NCBI GenBank assembly: GCA_030827315.1
Contig: JAURER010000023.1
Span: forward strand, 1 to 41,501
Source of the DNA: Gemmatimonadota bacterium
Lineage (GTDB): Bacteria; Gemmatimonadota; Gemmatimonadetes; Longimicrobiales; Gaopeijiaceae
Direction: 5' to 3'
DNA length: 41,501 bases
The notes under the pieces are model-generated. The model saw only the letters and a list, made by a program, of their open reading frames with translations. It did no database searches and was not told the DNA's origin. Position 1 is the stretch's first letter. Each line of letters begins with the position of its first letter. Positions 1 through 41,501 of the stretch are shown in pieces. A program made the translations under genes and the position numbers.

Positions 1-623
1 CCCTCGTGCGGGAGGGGGCGGTTGTGCACCGGGTGCATCCTCGACTGCGAGAAACGGCTGGTGAGCCAGCCGCGGGTCGGCAGGATCGAGGGGGTGGACT
101 CCAGCAGCTCGCGATGCGCGAGGGCGGAGTCCGTCGCCTCCTCGAGGCTTTCGGCCAGGAGGCGCGCCCGACGCTCGAGCGCGCTGAGGTCGTAGCCCGT
201 CGCGAACACCGCCTTGGTGGTGGTCGAGTCCACCGCCCAGAGCGGCGAGGCCGCCGGGATCCCGAGTCCAGGGCCGCCGACACCAGCCTCGAGGACCTCG
301 GCATCGATGACGTCCAGTCCGGCGATGCTGCGGAAATGGGCGTCGTTGGAGGCCACTCGGTCGAGCGTCGACTCCAGCTCGCGAAGCCGCGTCTGGAACT
401 CGGAAAGCTCCGACTCGAGCGCCTCGTTGCGAGCCTCGAGGTTGAAGGCCTTGAGACGGGCCGTGGCGTGGGCGCCGATGAAGAGGCCTCCGGCCAGGAC
501 GACGACGGCCGCACCGCCCGCGACGCCGGCGAGGATCCGCAGCGTCTTCGTCGACAGCGTATATTGCTGGACCGGGCTGTCCTCTCCCCGCACGACGAGG
601 AAGGTCCACCTGTCTCCGGCCAT
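1..623 (-). CDS. M23-family peptidase, N-terminal part (truncated by window edge)
   Basis: This is an open frame of 207 codons that runs off the left edge. It starts at an ATG whose complement is at 621-623. The N-terminus is short and basic, followed by a transmembrane segment (about residues 29-51, rich in Ala, Val and Gly). A heptad-like coiled coil follows (about 57-92, with LEARNEALESELSEF near its start). The last visible residues include PTRGWLTSRFSQSRMHPVHN, the usual lead-in to the M23 (LytM) domain of membrane-anchored murein endopeptidases and EnvC-like activators. The catalytic H-D-H residues would lie beyond the edge and cannot be checked. A promoter candidate sits 118 bases upstream, so the gene probably has its own transcription start downstream of metG. 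The family call is good; active enzyme versus activator is unknown. Confidence 0.8.
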   Translation of the reverse strand, partial: MAGDRWTFLVVRGEDSPVQQYTLSTKTLRILAGVAGGAAVVVLAGGLFIGAHATARLKAFNLEARNEALESELSEFQTRLRELESTLDRVASNDAHFRSIAGLDVIDAEVLEAGVGGPGLGIPAASPLWAVDSTTTKAVFATGYDLSALERRARLLAESLEEATDSALAHRELLESTPSILPTRGWLTSRFSQSRMHPVHNRPLPHE

Positions 624-740
624 AGGTCCGCCTTGTTCTCCGTGAACGTGGCACAGCCGCCCAGGGCGGCCCCGTTCATGGGGGGTCTTTCTGATGAACG
701 CCGAAAGCCCCAGCGGACCTTTCGACGGATGGGAATCGGT

Positions 741-770
741 AAGCTACGGGGCCCTGGAAATGGAAGTCAA
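741..770 (-). promoter_or_regulatory. Sigma-70-like promoter for the M23 gene
   Basis: On the minus strand, TTGACT (765-770) and TAGCTT (741-746) are separated by 18 bases. Transcription would begin near 734, giving a leader of about 110 bases before the M23 start. It lies in the 193-base gap after the metG stop. No other element is evident in that gap. Confidence 0.5.
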
Positions 771-816
771 GCCGGGGGGGGGCGACTTTTTCATGCCCCC
801 GGTGCACCCCGGCGCC

Positions 817-2382
817 TCACGATTCGCTACGTGCCGCCCAGGCCGGCTCCACCCGCGGAAATAGCGGGTCACCGATGGAGACCCGCCGCCCCGCGAGCGG
901 GATCCCGGTCGACTCGTCCAGCCGTGGGACGCCGTCCAGCCCCAGCCGGGCCGCAAGTTCGTCCATTTTCGACGGAGTCACCGGCTGAAAGAGCGCGCAC
1001 AGGACGCAGAGGCAACGGGCGAGCGTGGCGAGCGTTTCGTCGAGGTCATCCCCCCCGGCGGGATCCTTGGCCTGAGCCCACGGCTGCCGTTCCTCCACGT
1101 AACCGTTCGCGGTCCGCGCCAGGTCCATCGCGGCGCCGAGCGCGTCGTGGATACGCCATCGCGCCATGGAGTCGCGCACCGTTTCCAGCGTCTGGCCGAT
1201 CGCTCCGGCGAGTCCGCTCCCCGCGGCGTGCGGGACCGCACCATCGCGGTACTTCACGATCATCGACGTAGCCCGACTCGCGAGGTTGCCGAGGACGTTG
1301 GACAGCTCGTCGTAACGGGTGAGGAATCGTTCGGGCGTGTACGACGCGTCGCCGCCCGTGGGCATCTCGCGCATGAGATACCAGCGAACGGCATCGGTGC
1401 CAAAGTCGTCGCGCAGAGCGAGCGGGTCGACCACGTTGCCGAGGGACTTCGACATCTTCGTATCCCCCACGACCCACCACCCGTGCGCCAGGATCCGTCG
1501 CGGCACCGCAAGGCCGACGCCCATGAGGAGCGTGGGCCAGTACACGGCGTGCGTCGTGAGGATGTCCTTGCCGATGACGTGCATGTCGGCTGGCCACCAC
1601 GAACCGCTGGTCTCTTCGAAGCCCTGCTCGCCCGGAGGGGCCTCTGGAACGATGGCACCGGATGCCGTGAGGTAGTTGATGAGCGCGTCGACCCACACGT
1701 AGGCCACGTGGCCGGAGTCGAACGGGAGATCGATGCCCCACGACACGCGGGACTTGGGTCGGGAGATCGAAAGGTCCCCGAGCGGCTGGCGCAGGAAGCC
1801 GAGGATCTCGTTTCGGCGAATGTCGGGCACGATCCAGTCGGGATTGTGCTCGATGTGCTCGACGAGGGCCGCCTGGTAGGCGCTCATCCGGAAGAAGTAG
1901 TTCTTCTCCTCCACATGGACGACGGGCTTGCCGCAGACCTGGCATGTCCGGTCGTCGCCCACGTCTTTCTCGGTCCAGTAGCGTTCGTCGGACACGCAGT
2001 ACCACCCCGAGTACGTTCCCTCGTAGATCTGATCACGGTCCCAGAGGCGCTGGAGGAAGGCGGTCACGACCGCCTTGTGCTCGGCCTCCGTGGTGCGGAT
2101 GAACCGGTCGTGCGAGATCCCGAGGCGCTCCCACGCCCCGGCGAAGCGCTCGGCCATCGTGTCGCAGAGCTCGATCGGCGCGACCCCCCGCTTGTTCGCC
2201 TCGTCCTGGATCTTCTGGCCGTGCTCGTCCGTGCCGGTCAGGAAGAGGACCTCGCGGCCGTCCTGGCGGTCGAAACGCGCCAGCACGTCGGTGAGGATCG
2301 TCGTGTAGGCGTGCCCGAGGTGAGGCTCCCCGGAGGCGTAGTAGATCGGCGTCGTGTAGTATCTGCGCGGTCCGTCGCTCAC
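817..2382 (-). CDS. metG: Methionine--tRNA ligase
   Basis: Cytoplasmic class I aminoacyl-tRNA synthetase of 521 residues that charges tRNA-Met. The HIGH signature reads HLGHAY near residue 21, and the KMSKS signature is intact as KMSKSLGNVVDP. The Rossmann core, connective peptide and helical anticodon-binding domain follow in the usual order. There is no C-terminal EMAP/Trbp111 extension, which is the short bacterial form. The zinc-knuckle region reads CVSD, then CQVC, so one of the four usual cysteines is an aspartate. The GTG start overlaps the ricT stop (GTGA, 2379-2382), which suggests translational coupling. It is third in an accA-ricT-metG minus-strand run. Confidence 0.96.
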   Translation of the reverse strand: MSDGPRRYYTTPIYYASGEPHLGHAYTTILTDVLARFDRQDGREVLFLTGTDEHGQKIQDEANKRGVAPIELCDTMAERFAGAWERLGISHDRFIRTTEAEHKAVVTAFLQRLWDRDQIYEGTYSGWYCVSDERYWTEKDVGDDRTCQVCGKPVVHVEEKNYFFRMSAYQAALVEHIEHNPDWIVPDIRRNEILGFLRQPLGDLSISRPKSRVSWGIDLPFDSGHVAYVWVDALINYLTASGAIVPEAPPGEQGFEETSGSWWPADMHVIGKDILTTHAVYWPTLLMGVGLAVPRRILAHGWWVVGDTKMSKSLGNVVDPLALRDDFGTDAVRWYLMREMPTGGDASYTPERFLTRYDELSNVLGNLASRATSMIVKYRDGAVPHAAGSGLAGAIGQTLETVRDSMARWRIHDALGAAMDLARTANGYVEERQPWAQAKDPAGGDDLDETLATLARCLCVLCALFQPVTPSKMDELAARLGLDGVPRLDESTGIPLAGRRVSIGDPLFPRVEPAWAARSES

Positions 2383-3242
2383 CTGGATGCTCCCCCGCCG
2401 TCCCCCGGCCCGGGTGCCGGAGGGCCGACCTCGTGTCTGAGTTCCTCGAGTGCCACGGTCCGGCGCTCACCACCCTCGGTGCGCAGCGTGACCTGGTCCC
2501 GCCAGATGTCGACCGCGACGACCTTCTCTTCACCGCGAGGGGTGCGCACGGTCCGGCCTTCGCGTGGGAAGCGCCGCCGGGACTCCACGTAGGTTCGGTG
2601 CTCGTACATCAGACAGCACATCAGACGACCACAGCACCCGCTGATCTGGGCGGGGTTCAGCGAGAGGCGCTGATCCTTGGCGAGCTGGAGCGAGACGGGC
2701 TTGAGCTCGGGCAGCCAGGTCGAGCAGCAGAGTTCCCGGCCGCAGCGGCCCACACCCCCGAGAAGAGCGGCCTCGTCCCGCACGCCGATCTGCTTCAGCT
2801 CGATGCGTGCCCGGAAGGTCCGCGCGAGGTCGCGGACCAGCTGGCGGAAGTCCACGCGCTTCTCGGCCGTGAAGTAGATGATGAGCTTGTTGCGGTCGAA
2901 CTGCCACTCGGCCTCGGTCACCTTCATCTTGAGACCGTGCTTCTCGACGAGGGCGCGGCACTCGGTGCGGACGCGGTGCTCGTCGCCGCGCAGCTGCTCG
3001 AGGCGCGTGACCTCCTCGCCCCGGGCGACGCGCAGGACCGATCGCTCCGGCGTGGGCGTCGCGCACCCGCCCGAAGACGAGCACTTCCGTTCGGCGATCG
3101 TCCCCACGGCGGTGACCTCGCCCAGGTCTTCGCCGCGGTCCGCCTGAACGACCACGTGCTGACCGGGGGTCAGATCGAGGTCGCCGTAGGCGAAGTACTC
3201 CTTGCGCGTTCCCTTGAAGCGGATCTCTGCGAATCCGCTCAT
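2379..3242 (-). CDS. ricT: PSP1 domain protein RicT (YaaT) family
   Basis: A 287-residue cytoplasmic protein with the PSP1 C-terminal domain. The family signature is clear: a cysteine-rich centre with GRELCCSTWL, then SGCCGRLMCCLMYEH. In Bacillus the homologue YaaT/RicT is part of the Fe-S-containing RicAFT (Y-) complex that affects RNase Y maturation of mRNA and developmental phosphorelays. Whether the partners RicA and RicF exist here cannot be seen. The N-terminus also contains CSSSGGC. The start is the ATG at 3242 (MSGFAEIRF); the open frame continues upstream but lacks family-like sequence there. It lies 62 bases downstream of accA and overlaps metG by four bases, an arrangement consistent with one operon. 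Confidence 0.88.
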   Translation of the reverse strand: MSGFAEIRFKGTRKEYFAYGDLDLTPGQHVVVQADRGEDLGEVTAVGTIAERKCSSSGGCATPTPERSVLRVARGEEVTRLEQLRGDEHRVRTECRALVEKHGLKMKVTEAEWQFDRNKLIIYFTAEKRVDFRQLVRDLARTFRARIELKQIGVRDEAALLGGVGRCGRELCCSTWLPELKPVSLQLAKDQRLSLNPAQISGCCGRLMCCLMYEHRTYVESRRRFPREGRTVRTPRGEEKVVAVDIWRDQVTLRTEGGERRTVALEELRHEVGPPAPGPGDGGGASR

Positions 3243-3304
3243 CGGGTGTCCCGCACCCGGCGCGACGAGAGCCGCTCCGTTCGATCGGTCATCAGCGGGG
3301 CCCG

Positions 3305-4267
3305 TCAGTCGACGCGCCAGGCGCCGATGGCTTCGTACTTTTCCCAGCGCTGCTCGAGCAGCTTCTCGACGGACAGCTTTCCGAGCTCGCTGAGGGTCCG
3401 ATCCAGGGCCTCGGCGAGGTTGAGGGCCGAACCGTCCCAGTCGGTGTGCGCTCCTCCTATGGGCTCCGGCACGATCTCGTCGCAGACGCCCAGCTCGTAC
3501 AGGTCCGCGGCCGTGAGTCGCAGTGCGGTGGCGGCCTTCTGCTTGTGCTCGGCCGAGCGCCACAGGATCGCCGCGCATCCTTCGGGGGAGATGACGGAGT
3601 AGATCGAGTGCTCGAGCATCAGGATACGGTCGGTCACGCCGATCCCGAGCGCCCCGCCCGACATCCCCTCGCCGATGACGGCCGACACGATGGGCACGCG
3701 CAGCCGCGACATCTCGCGGAGGTTGAAGGCGATGGCCTCGCCGATGCCACGCTCCTCCGAGCCGATGCCGGGATAGGCACCCGGGGTGTCGATGAAGCTG
3801 ACCACGGGGCGTCCGAACTTCTCGGCCTGGCGCATGAGACGCAGCGCCTTGCGATACCCCTCCGGATGGGGCATCCCGAAGTTGCGACGCAGATTTTCCT
3901 TCATGTCGCGGCCCTTCTGCTGGCCCACGATCATGACGGTGCGGCCCTTCAGCCGGGCCCATCCCCCGACGATGGCCTCGTCGTCGCGGAACGACCGATC
4001 GCCATGGAGCTCGACCCAGTCCGTGAATGCCCGGCCGATGTAGTCGAGCGTGAACGGGCGCCGCGGGTGCCGCGCGACCTGGACCTGTTCCATCGGGCTC
4101 AGGCTCCGGTACGTACGCACCCTCACATCCTCGAGCTTTTCCCGGAGGATGGTGACTTCCGAGGAAACGTCGATGCCGCGGCGGTCGGCCAGGTCCAGGA
4201 GCTTGTCGATCTGGTCCTGGATCTCGACGATGTCCCGCTCGAAATCTAGATGCACGGCGTTCGCCAT
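3305..4267 (-). CDS. accA: Acetyl-CoA carboxylase carboxyltransferase subunit alpha
   Basis: A 320-residue subunit of the carboxyltransferase that moves CO2 from carboxybiotin to acetyl-CoA, the first step of fatty-acid synthesis. The N-terminal helical region (LDFERDIVEIQDQIDKL) and the crotonase-like core are typical of AccA. The core includes FIDTPGAYPGIGSEERG, then GEGMSGGALGIG and YSVISPEGCAAILW. Length matches the family. The ATG at 4267 (MANAVHLDFE) was chosen over an upstream in-frame ATG at 4357, whose extra 30 residues do not look like AccA and cover the putative promoter. accD is not in this window. It appears to be the first gene of the ricT-metG run. Confidence 0.96.
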   Translation of the reverse strand: MANAVHLDFERDIVEIQDQIDKLLDLADRRGIDVSSEVTILREKLEDVRVRTYRSLSPMEQVQVARHPRRPFTLDYIGRAFTDWVELHGDRSFRDDEAIVGGWARLKGRTVMIVGQQKGRDMKENLRRNFGMPHPEGYRKALRLMRQAEKFGRPVVSFIDTPGAYPGIGSEERGIGEAIAFNLREMSRLRVPIVSAVIGEGMSGGALGIGVTDRILMLEHSIYSVISPEGCAAILWRSAEHKQKAATALRLTAADLYELGVCDEIVPEPIGGAHTDWDGSALNLAEALDRTLSELGKLSVEKLLEQRWEKYEAIGAWRVD

Positions 4268-4327
4268 GGTTCTTCCCGGAATCGGAACCCGTTCGTTTGC
4301 CGGTCGGTCGACGAGCGGGGAAAGACT

Positions 4328-4357
4328 AAGCTCGCCGCTCTCCCGCACGATTCGCAA
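4328..4357 (-). promoter_or_regulatory. Candidate promoter of accA
   Basis: On the minus strand, TTGCGA (4352-4357) and GAGCTT (4328-4333) are 18 bases apart, about 60 bases before the accA ATG. The -10 match is weak. An inverted repeat abuts the -35 element. Confidence 0.35.
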
Positions 4358-4359
4358 GC

Positions 4360-4381
4360 TGAAACGTCATAAGTCGTTTCA
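4360..4381. promoter_or_regulatory. Inverted repeat upstream of accA, possible operator
   Basis: Perfect 7-base arms TGAAACG (4360-4366) and CGTTTCA (4375-4381) flank an 8-base AT-rich centre. The dyad sits directly upstream of the putative accA -35 element and 30 bases past the stop of the next minus-strand gene. Its position suits a regulator-binding site, but it could also form a small hairpin after the M1 gene. Confidence 0.4.
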
Positions 4382-4410
4382 TATGATTGTCTTACGATCG
4401 CAGACCGGAG

Positions 4411-7098
4411 TCAGTTGCCGCCGGTGAGCACCCACCGGTCGGGGTCGAGCACGACCTGGTCGGGGCGGGGGCCGGTCCATCCGAGGCGGACGGTGGTCTC
4501 CCGCTCCCGAACTTCGATTCTCTCCCGCACGGTCCGGCCACCGGCCGTCAACTCGACCTCGACCGGCACGCGGAACGTCGGCCAGTCCGCGCGCTGTACC
4601 TGCCGGACCGTGAGATCCACGAAGCCGTCGGGACCGTCACCAGCGGTCCACGTCCACTCCGTTTCGAAGGTCGGGTAACCCGGCTGGTAAATCCACTGCT
4701 GGAAGAACCACGACAGGTCCTGGCCCGCGACGCCCTCCATAGCCTTCTGAAAATCCTCCGTGAGCACGGCCGTGTGCACGTGACGCGCATAGTACGCGCG
4801 GATGCCGTCGAAGAAGGCGTCGTCGCCGACGATCCCGCGAAGCATGTGCAGGACCCAGCCGCCCTTGGGATAGTTGTTGTCGTTGAGAAGCGCGAAGAGA
4901 TTGCGTTCCTCCGGGTCGTACACCGGGCGGTTCGCGTTTTCGGAGCCGAGGACGCGCTGGCGGCTCTGCTCCATCCTCGCCCGGAAGGCCTCGACACCGT
5001 CGGCCGCCTCGAAGAACTGGGCGCCGAAGTAGGTGGCGAAGCCCTCGGAGAGCCACAGGTGGTGCCAGCTCGCCTCGGTGACCGCGTCGCCGAACCACTG
5101 GTGGGCGATCTCGTGCGACACGGTACCCTCGATGTTGCGCCCCTCCGCGATGCCTCGCTCGGAGTAGAAGATGGCCGACGCGTTCTCCATGCCGCCGAAG
5201 CGCGTCGCGGACTGCACGTTCGCGAGCTTCTCGAAGGGGAACGGGCCGACGACCTCGGTGAAGTGGTCCACCATCTCTGCCGCCCGCCGGAAGGACGGCT
5301 CCGCCCGTTCCACGTCCTGCGGATAGACCCAGTAGGTGACCTCCACGCAGCCATCGGCGCGCCGCACGGCGGGCGCCCGTCCGCACGCAGCCAGCCCGAC
5401 GGTGCGAACCTCCAGGTCGGCGGCGCCGATCACCATGTTGTAGGGCGAGATCGGGACGCCGACCTCCCACGTCCAGGAACGCCGGTCCTCCTTCGGCCCG
5501 ATGGCGTCGGCCGGCGTGGGCGTGGGTCCGGCGGCGAGGTGCCCGTTCGCGATGACCTTCCACGCGGCGGGGGCGTGCACCGTGTAGCGCACGGTCGCTT
5601 TGTCCGCCGGGTGGTCGACGCTCGGGAGCCAGAAGCGCGTGCGATTCGGCCAGTTGTCCACGAACGCCGCGGGTTCGCCGTGGACGTTCTCGCGGATGAT
5701 CAGGCCGTCGTCGGGGACGCCCTCGTAGCGGACGGTCACCGTGGCCGTGTCGCCTGACTCGTGACCGGTCAGGGGTACGCGCAGGATGCCTTCGGCGTGG
5801 TCGTACGCGGCCTGACGGCCGTCGAGCAATACCTCGGCGACGGCGAGCCCCGAGAAGTCGAGCGGGAGGACCGCTTCGTCCTCCTGGACCGCCACGCGCA
5901 CGTCGGTGCGGCCTTCGAACCAGAGCACGCCGAACCCCAGGCCGACCTCGACCTCGTAGTGCACGACGTCGACTCCGGGCGCGTAGGGGCCCGGCGGAGG
6001 CGCGACGCCGGCGGGGATGGGCGCGGGCTCCTGGGCGGCGACCGGGTGCGCCAGCGCCGTGGCCGCCAGCACGATCGCGATACCCGTCCGCACGGCGGTC
6101 CTCCACGCCCGAGTACCCATCTCCTGGAACGCTTCGACCTCGGCGAAGTCGCGGAAGCGGCCCCAGTAACGTGCATAGGCCTGCGCCATGCCGGGACGGA
6201 GGTCGACGCGGGGGGCGACGGTGGCCTGATAGGCGCAGAGAGCCTCGAGCTTGGTGAGCATCTGGCTGTGCACGTCGACGAAGTGGGTGGGCACGAAGTC
6301 GGGTCCGGTGGTCGCGGTCTCGTATCCGAGAACCTGGCGGACTCCGGACGTGGCGGCCTGGCCAAGGATGGACGCCCTGCGCCGGTTCTCCTCACGGTCC
6401 CCCGGCGCCGGGAGGTACACGGTGGTGGGCTCGAGCTCGAGCAGGAGTCGCTCCAGGAAGTGCGCCTGTGCGTCGAGCCGACCGAACAGCGTCCGGTCGG
6501 CTCGGAGTTCTACCCCGAGGATGCCGGCGGAGGTCGACGCGGCGTTGAGCACCGCCTCCGCGTCGTCGCCTTCGGGGCCCAGGATCGGCACGATGACCAC
6601 GTGCGCACCGCTTGCGGCCGCCTTCATGAGCGACCCGCCACACCCCATGTCCGCATCGCCGAGCATTCCTTCGACGGCCACGACGGCGTCGTCACGCGGC
6701 TCCTCGGTCGGCGCGCTCCGTTCGATCATCGCGTGGACCCGGCGCACGAAGTCAGACTGAGTCAGTGGCTTGATCATTACCTGGTCCGCCCCGGCCCGGA
6801 GCGCCTGCTCTTCGTAACCGGCCTGGGCGTAGCCAGTGGTCACCAGAACAGGAACCGTGGTCGACGCTGCGCGCATGGCGCGGATGACCGCGAAGCCGTC
6901 GCTGCCCGGGAGATTCAGGTCCGTCACCAGGAGGTCCCACCCCTCGCTTCGGATCAGCTCGATGGCATGGTCGCCACGATGCGTGTGAACGACGGTGTAC
7001 CCCGGCATCGCATCGAAGAACGCCTCGACCAGGCTCGCCTGGTGGGCGGCGTCCTCGACGTAGAGGACGCGAAAGGTGGAGGGGCGGTCGGCACTCAC
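4411..7098 (-). CDS. In-frame fusion: receiver domain, degenerate PIG-L domain, signal-peptide-like segment and M1 aminopeptidase
   Basis: One open frame of 895 codons with no internal stop. Residues 9-126 form a CheY-like receiver with acidic pair E15/D16, phospho-acceptor D60, T87/T88 and K110. Residues about 135-310 resemble PIG-L/LmbE deacetylases, but HPDDE reads MLGDA and the later HPDH reads EENR, so metal ligands are lost. Residue 327 is a Met followed by a typical Sec signal peptide. The rest is an M1 zinc aminopeptidase with GGMEN, HEIAH (662-666), a zinc Glu 19 residues later (685), and a YPKGGW tyrosine region. A cytoplasmic receiver fused to an exported peptidase is odd. Two adjacent genes that lost a stop, or are read separately from 7098 and 6120, is at least as likely as a real fusion. 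The GTG start at 7098 gives SADRPSTFRVLYVED. The gene follows the MFS gene by 31 bases. Confidence 0.75.
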   Translation of the reverse strand: MSADRPSTFRVLYVEDAAHQASLVEAFFDAMPGYTVVHTHRGDHAIELIRSEGWDLLVTDLNLPGSDGFAVIRAMRAASTTVPVLVTTGYAQAGYEEQALRAGADQVMIKPLTQSDFVRRVHAMIERSAPTEEPRDDAVVAVEGMLGDADMGCGGSLMKAAASGAHVVIVPILGPEGDDAEAVLNAASTSAGILGVELRADRTLFGRLDAQAHFLERLLLELEPTTVYLPAPGDREENRRRASILGQAATSGVRQVLGYETATTGPDFVPTHFVDVHSQMLTKLEALCAYQATVAPRVDLRPGMAQAYARYWGRFRDFAEVEAFQEMGTRAWRTAVRTGIAIVLAATALAHPVAAQEPAPIPAGVAPPPGPYAPGVDVVHYEVEVGLGFGVLWFEGRTDVRVAVQEDEAVLPLDFSGLAVAEVLLDGRQAAYDHAEGILRVPLTGHESGDTATVTVRYEGVPDDGLIIRENVHGEPAAFVDNWPNRTRFWLPSVDHPADKATVRYTVHAPAAWKVIANGHLAAGPTPTPADAIGPKEDRRSWTWEVGVPISPYNMVIGAADLEVRTVGLAACGRAPAVRRADGCVEVTYWVYPQDVERAEPSFRRAAEMVDHFTEVVGPFPFEKLANVQSATRFGGMENASAIFYSERGIAEGRNIEGTVSHEIAHQWFGDAVTEASWHHLWLSEGFATYFGAQFFEAADGVEAFRARMEQSRQRVLGSENANRPVYDPEERNLFALLNDNNYPKGGWVLHMLRGIVGDDAFFDGIRAYYARHVHTAVLTEDFQKAMEGVAGQDLSWFFQQWIYQPGYPTFETEWTWTAGDGPDGFVDLTVRQVQRADWPTFRVPVEVELTAGGRTVRERIEVRERETTVRLGWTGPRPDQVVLDPDRWVLTGGN
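6031..6120 (-). other. Internal signal peptide and probable separate start of the M1 aminopeptidase
   Basis: The ATG at 6118-6120 opens MGTRAWRTAVRTG, then a hydrophobic stretch IAIVLAATALAHPVAAQ with an AxA-type cleavage site. This is a complete Sec signal peptide inside the longer frame. Read from here the peptidase is 569 residues, a normal secreted M1 size. An AGGAG lies directly against the ATG, too close for ideal spacing. Upstream the PIG-L-like part ends at about EVEAFQE, a natural domain end, so no sequence is left over between the two proteins. Confidence 0.6.
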
Positions 7099-7129
7099 GC
7101 TCGGTTCGGGAAGGGAGGATCGACCGACT

Positions 7130-8416
7130 TCATGTGCCGGTCGTGCGCGGCTCGGGGACGAAGAACCACACGATGAGTCCCATGGCGAGCACGGCGACGG
7201 CGCCCAGGACGGTGTTGGAGAAATACCCGACGTCGGCGAAGAGGGGTCCGGCGACCGCACCCCCCAGCGCGAAGCCCACCTGCCCGAGCGCGACCGTGAG
7301 GCTCATGAGCGATCCCCTGCGCTCGTCGGAGACGAGGGCGGTGAGCAGGGCGGAAAACGGACTGATGCGCATCGCCACGAGGATCATCGTGATGAAGAAG
7401 AACACGTAGGCTTGGACGGGGCCAGTCACGACGGACACGGTCGTGACCATAAGCATCGAAAGTCCGACGCACGCGAGCAGGATGATCTTCTTCCGTCCGA
7501 TCCGGTCCGAGAGCTGCCCGGCCCGCGGGCCGGTGAGGACATTCGCGATGCCGCCGAAGAGGAACATGACCGCGATCTGGTCTCCGGTGATCCCCACGTC
7601 TCGTTCCAGCCAGGTGGGCAGGTAGATGACGAAGATCGATACGCCTAGGAACATCATGAAGTAGGCCGCGGCGGCCCAGGCGATCTCCGGCCGGCGCAGC
7701 ATCGCCACGTAGTCCGAGGCCGCCCGCCCGACGGACAGACGATGCCGGCTCAGCCGCACGTCAGGTTGCGGCACCCGGAGCACGAGGAGCAGGACGGTGA
7801 GCGCCATGGTCACGGCGAAGAGCCAGAACGGCGCGCGGAAGCCCCAGCGGCTCGCCATGAGGATGCCCAGCGGGATCCCGAAGATCTGGCCGAACGCCGA
7901 GCCACTCATGACCCACCCCGTCGCCCATCCCCGCTGCTCGTAGGGGAAGTAGTCCCCGATGTACGATACGGCTGCTCCGCTCAGCATTCCCCCGGCGGAG
8001 CCAGCGAAGACGCGCACGGCGACGAAGGACAGGTACCCCGTCACGAACCCGTGCAGCGCCAGCGCGAGCGTCATGGTGCCGCAGCCGAGGATCAGGATAC
8101 GCCGACGTCCGAACTTGTCGGACACGGGCCCGGCGAGGATCGCGAATACGCCGACCATGATGGAGTAGACCGAGACCAGCGTTCCCAGCACCGCGTCGGC
8201 GATGTCGAGCTGATCTCCGATCATGGGCAGGATCGGTGACAGGATCATGGTCTGGCTCGCCGACGAGAAGACGAGGAGCCAGAGGGTGAAGACGATGATG
8301 TACGCCTCCGCGCCCGAGCGAGCGGGCGGCTCCCGGCGCGGTTCGGAGGGCGAGGCGGGGGACGTCGAGGCCGACGGGGCGATCGTCCCGCCGGCCCTCC
8401 GCGGGGCTTCGCTCAA
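7130..8416 (-). CDS. Major facilitator superfamily transporter
   Basis: A 428-residue inner-membrane transporter with twelve predicted hydrophobic segments. The MFS A-motif is seen in the loop after TM2 (AGPVSDKFGRRRILI) and repeated in the second half (AGQLSDRIGRKKIIL). The N-terminus before TM1 is a 40-residue polar Ala/Pro/Ser-rich tail. The TTG start at 8416 overlaps the stop of the upstream SDR (TTGA), and no better start occurs before the first membrane segment. The open frame upstream of that is the shadow of the SDR. Substrate is unknown; the family includes efflux pumps and sugar-acid carriers. It is probably co-transcribed with the SDR and the REC/M1 frame. Confidence 0.85.
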   Translation of the reverse strand: MSEAPRRAGGTIAPSASTSPASPSEPRREPPARSGAEAYIIVFTLWLLVFSSASQTMILSPILPMIGDQLDIADAVLGTLVSVYSIMVGVFAILAGPVSDKFGRRRILILGCGTMTLALALHGFVTGYLSFVAVRVFAGSAGGMLSGAAVSYIGDYFPYEQRGWATGWVMSGSAFGQIFGIPLGILMASRWGFRAPFWLFAVTMALTVLLLVLRVPQPDVRLSRHRLSVGRAASDYVAMLRRPEIAWAAAAYFMMFLGVSIFVIYLPTWLERDVGITGDQIAVMFLFGGIANVLTGPRAGQLSDRIGRKKIILLACVGLSMLMVTTVSVVTGPVQAYVFFFITMILVAMRISPFSALLTALVSDERRGSLMSLTVALGQVGFALGGAVAGPLFADVGYFSNTVLGAVAVLAMGLIVWFFVPEPRTTGT

Positions 8417-9189
8417 GCGTCCTTCCGGTCCATGTACCCGGGGTAGCGCTGGACCGTGGGCATCATGACCAGATTGAAGATGTCGACGTGATCGGGCGCG
8501 TTGGCCACGTAGACGCACGCGTCGGCCACGTCGTCGGCGCTCAGCGGGACGGTGTCGGAATACACGGATTCCGCGCGCTGCGCGTCGCCGTCGAAGCGAA
8601 CTTCGCTGAACTCGGTCTCCGTGAGGCCGGGATCGACGCTCGAGACCCGGATCCTGGTACCGAGCAGGTCGATGTTCATCGCCTCGCTCAGTGCCTTCAC
8701 GGCGAACTTCGTCGCGTTGTAGACCGCGCCCTTGGGGTAGACCCACCGGCCGGCGATGCTGCCAATGTTGATGACGTGGCCGGAGTCGCGCTCCACCATG
8801 TGCGGCAGGACGGCGCGCGTCACGTACAGGAGGCCCTTCACGTTGGTGTCGATCATCTCGTCCCAGTGGTCGAGCGATCCCTCCTGGAGTCTGTCGAGCC
8901 CCTTCGCCTTGCCGGCGTTGTTGATGAGCACGTCGGGCACGAGTCCGTTGGCGACGAGCTCGTCGACGTACCGCTTCACGGAGTCCCGATCCGTGACGTC
9001 CATGACGTGGGCGCGCGCATCGACTCCGTGTTCGGCCGCCAGTCGTTCCGCCAGTGCCCTGACCCGGTCGATGCGGCGGGCGGAGAGCAGCAGGTCACAT
9101 CCCTGGGCGGCGAAGTGCCGCGCACACGCCTCTCCGATTCCGGCGGAGGCGCCGGTGATGAGCACGCGTTTGCCTGCGAGTCTGTTCAT
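8413..9189 (-). CDS. Short-chain dehydrogenase, YdfG-like
   Basis: A 258-residue NAD(P)-dependent oxidoreductase of the classical SDR family. The nucleotide-binding motif is TGASAGIG (residues about 11-18), followed by NNAG, a catalytic Ser in NIGSIAG, and YNATK. The sequence DPGLTETEFSEVRF near residue 190 resembles E. coli YdfG, a 3-hydroxy-acid (serine/allo-threonine) dehydrogenase, so a role in hydroxy-acid oxidation or dicarbonyl reduction is plausible. The ATG at 9189 (MNRLAGKRVLITG) was chosen over an in-frame ATG 42 bases upstream because it places the Rossmann motif at the usual distance. It begins the SDR-MFS-REC/M1 run. Confidence 0.88.
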   Translation of the reverse strand: MNRLAGKRVLITGASAGIGEACARHFAAQGCDLLLSARRIDRVRALAERLAAEHGVDARAHVMDVTDRDSVKRYVDELVANGLVPDVLINNAGKAKGLDRLQEGSLDHWDEMIDTNVKGLLYVTRAVLPHMVERDSGHVINIGSIAGRWVYPKGAVYNATKFAVKALSEAMNIDLLGTRIRVSSVDPGLTETEFSEVRFDGDAQRAESVYSDTVPLSADDVADACVYVANAPDHVDIFNLVMMPTVQRYPGYMDRKDA

Positions 9190-9250
9190 GCTCCGAGTGG
9201 TTCGAGGAGTCGTGCGGTGAGATTCGCCCACGCGGGGAGGCGATGCAACA

Positions 9251-9270
9251 CGGCGCCAACGTTGGCGCCG
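9251..9270. repeat. 20-base perfect palindrome
   Basis: The 20 bases are exactly self-complementary, centred on CAACGTTG with GGCGCC on each side. The site lies between the M20-family gene (stop at 9280) and the SDR start (9189), both on the minus strand. It could be a dimeric operator for the SDR operon, or an 8-bp hairpin with an ACGT loop acting after the M20 gene. No T-run follows. Confidence 0.45.
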
Positions 9271-9279
9271 GACGCCCGG

Positions 9280-10623
9280 CTACCCGAGCCCGTCCGCGTC
9301 GAGCGCGAGAAGGGTGCGCAAAAGGACGTTTGTTCCGGCGGCAACGTCGGCGTCGGCGGTGAACTCCTCGGGCGCGTGGCTGATTCCCGCCACCGAGGGC
9401 ACGAAGATCATGCCCACCGGACACAGGATCGCGATGCTCTGCGCGTCGTGTCCGGCACCGGAGGGGATGCGCAGGGAGGTGAGTCCGAGTGATCGGGCTG
9501 CGCCCTCGACGACGTCCCGGATGCGCGGGTCGGTGGGCGCGGCACGGCTGACGTAGAAGCGCTCGAAGGAGAAGTCGACGCCGGAAGCGTCGGAAATTTC
9601 CTCGCTCCTTGACCGCACACGCTCGAAGAGCAACTCGATGCCTTCCATGGTGAGGTCGCGAATCTCCAGCGTCAGGCGGACCGTGCCGGGGATGACGTTG
9701 GGCGCGCCGGGGTCCGCCTCGATGCGACCGACGGTGGCGACGTGCCGGCCCGGAGTGTCCCGTGCGATTCGGTAGACGGACGTGACGAACCGGGCCGCAC
9801 CCACCATGGCGTCGGCACGCCGATCCATCGGTGTCGTGCCGGCGTGGTTCGTCATCCCGTGCACGGTGACGTTCCATCGCATGATTCCGACGATCCCCTC
9901 GACCACGCCGATGTCGACGTCGTCGGAATCGAGGACGCCGCCCTGCTCCACGTGCAGTTCCAGCATCGCGGTGAGGGAGCCCGCCTCGCGGCGCACCTCG
10001 CCCAGCCGTGCCGGGTCTCCGCCCAGACGCCGCAGGCCGTCACCGATCGTGAAGCCGGATGCCGTCGGGAGGTCGAGCTCGAACGGCTCGACTTCACCCG
10101 CCATCGCCCGTGACCCCGTCTTCCCGCCCTCTTCGTTGGTGAAGAGCACCACCTCGAGGGGGTGGCGCGTGGCGTGGTCCGCCTCACCGAGGACCGTCGC
10201 GACCTCGAGCGCGCCCATCGCCCCGACCTGACCGTCGAAGTTGCCCCCGCCCGGAACCGAGTCGATGTGCGAGCCGAACATGATCGGGCGCAGCCCGGCT
10301 TGGGTGCCGGCCCGCCGGGCGACGAGGTTGCCCGCAAAGTCGGTGGAGGGGGTGAAGCCGGCGTCACGCAGGAGGCCGGCGACCCAGTCGCGGGCCTCGA
10401 TGTTCGCGTCGCTGAAGGCCACGCGGTCGATCCCGCCCGCGTCGTTGGCGCCGAAGGTCGCCAGCCGGCGCATCCGGTCGGCGAGGCGGCCTGGGTTCGC
10501 GGTCAGCTCCGGGACCCGGTTCCACGGGCCGCGTCGGCCGTCGGGGACGCGGTCGGACGGGATGCCGAGCCAGAGCCCTGCAGCGCCGGCACCGGTCAGG
10601 CGGGTGAAGTGTCGTCGGTTCAT
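9280..10623 (-). CDS. Tat-exported Zn-dependent hydantoinase/carbamoylase family amidohydrolase (M20)
   Basis: A 447-residue dinuclear-metal amidohydrolase of the group containing N-carbamoyl-L-amino-acid hydrolase, allantoate amidohydrolase and ureidoglycolate hydrolase. Visible motifs are GSHIDSVPGGGNFDG, NEEGG, LELHVEQGGVLD, HAGTTPMDRRADAM, PSGAGHDAQSIA and GISHAPEEF, so metal and substrate residues look complete. The N-terminus MNRRHFTRLTGAGAAGLWLG is a twin-arginine signal, so the enzyme probably acts in the periplasm, unlike most members. In-frame ATGs at 10647 and 10659 would lengthen the protein slightly; 10623 puts RR at residues 3-4. It is a single gene, divergent from the RidA lipoprotein gene. 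The substrate cannot be settled from sequence. Confidence 0.9.
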   Translation of the reverse strand: MNRRHFTRLTGAGAAGLWLGIPSDRVPDGRRGPWNRVPELTANPGRLADRMRRLATFGANDAGGIDRVAFSDANIEARDWVAGLLRDAGFTPSTDFAGNLVARRAGTQAGLRPIMFGSHIDSVPGGGNFDGQVGAMGALEVATVLGEADHATRHPLEVVLFTNEEGGKTGSRAMAGEVEPFELDLPTASGFTIGDGLRRLGGDPARLGEVRREAGSLTAMLELHVEQGGVLDSDDVDIGVVEGIVGIMRWNVTVHGMTNHAGTTPMDRRADAMVGAARFVTSVYRIARDTPGRHVATVGRIEADPGAPNVIPGTVRLTLEIRDLTMEGIELLFERVRSRSEEISDASGVDFSFERFYVSRAAPTDPRIRDVVEGAARSLGLTSLRIPSGAGHDAQSIAILCPVGMIFVPSVAGISHAPEEFTADADVAAGTNVLLRTLLALDADGLG

Positions 10624-10795
10624 GGGTCGGCTGCCGGTTGGCGTCATCGTCCGGGTCATGGGGACGCGTGCGGGCTCGTGGCCTTCGCGCGGCTCGCGTC
10701 GTTCAACGATAGCACCGCTCGCTGGCGTCCGGGCGCTCCGTGGGCGAGGTTCGAAGCCTCCGCGAACCCTTCGACGCCTCGACGAATCGAGACCC

Positions 10796-11296
10796 ATGCT
10801 CCGGACCACGCTCGCCCTCGCTTCGTGTGCACTGCTCACCACCGCCGCATGCACCATCGAACCGCGCACCGACCGTGAGGCGGCCGCGCCGGCCGAGTCC
10901 CCCCGGCGGCAAGTCATCCAGCCCGAGGGCGTCGCGAGACTGCCGGTCTTCTCGTCGGCCATCCGCAGCGGTGACTTCATCTTCCTCTCGGGCGCGCTCG
11001 GCGCGGCTCCGAACGTGAACCCGCCGCAGGTCGTCGAGGGGGGCATAGAGGCCGAGACGCGGCAGACGTTCGAAAACATCGAGGCGGTCCTGGCCGCCGC
11101 CGGCGCGACGCTCGAAGACATCGTGAAGTGCACGGTCTTCCTGGCGAACATCGACGATTACGCGGCGTTCAACGCGGTCTACGTGCAGTATTTTCCGAAC
11201 GACCCGCCGGCGCGCGCGGCGCTGGCGGCCAGTGGCCTGGCCCTCGGGGCGCTGGTAGAGATCGACTGCATCGCCGCGGCCCCCGCGGGGCGGTAG
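10796..11296 (+). CDS. Exported RidA-family protein, probable lipoprotein
   Basis: A 166-residue protein. Residues 1-19 form a lipoprotein-like signal (MLRTTLALASCALLTTAAC) with a relaxed lipobox, then a polar linker, then a full RidA/YjgF domain from about residue 38. RidA proteins hydrolyse reactive enamines and imines such as 2-aminoacrylate. The key arginine is present in PPARAAL, and the EIDCIAA end is typical. Cytoplasmic location is the rule for the family, so an export signal is unusual. The ATG at 10796 was chosen because it starts the signal peptide; no strong ribosome site is seen. The gene is divergent from the M20 amidohydrolase across 172 bases, and both would act outside the cytoplasm. 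Confidence 0.82.
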   Translation: MLRTTLALASCALLTTAACTIEPRTDREAAAPAESPRRQVIQPEGVARLPVFSSAIRSGDFIFLSGALGAAPNVNPPQVVEGGIEAETRQTFENIEAVLAAAGATLEDIVKCTVFLANIDDYAAFNAVYVQYFPNDPPARAALAASGLALGALVEIDCIAAAPAGR

Positions 11297-11348
11297 CCGC
11301 GGTCCGTCCGGGGCTTCCGCGCGGCCGCGTCGCGACCGGGGACCGCGG
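11297..11348. terminator. Inverted repeat between convergent genes, possible terminator
   Basis: Perfect 9-base arms CCGCGGTCC (11297-11305) and GGACCGCGG (11340-11348) start immediately after the RidA stop and end 15 bases before the stop of the convergent SDR. The 34-base loop is itself GC-rich and can fold. No T-run is present, so function is tentative. Confidence 0.35.
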
Positions 11349-11363
11349 CGACGCGAACCACCC

Positions 11364-12125
11364 TCACCCCAGCGGACGCCCGCCGTCCACCGGGATCACG
11401 ACCCCGGTCGTGGACGGGAGGCTGACCACCGCGGCGAGGACCGCGGCGGCCACGTCCTCGGGTGTCGCGAGCCGTCCGAGAGGCGTGTGCTCGATCATTC
11501 GCTGCCGGACCGCCGGGTCCCACGTGCGCGTGAGCTGGGTGTCCACGAGGCCGGGGGCGACCGACAGGACACGGACCTCGGGTGCGAGCGCGCGGGCCAG
11601 CGACAGGGTGAGGTTGTCCATGGCGGCCTTCGACGCGCAGTAGGCCACGTTGCTCCCGTTGGCCATCCGGGCGGCCAGGGACGACACGTTGACGATCACC
11701 CCTCCGCCGTCGGCCTTCAGGAGCGGGTGGAAGGCTCGCACGGTCGCGAACGCTCCCCGCACGTTCGTGCGCAGGATCGTGTCGAAGAGTTCGTCGTCGA
11801 GGGCGCGTAGATCGGCGTGAGGGATGACCTTCGTCGTCGCGGCGTTGTTCACGAGCACGTCGAGACGTCCGTACGCCGAAGCCACTTCCGCGGCGGCGGC
11901 CTCGAGCGCGGGGGTATCCGCGGCGGACGCCCGGATCACGCGGTGGCCGGAACCAGAGAGGGAGTCCAGGACTTCGAGGGCGCCCGCCTCACTGTCCCGG
12001 TGGGTGAGAACGACCTGCGCTCCGGCTTCGGCGAGGAGGCGGGCCGTGGCGGCTCCGATGCCGCGGCTCGCGCCGGAGACGAGCGCGACCCGACCCGCGA
12101 GCGGATGCTGGTCGATGCGATTCAC
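11364..12125 (-). CDS. Short-chain dehydrogenase/reductase
   Basis: A 253-residue classical SDR with SGASRGIG (about 17-24), NNAA in place of NNAG, a Ser in NVSSLAA, and YCASK, ending in the usual VDGGRPL. The substrate is unknown; family members reduce 3-oxoacyl-ACP, sugars and many ketones. The GTG start overlaps the stop of the upstream MerR/B12 regulator (GTGA at 12122-12125), so the two are almost certainly translated from one message. A regulator coupled to a single reductase suggests that the reductase is under the same light or B12 control, which is inference. Confidence 0.87.
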   Translation of the reverse strand: MNRIDQHPLAGRVALVSGASRGIGAATARLLAEAGAQVVLTHRDSEAGALEVLDSLSGSGHRVIRASAADTPALEAAAAEVASAYGRLDVLVNNAATTKVIPHADLRALDDELFDTILRTNVRGAFATVRAFHPLLKADGGGVIVNVSSLAARMANGSNVAYCASKAAMDNLTLSLARALAPEVRVLSVAPGLVDTQLTRTWDPAVRQRMIEHTPLGRLATPEDVAAAVLAAVVSLPSTTGVVIPVDGGRPLG

Positions 12126-13054
12126 TTCGTGTTGACCGGGACTCCCAGGCTCTCCCGGAACTCCGAGAGCGATGAGAAGCAGAGGACACCGGATTCACGC
12201 CATCGGTCGCGGTGCGGATCGGCTCCGTGACCCCCGATGACCAGGCGGACCGACGACGGCAGCGCGCGGCGCAGCTCGACGATCTCCTCGGCGCTTTCGG
12301 CGTCCATGCGGGGGTGGACCGCCGAGAGGACGACCATCGCGGCTCCGAGCTGCCGGGCGACGCTCGCGATCTCGCTTGCGGGCAGGTCGGGGCCGAGGAA
12401 GCGGACCCTCCATCCTTCGTACGCCGCGATCACGCCCGCCAGGAGGGCACCGAACTCGTGCCGCTGGCCCGCGGGGGTTCCGGTCACGGCGAGGGGCGCC
12501 GTCCGATCGGACTGGTTCGTCGCCGCCATCCATTCGAGGAAGCGGCGCATGGCCACCGTCGCGAGGTGCTCGGAGCTCGGTGCCAGCCGGCCGCTCTGCC
12601 AGCCCCGTCCCACCTCCTGCAGGAGCGGAACCATGAGACCCTCCACCAGCTCGTGGGGTCGAAGCTCCACCGCGGCGCGCATGAGGAAGTGCTCGAGCTC
12701 ATCCACCCGCAGGTCCCCGATCATGCCCAGGGCGGTCTCGACGCGACGTACGTCGGGCGCGGTGGCCGCACCGACGGAGTGCACCGGAGTCTCACGATCC
12801 TCGTCGATGAGGGCCTCGAGTTCGGTCAGGCCGAGGTCGGCGATCAGCCCGATGCTCCGGCCTCCGTCCACGGCGGTGGCGAGCAGCTGCAGGCGGCGGA
12901 GGTCATGGTCGGAGTAGAGGCGCTGGCCGCCTTCGGAGCGACTCGGCGTCACGGCCTGGTAGCGTCGCTCCCAGGCGCGCAGGACCGGCGTCGAGAGGCC
13001 GGTGCGCTGCGATACCACGCGGATGGGATGTCGGGGCTCGGTCGATTCGGCCAT
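12122..13054 (-). CDS. MerR-type regulator with cobalamin-binding domain, CarH/LitR-like
   Basis: A 310-residue transcription regulator. Residues 10-78 are a MerR winged helix (IRVVSQRTGLSTPVLRAWER, then SEGGQRLYSDHDLRRLQLL). A four-helix bundle follows, carrying the W-x9-EH signature of CarH photoreceptors (W152, E162, H163). A B12-binding Rossmann domain comes next with H199 in QRHEFG at the position of the lower axial ligand, and LVIGGHGAD near the end. In CarH, adenosylcobalamin makes a dark repressor tetramer that light disassembles. The residues seen here fit that mechanism, although the usual carotenoid targets are absent from the window. It is coupled to an SDR downstream and divergent from the BNR gene at 13281. 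Start 13054 gives MAESTEPRHPIRV; an upstream ATG at 13108 is less likely. Confidence 0.88.
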   Translation of the reverse strand: MAESTEPRHPIRVVSQRTGLSTPVLRAWERRYQAVTPSRSEGGQRLYSDHDLRRLQLLATAVDGGRSIGLIADLGLTELEALIDEDRETPVHSVGAATAPDVRRVETALGMIGDLRVDELEHFLMRAAVELRPHELVEGLMVPLLQEVGRGWQSGRLAPSSEHLATVAMRRFLEWMAATNQSDRTAPLAVTGTPAGQRHEFGALLAGVIAAYEGWRVRFLGPDLPASEIASVARQLGAAMVVLSAVHPRMDAESAEEIVELRRALPSSVRLVIGGHGADPHRDRWRESGVLCFSSLSEFRESLGVPVNTK

Positions 13055-13061
13055 GCGGAGG

Positions 13062-13109
13062 AGTTTCGCGGACCGTTCAATACCTGTCAAATAATATGGG
13101 TGAACCATA
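13062..13109. promoter_or_regulatory. Regulatory region upstream of the CarH-like gene
   Basis: On the minus strand, TTGACA (13085-13090) and a poor -10 GAAACT (13062-13067) are 17 bases apart, and the ATG follows 7 bases after the -10, implying a leaderless message. An AT-rich patch with TAATAT (13092-13097, plus strand) could be a -10 for the divergent gene. Arms TATGG (13095-13099) and CCATA (13105-13109) form a small dyad that could be part of an operator. Confidence 0.35.
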
Positions 13110-13280
13110 CCGTGACGAGCCCGACAGGATTACCTCCCGGTCCGAAGAGAACGATGCCCTCTCCGGCGACGGCCGCATCGCGGGCATCCCGTGTCGCACG
13201 CGCCCCTCTGGCGCGTTCCGCCGGCGGAGTCAAGGTTGACGACCTTCCCACAACCCAAGCTCAGGATCAGGGACCTTCAG

Positions 13281-16200
13281 ATGTCGAATCGAAGAATGGC
13301 ATCCTCCGTGGTCGCGGCGCTCCTCGGAGTTCTCGCGGCGGTCTCGACCGTGTCGGCGCAGAGTAGCGTGGCGCTCGACCAGGACTGGATGGAAGGAATG
13401 CGCTGGCGCTCCATTGGGCCGGCGAACATGTCGGGTCGCGTCACCGACGTGGAGGGTGAGCCGAGCCCTTCCAAGACGTTCTATGTGGCCGCCGCCGCCG
13501 GCGGCATCTGGAAGACGACCAACAACGGAACGACGTTCCGACCGGTCTTCGACGGCGAGCGCGTGGTCTCCATGGGCGACCTGGCCATCGCGCCGAGCGA
13601 TCCCGACCAGATCTGGGCTGGGACCGGCGAGGAGGATTCGCGCAACTCGATCTCGCCGGGCGGCGGCATCTACAAGTCGACGGACGGCGGTCTGACCTGG
13701 GAGCTCAAGGGGCTCGAGGCGACCGAGCACATCGGCCGGATCCAGGTCCACCCGACCAACCCCGACATCGTCTACGTCGCCGCCCTCGGGGCACTCTGGC
13801 GCTCGAACCCCGAACGGGGGCTCTACCGCACGAAGGACGGGGGCGACACCTGGGAGCTCGTCAACTTCGTGAGCGACCGCGCCGGCTTCCTCGACGTGAA
13901 GATTCACCCTCGCGATCCGAACACGCTCTTCGCCACGAGCTGGGAGCGGGAGCGCGGGCCCTACTATCTCCAAAGCGGTGGTCCCGGCAGTGCACTGTGG
14001 AAGAGCACCGACGGCGGTGACACGTGGGAGAAGGTCACCGGGGGCGGTCTCCCCGAGACCGAGCTGGGCAAGATGAACGTCGTGTTCGCACCCAGCCTGC
14101 CTCGCATCATGTACCTGATGGTCGAGGCGGCGGCGCCGGAGGGGTCGGACGAGGACAACCTCAACGGGCTGTACCGCTCCGAGGACGGTGGTGCGACGTG
14201 GGAGCGGATGAACAACTTCAACTCCCGTCCGTTCTACTACTCAGAGGTCGCGGTCGATCCTTCGAACCCGGATCGCGTCTACTTCTCATCGCTGCGCTTC
14301 TCCGACGACGGCGGACGTACCATGCGCGACATGGCGCAGGGCGTGCACGTCGACTTCCACGCGATCTGGATCGACCCGAACGACGCGGACCGGATGGTCC
14401 TGGGCAACGACGGCGGGATTGCGATCACCTTCGACCGCGGCGGGAACTATCTCTTCCCCAACACCTTCGCCATCGGGCAGTTCTACAACATCAGCTACGA
14501 CATGGGGACTCCGTACCGGGTGTGCGGGGGACTCCAGGACAACTACACCTGGTGCGGACCGAGCCGGAAGACCGGCGGCGGCATCACCAACCACGACTGG
14601 TTCCAGGTGAGCGGCGGAGACGGCTTCGTCTCGCAGCAGGATCCGCGTGATCCGAACCGCGTGTACTCGGAGTCGCAGGGCGGCAACATGGGCCGCTCGT
14701 ACCTCGCCTCGGGCGAGCGGGAGTCGTTCGAGCGTCCGGACTGGACCGAGTCGTACCGGGCGTTCCAGGACTCCATCGCGATGATCTGGCCGGACTCCAC
14801 GCAGCCGATGCCGGGCGAGCACCGGGCCCGCATCCAGGATCTGCAGGCGCGCGCCACGGCCGACTCGGCCAGTCTGCAGCTTCGTTACAACTGGAACACC
14901 CCGTTCTTCCTGTCGCCCCACGACCCGGACGTCGTGTACGTCGGGGCGAACCGCGTGCTAAAGTCCGACTGGCGCGGTGATGGGCTCTACCCGATCTCCG
15001 ACGATCTGTCGCGCGCCGACGGGGAGAAGATCCGGATCAGTACGACCACGACGGGCGGCATCACGCCGGATGTGACCGGTGCCGAGACGTTCGCCACCAT
15101 CGTGTCGCTGGCCGAGTCGCCGCTCGAGGCGGGACTGCTTTACGCGGGCACGGACGACGGCAACCTGTGGGCGACCCGCGACGACGGCGCCACGTGGACC
15201 AACCTGACGTCGGCCACCGCGAACCTCGTTCCCGACGGCACGTACGTGAGCCGCATCGAGCCTTCGAAGCACGAGGTGGACCGCGTGTACGTGACCTTCG
15301 ACAATCACCGGCGCGGCGACTTCGCGCCCTACGTGCTCGCGAGCGAGAACGGCGGGCGCAGCTTCCGATCGATCGCAGGCAACCTGCCGACCGGGAAGCC
15401 CGACTTCGCGCACGTGATCCGTGAGGACCACGTGAACCCGAACCTGCTCTTCGTAGGCACGGACGTGGGCGCCTACGTCTCTCTCGACCGGGGGGCGTCG
15501 TGGCAGCGTTTCATGAACGGGCTGCCGACGGTGCCAGTGCACGACCTGCAGATCCATCCGCGCGACGGTGAGCTGATCGCAGGCACGCACGGGCGGTCGA
15601 TCTGGATCGTGGACATCGAGCCGCTCCAGCAGTTTACGCAGGCCGTTGCTGCCTCGGACGCGCACCTCTTCGAGCCCGCGCCCGCCTATCAGTACGGCAT
15701 GCCTCCGACGGGTGGCGAGTTCACCGCACAGCACTACTTCTGGGCGTACGCGCCGGGAGTGGGCGCGGAGCTCACCTACTGGCTGGGTGAGGCCGCGGAC
15801 GAGGCCTCGATCGCCGTCTCGGACGGGGCGGGCAACGAGATGTGGTCGCAGGACGTGACGGCGACGCGCGGGATCCACACCGTCCGCTGGAATCTACGGG
15901 GTCAGGCCGTGCCGCTGCCCCTCTCGCCCTCGGAGGTTCGCGACAGCGTCGCCATCGAGCGCCGCATCCGGGTGGTTGCCGACTCGCTCGTCGCCGCAGG
16001 CGAGGATCGCGAGGACGTGGAGACGGCCGCCAGTCGGCTGCTCAGCCGGCCCGGCGGTGGCGGAGGATTCGGGGGTGGTGGCGGAGCCGAGGGGCTCCCC
16101 TTCACGCCCGACGGCCGCTTCCTGGAGCGTCCGGCCGAAGGCGGGACGGTCGGTGGCGGCGGTGGGGGTGGTGGCGGCGGTGAGGCATCGCTGCAGCAGC

Positions 16201-16400
16201 GCATGACCGAGTTGGTGCGGCCTCCCGAGGAAGGCCGGCGCGGACGACGCTTCCGGGGTGGGGGCGGTCTGCTGCCCGGTCGTTCCGAAGCGGCGCCGAT
16301 GGCGGCGCCGGGAACCTACACCGTCACGCTCACGGTGGACGGTGAGTCGCACGTACGGACCGTCCGTGTGGGCTGGGCCCTGAGCGCGCCCTCCCGGTAG
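13281..16400 (+). CDS. Secreted BNR/sortilin-type beta-propeller protein
   Basis: A 1039-residue exported protein. Residues 1-27 are a Sec signal ending VSAQ. The body carries repeated BNR/Asp-box units (for example GGIWKTTNNGTTF, GGIYKSTDGGLTW, SALWKSTDGGDTW) and VPS10/sortilin-like propeller repeats to about residue 790, as in proteins often labelled glycosyl hydrolase or WD40/YVTN/BNR-like. No glycosidase residues can be assigned, so enzyme activity is unproven. A C-terminal Ig-like region follows, interrupted by very Gly-rich stretches (about 925-985). It is a paralogue of the gene at 21932-24661 with the same domain order. Start 13281 gives the signal peptide. A TTGACG at 13236 may be its -35. 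A strong hairpin follows the stop. Confidence 0.87.
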   Translation: MSNRRMASSVVAALLGVLAAVSTVSAQSSVALDQDWMEGMRWRSIGPANMSGRVTDVEGEPSPSKTFYVAAAAGGIWKTTNNGTTFRPVFDGERVVSMGDLAIAPSDPDQIWAGTGEEDSRNSISPGGGIYKSTDGGLTWELKGLEATEHIGRIQVHPTNPDIVYVAALGALWRSNPERGLYRTKDGGDTWELVNFVSDRAGFLDVKIHPRDPNTLFATSWERERGPYYLQSGGPGSALWKSTDGGDTWEKVTGGGLPETELGKMNVVFAPSLPRIMYLMVEAAAPEGSDEDNLNGLYRSEDGGATWERMNNFNSRPFYYSEVAVDPSNPDRVYFSSLRFSDDGGRTMRDMAQGVHVDFHAIWIDPNDADRMVLGNDGGIAITFDRGGNYLFPNTFAIGQFYNISYDMGTPYRVCGGLQDNYTWCGPSRKTGGGITNHDWFQVSGGDGFVSQQDPRDPNRVYSESQGGNMGRSYLASGERESFERPDWTESYRAFQDSIAMIWPDSTQPMPGEHRARIQDLQARATADSASLQLRYNWNTPFFLSPHDPDVVYVGANRVLKSDWRGDGLYPISDDLSRADGEKIRISTTTTGGITPDVTGAETFATIVSLAESPLEAGLLYAGTDDGNLWATRDDGATWTNLTSATANLVPDGTYVSRIEPSKHEVDRVYVTFDNHRRGDFAPYVLASENGGRSFRSIAGNLPTGKPDFAHVIREDHVNPNLLFVGTDVGAYVSLDRGASWQRFMNGLPTVPVHDLQIHPRDGELIAGTHGRSIWIVDIEPLQQFTQAVAASDAHLFEPAPAYQYGMPPTGGEFTAQHYFWAYAPGVGAELTYWLGEAADEASIAVSDGAGNEMWSQDVTATRGIHTVRWNLRGQAVPLPLSPSEVRDSVAIERRIRVVADSLVAAGEDREDVETAASRLLSRPGGGGGFGGGGGAEGLPFTPDGRFLERPAEGGTVGGGGGGGGGGEASLQQRMTELVRPPEEGRRGRRFRGGGGLLPGRSEAAPMAAPGTYTVTLTVDGESHVRTVRVGWALSAPSR

Positions 16401-16439
16401 AGGGCGCGCGCACCCGGTGCGCCGGGGGGTGAGCCGAGC

Positions 16440-16471
16440 GGGGCCGGCCGGGCGAATGCCCGGCCGGCCCC
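16440..16471. terminator. Strong GC hairpin between convergent genes
   Basis: A perfect 14-bp stem (16440-16453 pairs with 16458-16471) with a GAAT loop. It lies 40 bases after the BNR stop and 38 bases before the stop of the convergent gene. There is no T-run on either side, as is common for GC-rich genomes. Its symmetry suits bidirectional termination. Confidence 0.6.
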
Positions 16472-16508
16472 GGATCGTCTCAGGGTGTAGACGTGCTCAC
16501 CCCCGGCC

Positions 16509-16970
16509 TCACCCGCCGGTGATGCCCGCGGCCTCCAGCACCTTCTGCAGCGTATCGCTGCGCGCGTTGTGTCCGGTGATGGTCTGGCGACACGCGTCGT
16601 CCGTGGTGCGCAACCTGCGCTCGCGGCCGTCCCACACCGCCACCGAGTCGTTGTACTCTTCGAACGCGACGAGGTAGTCCTCGTATTCGGCGCCGGGAAC
16701 CCCGCGACGATCCAGAGCCTCGAAGGAGTCGACCCGGGCCCGAAGGGAGTCGATTGAGATCCCCAGCTCACGCAGCGCGACCTCGCTCGTCTGCAGGGAG
16801 CTGCGGCACCGGTCGGACGCCACCCGCGAGCGATAGAGGTCGTCGCGGAGGCGGTTGATCTCGTCGAGGATCGCCTGGCGCTCGAGGATTCTCGACCAAG
16901 CGGAGAAGATCACCGCTGCGGTGACCCCGGCGCCAACCACGCCGAGCGCGATGCGAACCGGCGGCCTCAC
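16509..16970 (-). CDS. Small membrane-anchored coiled-coil protein, unknown function
   Basis: A 153-residue protein I do not recognise. Residues about 5-24 (VRIALGVVGAGVTAAVIFSAW) form one transmembrane anchor. The rest is a mostly helical, charged region with heptad character (RQAILDEINRLRDDLYRSR, then LGISIDSLRARVDSFEAL). Two cysteines lie in the presumed periplasmic part, in SDRCRSSL and DDACRQT, and could form a disulfide. The GTG start overlaps the stop of the multicopper oxidase (GTGA, 16967-16970), so the two are translationally coupled and probably work together, for instance as a scaffold or anchor for the oxidase. That role is inference. Confidence 0.7.
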   Translation of the reverse strand: MRPPVRIALGVVGAGVTAAVIFSAWSRILERQAILDEINRLRDDLYRSRVASDRCRSSLQTSEVALRELGISIDSLRARVDSFEALDRRGVPGAEYEDYLVAFEEYNDSVAVWDGRERRLRTTDDACRQTITGHNARSDTLQKVLEAAGITGG

Positions 16971-18667
16971 CGGTTGGATCCCTCCACCACGAACGAGAAC
17001 ATCATGCCGGCGTGTAGGTGCTCGGCGATGTGGCAGTGCACCATCCACTCGCCCGGGTTCGACATCTCGATGAGCATCTCCATGGTGGAGCCGACCGGTA
17101 CGATGGCCGTGTCTTTCCAGACGAGGTTCTCGTTCTCGACTCCGTCCATGGACAGGACCAGGAAGCGTTGTCCGTGAACGTGGATCGGGTGGTTCATGGG
17201 GTGGAACGAGTCCGGGGTATTGAAGACGTGGACCTTCACCACGTCGCCCACCTCGAACCGCCAGTCGATTTCCCCGTTTTCCGCACCGGTGGCCCGGTCC
17301 CGCAGGATCCAGGTGACCTGCTCGGCAGTGGAGAGCCAGTTCATCATGGGCATGGCGTCGTTCCACTCCATGGGCGGCACGTAGAGCGTGTCCGCCTCCA
17401 TGGACAGGACGATCGACTGCGGCAGGTCCCGGACGCGCACGGTCGTCTCGAGCTCGTAATCCGCCGCGCTGCCGAACCAGCGCCGGAAGGACTCGACGTC
17501 GGCCACCACGTCGGCGTGCTCGCGGAGCGTGTCGAAGGCCTCGGAGACCGTGGCCTCGGCGGGTTCGCTGGAGACGGTCACCACCGAGAGCGTATCCACC
17601 TCCGGATAGAACTCTCCGCGGAAGTGGTTGATGGCCTGGATCGTGTTGGCGATCGCCACCTCGCCCACCTCGTCGAAGCGCACGTCCACCACGTAGCGCT
17701 CCGCCGGCGCGATGACCACCGACGTCACCCACTGCTCGCGTTCGAAGCGACTCACGTCCGAGGCGACGACCTTCACCTTCGCGCCGCCGAACGTGACGTT
17801 GAACGTCCGGGTGTTCGCGACGTTGGTGAGGTAGAAACGGACGACCTCGCCCCGGCGGGCCGAGAGCCGGTAGTCGGTCTCGCCGTTGACCATCATGACG
17901 TTGCCGAAGCGGCCCATGAGCGCGTGGGTCGGCGCGCTGTCGCCCCACGGCAGGGCACCCTCATCGTCGATGAGCATGTCGTCGAGGACGAACACTTCCT
18001 CGCGGTGCGCCGGCCCGTAGTAGTCCGGGTCGGGCGAGGTGACGAGGAGGTTGCCGAACAGGCCGAGGTCCTGCTGCACGTCCTCGCGGACGTGCGGGTG
18101 ATACCAGTACATGCCGGCGTCGGGGACGTGGACCTCGTAGGTGAAGCTTTCACCCCGCTCGATTGCGGCCTGCGTCACGCCGGGTACACCGTCGAAGCGG
18201 TTGTCGAGGCGCACGCCGTGCCAGTGGATCGTGGTCGGCATCTCGATGTCGTTCGTGACGCGAACGATCACCGTGGCGTCCTTCGGCGCCTGGATGAGTG
18301 GCCCCGGGTACTGCCCGTTGTAGCCGAACATGATCATCTCGTGGCCGGCCAGCGTCCGGCGGACCATCGAGACCGCGATGTCGAGCGTGTCCCCGTCGGT
18401 CATCGACACGGTCTGCGACGGGCGCGCCTCGGGGAGCGCGGCGGCGTCGATTCCCATCCCGGGCATCCAGGGGCCGACGACGGGCACCGCGCCCTCGAGG
18501 CCGGGAAGCATCGGCATGTTCGGATCCATGGGGACCATTCTCCACCCGGCGTCCGTGCTCATGCCGTGCATGGCGTGACCCTCGTGCTGTCCGTCCACGG
18601 GGGCGGCACCCAGCGCCATGGCGGCGAGGAGGGCTCCGGCGGTGACGTGGGACCTCATCGGCTCCAT
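16967..18667 (-). CDS. Secreted multicopper oxidase
   Basis: A 566-residue cupredoxin-fold oxidase of the laccase/CueO type. A signal peptide is followed by a Met- and His-rich stretch (HEGHAMHGM, then PMDPNMPMLPG) of the kind that binds copper. The four copper-ligand motifs are all present: IHWHG, YWYHPH, HPMNHPIHVHGQRF and HCHIAEHLHAGMMF, giving the T1 site and the T2/T3 trinuclear cluster, with an axial Met likely at the end. The substrate could be Cu(I), phenols or metal ions. The ATG at 18667 gives a short n-region; 18658 is an alternative with GGAG just upstream. It is coupled to the coiled-coil membrane protein. An exported Met/His-containing protein is encoded 143 bases upstream. Confidence 0.92.
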   Translation of the reverse strand: MEPMRSHVTAGALLAAMALGAAPVDGQHEGHAMHGMSTDAGWRMVPMDPNMPMLPGLEGAVPVVGPWMPGMGIDAAALPEARPSQTVSMTDGDTLDIAVSMVRRTLAGHEMIMFGYNGQYPGPLIQAPKDATVIVRVTNDIEMPTTIHWHGVRLDNRFDGVPGVTQAAIERGESFTYEVHVPDAGMYWYHPHVREDVQQDLGLFGNLLVTSPDPDYYGPAHREEVFVLDDMLIDDEGALPWGDSAPTHALMGRFGNVMMVNGETDYRLSARRGEVVRFYLTNVANTRTFNVTFGGAKVKVVASDVSRFEREQWVTSVVIAPAERYVVDVRFDEVGEVAIANTIQAINHFRGEFYPEVDTLSVVTVSSEPAEATVSEAFDTLREHADVVADVESFRRWFGSAADYELETTVRVRDLPQSIVLSMEADTLYVPPMEWNDAMPMMNWLSTAEQVTWILRDRATGAENGEIDWRFEVGDVVKVHVFNTPDSFHPMNHPIHVHGQRFLVLSMDGVENENLVWKDTAIVPVGSTMEMLIEMSNPGEWMVHCHIAEHLHAGMMFSFVVEGSNR

Positions 18668-18810
18668 CGGTTGGGTCGGGGGTGGCCGCGCGGGTGGCGG
18701 GTGGGGCAAGGTGGCGGGGTGCGTCCCGGCCCGGCAAGCGGTGGGAGCAGCGCCGTTCTACACCTTCCGGGCGCCAACGGTGCCCCGTCTGCTCGAGTCG
18801 GGGAGGAAGT

Positions 18811-19356
18811 TCAGCTGCCGTACCCGTAGGCCGCGCAGTTCTCCTGCTGGAGCGCTCCGTGACCGACCATCGTGTGCATCATCCCGCTGCGCGACATGCC
18901 GCGGAAGACGACGGGGCCGGACCACGTCCGGGCGGTCGGATCGTCGTCGGGCTCGAGGGTGATCACGACGATGAACCGGTTCCAGTCCACGGTGCCGGAC
19001 GCGCGGAGGTTGGCGTCGAGCGCACCCACGCGCACCACGCGGTCGATTTCGGGCGTCGTGACCCAGGCCACGAGCTGCCCCTCGCGCGGCACCTTCATCC
19101 GCTCGAGTGCGACGTGCAGGTCGTACACGTAGCTCCCGTCCGGCGCGAGCGCGATGGAGAAGGGCGACGAGCCCGCCACCTCGACCTCCGCGGTTCCTCG
19201 GGCGAGTCCCGTGCCCGCGATGTTTTTCGTTGTGTGGAGCTCGAAGGCGTAGTACGGGGGGCCGGCGACGCACGCGGCCGCCGGTAGCGTGGCCCCCGCG
19301 ACGAGCGTCGGCGCCAGCGAGCCCAGGAGTCCGAGGAGCGATACTATGGAGGTCAT
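18811..19356 (-). CDS. Exported protein of unknown function near the multicopper oxidase
   Basis: A 181-residue protein with a hydrophobic N-terminal signal (MTSIVSLLGLLGSLAPTLVA). The mature part looks like an all-beta domain: PYYAFELHTTKNIAGTGLAR, a VYDLHVALERMKVP segment, and a C-terminal FRGMSRSGMMHTMVGHG that is rich in Met and His. Cysteines lie near the mature N-terminus and near the C-terminus (QQENC). I do not recognise the family. The Met/His segment and the multicopper oxidase just downstream suggest a role in copper or periplasmic redox chemistry, which is inference. A promoter ends 6 bases before the ATG and no ribosome site is seen, so the message may be leaderless. Confidence 0.7.
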   Translation of the reverse strand: MTSIVSLLGLLGSLAPTLVAGATLPAAACVAGPPYYAFELHTTKNIAGTGLARGTAEVEVAGSSPFSIALAPDGSYVYDLHVALERMKVPREGQLVAWVTTPEIDRVVRVGALDANLRASGTVDWNRFIVVITLEPDDDPTARTWSGPVVFRGMSRSGMMHTMVGHGALQQENCAAYGYGS

Positions 19357-19362
19357 GGTCTG

Positions 19363-19391
19363 AGCGTAGTCCGAGGCCGCCGAGCCGACAA
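19363..19391 (-). promoter_or_regulatory. Promoter candidate giving a leaderless message
   Basis: TTGTCG (19386-19391) and TACGCT (19363-19368) on the minus strand are 17 bases apart. The ATG at 19356 follows 6 bases after the -10, so transcription would begin at or next to the start codon. Confidence 0.45.
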
Positions 19392-19427
19392 GTCGGGCGC
19401 GCGGTCCTCTACCCACGGGAGGAGCAC

Positions 19428-19865
19428 GTGGTTCGAATGGTCGCAGCGGTGCTGCTCGGCGTCGTGACGCTGGGCGCCGTCGTCATGACGCTCCAGCAGG
19501 TGTCGGTGGCGCTCTGGCCCCTTCCCGAAGGCCTCGACCCGTTCGATCCCGCGCACGCGGAGGCCTGGACGGAATACCTCCAATCCATGCCGCGGGCCGC
19601 CTGGCTCCTCGCGATGACCTCGGAGGTCGCGGGTGCGTTCTGCGGCGCGGTCGTGGCCGGGTCGATGGCGCGGGATGCGCGGAAGAACGTCGCCGGCATC
19701 GTCGTGGGCCTCGGGCTGGCGTTCAGCGTGGCGAACTGGGTGAGCTTTCGTCACCCGGTCTGGTTCGTCGTCGGGCAGATCGTGCTCTACCCCTCGGCAT
19801 ATCTGGCCGCAGGGAAGATGCTCGCGGGGTGGGGCCCGGTCAGGCGGGGCCGGGCCGGAGCCTGA
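19428..19865 (+). CDS. Small multi-pass membrane protein, unknown function
   Basis: A 145-residue protein with about four hydrophobic helices: MVAAVLLGVVTLGAVVMTL, a segment around AWLLAMTSEVAGAFCGAVVA, VAGIVVGLGLAFSVANWV and WFVVGQIVLYPSAYLAAG. The pattern resembles small uncharacterised integral membrane proteins seen across bacteria. A GGAGG five bases before the GTG at 19428 supports this start over the ATG at 19437. The gene stands alone, divergent from the exported protein at 18811-19356 (71 bases between starts) and convergent with the LVIVD gene. No function can be assigned. Confidence 0.75.
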   Translation: MVRMVAAVLLGVVTLGAVVMTLQQVSVALWPLPEGLDPFDPAHAEAWTEYLQSMPRAAWLLAMTSEVAGAFCGAVVAGSMARDARKNVAGIVVGLGLAFSVANWVSFRHPVWFVVGQIVLYPSAYLAAGKMLAGWGPVRRGRAGA

Positions 19866-19867
19866 CC
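19838..19867. terminator. Inverted repeat over the stop codon of the membrane-protein gene
   Basis: Arms GGTCAGGC (19838-19845) and GCCTGACC (19860-19867) pair perfectly around a 14-base GC-rich loop and span the stop codon. Convergent genes end here with only 21 bases between them, so a shared terminator is plausible. There is no T-run. Confidence 0.35.
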
Positions 19868-19886
19868 ACGGGCCGGAGACCCACGC

Positions 19887-21230
19887 TCAGTCACTGATCG
19901 GGCGCGTCACCACGGGCCGATTCCAGTCCTGCGCGGACGAGATGTTCGGGTAACCCCAGTCCTCGCCGTTCCACCCCTGGAAGCCTTCCATGCGGAAGGT
20001 CCAGAGTCCGGTGGACATGTCACTGATGACGATGAGACCGTCTTCGTTGCGTACGTCGACGCCGAAGGCACCGTTGAACTGCGAGTAGCGGTCCTCGTTG
20101 GGCGGTCCGATGTAGGTGTCGTAGTACCCGGCGGTCACCGGGTTGAGCGGATCCTGGAGGTTGAAGATCTGCAGGCCGTCCAGGTAGCCGGAAACGAAGA
20201 CGTACGGCCAGCGCACCTCGTGGTTGTGGACCAGGTGACGCCAGTCGGCGGTGAAGGCCGAGATGGGGTTCCGAACGTTCTGCGTCTCACCCTCGAGCGC
20301 CGGCTGGAGGTCGAAGATTCGCAGGGGCGCATACTGATACTCGGTCTCGGCGATCACGTAGCGGCCGTCGGGGCTCGGCGTGAACGTGTGCCCGTAGCTC
20401 ACGCCGGAGACCCCGGTGAGGGTGATGCGCAGCTCCGGGTTCGTCACGTCGGTCACGTCGTAGATGTAATAGCCGCCGGTGCCGCCGCCGTAGAAACGGT
20501 CCTCGCCGGTGTCAGGGTGGTAGCCGAGGTAGAAGTCGTGATACCCGCGGCCGCCGCCCTGCCCGAGCGGACTCTCCGGGATGGGCACCATGCCCACCCG
20601 GGCGTTCTCGAGGTCCCCCTCGACGATCATGCCCAGGTCGTAGATCAGTGCCCCCGGGGCGTTGGCGGTCGTGAAGAGATAGACGCGTCCGTTCTGGTGC
20701 TTGTAAATGAAGATGTTGTGGAAGCCGCCCGGCATCTCGGGCTCCCGGATGCGCGCCACCTCCTTCACCGTGGATGGGTCGGGGAGGCCCGTCACGTCGA
20801 GGACGACCGCACCCATGTCGGTGTTCGGTCCGCCGGAGCCGAACTGGAGCGACTGCACCAGGTAGTACCGGTCGGCCCACTTGAAGTGCTTCACGTCCAT
20901 GCCACCTGTGCGCTGGTGCAGGTCCTGGTTCTCGATCCGCCACTGGTACAGCAGCTCGGGCTTCTCCGGATCCGCGATGCTGATGATGTCCGTTCCTTTC
21001 GGACCCGTGTCGCCGTAGACCATCCGGGCCACGTACACGTAGGGACGGCTCATCTCCTGCTCGACGTCCATGTCGGCCACCGAGAGCCTCGGCCCGAGCG
21101 GCAGGTGGCCGAGCACGTCGATGTTGTCGCTGCCCCGGTTGAGCGGCGTCCACGGGACGTCCTGGGCGGCGAGGGGCGAGGCGGTCGCCGCGACGGTGAC
21201 GGCAGCGAGCAGGGATCGGAGCGTGTTCAT
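19887..21230 (-). CDS. Secreted LVIVD-repeat beta-propeller protein
   Basis: A 447-residue exported protein. The signal peptide (MNTLRSLLAAVTVAATASPL, cleaved after LAAQ) is followed by LVIVD/choice-of-anchor-type repeats, recognisable in GTDIISIADPEKPELLYQW, MGAVVLDVTGLPDPSTV, GGYYIYDVTDVTNPELR, LQIFNLQDPLNPVTAGYY and LIVISDMSTGLWTF. Such propellers are usually extracytoplasmic, with no known catalytic role. Conserved His and Tyr residues (GGFHNIFIYKH, GYHDFYLGYHP) look like a ligand- or metal-binding face. The ATG at 21230 gives the signal peptide. It is a single gene with its own promoter candidate. Confidence 0.85.
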   Translation of the reverse strand: MNTLRSLLAAVTVAATASPLAAQDVPWTPLNRGSDNIDVLGHLPLGPRLSVADMDVEQEMSRPYVYVARMVYGDTGPKGTDIISIADPEKPELLYQWRIENQDLHQRTGGMDVKHFKWADRYYLVQSLQFGSGGPNTDMGAVVLDVTGLPDPSTVKEVARIREPEMPGGFHNIFIYKHQNGRVYLFTTANAPGALIYDLGMIVEGDLENARVGMVPIPESPLGQGGGRGYHDFYLGYHPDTGEDRFYGGGTGGYYIYDVTDVTNPELRITLTGVSGVSYGHTFTPSPDGRYVIAETEYQYAPLRIFDLQPALEGETQNVRNPISAFTADWRHLVHNHEVRWPYVFVSGYLDGLQIFNLQDPLNPVTAGYYDTYIGPPNEDRYSQFNGAFGVDVRNEDGLIVISDMSTGLWTFRMEGFQGWNGEDWGYPNISSAQDWNRPVVTRPISD

Positions 21231-21277
21231 GGCGAGTCTCGTCGGGTTGCGGCACGTGGCGGGCATGCGGGCCGCGC

Positions 21278-21307
21278 AAAGTGGGGCCGGCCGACGCCGA
21301 GGGTCAA
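21278..21307 (-). promoter_or_regulatory. Promoter candidate of the LVIVD gene
   Basis: TTGACC (21302-21307) and a weak -10 CACTTT (21278-21283) are 18 bases apart on the minus strand, about 50 bases before the ATG. It lies in the roughly 300-base gap 21231-21527, where I saw no convincing gene; a 38-codon plus-strand frame at 21434 has no supporting features. Confidence 0.4.
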
Positions 21308-21527
21308 CCTCGAGGTGGACCCCGGGCGGGAACGAACCACGATTCCAATGTCCGGCGCTACCGGGGGCGTGTGGAGTGAAATTCTTCCCCACCGTGACGG
21401 GTCCAGCCCCTTCCGAAGACCGAACCCAGCTCCATGACGACTGCGAACCGCGCACGTTCGGGGCTTCGTCAAGCTGTGGAGCTGATCCGCGACGGCCGGG
21501 TCTGGGCGAGACTGCTTCGACCGACCC

Positions 21528-21947
21528 TCAGTCCTGCTTCTTCAGCGTGAAGGTGAACGACCCGACGGTGTTGTCGAAGTCGATGCGCACGGACCAGGCG
21601 CCGGGGGTGCCCGGCGGGCTGAGCGTGTCGATGTCATCGCGCACGTCCTCCTGGTAGAGCAGGGTGCCGGCCGCGTCCCGGACCGTGAGCGTCGCGCCAC
21701 CGCCCATGAGCGCGGGCGTGACGTCGATCTGCGCCCGCGGTCCGGTGTTCTGCCACGTGTAGGACTCCGAGTCGGTGCTTCCCGCGAGCGACAGGGCGCC
21801 GTACTGGAACAGGTCGGTGGTATTCGTGATCCGCACCTCGCTGGCCGTCGCGGCAGGTCCGTTCGCGCACGCCGCCGGGCCGAGCACGGCCAACGCGAGC
21901 ATCCCTGCCGCCCATCGCGCCCGGAGCGTGGTCAACGCTCGTTCCAC
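21528..21947 (-). CDS. Small putative lipoprotein, unknown function
   Basis: A protein of about 139 residues. The N-terminus has basic residues, a hydrophobic core (MLALAVLGPAACANG) and a cysteine in a relaxed lipobox. The mature part looks like a beta-sandwich (VRITNTTDLFQYGALSLAG, then WQNTGPRAQIDVTP, ending GSFTFTLKKQD), similar in style to bacterial proteins that sense or bind at the surface, but I do not recognise it. The GTG at 21947 has AAGGA six bases upstream; a TTG at 21935 would overlap the stop of the upstream BNR gene as TTGA. Either start couples translation to that gene, so it probably forms an operon with it. Confidence 0.72.
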   Translation of the reverse strand: MERALTTLRARWAAGMLALAVLGPAACANGPAATASEVRITNTTDLFQYGALSLAGSTDSESYTWQNTGPRAQIDVTPALMGGGATLTVRDAAGTLLYQEDVRDDIDTLSPPGTPGAWSVRIDFDNTVGSFTFTLKKQD

Positions 21948-24661
21948 CACTCGTCCTTCATCACGGTCACGGTGCGCTCGTGGCTCGTGCCGCCGACGGT
22001 GAGGACCACGCGATACTGTCCCGGCGCGGCATCGCTGATGTCGTAGCGGATCCTGTCCTCGGCGGACGGGCCGCGGCCGAAACCGCCACCACCGCCGCCA
22101 CCTCCGCGCCGGGAGCGCATCTGCTCCTGCTCCTCGGGCGATCTCTCGATCCAGCGCTGGAGGTCCCACTGCGCGACGTGGATGCCGGGCGTTCCCTCGG
22201 CCTCGATCTGCCGGATGGCGAGTCCGCCCTGGTAAATGGTGAGCGTCACGTCGGCGTCGCCCCTGAGCCAGTAGTACAGCGACGCGCCCGGCTCCTCGCT
22301 CTCGCCCTCGAAGTTCGACGAGGCATAGTTGGTCCGGTCCGAAGCGATCCAGTCGATCTCCGGCTCGGGCTGGAAAAGATGCGCTTCCTGCGCCAGGACC
22401 GAGGACGTGAGCCCGGCGAGCGGGGCGATGTCGAGGACGTAGATGCCACGACCGTGCGTGGCGACCACGAGGTCGTCGTCGCGCTCGTGGATCTTCATGT
22501 CGTGCACCGCGGCGGTCGGCATGTCCAGCCTGAGGCTCGTCCAGCGGCGGCCTCGATCGTTGGAGACCCAGACCTGGAACTCCGTGCCTACGAAGAGCAG
22601 GTCGGGATTGGCGTGGTGCTCGCGGATCACGTTCACCGGACCCGACGGAAGGTTTGCCGAGATCGAGCGCCACGTGGCGCCGAAGTCCGTGGTCATGTAC
22701 ACGAAAGGACGGAAATCGTCGTTCCGGTACCCGGTGAACGTCACGAACGCGGTGGCCGGGTCGTGATGCGACGCTTCCACGCGGCTCACCCAGTAATCGG
22801 GGTGGTCCGGGATGTTGGCGTTGAGCAGCGTCCAGCTGTTTCCGCCGTCTCGGGTCACCTGCACGTTGCCGTCGTCCGTGCCCACCCAGACCACGCCGGC
22901 TTGCAGCGGCGACTCGTCGATGGTGGTGATGGTGCCGTACTGGATGTTGCCGTCGCCACCCTTGCCGGTGGTGAGCGTCGCGGGGTCGTTCTTCGACAGG
23001 TCGGGGCTGATGACCTCCCAGCTCTCGCCCCGGAAGTCCGAGCGGAGCAGGCGATTGCCCGCGTGGTAGATCACGTCGCAGTCATGCGGCGAGACCAGGA
23101 TCGGCGAGGCCCAGTTCCAGCGCATCTCGTTGTCCTGGTAGCGGATGTCCCGCACCTCGCCCGTGAGGAGATCGGTGCGGCGCAGCGGGCCGAACTGAGA
23201 CTCGTTGTACAGGTAGCGGTTCTCGCACCAGTCGAACTCGTTGTACATACCGTCGCCACCACCGACACGCTCCCACATCTCGAAGTAGACGGGGCCGCCG
23301 GCGGGGTTCGTGTGCGGACCCATGGCCGAGCCGTTGTCCTGCAGTCCACCCGCGATCCGGTAGGGATACGAGTTGTCGACGCCGACCGCGTAGAACTGTG
23401 CCAGCGACTGGAAGTCCGGGTGGTACCAGTTCTCGCCGGCGTCGTACGAAATGCCCATGCCGTGGTCGTAGCCGAGGATCATGTGCCGCGAGTCGTTCGG
23501 GTTGATCCACAGCGCGTGGTCGTCGCCGCCGAAGTTCAGCGGCTGCCGTTCCCACGTCTCGCCCCCGTCGTACGTGCCCCACGACGAGGCCGAGAGCACG
23601 TGGACTACGTCGGCGTCGTTGGGGTCGATGATGATCTGGCCGTAGTAGTACGCCGGGGCGCCTCCGATGGACTGGCCGTCCGGGCTGACCTTCCGCCACG
23701 TGAGACCCTTGTCGTCGGAGCGGTAGACCTCGCCCCCGATCATGCCGCTGCTCGACTGGTGCTCGATGAGCTCGCGGCGCCGGTCCTCGTCGGACGTGCC
23801 CTCCTTGTTCGCGTTCTCGACGGTCACGTAGAGGATGTTCGGATCGCGTGCGTACACGTCGACGCCGATGCGACCCAGCATCCCCTCGGGGAGCCCCTGC
23901 CCGATCTGGATCCAGCTGTCACCGGCGTCCGTGGTCTTCCAGAGGCGGCTGCCGGGCCCGCCGAGGTCGAAGGTGAAGGGGAGTCTCACCTTGTCGTAGC
24001 TGGCCGCGTAGAGCGTGTTCGGGTCGGTCGGGTCCATGACCAGGTCGACGACGCCGATGGTGCGACCTTCTACCTCCGGGGCGAGCACCTGGTCCCACGA
24101 GCGACCTCCGTCCGTGGACCGGTATACGCCCCGCTCGCCGCCTTCGGAATACAGCGGTCCGAGGGAGGCGACCCACACGACGTTCTCGTTGGTCGGATGC
24201 ACCACGATGCGTCCGATGTGCTGGGACATCGGCAGGCCCACGTTCGTCCACGTCTGGCCCGCGTCCGTGGACTTGTAGACGCCGTTGCCCCAGTACGACG
24301 AGCGCGAGTTGTTCGCCTCGCCCGAACCGAGGTACAGCACGCTGGAATTCGACGGCGCGACCGCGATGGCACCGATGGAGAAGACGTCGGGCTGCTCGTC
24401 GAAGAGCACCTCGAACGTGATGCCCCGGTTCGTGGTCTTCCAGAGGTGACCGGATGCCGTCGCAATGTAGAAGGTGTGCGGGTCGTCACTCGGCACCGCG
24501 ATGTCGACGAAGCGGCCGCTCTGTCGCGTCGGGCCGATCTCGCGGTACTCGAGGCGGGCGAGCGCGGCCTCGGACAGGGCCTGGGCCACGGCGGGCGCGG
24601 TCGACACGAGTGTCGAGGCGAGGGCGACGGTGGCGACGAGCGCGCAGCGGAGAGACTTCAT
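21932..24661 (-). CDS. Secreted BNR/sortilin-type beta-propeller protein (second copy)
   Basis: A 909-residue exported protein with a Sec signal (MKSLRCALVATVALASTLVS, cleaved near AVAQA). Asp-box repeats recur, for example HLWKTTNRGITF, GVYKSTDAGQTW, GVYRSTDGGRSW, RLWKTTDAGDSW and VYRSDDKGLTW, then NVQVTRDGGNSW and VWVSNDRGRRW. The order matches the gene at 13281-16400: two propeller halves, THGRGIYVLDI closing the second, then a C-terminal beta domain with a GGGGGGGGFGRG loop, ending in HERTVTVMKDEW. Catalytic residues cannot be assigned. The ATG at 24661 starts the signal peptide; the open frame upstream is a shadow. A small lipoprotein is coupled downstream. Confidence 0.88.
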   Translation of the reverse strand: MKSLRCALVATVALASTLVSTAPAVAQALSEAALARLEYREIGPTRQSGRFVDIAVPSDDPHTFYIATASGHLWKTTNRGITFEVLFDEQPDVFSIGAIAVAPSNSSVLYLGSGEANNSRSSYWGNGVYKSTDAGQTWTNVGLPMSQHIGRIVVHPTNENVVWVASLGPLYSEGGERGVYRSTDGGRSWDQVLAPEVEGRTIGVVDLVMDPTDPNTLYAASYDKVRLPFTFDLGGPGSRLWKTTDAGDSWIQIGQGLPEGMLGRIGVDVYARDPNILYVTVENANKEGTSDEDRRRELIEHQSSSGMIGGEVYRSDDKGLTWRKVSPDGQSIGGAPAYYYGQIIIDPNDADVVHVLSASSWGTYDGGETWERQPLNFGGDDHALWINPNDSRHMILGYDHGMGISYDAGENWYHPDFQSLAQFYAVGVDNSYPYRIAGGLQDNGSAMGPHTNPAGGPVYFEMWERVGGGDGMYNEFDWCENRYLYNESQFGPLRRTDLLTGEVRDIRYQDNEMRWNWASPILVSPHDCDVIYHAGNRLLRSDFRGESWEVISPDLSKNDPATLTTGKGGDGNIQYGTITTIDESPLQAGVVWVGTDDGNVQVTRDGGNSWTLLNANIPDHPDYWVSRVEASHHDPATAFVTFTGYRNDDFRPFVYMTTDFGATWRSISANLPSGPVNVIREHHANPDLLFVGTEFQVWVSNDRGRRWTSLRLDMPTAAVHDMKIHERDDDLVVATHGRGIYVLDIAPLAGLTSSVLAQEAHLFQPEPEIDWIASDRTNYASSNFEGESEEPGASLYYWLRGDADVTLTIYQGGLAIRQIEAEGTPGIHVAQWDLQRWIERSPEEQEQMRSRRGGGGGGGGFGRGPSAEDRIRYDISDAAPGQYRVVLTVGGTSHERTVTVMKDEWWNER

Positions 24662-24710
24662 GCTGGGTGGACTCCGGATGGTTCGATCGGGGCGTGGAGA
24701 CGTTCGGGTC

Positions 24711-24739
24711 AGGCTAGATCCATGCGTCAGATGCGGCAA
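24711..24739 (-). promoter_or_regulatory. Promoter candidate of the second BNR gene
   Basis: TTGCCG (24734-24739) and TAGCCT (24711-24716) are 17 bases apart on the minus strand, about 50 bases upstream of the start codon. A GGAG lies ten bases before the ATG. Confidence 0.4.
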
Positions 24740-24747
24740 GACGACGC

Positions 24748-25264
24748 TCAGCGCGCCGCTCCTCCGTCCGTGACCGGGCCCGCGCCGCTTCCGTCGGCGT
24801 CGAGGTCGTTCCAGTTCAGGATGGCGTTGAAGCCCAGGAAGAACGTGCCCTGCGTCTGCCAGCGCCAGAACGGCCGGATGGCGAAGCTCACCACGTGCCC
24901 GTCGCCCACTCGGGAGTCGACGACCTGCGGCCTGCCGGCCAGCGTCTCGGCTCCGCCGAGGGCGCCCGAAAGGAGGATGTGATCCGGGTGATCGGGGAAG
25001 CTCATCACGACGCGGGTCGCGTCGTTCGTGCCACCCCCCCGCCGAAGAAGCCGCCGAACCCGCCGAAGCCTCCGGCCCCGCCGCCGCGCGGCGGCTGAAT
25101 GCCCGCTGCCGCGTCCGGATCGTCGTCGTAGTCGGAGAGCCGGGGCCGGAAGGCGCGCTGCCCGTAGCGTGTTGGCACTGCAAAGACTCCGGATGCGCCG
25201 GCGGTGCTGAGAACATGCGGGCCGTCGAGTTGACGCACGAATACTGGAGCGAGACTCTCACTCC
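24748..25264 (-). pseudogene. C-terminal remnant of an M14 zinc carboxypeptidase, frameshifted
   Basis: Two overlapping minus-strand frames carry consecutive parts of one protein end. The upstream frame (to about 25005) includes ESLAPVFVRQLDG, RPRLSDYDDDPDAA and a GFGGFGGFFGGG tract. The downstream frame includes HILLSGALGGAETLAGRPQV, VVDSRVGDGHVVSFAIRPFW and RWQTQGTFFLGFNAILNWND, the pattern found at the C-terminus of long secreted M14 peptidases. The frames join if one G is added in a run of seven G (25034-25040). The rest of the gene, including the zinc site, is absent, and a methyltransferase starts at 25265. The family call rests on recalled C-terminal patterns, so it is moderately sure; the frameshift could be an assembly error, but the truncation is not. 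Confidence 0.65.
25230..25258 (+). promoter_or_regulatory. Promoter candidate of the methyltransferase gene, leaderless
   Basis: TTGACG (25230-25235) and GACTCT (25253-25258) are 17 bases apart and the ATG follows 6 bases later. No ribosome-binding sequence precedes the ATG. The promoter lies inside the remnant of the M14 gene on the other strand. Confidence 0.4.
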
Positions 25265-25945
25265 ATGAGCCATTCCGTTCGCCGCCACCTCCGCCTGGAG
25301 ATCGCGGACTACGACGCGACCATCCGTCGCTGGATTCCCGGGTACGAGACCATGCTCTCGGCGGCCGCCGAGGCGGTGGCCTCCGTCCACCCCGGGCGGG
25401 TCGTGGACCTCGGCTCCGGTACCGGGGCGCTGGCCGAGGCCCTCCTGGAGCGTCCCGAGGTGGGCGTCGTCGAACTCCTCGACGTGGACCCCGAGATGCT
25501 GGAGCAGGCCCGGACCCGCGTGGAGCGCTTCGGCGACCGTGCCGTCTTCACCCTCCGCTCCTTCGACGAGCCCTTCGGGCCGTGCGACGCGTTCGCCGCG
25601 TCGCTGTCGCTGCACCACATCCCGTCCATGGAGACGAAGACCGGGCTCTTTGCCCGGGCCTTCGCCGCGCTCCGCCCCGGTGGGGTGTTCGTGAACGCCG
25701 ATGCCACCATGCCCGACGACGAGGCCGGGAAGGCGCGCCTCTTCCGCTACTGGGCGGACCACCAGGTGCGACAGGGGATCTCGGAGGAGCGGGCGTTCGC
25801 CCACTTCGACGAGTGGTCGGAGGAGGACACCTACATGCCGCTCGAGGTCGAGCTGGCCGCCCTCCGGGATGCCGGGTTCGAGGCCGGGCAGGTATGGGCG
25901 GCCGGGCCCATCGGGGTGGTGGTGGCGACGAAGCCGGCGCCCTGA
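25265..25945 (+). CDS. SAM-dependent class I methyltransferase
   Basis: A 226-residue cytoplasmic protein with a seven-strand methyltransferase fold. Motif I is VVDLGSGTGALAEALL (about 46-61), the acidic end of strand 2 is LLDVDPEMLEQAR, motif II/III lies around DAFAASLSLHHIP, and LRPGGVFVNADAT is motif IV-like. It resembles general type-25/type-11 methyltransferases with no clear substrate signature. The ATG at 25265 lacks a ribosome site but sits 6 bases after a promoter-like element. It is flanked by two peptidase gene remnants, so it may have been inserted or retained in a decaying region. Confidence 0.85.
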   Translation: MSHSVRRHLRLEIADYDATIRRWIPGYETMLSAAAEAVASVHPGRVVDLGSGTGALAEALLERPEVGVVELLDVDPEMLEQARTRVERFGDRAVFTLRSFDEPFGPCDAFAASLSLHHIPSMETKTGLFARAFAALRPGGVFVNADATMPDDEAGKARLFRYWADHQVRQGISEERAFAHFDEWSEEDTYMPLEVELAALRDAGFEAGQVWAAGPIGVVVATKPAP

Positions 25946-26087
25946 GCGAACCTCCATCCCCGCCGACGCCCGAGTCCCGCCGATGGGCCGAGGTCCGACC
26001 ATGCCGTGCCGGCCTTCTCCGGTCTCCCGTTCCGCCGCCGCCCGTGGCGCGTGCGCCGTCGCGTCGCGGGTCGCGTGCGCGCTCGTG

Positions 26088-26273
26088 CTGCCCGACACGC
26101 CGCGGAACCGGCAGCTCGTCGATCACGCCCGCGGGGCCGCGGCGCGCTACCGGAACGTGGGCGTTCGCATCGAGGACAACTACATCCTCACGCCGGAGGG
26201 GCTCGTACGCATCACGGACGTCCCGCGGTAGATCGAGGAGATCGAGGCGCTGCGGAAGAACCTGGTGATGTGA
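26088..26273 (+). pseudogene. C-terminal remnant of an M24 (Xaa-Pro) aminopeptidase
   Basis: The frame reads PDTPRNRQLVDHARGAAARY, then RNVGVRIEDNYILTPEGLVR, ITDVPR, a TAG stop at 26229-26231, then IEEIEALRKNLVM and a stop. The RNVGVRIEDNY and VPR-x-IEEIEAL pattern matches the end of secreted M24 aminopeptidases, where Asn/Arg-Val/Ile-Gly-Val-Arg-Ile-Glu-Asp carries a metal-ligand Glu. The stop replaces one residue. The upstream part of the enzyme is missing, so this is a decayed fragment. The stretch 25946-26087 between it and the methyltransferase holds nothing else I can support. Confidence 0.65.
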
Positions 26274-26291
26274 GGAGGGGAGCAGTCCGCC

Positions 26292-27518
26292 TCAACCTCG
26301 TGGACTCCCTTCCAGCAGCCCCTCGAGCGCCTCCTCGCGTGCGCCGTTCTCGTCGCACACCGCGAACGTCGACTCCCCCGTCCCGTACATCGCCACGCCC
26401 GCGTACTCTCCGGCCTTGTTCAGCACGAAGAAGCGCACGTCGAAGTTCGGGAGCCCCCGCTCGTTGAGCAGGCGCGGTTCCACGGTGTTTTCTCTGATGC
26501 GCTGGAGGCCGGCCATACCGGCGTCCTTGGGTGACATCCCCTGGCGCATGAACTCCACGATGAGGAAGCTCGCGCAGTTGTAGAGGTTCGCTTCGCCACG
26601 TCCCGTGGAGCCCGCGGCGCCGACCGCGTTGTCCACGTACTGCCCCGCGCCGAGGATGGGCGAGTCGCCCGCGCGCCCCGGGATCTTCCACGACAGACCC
26701 GACGTCGTGGTGACGCCGCAGATGTCGCCGTCGGCGTTCACCGCTTCGAGGCTCGTGGTGCCCCAGAACGATTCGGGGTCGATGAGACCGTCGTCGACCA
26801 TGGAAAGTCCGGCTGCCAGCGAGGCGTCGTGGAACGCCTGCAGCCGCTCGAGGTGCTCGGGGTCAGCGAACGGTGCGCCGCCCCCGCCGCGCCGACGACG
26901 GATGAGGTCGGGGTCGGTGATCTCGCCGGCCCGGGACAGTCCCTGGATGCGCTCCTCGGGGTCGAGCCAGTGGGAAGGATCGACGCGCCGGCGCCACTCG
27001 AGCCAGAGCGCCCGGGAGCGCGGCGTGTTGAGATCGTCCTCGATCTCGAAGCCGAGGGAGCGGGCGAACTCCTGCGCTCCCTTGCCGACGATCAGGTGGT
27101 GGTCGGTGAGCTCGGCGACGGCCTTGGCCACGATCGAAGGCGTGCGCACGCCCTCGATCCCGGCCACGCCCCCGGCCCAGCGACGGGGCCCGTGCATGAG
27201 GCAGGAGTCGAGCTGAACCACGCCGTCGGCGTTGGGGAGCCCCCCGTACCCGATGCCCTGCTCATCGGGGTCGAGCTCGGGGATGTTCACGCCCGCCACG
27301 AGGGCGTCGAGGACGTCTTCGCCCTCGGTGATCCCCCTGTACGCACGCTCGATGGCGCTCTCGGGCCCGCCGTTCTTCCAGCGGATGCTGCTGACGTCGG
27401 AGACGCACAACGGCCGGGAGCGGGGGATGTGGACGGCCGGCGCGCCGGCGAGGGCGGAAGGGGTGGCCGCGACGGCGACGCCCGCCGCCGTGGTGCGCAC
27501 GAAATCACGTCTGTCCAT
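26292..27518 (-). CDS. Tat-exported isoaspartyl peptidase / N4-glycosyl-asparaginase family protein (Ntn hydrolase)
   Basis: A 408-residue Thr-dependent Ntn hydrolase of family T2. The N-terminus MDRRDFVRTTAAGVAVAATP is a twin-arginine signal. The precursor would self-cleave before a Thr in SFWGTTSLEAV; the Thr-rich GVTTTSGLSWKIPGR and the glycine motif GAGQYVDNAVGAAGSTGRGE are typical of the active site. The enzyme would hydrolyse isoaspartyl dipeptides or GlcNAc-Asn in the periplasm. A short RRRRGGGGAPF insert precedes the cleavage region. The ATG at 27518 starts the Tat signal. The 238 bases to the divergent GNAT gene hold only presumed promoters. Confidence 0.9.
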   Translation of the reverse strand: MDRRDFVRTTAAGVAVAATPSALAGAPAVHIPRSRPLCVSDVSSIRWKNGGPESAIERAYRGITEGEDVLDALVAGVNIPELDPDEQGIGYGGLPNADGVVQLDSCLMHGPRRWAGGVAGIEGVRTPSIVAKAVAELTDHHLIVGKGAQEFARSLGFEIEDDLNTPRSRALWLEWRRRVDPSHWLDPEERIQGLSRAGEITDPDLIRRRRGGGGAPFADPEHLERLQAFHDASLAAGLSMVDDGLIDPESFWGTTSLEAVNADGDICGVTTTSGLSWKIPGRAGDSPILGAGQYVDNAVGAAGSTGRGEANLYNCASFLIVEFMRQGMSPKDAGMAGLQRIRENTVEPRLLNERGLPNFDVRFFVLNKAGEYAGVAMYGTGESTFAVCDENGAREEALEGLLEGSPRG

Positions 27519-27756
27519 GACCATCGAGGGGTTCGAGTCCGGTTCGGCTTCAGGGCACACAGTAGCACCCGGATCGGAAGCCCGCCTCCCCGGCCGCGAC
27601 AGTGCCCGGGTCGATCCCGGTGGGCCGCGCGGACGGGCGCCGCTCACCCACGAGGCGTGGGTTGCCCTGCCGCCCGATAAGACGTCAAAGTGGAACGGCG
27701 CGCCGAACCGTCCTAGCTTGCCCGGTAGGTCGTGGGCGGGGCCTGGCCGCAACTCC

Positions 27757-28401
27757 ATGATGACGGGGACGATGACACTCGGTCGATATCTCGAGTACGC
27801 CATCCGGCGGAGTCCCGAAGAGAATCTGTGTGCGCTCGCCCAGCGGATTCCGGGGGTCCACTACGAGCGTTTCGATGTGTACGAGGTGCCGGTGGCCTCG
27901 GTCTCGCGCAGACCGGCGCCCGAAGGGTTCGACATCCGTGTCGTGGGACCCGAGTCTGTCGACGACCTGGCTCGCTGTCGCGGTCCTCGCGACCTCTTCG
28001 AACAGCGGTTTTCGGTTCTTCAGGACCGGTGCGTCGCAGCGATGGACGGCAGCGGCGTGGTGGGCTTCGAGTGGTTGTCGGTGCGCGATGAGCGACGCGA
28101 GCCTCTGATGCCCCTCCGCTTCGAAATCCCGGCAAGTCATGCATACGCCTACGATGCCTTCGTCCTGCCGGCGTTCCGAGGCAGAGGCCTGTGGGCCGGC
28201 CTGGTTCGGGAGCTGGCGGGTGCCGCCGGCGAACTCGGGAGGCCCTATGTCTTCTCGCACGTGTCGCGCTACAACGAGCTTTCCCAGGCCGCCCACCGCG
28301 GCGTGGGATTCACCCGGGTCTCCTCCTTCCGCACCGTGGGCCTGGGCGGCGTCGGCTTTACCCTCGGCGCCAAGCCCCGTCGCGACGCGGGAGCGTCGTG
28401 A
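27757..28401 (+). CDS. GNAT-family N-acetyltransferase
   Basis: A 214-residue cytoplasmic protein. The C-terminal half shows the acetyl-CoA-binding pattern: YDAFVLPAFRGRGLWAGLV with an R-G-x-G-type loop, then RYNELSQAAHRGVGFTRVSS, the usual end of the GNAT fold. The N-terminal 90 residues (GRYLEYAIRRSPEENLCALA) are not diagnostic. The substrate is unknown. In-frame ATGs occur at 27757, 27760 and 27772; 27757 is given but the shorter forms are possible. A TAGCTT at 27714-27719 could be its -10. Confidence 0.8.
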   Translation: MMTGTMTLGRYLEYAIRRSPEENLCALAQRIPGVHYERFDVYEVPVASVSRRPAPEGFDIRVVGPESVDDLARCRGPRDLFEQRFSVLQDRCVAAMDGSGVVGFEWLSVRDERREPLMPLRFEIPASHAYAYDAFVLPAFRGRGLWAGLVRELAGAAGELGRPYVFSHVSRYNELSQAAHRGVGFTRVSSFRTVGLGGVGFTLGAKPRRDAGAS

Positions 28402-28410
28402 GGCCCGTGA

Positions 28411-28593
28411 CGCGCCTTCGGCCGGGGGAAATCCTCCCCCCGTGACCCGCGCGGTGGTGAACCCGGCAACGTGCCGTTTCCGAACGTCGACGGACCATGG
28501 GTACGGGTGTCCCACGCCGCCGCCGAGGTGTCCGCCGATCTCGTGCTGGTGCAGGGCTTCGCGGAAGAGCTGAAGCGGCTGAGAGGCAACTGA
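28411..28593 (+). pseudogene. Short open stretch, probable C-terminal remnant of an unidentified gene
   Basis: Sixty codons open to a TGA at 28591-28593, with no good start. The sequence reads DPRGGEPGNVPFPNVDGPWV, then RVSHAAAEVSADLVLVQGFA and EELKRLRGN. It has protein-like amino-acid use, unlike a shadow frame, and ends as a domain would. I cannot name the family. It lies between the GNAT stop and the convergent amidase, near two other gene remnants, so decay of a former gene is the simplest reading. It could be a small gene starting at a GTG (N-V-P). Confidence 0.35.
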
Positions 28594-28611
28594 CCCTCCC
28601 GGCCTCCGGGA

Positions 28612-30225
28612 TCAGCGAACCAGCGCCGGCGTCGTCGTCGGCGGCCTCCGGTGGTGCGTCGCCTGCTCGAATGCGTACGCGATGCGGATGAGCAGCGGCT
28701 CGGACCACGCGTCTCCCAGCACCTGGAGTCCCGCGGGGAGCGTCCCTTCCATGACGAAGCCCATAGGCACCGTGAGGGCGGGGAACCCGGTGGGCGGCGC
28801 GGGCCACTGGCTGTTGTCACCCGCCGGGGTGTCCATGTCGCCGACCAGCCTTGGCGGGTTGCTCCAGCTCGGATAGATGAGCGCCTCGACGTCGTACTCG
28901 GCCATGGCGGCTCGCATCCCCTGGCGGAAGCGCTCTTCCTGGGCTCGCCCGCGGATGCACTGCTCGTTCGTGTCGGGTGTGCCCTCGAAATCGAGGAAGC
29001 GCTCCACCGTGGGCATCACCGTGCGGTAGACCTTCCCGCTCTCGGCGATCTCCTGCAGCGTGCGGTACGGCGGGTTCGGGATGTCGGCGAGGTAGTTCTC
29101 GATGTCGTAGCGGAAGCGCGAGCACCCGGTCCCGCTGCGCAGCTCGTCCAGCTTGTCCACGTGGAAGTCGCGTACCACCGTCGCCCCGAGCCGCTCCAGA
29201 ACGGCGAAGGTCTCCGCGAAGCGCGCGAGAATCTCCGGGTCCGCCGATTCCGTGTAGGCGATCTGCCCCATGACGCCGATGCGCACCCCCTCGAGGTCCG
29301 GCTGCAGAAAGTCGAGGTACGACGCGGCGCGCCGGGCGTCGGCCTCCGCGGTCACCGGGTCGGCGGGGTCGGTGCCCGCGATGACGTCGAAGACGCGCAC
29401 CGCGTCCTCGACGGTGCGGGTCATCGGGCCCGCGATGTCTCGATGAGCGTACAGCGGCATCACCCCGTCCCGGCTCGTGAGTCCCTGGGTCGAGCGGATG
29501 CCCACGAGGGCCTGATGGGACGACGGGCCACGGATCGAGTTGCCGGTGTCCGAGCCCAGCCCCACGAGGCCGAAGTTGGCGGTCACGGCGGCGGCCGTGC
29601 CCCCGCTGGAGCCCGCGGTGACGCGGTTGAGGGCGTAGGGGTTGAACGTCCACCCGGGGAGCATGGAGCCCACCGTCTCCAGGGCGGTAAAGGCGAACTC
29701 GGCCAGATTCGACTTCGCGAGCACGATGGCCCCGGCCTCGCGGATCTTCCGCACCTGATAGGCGTCGTCGGCGGCCATCGAGCCGGCCAGCGACGCCGAG
29801 CCGCCGGTGGTGGGCATGTCGTGCGTGTCGAAGTTGTCCTTCACGATGACCGGGATCCCGTGCAGCGGCCCGGTGAGCGCGCCGGTCCGTCGCAGCTCCC
29901 GGTCCAGGGAGTCCGCGCGCTGGAGGGCGCGGGGGTTCACCAGGATCAGCGAGTTGATGTTCGGTCCCGCGTGGTCGTACGCGTCGATGCGCCGGAGGTA
30001 CGCCTCGACGAGCTGCCTCGCGGTGAGCGTTCCTGCCAGCATCGCCCGGTGGGTCTCGGCGATGGTGAGCTCCATGAGCTCGACGCCGCCGACCTGCTGG
30101 GCGCTCGCCGGCGGTGCGCCGAGCACGACGCCGACGAGGACGAGAAGGCCACCGATGCAGCGTGACGTGACCGCCCGGCAGCGTGCGGGTCGCTCGGGAC
30201 GAGGGTATCGGGGACGGTGTGCCAT
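28612..30225 (-). CDS. Secreted amidase (amidase signature family)
   Basis: A 537-residue amidase-signature hydrolase with a Sec signal (core GGLLVLVGVVLGAPPASAQQ). The Ser-cisSer-Lys triad is visible: Lys in GIPVIVKDNFD, the Gly/Ser motif AGSSGGTAAAVTANFG, and the nucleophile region GLGSDTGNSIRGPSS, where a usual Gly is Asn. The FPALTVPMGF segment near the C-terminus is family-typical. It would hydrolyse amides outside the cytoplasm. The ATG at 30225 gives a long n-region; a GTG at VTSRCIGG is a shorter option. A promoter candidate lies about 50 bases upstream. Confidence 0.9.
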   Translation of the reverse strand: MAHRPRYPRPERPARCRAVTSRCIGGLLVLVGVVLGAPPASAQQVGGVELMELTIAETHRAMLAGTLTARQLVEAYLRRIDAYDHAGPNINSLILVNPRALQRADSLDRELRRTGALTGPLHGIPVIVKDNFDTHDMPTTGGSASLAGSMAADDAYQVRKIREAGAIVLAKSNLAEFAFTALETVGSMLPGWTFNPYALNRVTAGSSGGTAAAVTANFGLVGLGSDTGNSIRGPSSHQALVGIRSTQGLTSRDGVMPLYAHRDIAGPMTRTVEDAVRVFDVIAGTDPADPVTAEADARRAASYLDFLQPDLEGVRIGVMGQIAYTESADPEILARFAETFAVLERLGATVVRDFHVDKLDELRSGTGCSRFRYDIENYLADIPNPPYRTLQEIAESGKVYRTVMPTVERFLDFEGTPDTNEQCIRGRAQEERFRQGMRAAMAEYDVEALIYPSWSNPPRLVGDMDTPAGDNSQWPAPPTGFPALTVPMGFVMEGTLPAGLQVLGDAWSEPLLIRIAYAFEQATHHRRPPTTTPALVR

Positions 30226-30273
30226 CGGCGGGGCGCTCGGGGGTCGGCGGGGACGGGTCGAATTCACGTCGCC

Positions 30274-30303
30274 AAGGTAGGGGCGTCCGGCCTCCGGTGT
30301 CAC
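30274..30303 (-). promoter_or_regulatory. Promoter candidate of the amidase gene
   Basis: GTGACA (30298-30303) and TACCTT (30274-30279) are 18 bases apart on the minus strand, about 50 bases upstream of the amidase ATG. Confidence 0.45.
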
Positions 30304-30376
30304 CCGGCCCTCGCGGCATGGGGCCGCGGCGATCGGGTCGGACGTCCCGTCGCCGCGCCGGGCGAGCGCCGCCTGA

Positions 30377-31081
30377 TCAGGGGAGTTCGCGTGCCAGAGT
30401 CCTCGCGCGGGTGAACACCGAGTCGAGCATCTTCTCGGTGAGCCTCCCCGTGAAGGTGTTCTGCTGGCTGGGGTGGTAGGAGCAGAGGAGGCTCACACCT
30501 CCCCCGACTTCGACCTCGACGCCGTGCCCGAACCTCGGGCGCGGGCGCGGCACCGAACGACCGGCTTCGTCCAGGAGCCGGAACGTCTGGTGGTAGGCGA
30601 GACTCCCGAGTGCCACGATGACCTTCACGGATGTCATCGCGTCGAGCTCGGCGCGGAGCCAGTGTGCGCAGCGGTCCCGCTCGACCGGCGAAGGCCTGTT
30701 GGCAGGAGGGGCACAGCGGACGGCCGCGGTGACGAGCACGCCCTCGAGCTCCATGCCGTCGTCACGGGAGCGCGACTCCGCCTGGTTCGCGAAGCCCGCT
30801 CGGTGCAGCGCCCGGTAGAGCCAGTCGCCCGAGCGGTCCCCCGTGAACATGCGCCCGGTGCGGTTCGCGCCGTGCGCGGCCGGGGCGAGCCCCACCACGA
30901 GGACGCGCGCGGACGGGTCCCCGAACGCGGGCACGGGTCGCCCCCAGTAGGTCTCCGCGCGGAACGCGGCGCGCTTCTCTCTCGCCACCTCCTCGCGCCA
31001 CGCGACGAGGCGCGGGCAGCGGCGACACGCGGTGATCCGATCCTGCAGGACGTCGAAGTCGATGGTTCCGCTCGTTTTCAG
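30377..31081 (-). CDS. Type-5 uracil-DNA glycosylase (UDGb), start codon non-canonical
   Basis: A Fe-S uracil-DNA glycosylase that removes uracil and other deaminated bases. GLAPAAHGANRTGRMFTGD, LVTAAVRCAPPANRPSP and CSYHPSQQNTFTG are family signatures. The first normal start in frame (GTG, 30988) would leave out CRRCPRLVAWREE, which is conserved and carries two of the four cluster cysteines. The others lie in RCAPPANRPSPVERDRC. The open frame continues upstream from 30988 to a TGA at about 31090, with no ATG, GTG or TTG. I have placed the start at a CTG (31081), giving 234 residues, but this is a guess; a mutated start or an indel is possible. Confidence 0.82.
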   Translation of the reverse strand: MKTSGTIDFDVLQDRITACRRCPRLVAWREEVAREKRAAFRAETYWGRPVPAFGDPSARVLVVGLAPAAHGANRTGRMFTGDRSGDWLYRALHRAGFANQAESRSRDDGMELEGVLVTAAVRCAPPANRPSPVERDRCAHWLRAELDAMTSVKVIVALGSLAYHQTFRLLDEAGRSVPRPRPRFGHGVEVEVGGGVSLLCSYHPSQQNTFTGRLTEKMLDSVFTRARTLARELP

Positions 31082-31151
31082 GAAGGCTCAGGCGGCGTCG
31101 GCTCTTTCGTCCGAGAGGGGTACTGGCACACCTCGAACCGCGGCCCCCGGT

Positions 31152-32120
31152 TCAGCGTCCACCCCGGGGCACGCTACCCTCCAGCCAGGCAGACCACCAG
31201 ACGACTGCCAGCATCTCGCTGCCCGCCGCCAGACGGTCCGCGGCGAAGTCGCCGGCCCTGCGGTCCGCGGGAGCGCCCGGGCGGAAGCCCACGTCACGCT
31301 CGATCGTGTAGAGTTCGGGCACCGCGGCGAACGAGTCGAGGAGGAACGCGAAGATTTCCTCTCGCGCGGAGCCGGCGATGGATCGGGGACGCGCGGGTAC
31401 CCGACGCGCCAGGTCCCGGGGGCGTACGTGGGCCGTGACGAAGCCGCTCTCGAAGCGCGCGTGGAAGTCGCGGTCGGTGGTGAACCCTTCGGGATTCGCC
31501 GTGTCGCGGTCCCACCCGTTGAAGTGGATCGTCGTGTGGTGTGGCTGAGCGCCGTCGGTGACGTAGTGCCCCAGGATGCCCGCGTCGTCGAGGATCCGTG
31601 ACTCGATCCACCGCCGCTCATCGGACCCGGCGGGCGCGCGGTGCCAGCGCCGCCACTCGGAGACGAGGCGCTCGTAGAGTTCGAGGATGCGCCAGGGCAG
31701 GAAGCCCGCATCGCGTTCGGGGCGAGGGAGGCCGGCTCGATAGAGCTCGGAAAGGTAGGCCCAGCGGTCGCCGGCCCGCAGCGCCGCGTCCGGCACACGC
31801 TCGAAGTCGATGTAGTGGTCGTAAGACCAGGCCTCGTCCATGGCGGATCGGGTCCCCGACCGCCAGCGGTCCGGCTCCGGGCTGAGGTACTCGAGACGGG
31901 GCCCGGCCTCGCGGAAGAAGTCGGGCATCTCGGACGGGAGCGTCGCGACGGCGGCACGCGCCGCCATCTCGTGGCCCCGGTAGCCCCACGGTGCCGCGAT
32001 GCACGCGGCGACCAGCGCGAAGGTCGGCCCGGCCCGGCCGGCGCGCCGGGCCGCCGCCGACCGATCCGCACGGCCGGCCGGGTCCGCCCGCGGGACACGG
32101 ACCGCGCCCCCCACGCTCAA
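31152..32120 (-). CDS. Exported S1/P1-type nuclease (zinc-dependent phospholipase C/nuclease family)
   Basis: A protein of about 322 residues with an N-terminal export signal (core PTFALVAACIAAP). The mature protein would begin WGYRGHE. In S1/P1 nucleases the N-terminal Trp binds zinc through its main chain, and this motif matches. Further zinc-type residues are in YDHYIDFE and GHYVTDGAQPHHTTIHFNGW. The family cleaves single-stranded nucleic acids and nucleotides. The TTG start (32120) overlaps the stop of the CoA ligase as TTGA; a GTG at 32114 is the alternative. Its place behind a CoA ligase is surprising and may just reflect read-through. Confidence 0.78.
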   Translation of the reverse strand: MSVGGAVRVPRADPAGRADRSAAARRAGRAGPTFALVAACIAAPWGYRGHEMAARAAVATLPSEMPDFFREAGPRLEYLSPEPDRWRSGTRSAMDEAWSYDHYIDFERVPDAALRAGDRWAYLSELYRAGLPRPERDAGFLPWRILELYERLVSEWRRWHRAPAGSDERRWIESRILDDAGILGHYVTDGAQPHHTTIHFNGWDRDTANPEGFTTDRDFHARFESGFVTAHVRPRDLARRVPARPRSIAGSAREEIFAFLLDSFAAVPELYTIERDVGFRPGAPADRRAGDFAADRLAAGSEMLAVVWWSAWLEGSVPRGGR

Positions 32121-33649
32121 CGCGACCGCGCCAGCGCGCCCCGGTCGACCTTGCCGAGGTGCGTGCGGGGAAGGTCGTCCAGGAAGACGACCTCGCGGGG
32201 GTACTTGTACGGTTCGAGGCGCGACTTCGCCCACCCCTGCAGCTCGGCCGCGAGGGAATCGCTCCCTTCCGTGCCCTGCTCGAGCACGACGAAGGCGCCC
32301 GGCTTCACCAGACCCTCCGGCGTGCGCAGCCCAACCACGGCAGCCTCGCGCACGGCGTGGTGCTCGAGAAGGCAGTTCTCGAGCTCCTTGGGCGACAGCC
32401 ACTTGCCACTGACCTTGAGCATGTCGTCGGCACGGCCCTCGTAGGTGACCGTGCCGTCCTCGGCGATCGAGATCATGTCGCCCGACAGATACCAGCCGTC
32501 GCGGAACGCGGCATCGGTCTTATCCCGGTCCCGCCAGTACCCGAGCGCGAGGGAGTCTCCCCGCACGCGCATCACGCCGACCTCACCCGCGGGCACGTCG
32601 TGTCCCTCCGCGTCGCACGCACGGACCTCGAAGCCGTCCACCACTGTGCCGAGCGTGCCCGGACGGACGTCGTCGGGACGGTTCGAGATGAAGATGTGCC
32701 ACATCTCGGCCGTGCCGAGCCCGTCGAGCAGCGGAACACCGAAGAGCTCGTCCCAGCGCCGGTGGAGTTCCGCGGGGAGTGCCTCGCCGGCGGACGTCGC
32801 GAGGCGAAGCGAGGAGAGATCCCGGGCGCCGGCGTCCGCGTGCGACACGAGGTTGCTCACCATCGTGGGCACGTTGACGAGGATCGTCGGCCGGAACGTC
32901 CGGATCTTCTCGAAGAGGGTTTCGGCCGTGCACCGTTCCGGGAAGAGGGCACTCGTGGCACCCACGGAGAAGGGAAAAAGGAGGTTTGACCCCGTGGCGT
33001 ACCCGAAGAAGAGCTTGGGCACGGACAGCGTGACGTCGTCCTCCCGGATTCCGAGGACGCCCTTTGCGTAGAGCTGCGTGGTGTTGGCGAAGGAGCCGTG
33101 GGTCTGCACGACCGCCTTGGGGTGTCCGGTGGTCCCGCCGCTGAAGAGGAAGACCGCCGGGTCGTCGTTGCGTGTCGGGTGAACCGGCGGGTCCGACGCC
33201 GAAGCACGGAAGCGTTGGCGGAAGGCGTCGCCGCCCACCGCGACGAGCGCGGGCGGGTGCTCGGCCGAGCGGGCGGCCTCTTCGAAGGCGTCGACCACCT
33301 CCGGGTCGACGAGCGCGATCTTCGGCGTGGTGTAGTCGAAGAAGTATGCGATCTGGTCGGCGGAAAGCTGCGGGTTGACCATGACGACCACCGCACCGGC
33401 GCGGAACACGCCGAACAGGGCGGCCACGTAGTCGACGCCGTCGGGCAGGGCGATCAGGACGCGGTCACCCGGAACGACCCCCGAATCGGTCAGAAGAACC
33501 GCGAAGCGACCGGCGTCCTCGTGGACCTCGCCGTAGCTCCGTGATCCGGCTTCGGTGAGGAGCGCGCGACGGTCCGCGCGTCCCTCACGGATCCGGTCAC
33601 CGAGGAAGAAGTCGTAAACGTTGAGGGTGCGGGCGCGCCGAGAGGTCAT
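32117..33649 (-). CDS. Benzoate/2-aminobenzoate-CoA ligase family protein
   Basis: A 510-residue adenylate-forming enzyme that activates an aromatic acid to its CoA ester. The phosphate-binding loop is FLFSGGTTGHPKAVVQTH; the A5 motif is GLGTAEMWHIF; A7/A8 read GWYLSGD and KVSGKWLSPKELENCLL; the catalytic lysine is in RTHLGKVDR. The C-terminal half is closest in style to benzoate-, 4-hydroxybenzoate- and anthranilate-CoA ligases. It is divergent from a plus-strand operon that ends in a 2-aminobenzoyl-CoA monooxygenase/reductase-like enzyme, so anthranilate is the favoured substrate, with salicylate or benzoate as alternatives. The ATG at 33649 follows a promoter by 6 bases with no ribosome site. 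Confidence 0.9.
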   Translation of the reverse strand: MTSRRARTLNVYDFFLGDRIREGRADRRALLTEAGSRSYGEVHEDAGRFAVLLTDSGVVPGDRVLIALPDGVDYVAALFGVFRAGAVVVMVNPQLSADQIAYFFDYTTPKIALVDPEVVDAFEEAARSAEHPPALVAVGGDAFRQRFRASASDPPVHPTRNDDPAVFLFSGGTTGHPKAVVQTHGSFANTTQLYAKGVLGIREDDVTLSVPKLFFGYATGSNLLFPFSVGATSALFPERCTAETLFEKIRTFRPTILVNVPTMVSNLVSHADAGARDLSSLRLATSAGEALPAELHRRWDELFGVPLLDGLGTAEMWHIFISNRPDDVRPGTLGTVVDGFEVRACDAEGHDVPAGEVGVMRVRGDSLALGYWRDRDKTDAAFRDGWYLSGDMISIAEDGTVTYEGRADDMLKVSGKWLSPKELENCLLEHHAVREAAVVGLRTPEGLVKPGAFVVLEQGTEGSDSLAAELQGWAKSRLEPYKYPREVVFLDDLPRTHLGKVDRGALARSR

Positions 33650-33655
33650 GGCGGG

Positions 33656-33685
33656 ACGATACCGGGACGCTAGAATGAAGGTCAA
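33656..33685 (-). promoter_or_regulatory. Divergent promoter region of the aromatic-CoA cluster
   Basis: On the minus strand, TTGACC (33680-33685) and TATCGT (33656-33661) are 18 bases apart, with the ligase ATG 6 bases further on, predicting a leaderless message. On the plus strand TAGAAT (33671-33676) is a good -10 for the operon starting at 33715, though no clear -35 is seen. The two promoters overlap within 65 bases, so a regulator bound here could control both arms. Confidence 0.45.
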
Positions 33686-33714
33686 TCCGGCTTCGCCCTC
33701 CGGCCCCCGCATCG

Positions 33715-34461
33715 ATGACCGTTCGCGCGTTCGCAGACCTGACTTGGGAAGACGTCCGTGACGTGGCGGGGCGCCACGCTGTCGCGATCCTCCCCGTCGG
33801 CGCGGTCGAGGCGCACGGCCCGCATCTGCCGGTCGGTACCGACGTGATCATCGCCGAGGCGATGGCGCGCTCGTGCGCGGAGCAGCTCGACGGGACGGGC
33901 AGGCGCGCCCTGGTCATGCCTCCGCTGTGGTACACTGCGGCGTGCTTCGCGGATAGCTTTTCGGGGACCGTGAGCGTGGACCCGGGTATCGTGACCGGCC
34001 TGATCCGCGGGATCGCCGCCTCTCTCGTCAAGCAGGAGATCCCGACGTTGGCCATCGCGAACGCGCACCTGGACCCCACGCACCTCGGTTCGCTCCGGGC
34101 GGCCGCGCACGAGCCCCCGGAGGGCGCCCGCATCGTATTCCTCGACCTGACCCGTCGGAGCGTGGCCGAGCGGCTCACCGAGGAGTTCCGGACGGGTGCG
34201 TGCCACGCGGGGCGGTTCGAGGGCAGCGTCGTGCTGGCCGAGCGCCCGGAGCTGTTCCGGGACGACGTGGCGCGCACCCTGGAGCCCAATCCGGCAAGCC
34301 TTTCGACGGCCATCCGAGCGGGACACGGTAGCTTCGAGGAGGCCGGCGGACCGCGGGCCTACTTCGGCTGGCCCGCCGAGGCGAGCACGGACGAGGGGCG
34401 AGAGACGATACGGACTCTGGGGCGGCTGCTGGCCGACGCGATCGTGGAGGAGAGCGAGTGA
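33715..34461 (+). CDS. Creatininase-family metal-dependent amidohydrolase
   Basis: A 248-residue protein of the creatininase/formamidase fold, which hydrolyses cyclic or linear amides using two metals. Ligand positions match creatininase closely: E32 and H34 in GAVEAHGPHLP, D43 in VGTD, and H118 and D120 in NAHLD, where creatininase has E34, H36, D45, H120 and E122. The last acidic residue is Asp rather than Glu. The HAG segment reads CHAGRFEGS. It is the first gene of the aromatic-CoA operon and overlaps the next gene as GTGA. Possible roles are releasing anthranilate from an N-acyl precursor or opening a lactam formed after ring cleavage; both are inference. Confidence 0.85.
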   Translation: MTVRAFADLTWEDVRDVAGRHAVAILPVGAVEAHGPHLPVGTDVIIAEAMARSCAEQLDGTGRRALVMPPLWYTAACFADSFSGTVSVDPGIVTGLIRGIAASLVKQEIPTLAIANAHLDPTHLGSLRAAAHEPPEGARIVFLDLTRRSVAERLTEEFRTGACHAGRFEGSVVLAERPELFRDDVARTLEPNPASLSTAIRAGHGSFEEAGGPRAYFGWPAEASTDEGRETIRTLGRLLADAIVEESE

Positions 34462-35234
34462 GCGGACTCGAGGGGTACAACGCACTCATCACCGGCGGGG
34501 GGCGAGGGATCGGCGCCGCGGCCGGACTCGCTCTGGCCCGGGCGGGAGCGAAGGTGTCGCTCGCGGCGCGCAACGAGGCGCAGGTGGTGCAGATGGCGGC
34601 CGAGATCCGGAGTGAGGGACTGGAGGCGTTCGCCTTCCGCTGCGACGTGACCGACGAGCGGCAGGTGCGAGACCTCGTGCTTTCGGCGAGAGACGCCATG
34701 GGGCGTGTCGACATCCTGGTGAACAACGCAGGCACCGCCGCGTCGAACCCCCTGTCGCGGGTGACACTCGCCGAGTGGCGACACATCATGGACGTGAACG
34801 CCACCGGTACGTTCCTGTGCACGAAGGCCGTGTATGATCGGATGGCGGAACGCCGCTGGGGACGCGTCGTGAACATCGCCTCGGTGGCCGGGCTCGAGGG
34901 CGGCCGGTACATCACCGCGTACACCGCGGCGAAGCACGCGGTCGTCGGCTTCACCAAGGCGCTCGCCGAGGAGTCACGGGGCAAGGGCGTCACGGTGAAC
35001 GCGGTCTGCCCGGGCTACGTGGACACCCCGCTCACCGACGAGACCATCGCGCGGATCATGCACCACACCGGCAAGGACCGGCAGGGTGCGCTCGATCTGC
35101 TCCTGGCCGAGTCCGGTCAGTCCCGGTTGATGCGCGCACACGAGGTCGCGGACGCCATCCTGGCTCTGTGCAGGGAAGAGGCACACGGTCGCAACGGTGA
35201 GATCGTCGTCCTGGACGGGAAGGAGGTACCATGA
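34458..35234 (+). CDS. Short-chain dehydrogenase in the aromatic-CoA operon
   Basis: A 258-residue classical SDR with TGGGRGIG, NNAG, a Ser in NIASVAG and YTAAK, ending in the C-terminal VLDGKEVP. In this context it probably oxidises or reduces a hydroxy/oxo group of an alicyclic or acyclic CoA intermediate, as 3-hydroxyacyl-CoA dehydrogenases do. Substrate assignment is inference. The GTG start overlaps the creatininase-family stop (GTGA) and the stop overlaps the RidA start (ATGA), so translation is coupled on both sides. Confidence 0.9.
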   Translation: MSGLEGYNALITGGGRGIGAAAGLALARAGAKVSLAARNEAQVVQMAAEIRSEGLEAFAFRCDVTDERQVRDLVLSARDAMGRVDILVNNAGTAASNPLSRVTLAEWRHIMDVNATGTFLCTKAVYDRMAERRWGRVVNIASVAGLEGGRYITAYTAAKHAVVGFTKALAEESRGKGVTVNAVCPGYVDTPLTDETIARIMHHTGKDRQGALDLLLAESGQSRLMRAHEVADAILALCREEAHGRNGEIVVLDGKEVP

Positions 35235-35647
35235 CCTATGTGCGCGTGGATCCCCAGGAGCTGGGTGCACCCCGAGGATGGACCAACGGGATGCTCGGGC
35301 CGGCGGGAGGGCGGGTACTCTTCGTGGCAGGCCAGGACGCAGCCGAGCCCGAGGGTCACGTCATCACCGACGACTTCGTGGAGCAGTTCGACCTCGTGCT
35401 TCACAAGGTGCTCTCGGTGGTGCGGGCCGCGGGGGGAGAGGTGGCTTCCATCGGCCGCATGGTGATCTACGTGACCGACCTCGACGCGTACCGCGCCCTG
35501 CGCCCCGAGATCGGTCGGGTGTATCGCACCCGGATGGGGAAGCACTTCCCGGCCATGGCGCTCGTCGAGGTGTCGCGGCTCGTGGATCCGCGCGCGAAGG
35601 TCGAGATCGAGGCCACCGCCGTGCTCGCTCCGCATCCGGAGGCCTGA
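35231..35647 (+). CDS. RidA/YjgF-family protein without the usual arginine
   Basis: A 138-residue cytoplasmic RidA-fold protein (LFVAGQDAA, then VLSVVRAAGGEVASIGRMVI, VTDLDAYRAL, and the end KVEIEATAVLAP). The position of RidA Arg105 in the usual P-A-R motif is Met109 (FPAMALVEVSRL). Subfamilies lacking this Arg do not act on 2-aminoacrylate, yet the fold also includes 2-aminomuconate deaminase. The ring-reduced product of 2-aminobenzoyl-CoA is an enamine-like compound, so deamination of that intermediate would fit. This is inference. The ATG overlaps the SDR stop; a GGAGG at 35638-35642 near its end serves the next gene. Confidence 0.87.
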   Translation: MTYVRVDPQELGAPRGWTNGMLGPAGGRVLFVAGQDAAEPEGHVITDDFVEQFDLVLHKVLSVVRAAGGEVASIGRMVIYVTDLDAYRALRPEIGRVYRTRMGKHFPAMALVEVSRLVDPRAKVEIEATAVLAPHPEA

Positions 35648-35649
35648 CC

Positions 35650-36447
35650 GTGATCGAACCTCGCTCCTTCCTCTACGACCTGGACACCGAAACCGGCGTC
35701 GCCACCATCACGCTGAACCGACCCGAACGCCTCAACGCGCTCACCTTCGAGGTGTACGACGAGCTGCGGAACACCTTCTACGCGCTGCATGACGAGCCGG
35801 AGGTCCGCGTGATCGTCGTCACTGGCTCGGGGCGAGGGTTCTGCAGCGGCGGCGACGTCGAAGACATCATCGGGCGGCTCTTCGAGCGCGACATGCGGGG
35901 CCTGCTCGAGTTCACGCGCATGACGTGCGACCTCGTGCTCTCCATCCGGCGCTGCCGGAAGCCCGTCATCGCCGCCCTCAACGGGACCGTGGCCGGGGCC
36001 GGGGCCGTTATCGCGACGGCGTGCGACATGCGGATCGGAGCCGCGAACGCGAAGATCGCCTACCTCTTCACGCGGGTCGGTCTGTCCGGCGCCGACATGG
36101 GTGCGGCTTGGATGCTGCCGCGGATCGTGGGGCTGGCCAGGGCGAGCGAGCTGCTCATGACGGGTGACTTCATCTCGGCCGAGGAGGCCCACCGCATCGG
36201 GCTCTACAACCGCGTGGTGCCCGAGGGCGAGTCTCTGGCGGCGGCGACCGAGCTCGCGCTCAAGCTCTCTAAGGGACCGTCGTTCGCGATCGAGATCACC
36301 AAGGACGCGCTCAACCGCGAAGCGAGTATGGACCTCGCCGGCGCGCTCGAAGCCGAGGCGCAGATCCAGGCGGCCCTCATGCTGCACCCCGATTTCCGCG
36401 AATCGTACGACGCCTTCGTCGAGAAGCGCCCGCCGAATTTCCTCTGA
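35650..36447 (+). CDS. Enoyl-CoA hydratase/isomerase (crotonase) family protein
   Basis: A 265-residue crotonase-fold enzyme. The oxyanion-hole segments are GRGFCSGGDVEDI and NGTVAGAGAVIATACDMRIG. The second catalytic region reads GLSGADMGAAWMLPRIVG, with Asp but not the hydratase Glu pair, closer to PaaG-type isomerases and ring-opening hydrolases than to a simple hydratase. In the operon it could open the alicyclic ring or act in the following beta-oxidation. The GTG at 35650 has GGAGG seven bases upstream. Confidence 0.9.
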   Translation: MIEPRSFLYDLDTETGVATITLNRPERLNALTFEVYDELRNTFYALHDEPEVRVIVVTGSGRGFCSGGDVEDIIGRLFERDMRGLLEFTRMTCDLVLSIRRCRKPVIAALNGTVAGAGAVIATACDMRIGAANAKIAYLFTRVGLSGADMGAAWMLPRIVGLARASELLMTGDFISAEEAHRIGLYNRVVPEGESLAAATELALKLSKGPSFAIEITKDALNREASMDLAGALEAEAQIQAALMLHPDFRESYDAFVEKRPPNFL

Positions 36448-36460
36448 GCCTGGCGCAGCC

Positions 36461-37618
36461 ATGTCGGATACCCACACCGTTCGTGCATTCCTGGAACCCG
36501 ACCACCATGCGTGGGGGGCTGCGGTCGCCGCGTTCGCGGCTCGCGATCTCGCCGGACGGCCGCATGCGGCGACCGACGACGCGGCTCGGGTCGAGGCCCG
36601 CGAGCTGCTCCGCATCATGGGAGCACGCGGTGTCTTCGGCCCGATCGGCGCGCGTGACCTGCGGGCGTGCTGCCTCGCGCGTGAGCTGATTGCAGCCGCC
36701 TCGCCTCTGGCCGACTCCGTATGGGCACTCCAGGGACTCGGAATCACGCCGCTGCTGCTCGACGGGACGGAGGACCAGAAGGCGCGGTGGGCGAAGCCCG
36801 CGCTCGCCGGCGAGGCCATGAGCGCGTTCGCGATCACCGAGCCTGGCGCGGGATCGGACGTCGCCTCGATGTCGACGCGCGCCGAGCGCGACGGCGACGG
36901 TTACGTGCTGCACGGGCACAAATGGTTCATCAGCAACGCGGGCATCGCCGACTGGTACGTCGTCTTCGCGTCGACCGACCTGTCGGCAGGAAGCCGGGGC
37001 GTGTCGGCGTTCGTCGTGCCGGCGGACGCCGAGGGGCTCACGTTCTCCGGCGCGCAGGTGATGAGCGCCCCACACCCGCTCGGCGAGCTCACCTTCGACG
37101 GCTGTCGGGTGCCCGCGGACCACCGAATCGGGGACGAGGGACGCGGCTTCAGGCTCGCCATGGCGACGCTCGACCAGCTCCGACCCACGGTGGGGGCGGC
37201 CGCGTGCGGCATGGCTGAACGAGCGCTGCGCGAGGCGCTCGACCATGCCGTGCGCCGTGAGCAGTTCGGCAAGCCGATCGCGGAATTCCAGCTGGTGCAG
37301 GAAAAGCTCGGTCGCATGGCGATGGACCTGACGGCAGCCCGCATGCTGGTGTACCGGGCAGCGTACGAGAAGGATCTGGGTGCGGAGCGCATCAGTACCG
37401 AGGCGGCGATGGCCAAGGCCTTCGCCACGGAGGCCGCCCAGCGGATCGTCGACGACGCCGTGCAGATCCTCGGCGGTCGGGGTGTGATGGCGGATCACCC
37501 GGTGGACATCCTGTACCGCTCGGTGCGCGCGCTACGCATCTACGAGGGGACGACGGAGATCCAGCACCTGATCATCGCGGGGAAGATGGTGGCCGACGCC
37601 AGGGCGGAGCTCGGATGA
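36461..37618 (+). CDS. Acyl-CoA dehydrogenase
   Basis: A 385-residue FAD enzyme. Typical segments are FAITEPGAGSDVASM (flavin and substrate contact), GHKWFISNAG, RREQFGKPIAEFQLVQEKL, QILGGRGVM and IYEGTTEIQ, with the catalytic base Glu362 at the standard place. It would form a 2,3-enoyl-CoA, or dehydrogenate an alicyclic acyl-CoA, and pass electrons to ETF. The start at 36461 follows the upstream stop by 13 bases. The stop overlaps the next ATG (ATGA, 37615-37618). Confidence 0.93.
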   Translation: MSDTHTVRAFLEPDHHAWGAAVAAFAARDLAGRPHAATDDAARVEARELLRIMGARGVFGPIGARDLRACCLARELIAAASPLADSVWALQGLGITPLLLDGTEDQKARWAKPALAGEAMSAFAITEPGAGSDVASMSTRAERDGDGYVLHGHKWFISNAGIADWYVVFASTDLSAGSRGVSAFVVPADAEGLTFSGAQVMSAPHPLGELTFDGCRVPADHRIGDEGRGFRLAMATLDQLRPTVGAAACGMAERALREALDHAVRREQFGKPIAEFQLVQEKLGRMAMDLTAARMLVYRAAYEKDLGAERISTEAAMAKAFATEAAQRIVDDAVQILGGRGVMADHPVDILYRSVRALRIYEGTTEIQHLIIAGKMVADARAELG

Positions 37619-39999
37619 GGATCCTGGTCGTCGGTGGCGGTCCGTCCGGGCTTTATTTCGCGATCCTCATGAAGCGCGCCGATCCGTCGAACGAGGTCCT
37701 CGTCCTGGAGCGGAATCGCCCCGACGACACGTTCGGCTTCGGGGTCGTCTTCAGCGATGCCACCATCGTCGAAGTGGAGAGCGCCGATCCGGGGACGTAC
37801 GCCGCGATCACCGATCACTTCGTCCACTGGGACGACATCGACGTGCATTACGGTGGCGAGGTCGTCCGCTCGACGGGCCACGGCTTCAGCGGCATGAGCC
37901 GGCAGACACTCCTCACGGTTCTCCAGGACCAGGCCCGGGCGCTCGGTGTGGAGCTGCGCTTCGAGACCGAGGTGGAGGGGTTCGTGGACGCCGACGCCGC
38001 GCCGGCTGCCGCCGCAGACCAGGCGGGGAGCGTTGCCCTGCTGCGTGTGGATGGAGCCGTGCCCGCCGTCGGGAAGGGTCCCGCGCGTGGCTGGGTGGAT
38101 GCGGCGGACTGGGATCTGGTCGTGGCCGCGGACGGCGTGAACTCGCGGGTGCGCGAGCTTCGGGCCGACCGCTTCGAACCGACCTTCGACTGGCGGCCGA
38201 ACCGCTTCGTGTGGCTCGGCACGACGAAGCCCTTTCCCGCCTTCACATTCTACTTCCGGGAGAACGCGCACGGTCTGTGGCGCGTGCATGCGTACCAGTA
38301 CGAGCCGGGTCACTCGACGTTCATCGTCGAGTGCACCGAAGAGGCGTGGGTCGCGTCGGGCATGGACGGCGCGACGGAGGAGGAGACCCTCGCCTACTGC
38401 GAGGCGCTCTTCACCGAGGAGCTCGCTGGCCATCGACTGACGGGAAATCGGAGCGTGTGGCGCAGCTTCCCCACGATCCGGTGCGCGAAGTGGTACGCCG
38501 AAAACGTCGTGCTCCTGGGCGATGCCGTGCACACGGCGCACTTCTCGATAGGGTCGGGGACGCGCCTGGGAATGATCGACGCGATCGCGCTGCGTGCGGC
38601 GCTTCGGACGGAGGCGTCCGTGCCGGCCGCACTCGCCGCGTACGAGGCGGACCGAAAGCCGGCCGTGGAGTCGCTCCAGCGCGCCGCGCAGGCGAGTCTG
38701 GAATGGTTCGAGGCCACCGAGCGCTACATGGATCTGGCGCCGATCCAGTTCGCTTTCACCCTGCTCACGCGGAGCCTGCGCATCACGCACGAGGACCTGC
38801 GCGTCCGCGATCCGGGTTTTCTCGCCCGCCTGGACGCGTGGGTCGCCGACGAGGCGGAGCGGCAGAGCGGCGTCGGGCTTCCCCGCCGTCCGCCGCCGCC
38901 GCCGATGTTCACGCCGTTCCGGCTTCGGGACCTCGTGGTCCCGAACCGCGTTGTCGTGTCGCCGATGTGTCAGTACACGGCGGTTGACGGGACGGTGGGA
39001 GACTGGCACATGCAGCACCTGGGCAGCCGGGCTGTCGGCGGGGCCGGGATGGTCTACGCGGAGATGACCGACGTCTCCGCCGAGGCGAGGATTTCGCCGG
39101 GGTGTGCCGGGCTCTACCGGCCCGAGCACGTCGGCGCCTGGAAGCGCATCGTGGACTTCGTTCACGGGCACACGGACGCGAAGATCGCGATGCAACTCGG
39201 TCACGCGGGCCGCAAGGGGGCGACGAAGAGCATCTGGGAGGGAGACAACGAACCGCTCGAGCGGGGCGGGTGGGACATCGTGTCGGCTTCCCCGATCCCG
39301 TACTTCCCGGGCCGGAGTCAGACGCCCCGCGAACTCGGGCGGGAGCAGATGGAGACGATCGTCGCGGACTACGTGCGGGCGACCGAGTACGCGGTCGAGG
39401 CGGGCTTCGACCTCCTCGAGATCCACATGGCGCACGGATACCTGCTCGCCTCCTTCATCTCGCCCCTCACCAACGAGCGTACCGACGCCTACGGCGGGTC
39501 GCTGGCAAACCGGATGCGCTTCCCGCTCGAGGTCTTCGACGCGTGCCGGTCGGCGTGGCCCGAGGAGCGTCCGATGAGCGTGCGCGTGAGTGCCGTGGAC
39601 TGGGCTCCCGGGGGCGTGGGGCCGGACGACACGGTGGAGGTCGCGCGCATGCTGGCGGCCCACGGATGCGACGTCGTCGACGTCTCGTCCGGTCAGACCG
39701 TGCCCTATCAGCGGCCGGTGTACGGCCGGCTCTACCAGACGCCCTTCGCCGACCGCGTGCGCCAGGAGGTGGGGGTATCGACGATGGCGGTCGGCAATAT
39801 CTCCTCCTGGATGGACGTGAACACCATCGTGGCGGCCGGGCGGGCGGACCTCTGCCTGATCGCGCGGGCGCACCTGTTCGATCCATACTGGACCCGCCAC
39901 GCCGCGCACATGCTCGGCTGGCCGCTTCCTTGGCCCGACCAGTACAGTTCGGTCTCGAGGTACACGCCGCGCTTCGAGTTCCACTTCGGCGGCGAGTAG
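37615..39999 (+). CDS. Bifunctional flavin monooxygenase / Old Yellow Enzyme-type reductase (2-aminobenzoyl-CoA monooxygenase/reductase-like)
   Basis: A 794-residue fusion. Residues 1-420 are a flavin monooxygenase: FAD motif VVGGGPSGLYF (about 5-15), LERN end of strand 2, and GDAVHTAHFSIGSGTRLG (from about 302), as in salicylyl-CoA 5-hydroxylases. A Pro-rich linker (RRPPPPP) leads to an Old Yellow Enzyme domain from residue 431: QLGHAGRKG, EIHMAHGYLLASFISPLTN, YGGSLANRMRFPLEV. This order is that of 2-aminobenzoyl-CoA monooxygenase/reductase, which hydroxylates and then reduces the ring of anthraniloyl-CoA using O2 and NAD(P)H. PGAP-style labels call the same family bifunctional salicylyl-CoA 5-hydroxylase/oxidoreductase. 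The substrate here is inferred. It is the last enzyme of the operon; a sensor gene follows after 16 bases. Confidence 0.92.
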   Translation: MRILVVGGGPSGLYFAILMKRADPSNEVLVLERNRPDDTFGFGVVFSDATIVEVESADPGTYAAITDHFVHWDDIDVHYGGEVVRSTGHGFSGMSRQTLLTVLQDQARALGVELRFETEVEGFVDADAAPAAAADQAGSVALLRVDGAVPAVGKGPARGWVDAADWDLVVAADGVNSRVRELRADRFEPTFDWRPNRFVWLGTTKPFPAFTFYFRENAHGLWRVHAYQYEPGHSTFIVECTEEAWVASGMDGATEEETLAYCEALFTEELAGHRLTGNRSVWRSFPTIRCAKWYAENVVLLGDAVHTAHFSIGSGTRLGMIDAIALRAALRTEASVPAALAAYEADRKPAVESLQRAAQASLEWFEATERYMDLAPIQFAFTLLTRSLRITHEDLRVRDPGFLARLDAWVADEAERQSGVGLPRRPPPPPMFTPFRLRDLVVPNRVVVSPMCQYTAVDGTVGDWHMQHLGSRAVGGAGMVYAEMTDVSAEARISPGCAGLYRPEHVGAWKRIVDFVHGHTDAKIAMQLGHAGRKGATKSIWEGDNEPLERGGWDIVSASPIPYFPGRSQTPRELGREQMETIVADYVRATEYAVEAGFDLLEIHMAHGYLLASFISPLTNERTDAYGGSLANRMRFPLEVFDACRSAWPEERPMSVRVSAVDWAPGGVGPDDTVEVARMLAAHGCDVVDVSSGQTVPYQRPVYGRLYQTPFADRVRQEVGVSTMAVGNISSWMDVNTIVAAGRADLCLIARAHLFDPYWTRHAAHMLGWPLPWPDQYSSVSRYTPRFEFHFGGE

Positions 40000-40015
40000 C
40001 CGGGGAGCCGCTGCC

Positions 40016-41470
40016 GTGGACATTCGCACCAAGCTGGTCTTCACCCTGGTGGCCGTCGCGCTGACGGCCATGCTGGTGTTCGGTCTCATCGCGAACGGAA
40101 CGGCGGAGCATCGGTTCCGGGAGAGCACCACGGCCCAGCTCGACGGGCTGGCGGCATTCAAGGAAGCCGCGGTCACACAGCTCGTGGCGGGGTGGAGCGA
40201 CCGCGTCGGACTCGTGGCCAGCCGAACCGCGCTGCGTGTGAACCTGGCCGGTCTCAAGCGGGAGGGTGGAAGCCAGTTCGCGGAGCGCATCGAAGCGATC
40301 CTGGTCGACGCGGAGGCCGCATCACCCCTAATCGTGGCGCTCGGCGCTTACGACACGATGGGACGCCTCGTAGCGAGCTCCGGTGACGCCACCACGCTCT
40401 CCGCGTTGGATCAGCCCACGGTCGGGCAATCCGAGGACGGGACCGCCGTCCGCTTCACCGGGGTCGTTTTCCGGGGTTCGGAGACCCCCCTCGCGATCTT
40501 CGTGGCTCCGATGTTGCAGGAAGGCGAACGCGTCGGCGTTCTCCGCGCGGTGCTCCTCACGACGGAGATCGAGGAGCTGTCGGGCAACCAAAGTGGCCTC
40601 GGCGACACCGGCGAGACGATCGTGGTCGTGCGGGACGAAGCCGGCGTGGCCCGCGTCCTGCACCCGCTCCGCTTCCCGCCGGATGGCCAAGAGGGTTCGG
40701 GCTTCACGGTCGGCGCCGGCGATGCCCTGGCGCGGTCGCTGGAAGGTCGCCCCGCCGAGGTCATGCAAACGTACGTGGACTACCGCGGCGCGCCGGTCCT
40801 GCTCGCGACGCGCCTCGTCCCATCCACGGGGTGGGGCGTCGCGGTCAAGATCGACCGGGCGGAGCAGGAACGCCCCATCGCCGAATTCCGAGGGCAGATG
40901 CGTCGGCTCGCGCTGGCCCTCGCTGCCTTCGCCATTCTCTTCGGAACCGGCATCGGCATCCGCGTCGCGCTGCCGATCCACCGCATGGCCGAGACCGCCG
41001 AGAAGATCGCGGCGGGGGATCTTGCGGCGCGCGCGAACATCTCCCAGGAGGACGAGGTCGGCATGCTCGCCCGGACCTTCGATGGGATGGCGGAGGCCCT
41101 CGAGAAGCAGGTCGGCCTGCTCTCGGAATACCGGAAGTTCTTCGAGGTTTCCATCGACATGCTCTGCATCGCGGGGACGGACGGGTACTTCAAGCGTGTG
41201 AACCCGGCGTTCTCTCGGGAACTCGGCTGGACGCAGGACGAGCTCCTCGCGCGTCCCTTCCTCGATCTCGTTCACGAGGATGACGTGGCGTCGACCCTGC
41301 TCGAGATCGAGAAGCTCGCGGGCGGCAGTCCGACGATCCGGTTCGACAACCGCTTCCTCTGCCGGGACGGTTCGTACAAGTGGTTGCGCTGGAATGCCTA
41401 CCCCGAGCCGGAATCCGGACGACTCTACTCGATCGCCCGGCGTACCGGGGTGTCCGAGGCGTCCTCGTGA
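40016..41470 (+). CDS. Membrane sensor with dCache, HAMP and PAS domains, no transmitter
   Basis: A 484-residue inner-membrane protein. TM1 lies at about 7-27; an extracytoplasmic double-Cache-like domain spans about 35-290, with GETIVVVRDEAG, then DYRGAPVLLATRLVPSTGWG typical of its second half; TM2 is at about 298-318; HAMP (PIHRMAETAEKIAAGDLAAR, then DEVGMLARTFDGMAEAL) leads to a PAS domain (about 375-475: FFEVSIDMLCIAGTDGYFKR, SYKWLRWNAYP). The protein ends there, without a histidine kinase, GGDEF or methyl-accepting domain. The GTG at 40016 has GGGGAG eight bases upstream. It may sense a ligand related to the upstream catabolic operon, which is inference. Confidence 0.85.
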   Translation: MDIRTKLVFTLVAVALTAMLVFGLIANGTAEHRFRESTTAQLDGLAAFKEAAVTQLVAGWSDRVGLVASRTALRVNLAGLKREGGSQFAERIEAILVDAEAASPLIVALGAYDTMGRLVASSGDATTLSALDQPTVGQSEDGTAVRFTGVVFRGSETPLAIFVAPMLQEGERVGVLRAVLLTTEIEELSGNQSGLGDTGETIVVVRDEAGVARVLHPLRFPPDGQEGSGFTVGAGDALARSLEGRPAEVMQTYVDYRGAPVLLATRLVPSTGWGVAVKIDRAEQERPIAEFRGQMRRLALALAAFAILFGTGIGIRVALPIHRMAETAEKIAAGDLAARANISQEDEVGMLARTFDGMAEALEKQVGLLSEYRKFFEVSIDMLCIAGTDGYFKRVNPAFSRELGWTQDELLARPFLDLVHEDDVASTLLEIEKLAGGSPTIRFDNRFLCRDGSYKWLRWNAYPEPESGRLYSIARRTGVSEASS

Positions 41471-41501
41471 TCTACCTCGAGCTCTTCGCCGGCTTCATCT
41501 A
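41467..41501 (+). CDS. Start of a membrane protein gene, truncated by window edge
   Basis: A GTG at 41467 overlaps the sensor stop (GTGA) and opens VIYLELFAGFI before the edge. The eleven residues are hydrophobic and fit the first membrane helix of a transporter; calcium/sodium antiporters begin in a similar way, but too little is visible to name it. Confidence 0.4.
   Translation, partial: MIYLELFAGFI

Follow-up and report, generated by a model that had tools for sequence, protein, structure and literature searches.

A regulator gene and an M1 peptidase gene share one open reading frame without a separating stop codon in a draft genome of the Gemmatimonadota

The open reading frame and its neighbourhood

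The window, which is the whole stretch of 41,501 nucleotides analysed here, is contig C60 of a draft genome of 3.07 Mb that is split into 99 contigs. On its minus strand, positions 7098 to 4411 form one open frame of 895 codons, the translation of which has no internal stop, confirming the report in the initial annotation of a single frame that joins several protein parts. In order, these are a receiver domain, a PIG-L-fold domain, a hydrophobic export-type signal, and an M1 peptidase. The features of the region, with coordinates in the window, are as follows.

7130..8746, minus strand: open frame holding an MFS transporter gene (MFS_1, E 1.3e-67, match from residue 155)
6121..7098, minus strand: response regulator (residues 1-326) starting at GTG 7098, with a PIG-L-fold output domain
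6736..7068, minus strand: receiver domain (residues 11-121; PF00072, Response_reg, E 8.1e-20)
6121..6690, minus strand: PIG-L/LmbE-fold domain (residues about 137-326)
6094..6120, minus strand: linker (residues 327-335), the place of the stop in relatives
6118..6120, minus strand: candidate internal start codon ATG, abutted by AGGAG with zero spacer
6099..6104, minus strand: Shine-Dalgarno-like GGAGGA, 5 nt before GTG 6093
6091..6093, minus strand: likely M1 start codon GTG, judged from the GGAGGA spacing and the length of the signal segment
6034..6093, minus strand: presumed Sec signal, VRTGIAIVLAATALAHPVAA, with the cleavage site placed by eye
4411..6093, minus strand: M1-family metallopeptidase (560 aa and stop; FGGMEN, HEIAHQW)

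The third-position GC content is 0.853 in the first part, 0.912 in the linker, and 0.908 in the M1 part, and both halves align to their relatives in a single frame. A hidden frameshift at the join is therefore ruled out.

The MFS gene lies upstream, and its stop ends 31 nt before GTG 7098. A 12-codon frame on the minus strand at 7095-7133 (MKSVDPPFPNRA) opens at the ATGA of the MFS stop and closes at the GTGA of the regulator start; it may be what is left of the MFS tail after a frameshift, or else a mini-ORF for coupling. At the same-genus locus L006, the MFS frame, as judged by eye, continues to a GTGA overlap. Elsewhere in the window, a 1069-residue frame on the plus strand (13191-16400) has Sortilin-Vps10 and BNR Pfam matches. 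Searches against Rfam at gathering thresholds returned no matches within the window.

A response regulator with a PIG-L-fold output domain

Homologues of the regulator begin at the place that matches GTG 7098, and 13 of the 16 relatives in which it is paired with an M1 gene end a few codons past the residue matching the end of the first part. In the receiver domain, residues E15, D16, D60, T88, and K110 were read from the alignment, and the same E, D, D, T, and K are present in all 23 sequences that cover the five positions. By its acidic pair, phosphoacceptor Asp, Thr/Ser, and Lys, the first part is identified as a response regulator.

The initial annotation had described a PIG-L-like domain, and this description holds as far as family membership is concerned. 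No match to the Pfam PIG-L family was found in the window protein itself, and PF02585 matches 17 of 24 aligned family members at E values up to 0.01. An AlphaFold model of residues 1-330, built on alignment A1 (mean pLDDT 89.7, pTM 0.60), was compared with the PDB using Foldseek and matched the BshB/LmbE deacetylases, with 2ixd as the best hit (E 2.6e-12). Residues 321-326 form the last strand of this model, so the first protein seems to be structurally whole by the point at which the linker starts.

LmbE-like enzymes are described as having an H-x-D1-D2 motif together with a further H (PMC4101496). The window has M-L-G-D in place of H-x-D-D, and E-E-N-R in place of the H-P-D-H of L030. In 23 of the 24 aligned proteins, including that of the window, the first His is missing, Gly replaces D1, and Arg occupies the distal His column; D2 is kept, with Glu in one. 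D1 is the general-base Asp, and the distal His is taken as the ligand. The motif is intact in L030 (G060), with H-P-D-D and H-P-D-H; in A1, this protein is cut by the end of the sequence stretch. Partial or frame-broken copies (L046, L048, L049, and L050) and same-genome repeats (L002, L004, L054, and L068) were omitted from A1, which likewise does not include G052, G071, and G066. The motif of an active PIG-L/LmbE deacetylase is thus absent from the window and broken in 23 of 24 aligned proteins, and with key zinc-site residues lost to this extent the output domain is predicted to be a pseudo-enzyme. A literature search found nothing on a response regulator with a PIG-L/LmbE output domain.

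An M1 peptidase with an export-type signal

The second part matches Peptidase_M1 (PF01433) at residues 619-802 (E 3.2e-34), and Peptidase_M1_N falls just below the cut-off at residues 380-521 (24.7 versus 25.8 bits). There are 117 PDB sequences that match this part, best 6a8z, a zinc metalloprotease. On the Pfam domain and the HExxH and GxMEN motifs, it is an M1 peptidase.

The presumed signal holds the most hydrophobic 15-residue stretch of all 895 residues (Kyte-Doolittle 2.02), which is IAIVLAATALAHPVA, preceded by three arginines. Counted from GTG 6093, the signal segment is 20 residues long, compared with 22 in L007 and 19 in L012, as judged by eye. At both of these loci, where no regulator was found beside the M1 gene, the peptidase has a similar short signal and its own start.

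Adjacent gene pairs in related genomes

The searches took in 121 genomes from the family and 154 from the order, the latter set repeating those of the family. An adjacent, same-strand pair of the two genes was identified in 16 other genomes, from eight genera of one family (G063, G102, G101, G106, G105, G099, G056, G057, G060, G048, G062, G115, G044, G047, G042, and G043). In G060 the M1 match begins 761 nt further on; the other 15 pairs are close. In all 16, a stop of its own closes the first gene ahead of the M1 gene, and none of these junctions is stop-free, so the stop-free state is present in one of 17 paired loci, that of the window only; the 16 comparison pairs, coming from eight genera of a single family, are not independent.

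The first gene also has its own stop in 14 further genomes, in which no M1 gene lies beside it in the stretch covered, although at L042 only 411 nt past the stop are covered and the absence of M1 there weighs little. Among these 14, the first-gene copies of G104 and G107 look broken, and in L046 (G104:C5) there is apparently a frame change between residues 253 and 256 of the regulator. The neighbour check left out weaker first-part matches (G050, G051, G053, G067, G069, G072, G078, and G080), and likewise further first-part copies in G105.

Among the matches listed for the 121 and 154 genomes, only the window and G063 have a match spanning both parts, and in G063 it contains an internal TGA. 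A contig scan gave 576 loci, of which the best 80 are mostly M1 relatives from other phyla; those among the best 80 that cover both parts are L068 (71 % in the best segment) and L054 (55 %). Within these best 80 of 576 loci, from which records very near the window are possibly absent, no further genome of the species was found. Phylum-wide, the first part is present at E values up to 1e-30 in 22 of 395 sampled genomes, including that of the window, all of them in the window's family.

The initial annotation had named a stop at the junction in relatives as one observation that would speak against a fusion. With a stop in all 16 paired relatives, the reading of the frame as a conserved fusion protein is refuted by this comparison.

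The missing stop codon

A short, GC-rich gap that is free of stop codons is unremarkable on its own. The junction is unusual because the first gene's own stop is absent, yet it is present in every paired relative. In 13 of the 16 pairs, this stop lies five to twelve codons past the EVEAF phenylalanine (or the L/M aligned with it), the remaining three being G047, G042, and G043. Among the loci examined, four regulators, all of one genus (L037, L038, L039, and L041, from G047, G042, G043, and G045, respectively), carry a long C-terminal extension rich in proline, about 40 to 134 codons in length.

In the window, codon 332 (TGG, 6103-6105) is the eighth codon after this phenylalanine, and it alone among the codons of residues 327-344 is a single change away from a stop. 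In G063 (L005) and G099 (L011), there is only one TGA between the two genes, which share the same phase. Since codon 332 is at the place of the relatives' stop, and since relatives with a single in-phase TGA exist, one substitution is enough to explain the window.

A less economical route to stop loss would be through an older GTGA overlap that was disturbed by an indel and a substitution. Four-nucleotide overlap starts (ATGA, GTGA, or TTGA) open into the M1 gene in 10 of the 15 close pairs, across five genera, and are lacking in the other five. The other frame at the M1 GTG reads TGC where relatives have TGA, and the gcc-GTG of the window resembles the gcc-GTGA junctions of L006, L033, and L037. 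The overlaps and this resemblance speak for such a route, which partly coincides with the main reading given below. Two events are needed where one is enough, and the frame is undisturbed up to residue 326, making it an unlikely origin for the junction.

Translation of the M1 gene

The overlaps in the relatives are typical of translational coupling. For same-strand gene pairs, overlaps of 4 or 1 nt are described as the commonest spacing, and coupling by termination and reinitiation as requiring such close spacing (PMC10666635). The window, having no stop, has no 4-nt overlap at the M1 gene and cannot use that coupling, therefore the peptidase needs its own ribosome site or arises within the fusion.

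Ribosome sites were surveyed in 220 kb of the genome plus the window, using 101 frames called crudely by third-position GC, the fused frame included, and a duplex score that takes only sites at least 3 nt upstream. GGAGG lies 4-9 nt upstream of 21 of 2042 internal in-frame start codons, GTG 6093 among them, and binding to the anti-Shine-Dalgarno sequence is as good or better at 64 of the 2042, GTG 6093 again included. GGAGG occurs at a start within the first 60 codons in only 8 of the 101 crudely called genes, and GTG 7098 lacks a Shine-Dalgarno sequence. The initial annotation had placed the internal start at ATG 6120. This codon has an unremarkable duplex score of -2.7 for sites at least 3 nt upstream, equalled by 1228 of the 2042 internal starts, and with its spacer-free AGGAG it is less likely to be the preferred start. 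GTG 6093, with GGAGGA at 5 nt, is more likely to be the M1 gene's own start; the Shine-Dalgarno argument for it is modest, being support rather than proof.

Interpretation of the junction

The frame is open, all paired relatives have stops, and the two halves, which retain their main motifs or folds, share one phase. The locus probably represents a two-gene unit, normally separate and often translationally coupled, in which this lineage has lost the first gene's stop and the M1 gene is initiated internally. The stop would have been lost by one substitution, probably at codon 332. The peptidase may still be made separately, by initiation at GTG 6093 from the GGAGGA site, and ribosomes starting at 7098 would run on to give an 895-residue fusion. 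In that product, the internal signal may become a signal-anchor that keeps the regulator inside, and cleavage by signal peptidase after VAA may separate the two products again. Loss of the stop would then be nearly harmless, because such a cut would part the two products, and this would also be why both halves look intact. The initial annotation had argued that a real fusion would bury a Sec signal inside a cytoplasmic protein, which is too strong: an internal hydrophobic segment with preceding positive charges can serve as a signal-anchor. Its list of alternatives, a lost stop or a sequence error with separate internal translation, does contain the likely answer.

The choice that is left lies between a real loss of the stop and a consensus error. 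For the latter, the organism would have the stop and two ordinary genes, and the draft assembly, in 99 contigs, would be wrong at the junction. A single changed base at codon 332 suffices, the state is confined to the window among the 17 paired loci, and a second possible frame oddity was noted by eye where the MFS gene ends (7095-7133), 30-40 nt upstream. However, nine neighbouring frames all have Pfam matches and the 895-codon frame is free of indels, which gives no visible sign of an error-ridden contig. In well-covered assemblies, substitutions in the consensus are rare. An error is considered the less likely of the two.

A genuine fusion maintained by selection would be a polyprotein that is inserted by its internal signal and that signal peptidase divides into a response regulator tethered to the membrane and an M1 peptidase for export. 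The frame is open with coding-like third-position GC throughout, no segment of the chain is more hydrophobic than the internal one, and the receiver residues and M1 motifs are retained, all of which such a polyprotein would show. It is at odds with the stop in each of the 16 paired relatives and with the rarity of matches that span both parts (the window and, with its TGA inside, G063, among the matches listed), and a well-placed ribosome site at the M1 gene would be superfluous. Selection for the fusion is thus improbable. That the fusion is in use, anchored by its signal and then cut so that an exported peptidase and a tethered regulator whose output domain is a pseudo-deacetylase arise in a fixed 1:1 ratio, is very improbable.

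As a fusion, the frame carries little weight, being found in one draft genome against sixteen relatives. A lost stop in a coupled pair does give a chimeric gene model, which could pass annotation as a new multidomain protein. Of more interest is the conserved part, a regulator, confined to one family in the phylum sample, with a PIG-L-fold output domain in which the metal site is broken, often overlapped by the gene of an exported M1 peptidase; if true, this would be a pseudo-enzyme output in two-component signalling. Literature searches found nothing on stop-codon readthrough or C-terminal extension with gene fusion in bacterial genomes and, at the level of titles, nothing to the point on internal initiation.

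Comparison with known systems

The closest counterparts are the same-genus pairs in G099, G101, G102, G105, and G106, which have the same two proteins in the same order and on the same strand as the window, with 69-76 % identity in M1 and 55-63 % in the receiver/PIG-L protein. They differ from the window in having a stop between the genes in each case and, in G101 and G102, an M1 start on a 4-nt overlap. The output domain has its fold in common with the LmbE-like/PIG-L deacetylases (BshB, TT1542; PF02585), whereas the regulator family is without their first His, D1, and distal His in 23 of 24 proteins. With the solved M1 metallopeptidases (PF01433; 6a8z), the second part shares the catalytic domain, GGMEN, HEIAHQW, and an export-type N-terminus; alone among the loci examined, the M1 peptidase of the window is in frame with a regulator without a stop between them.
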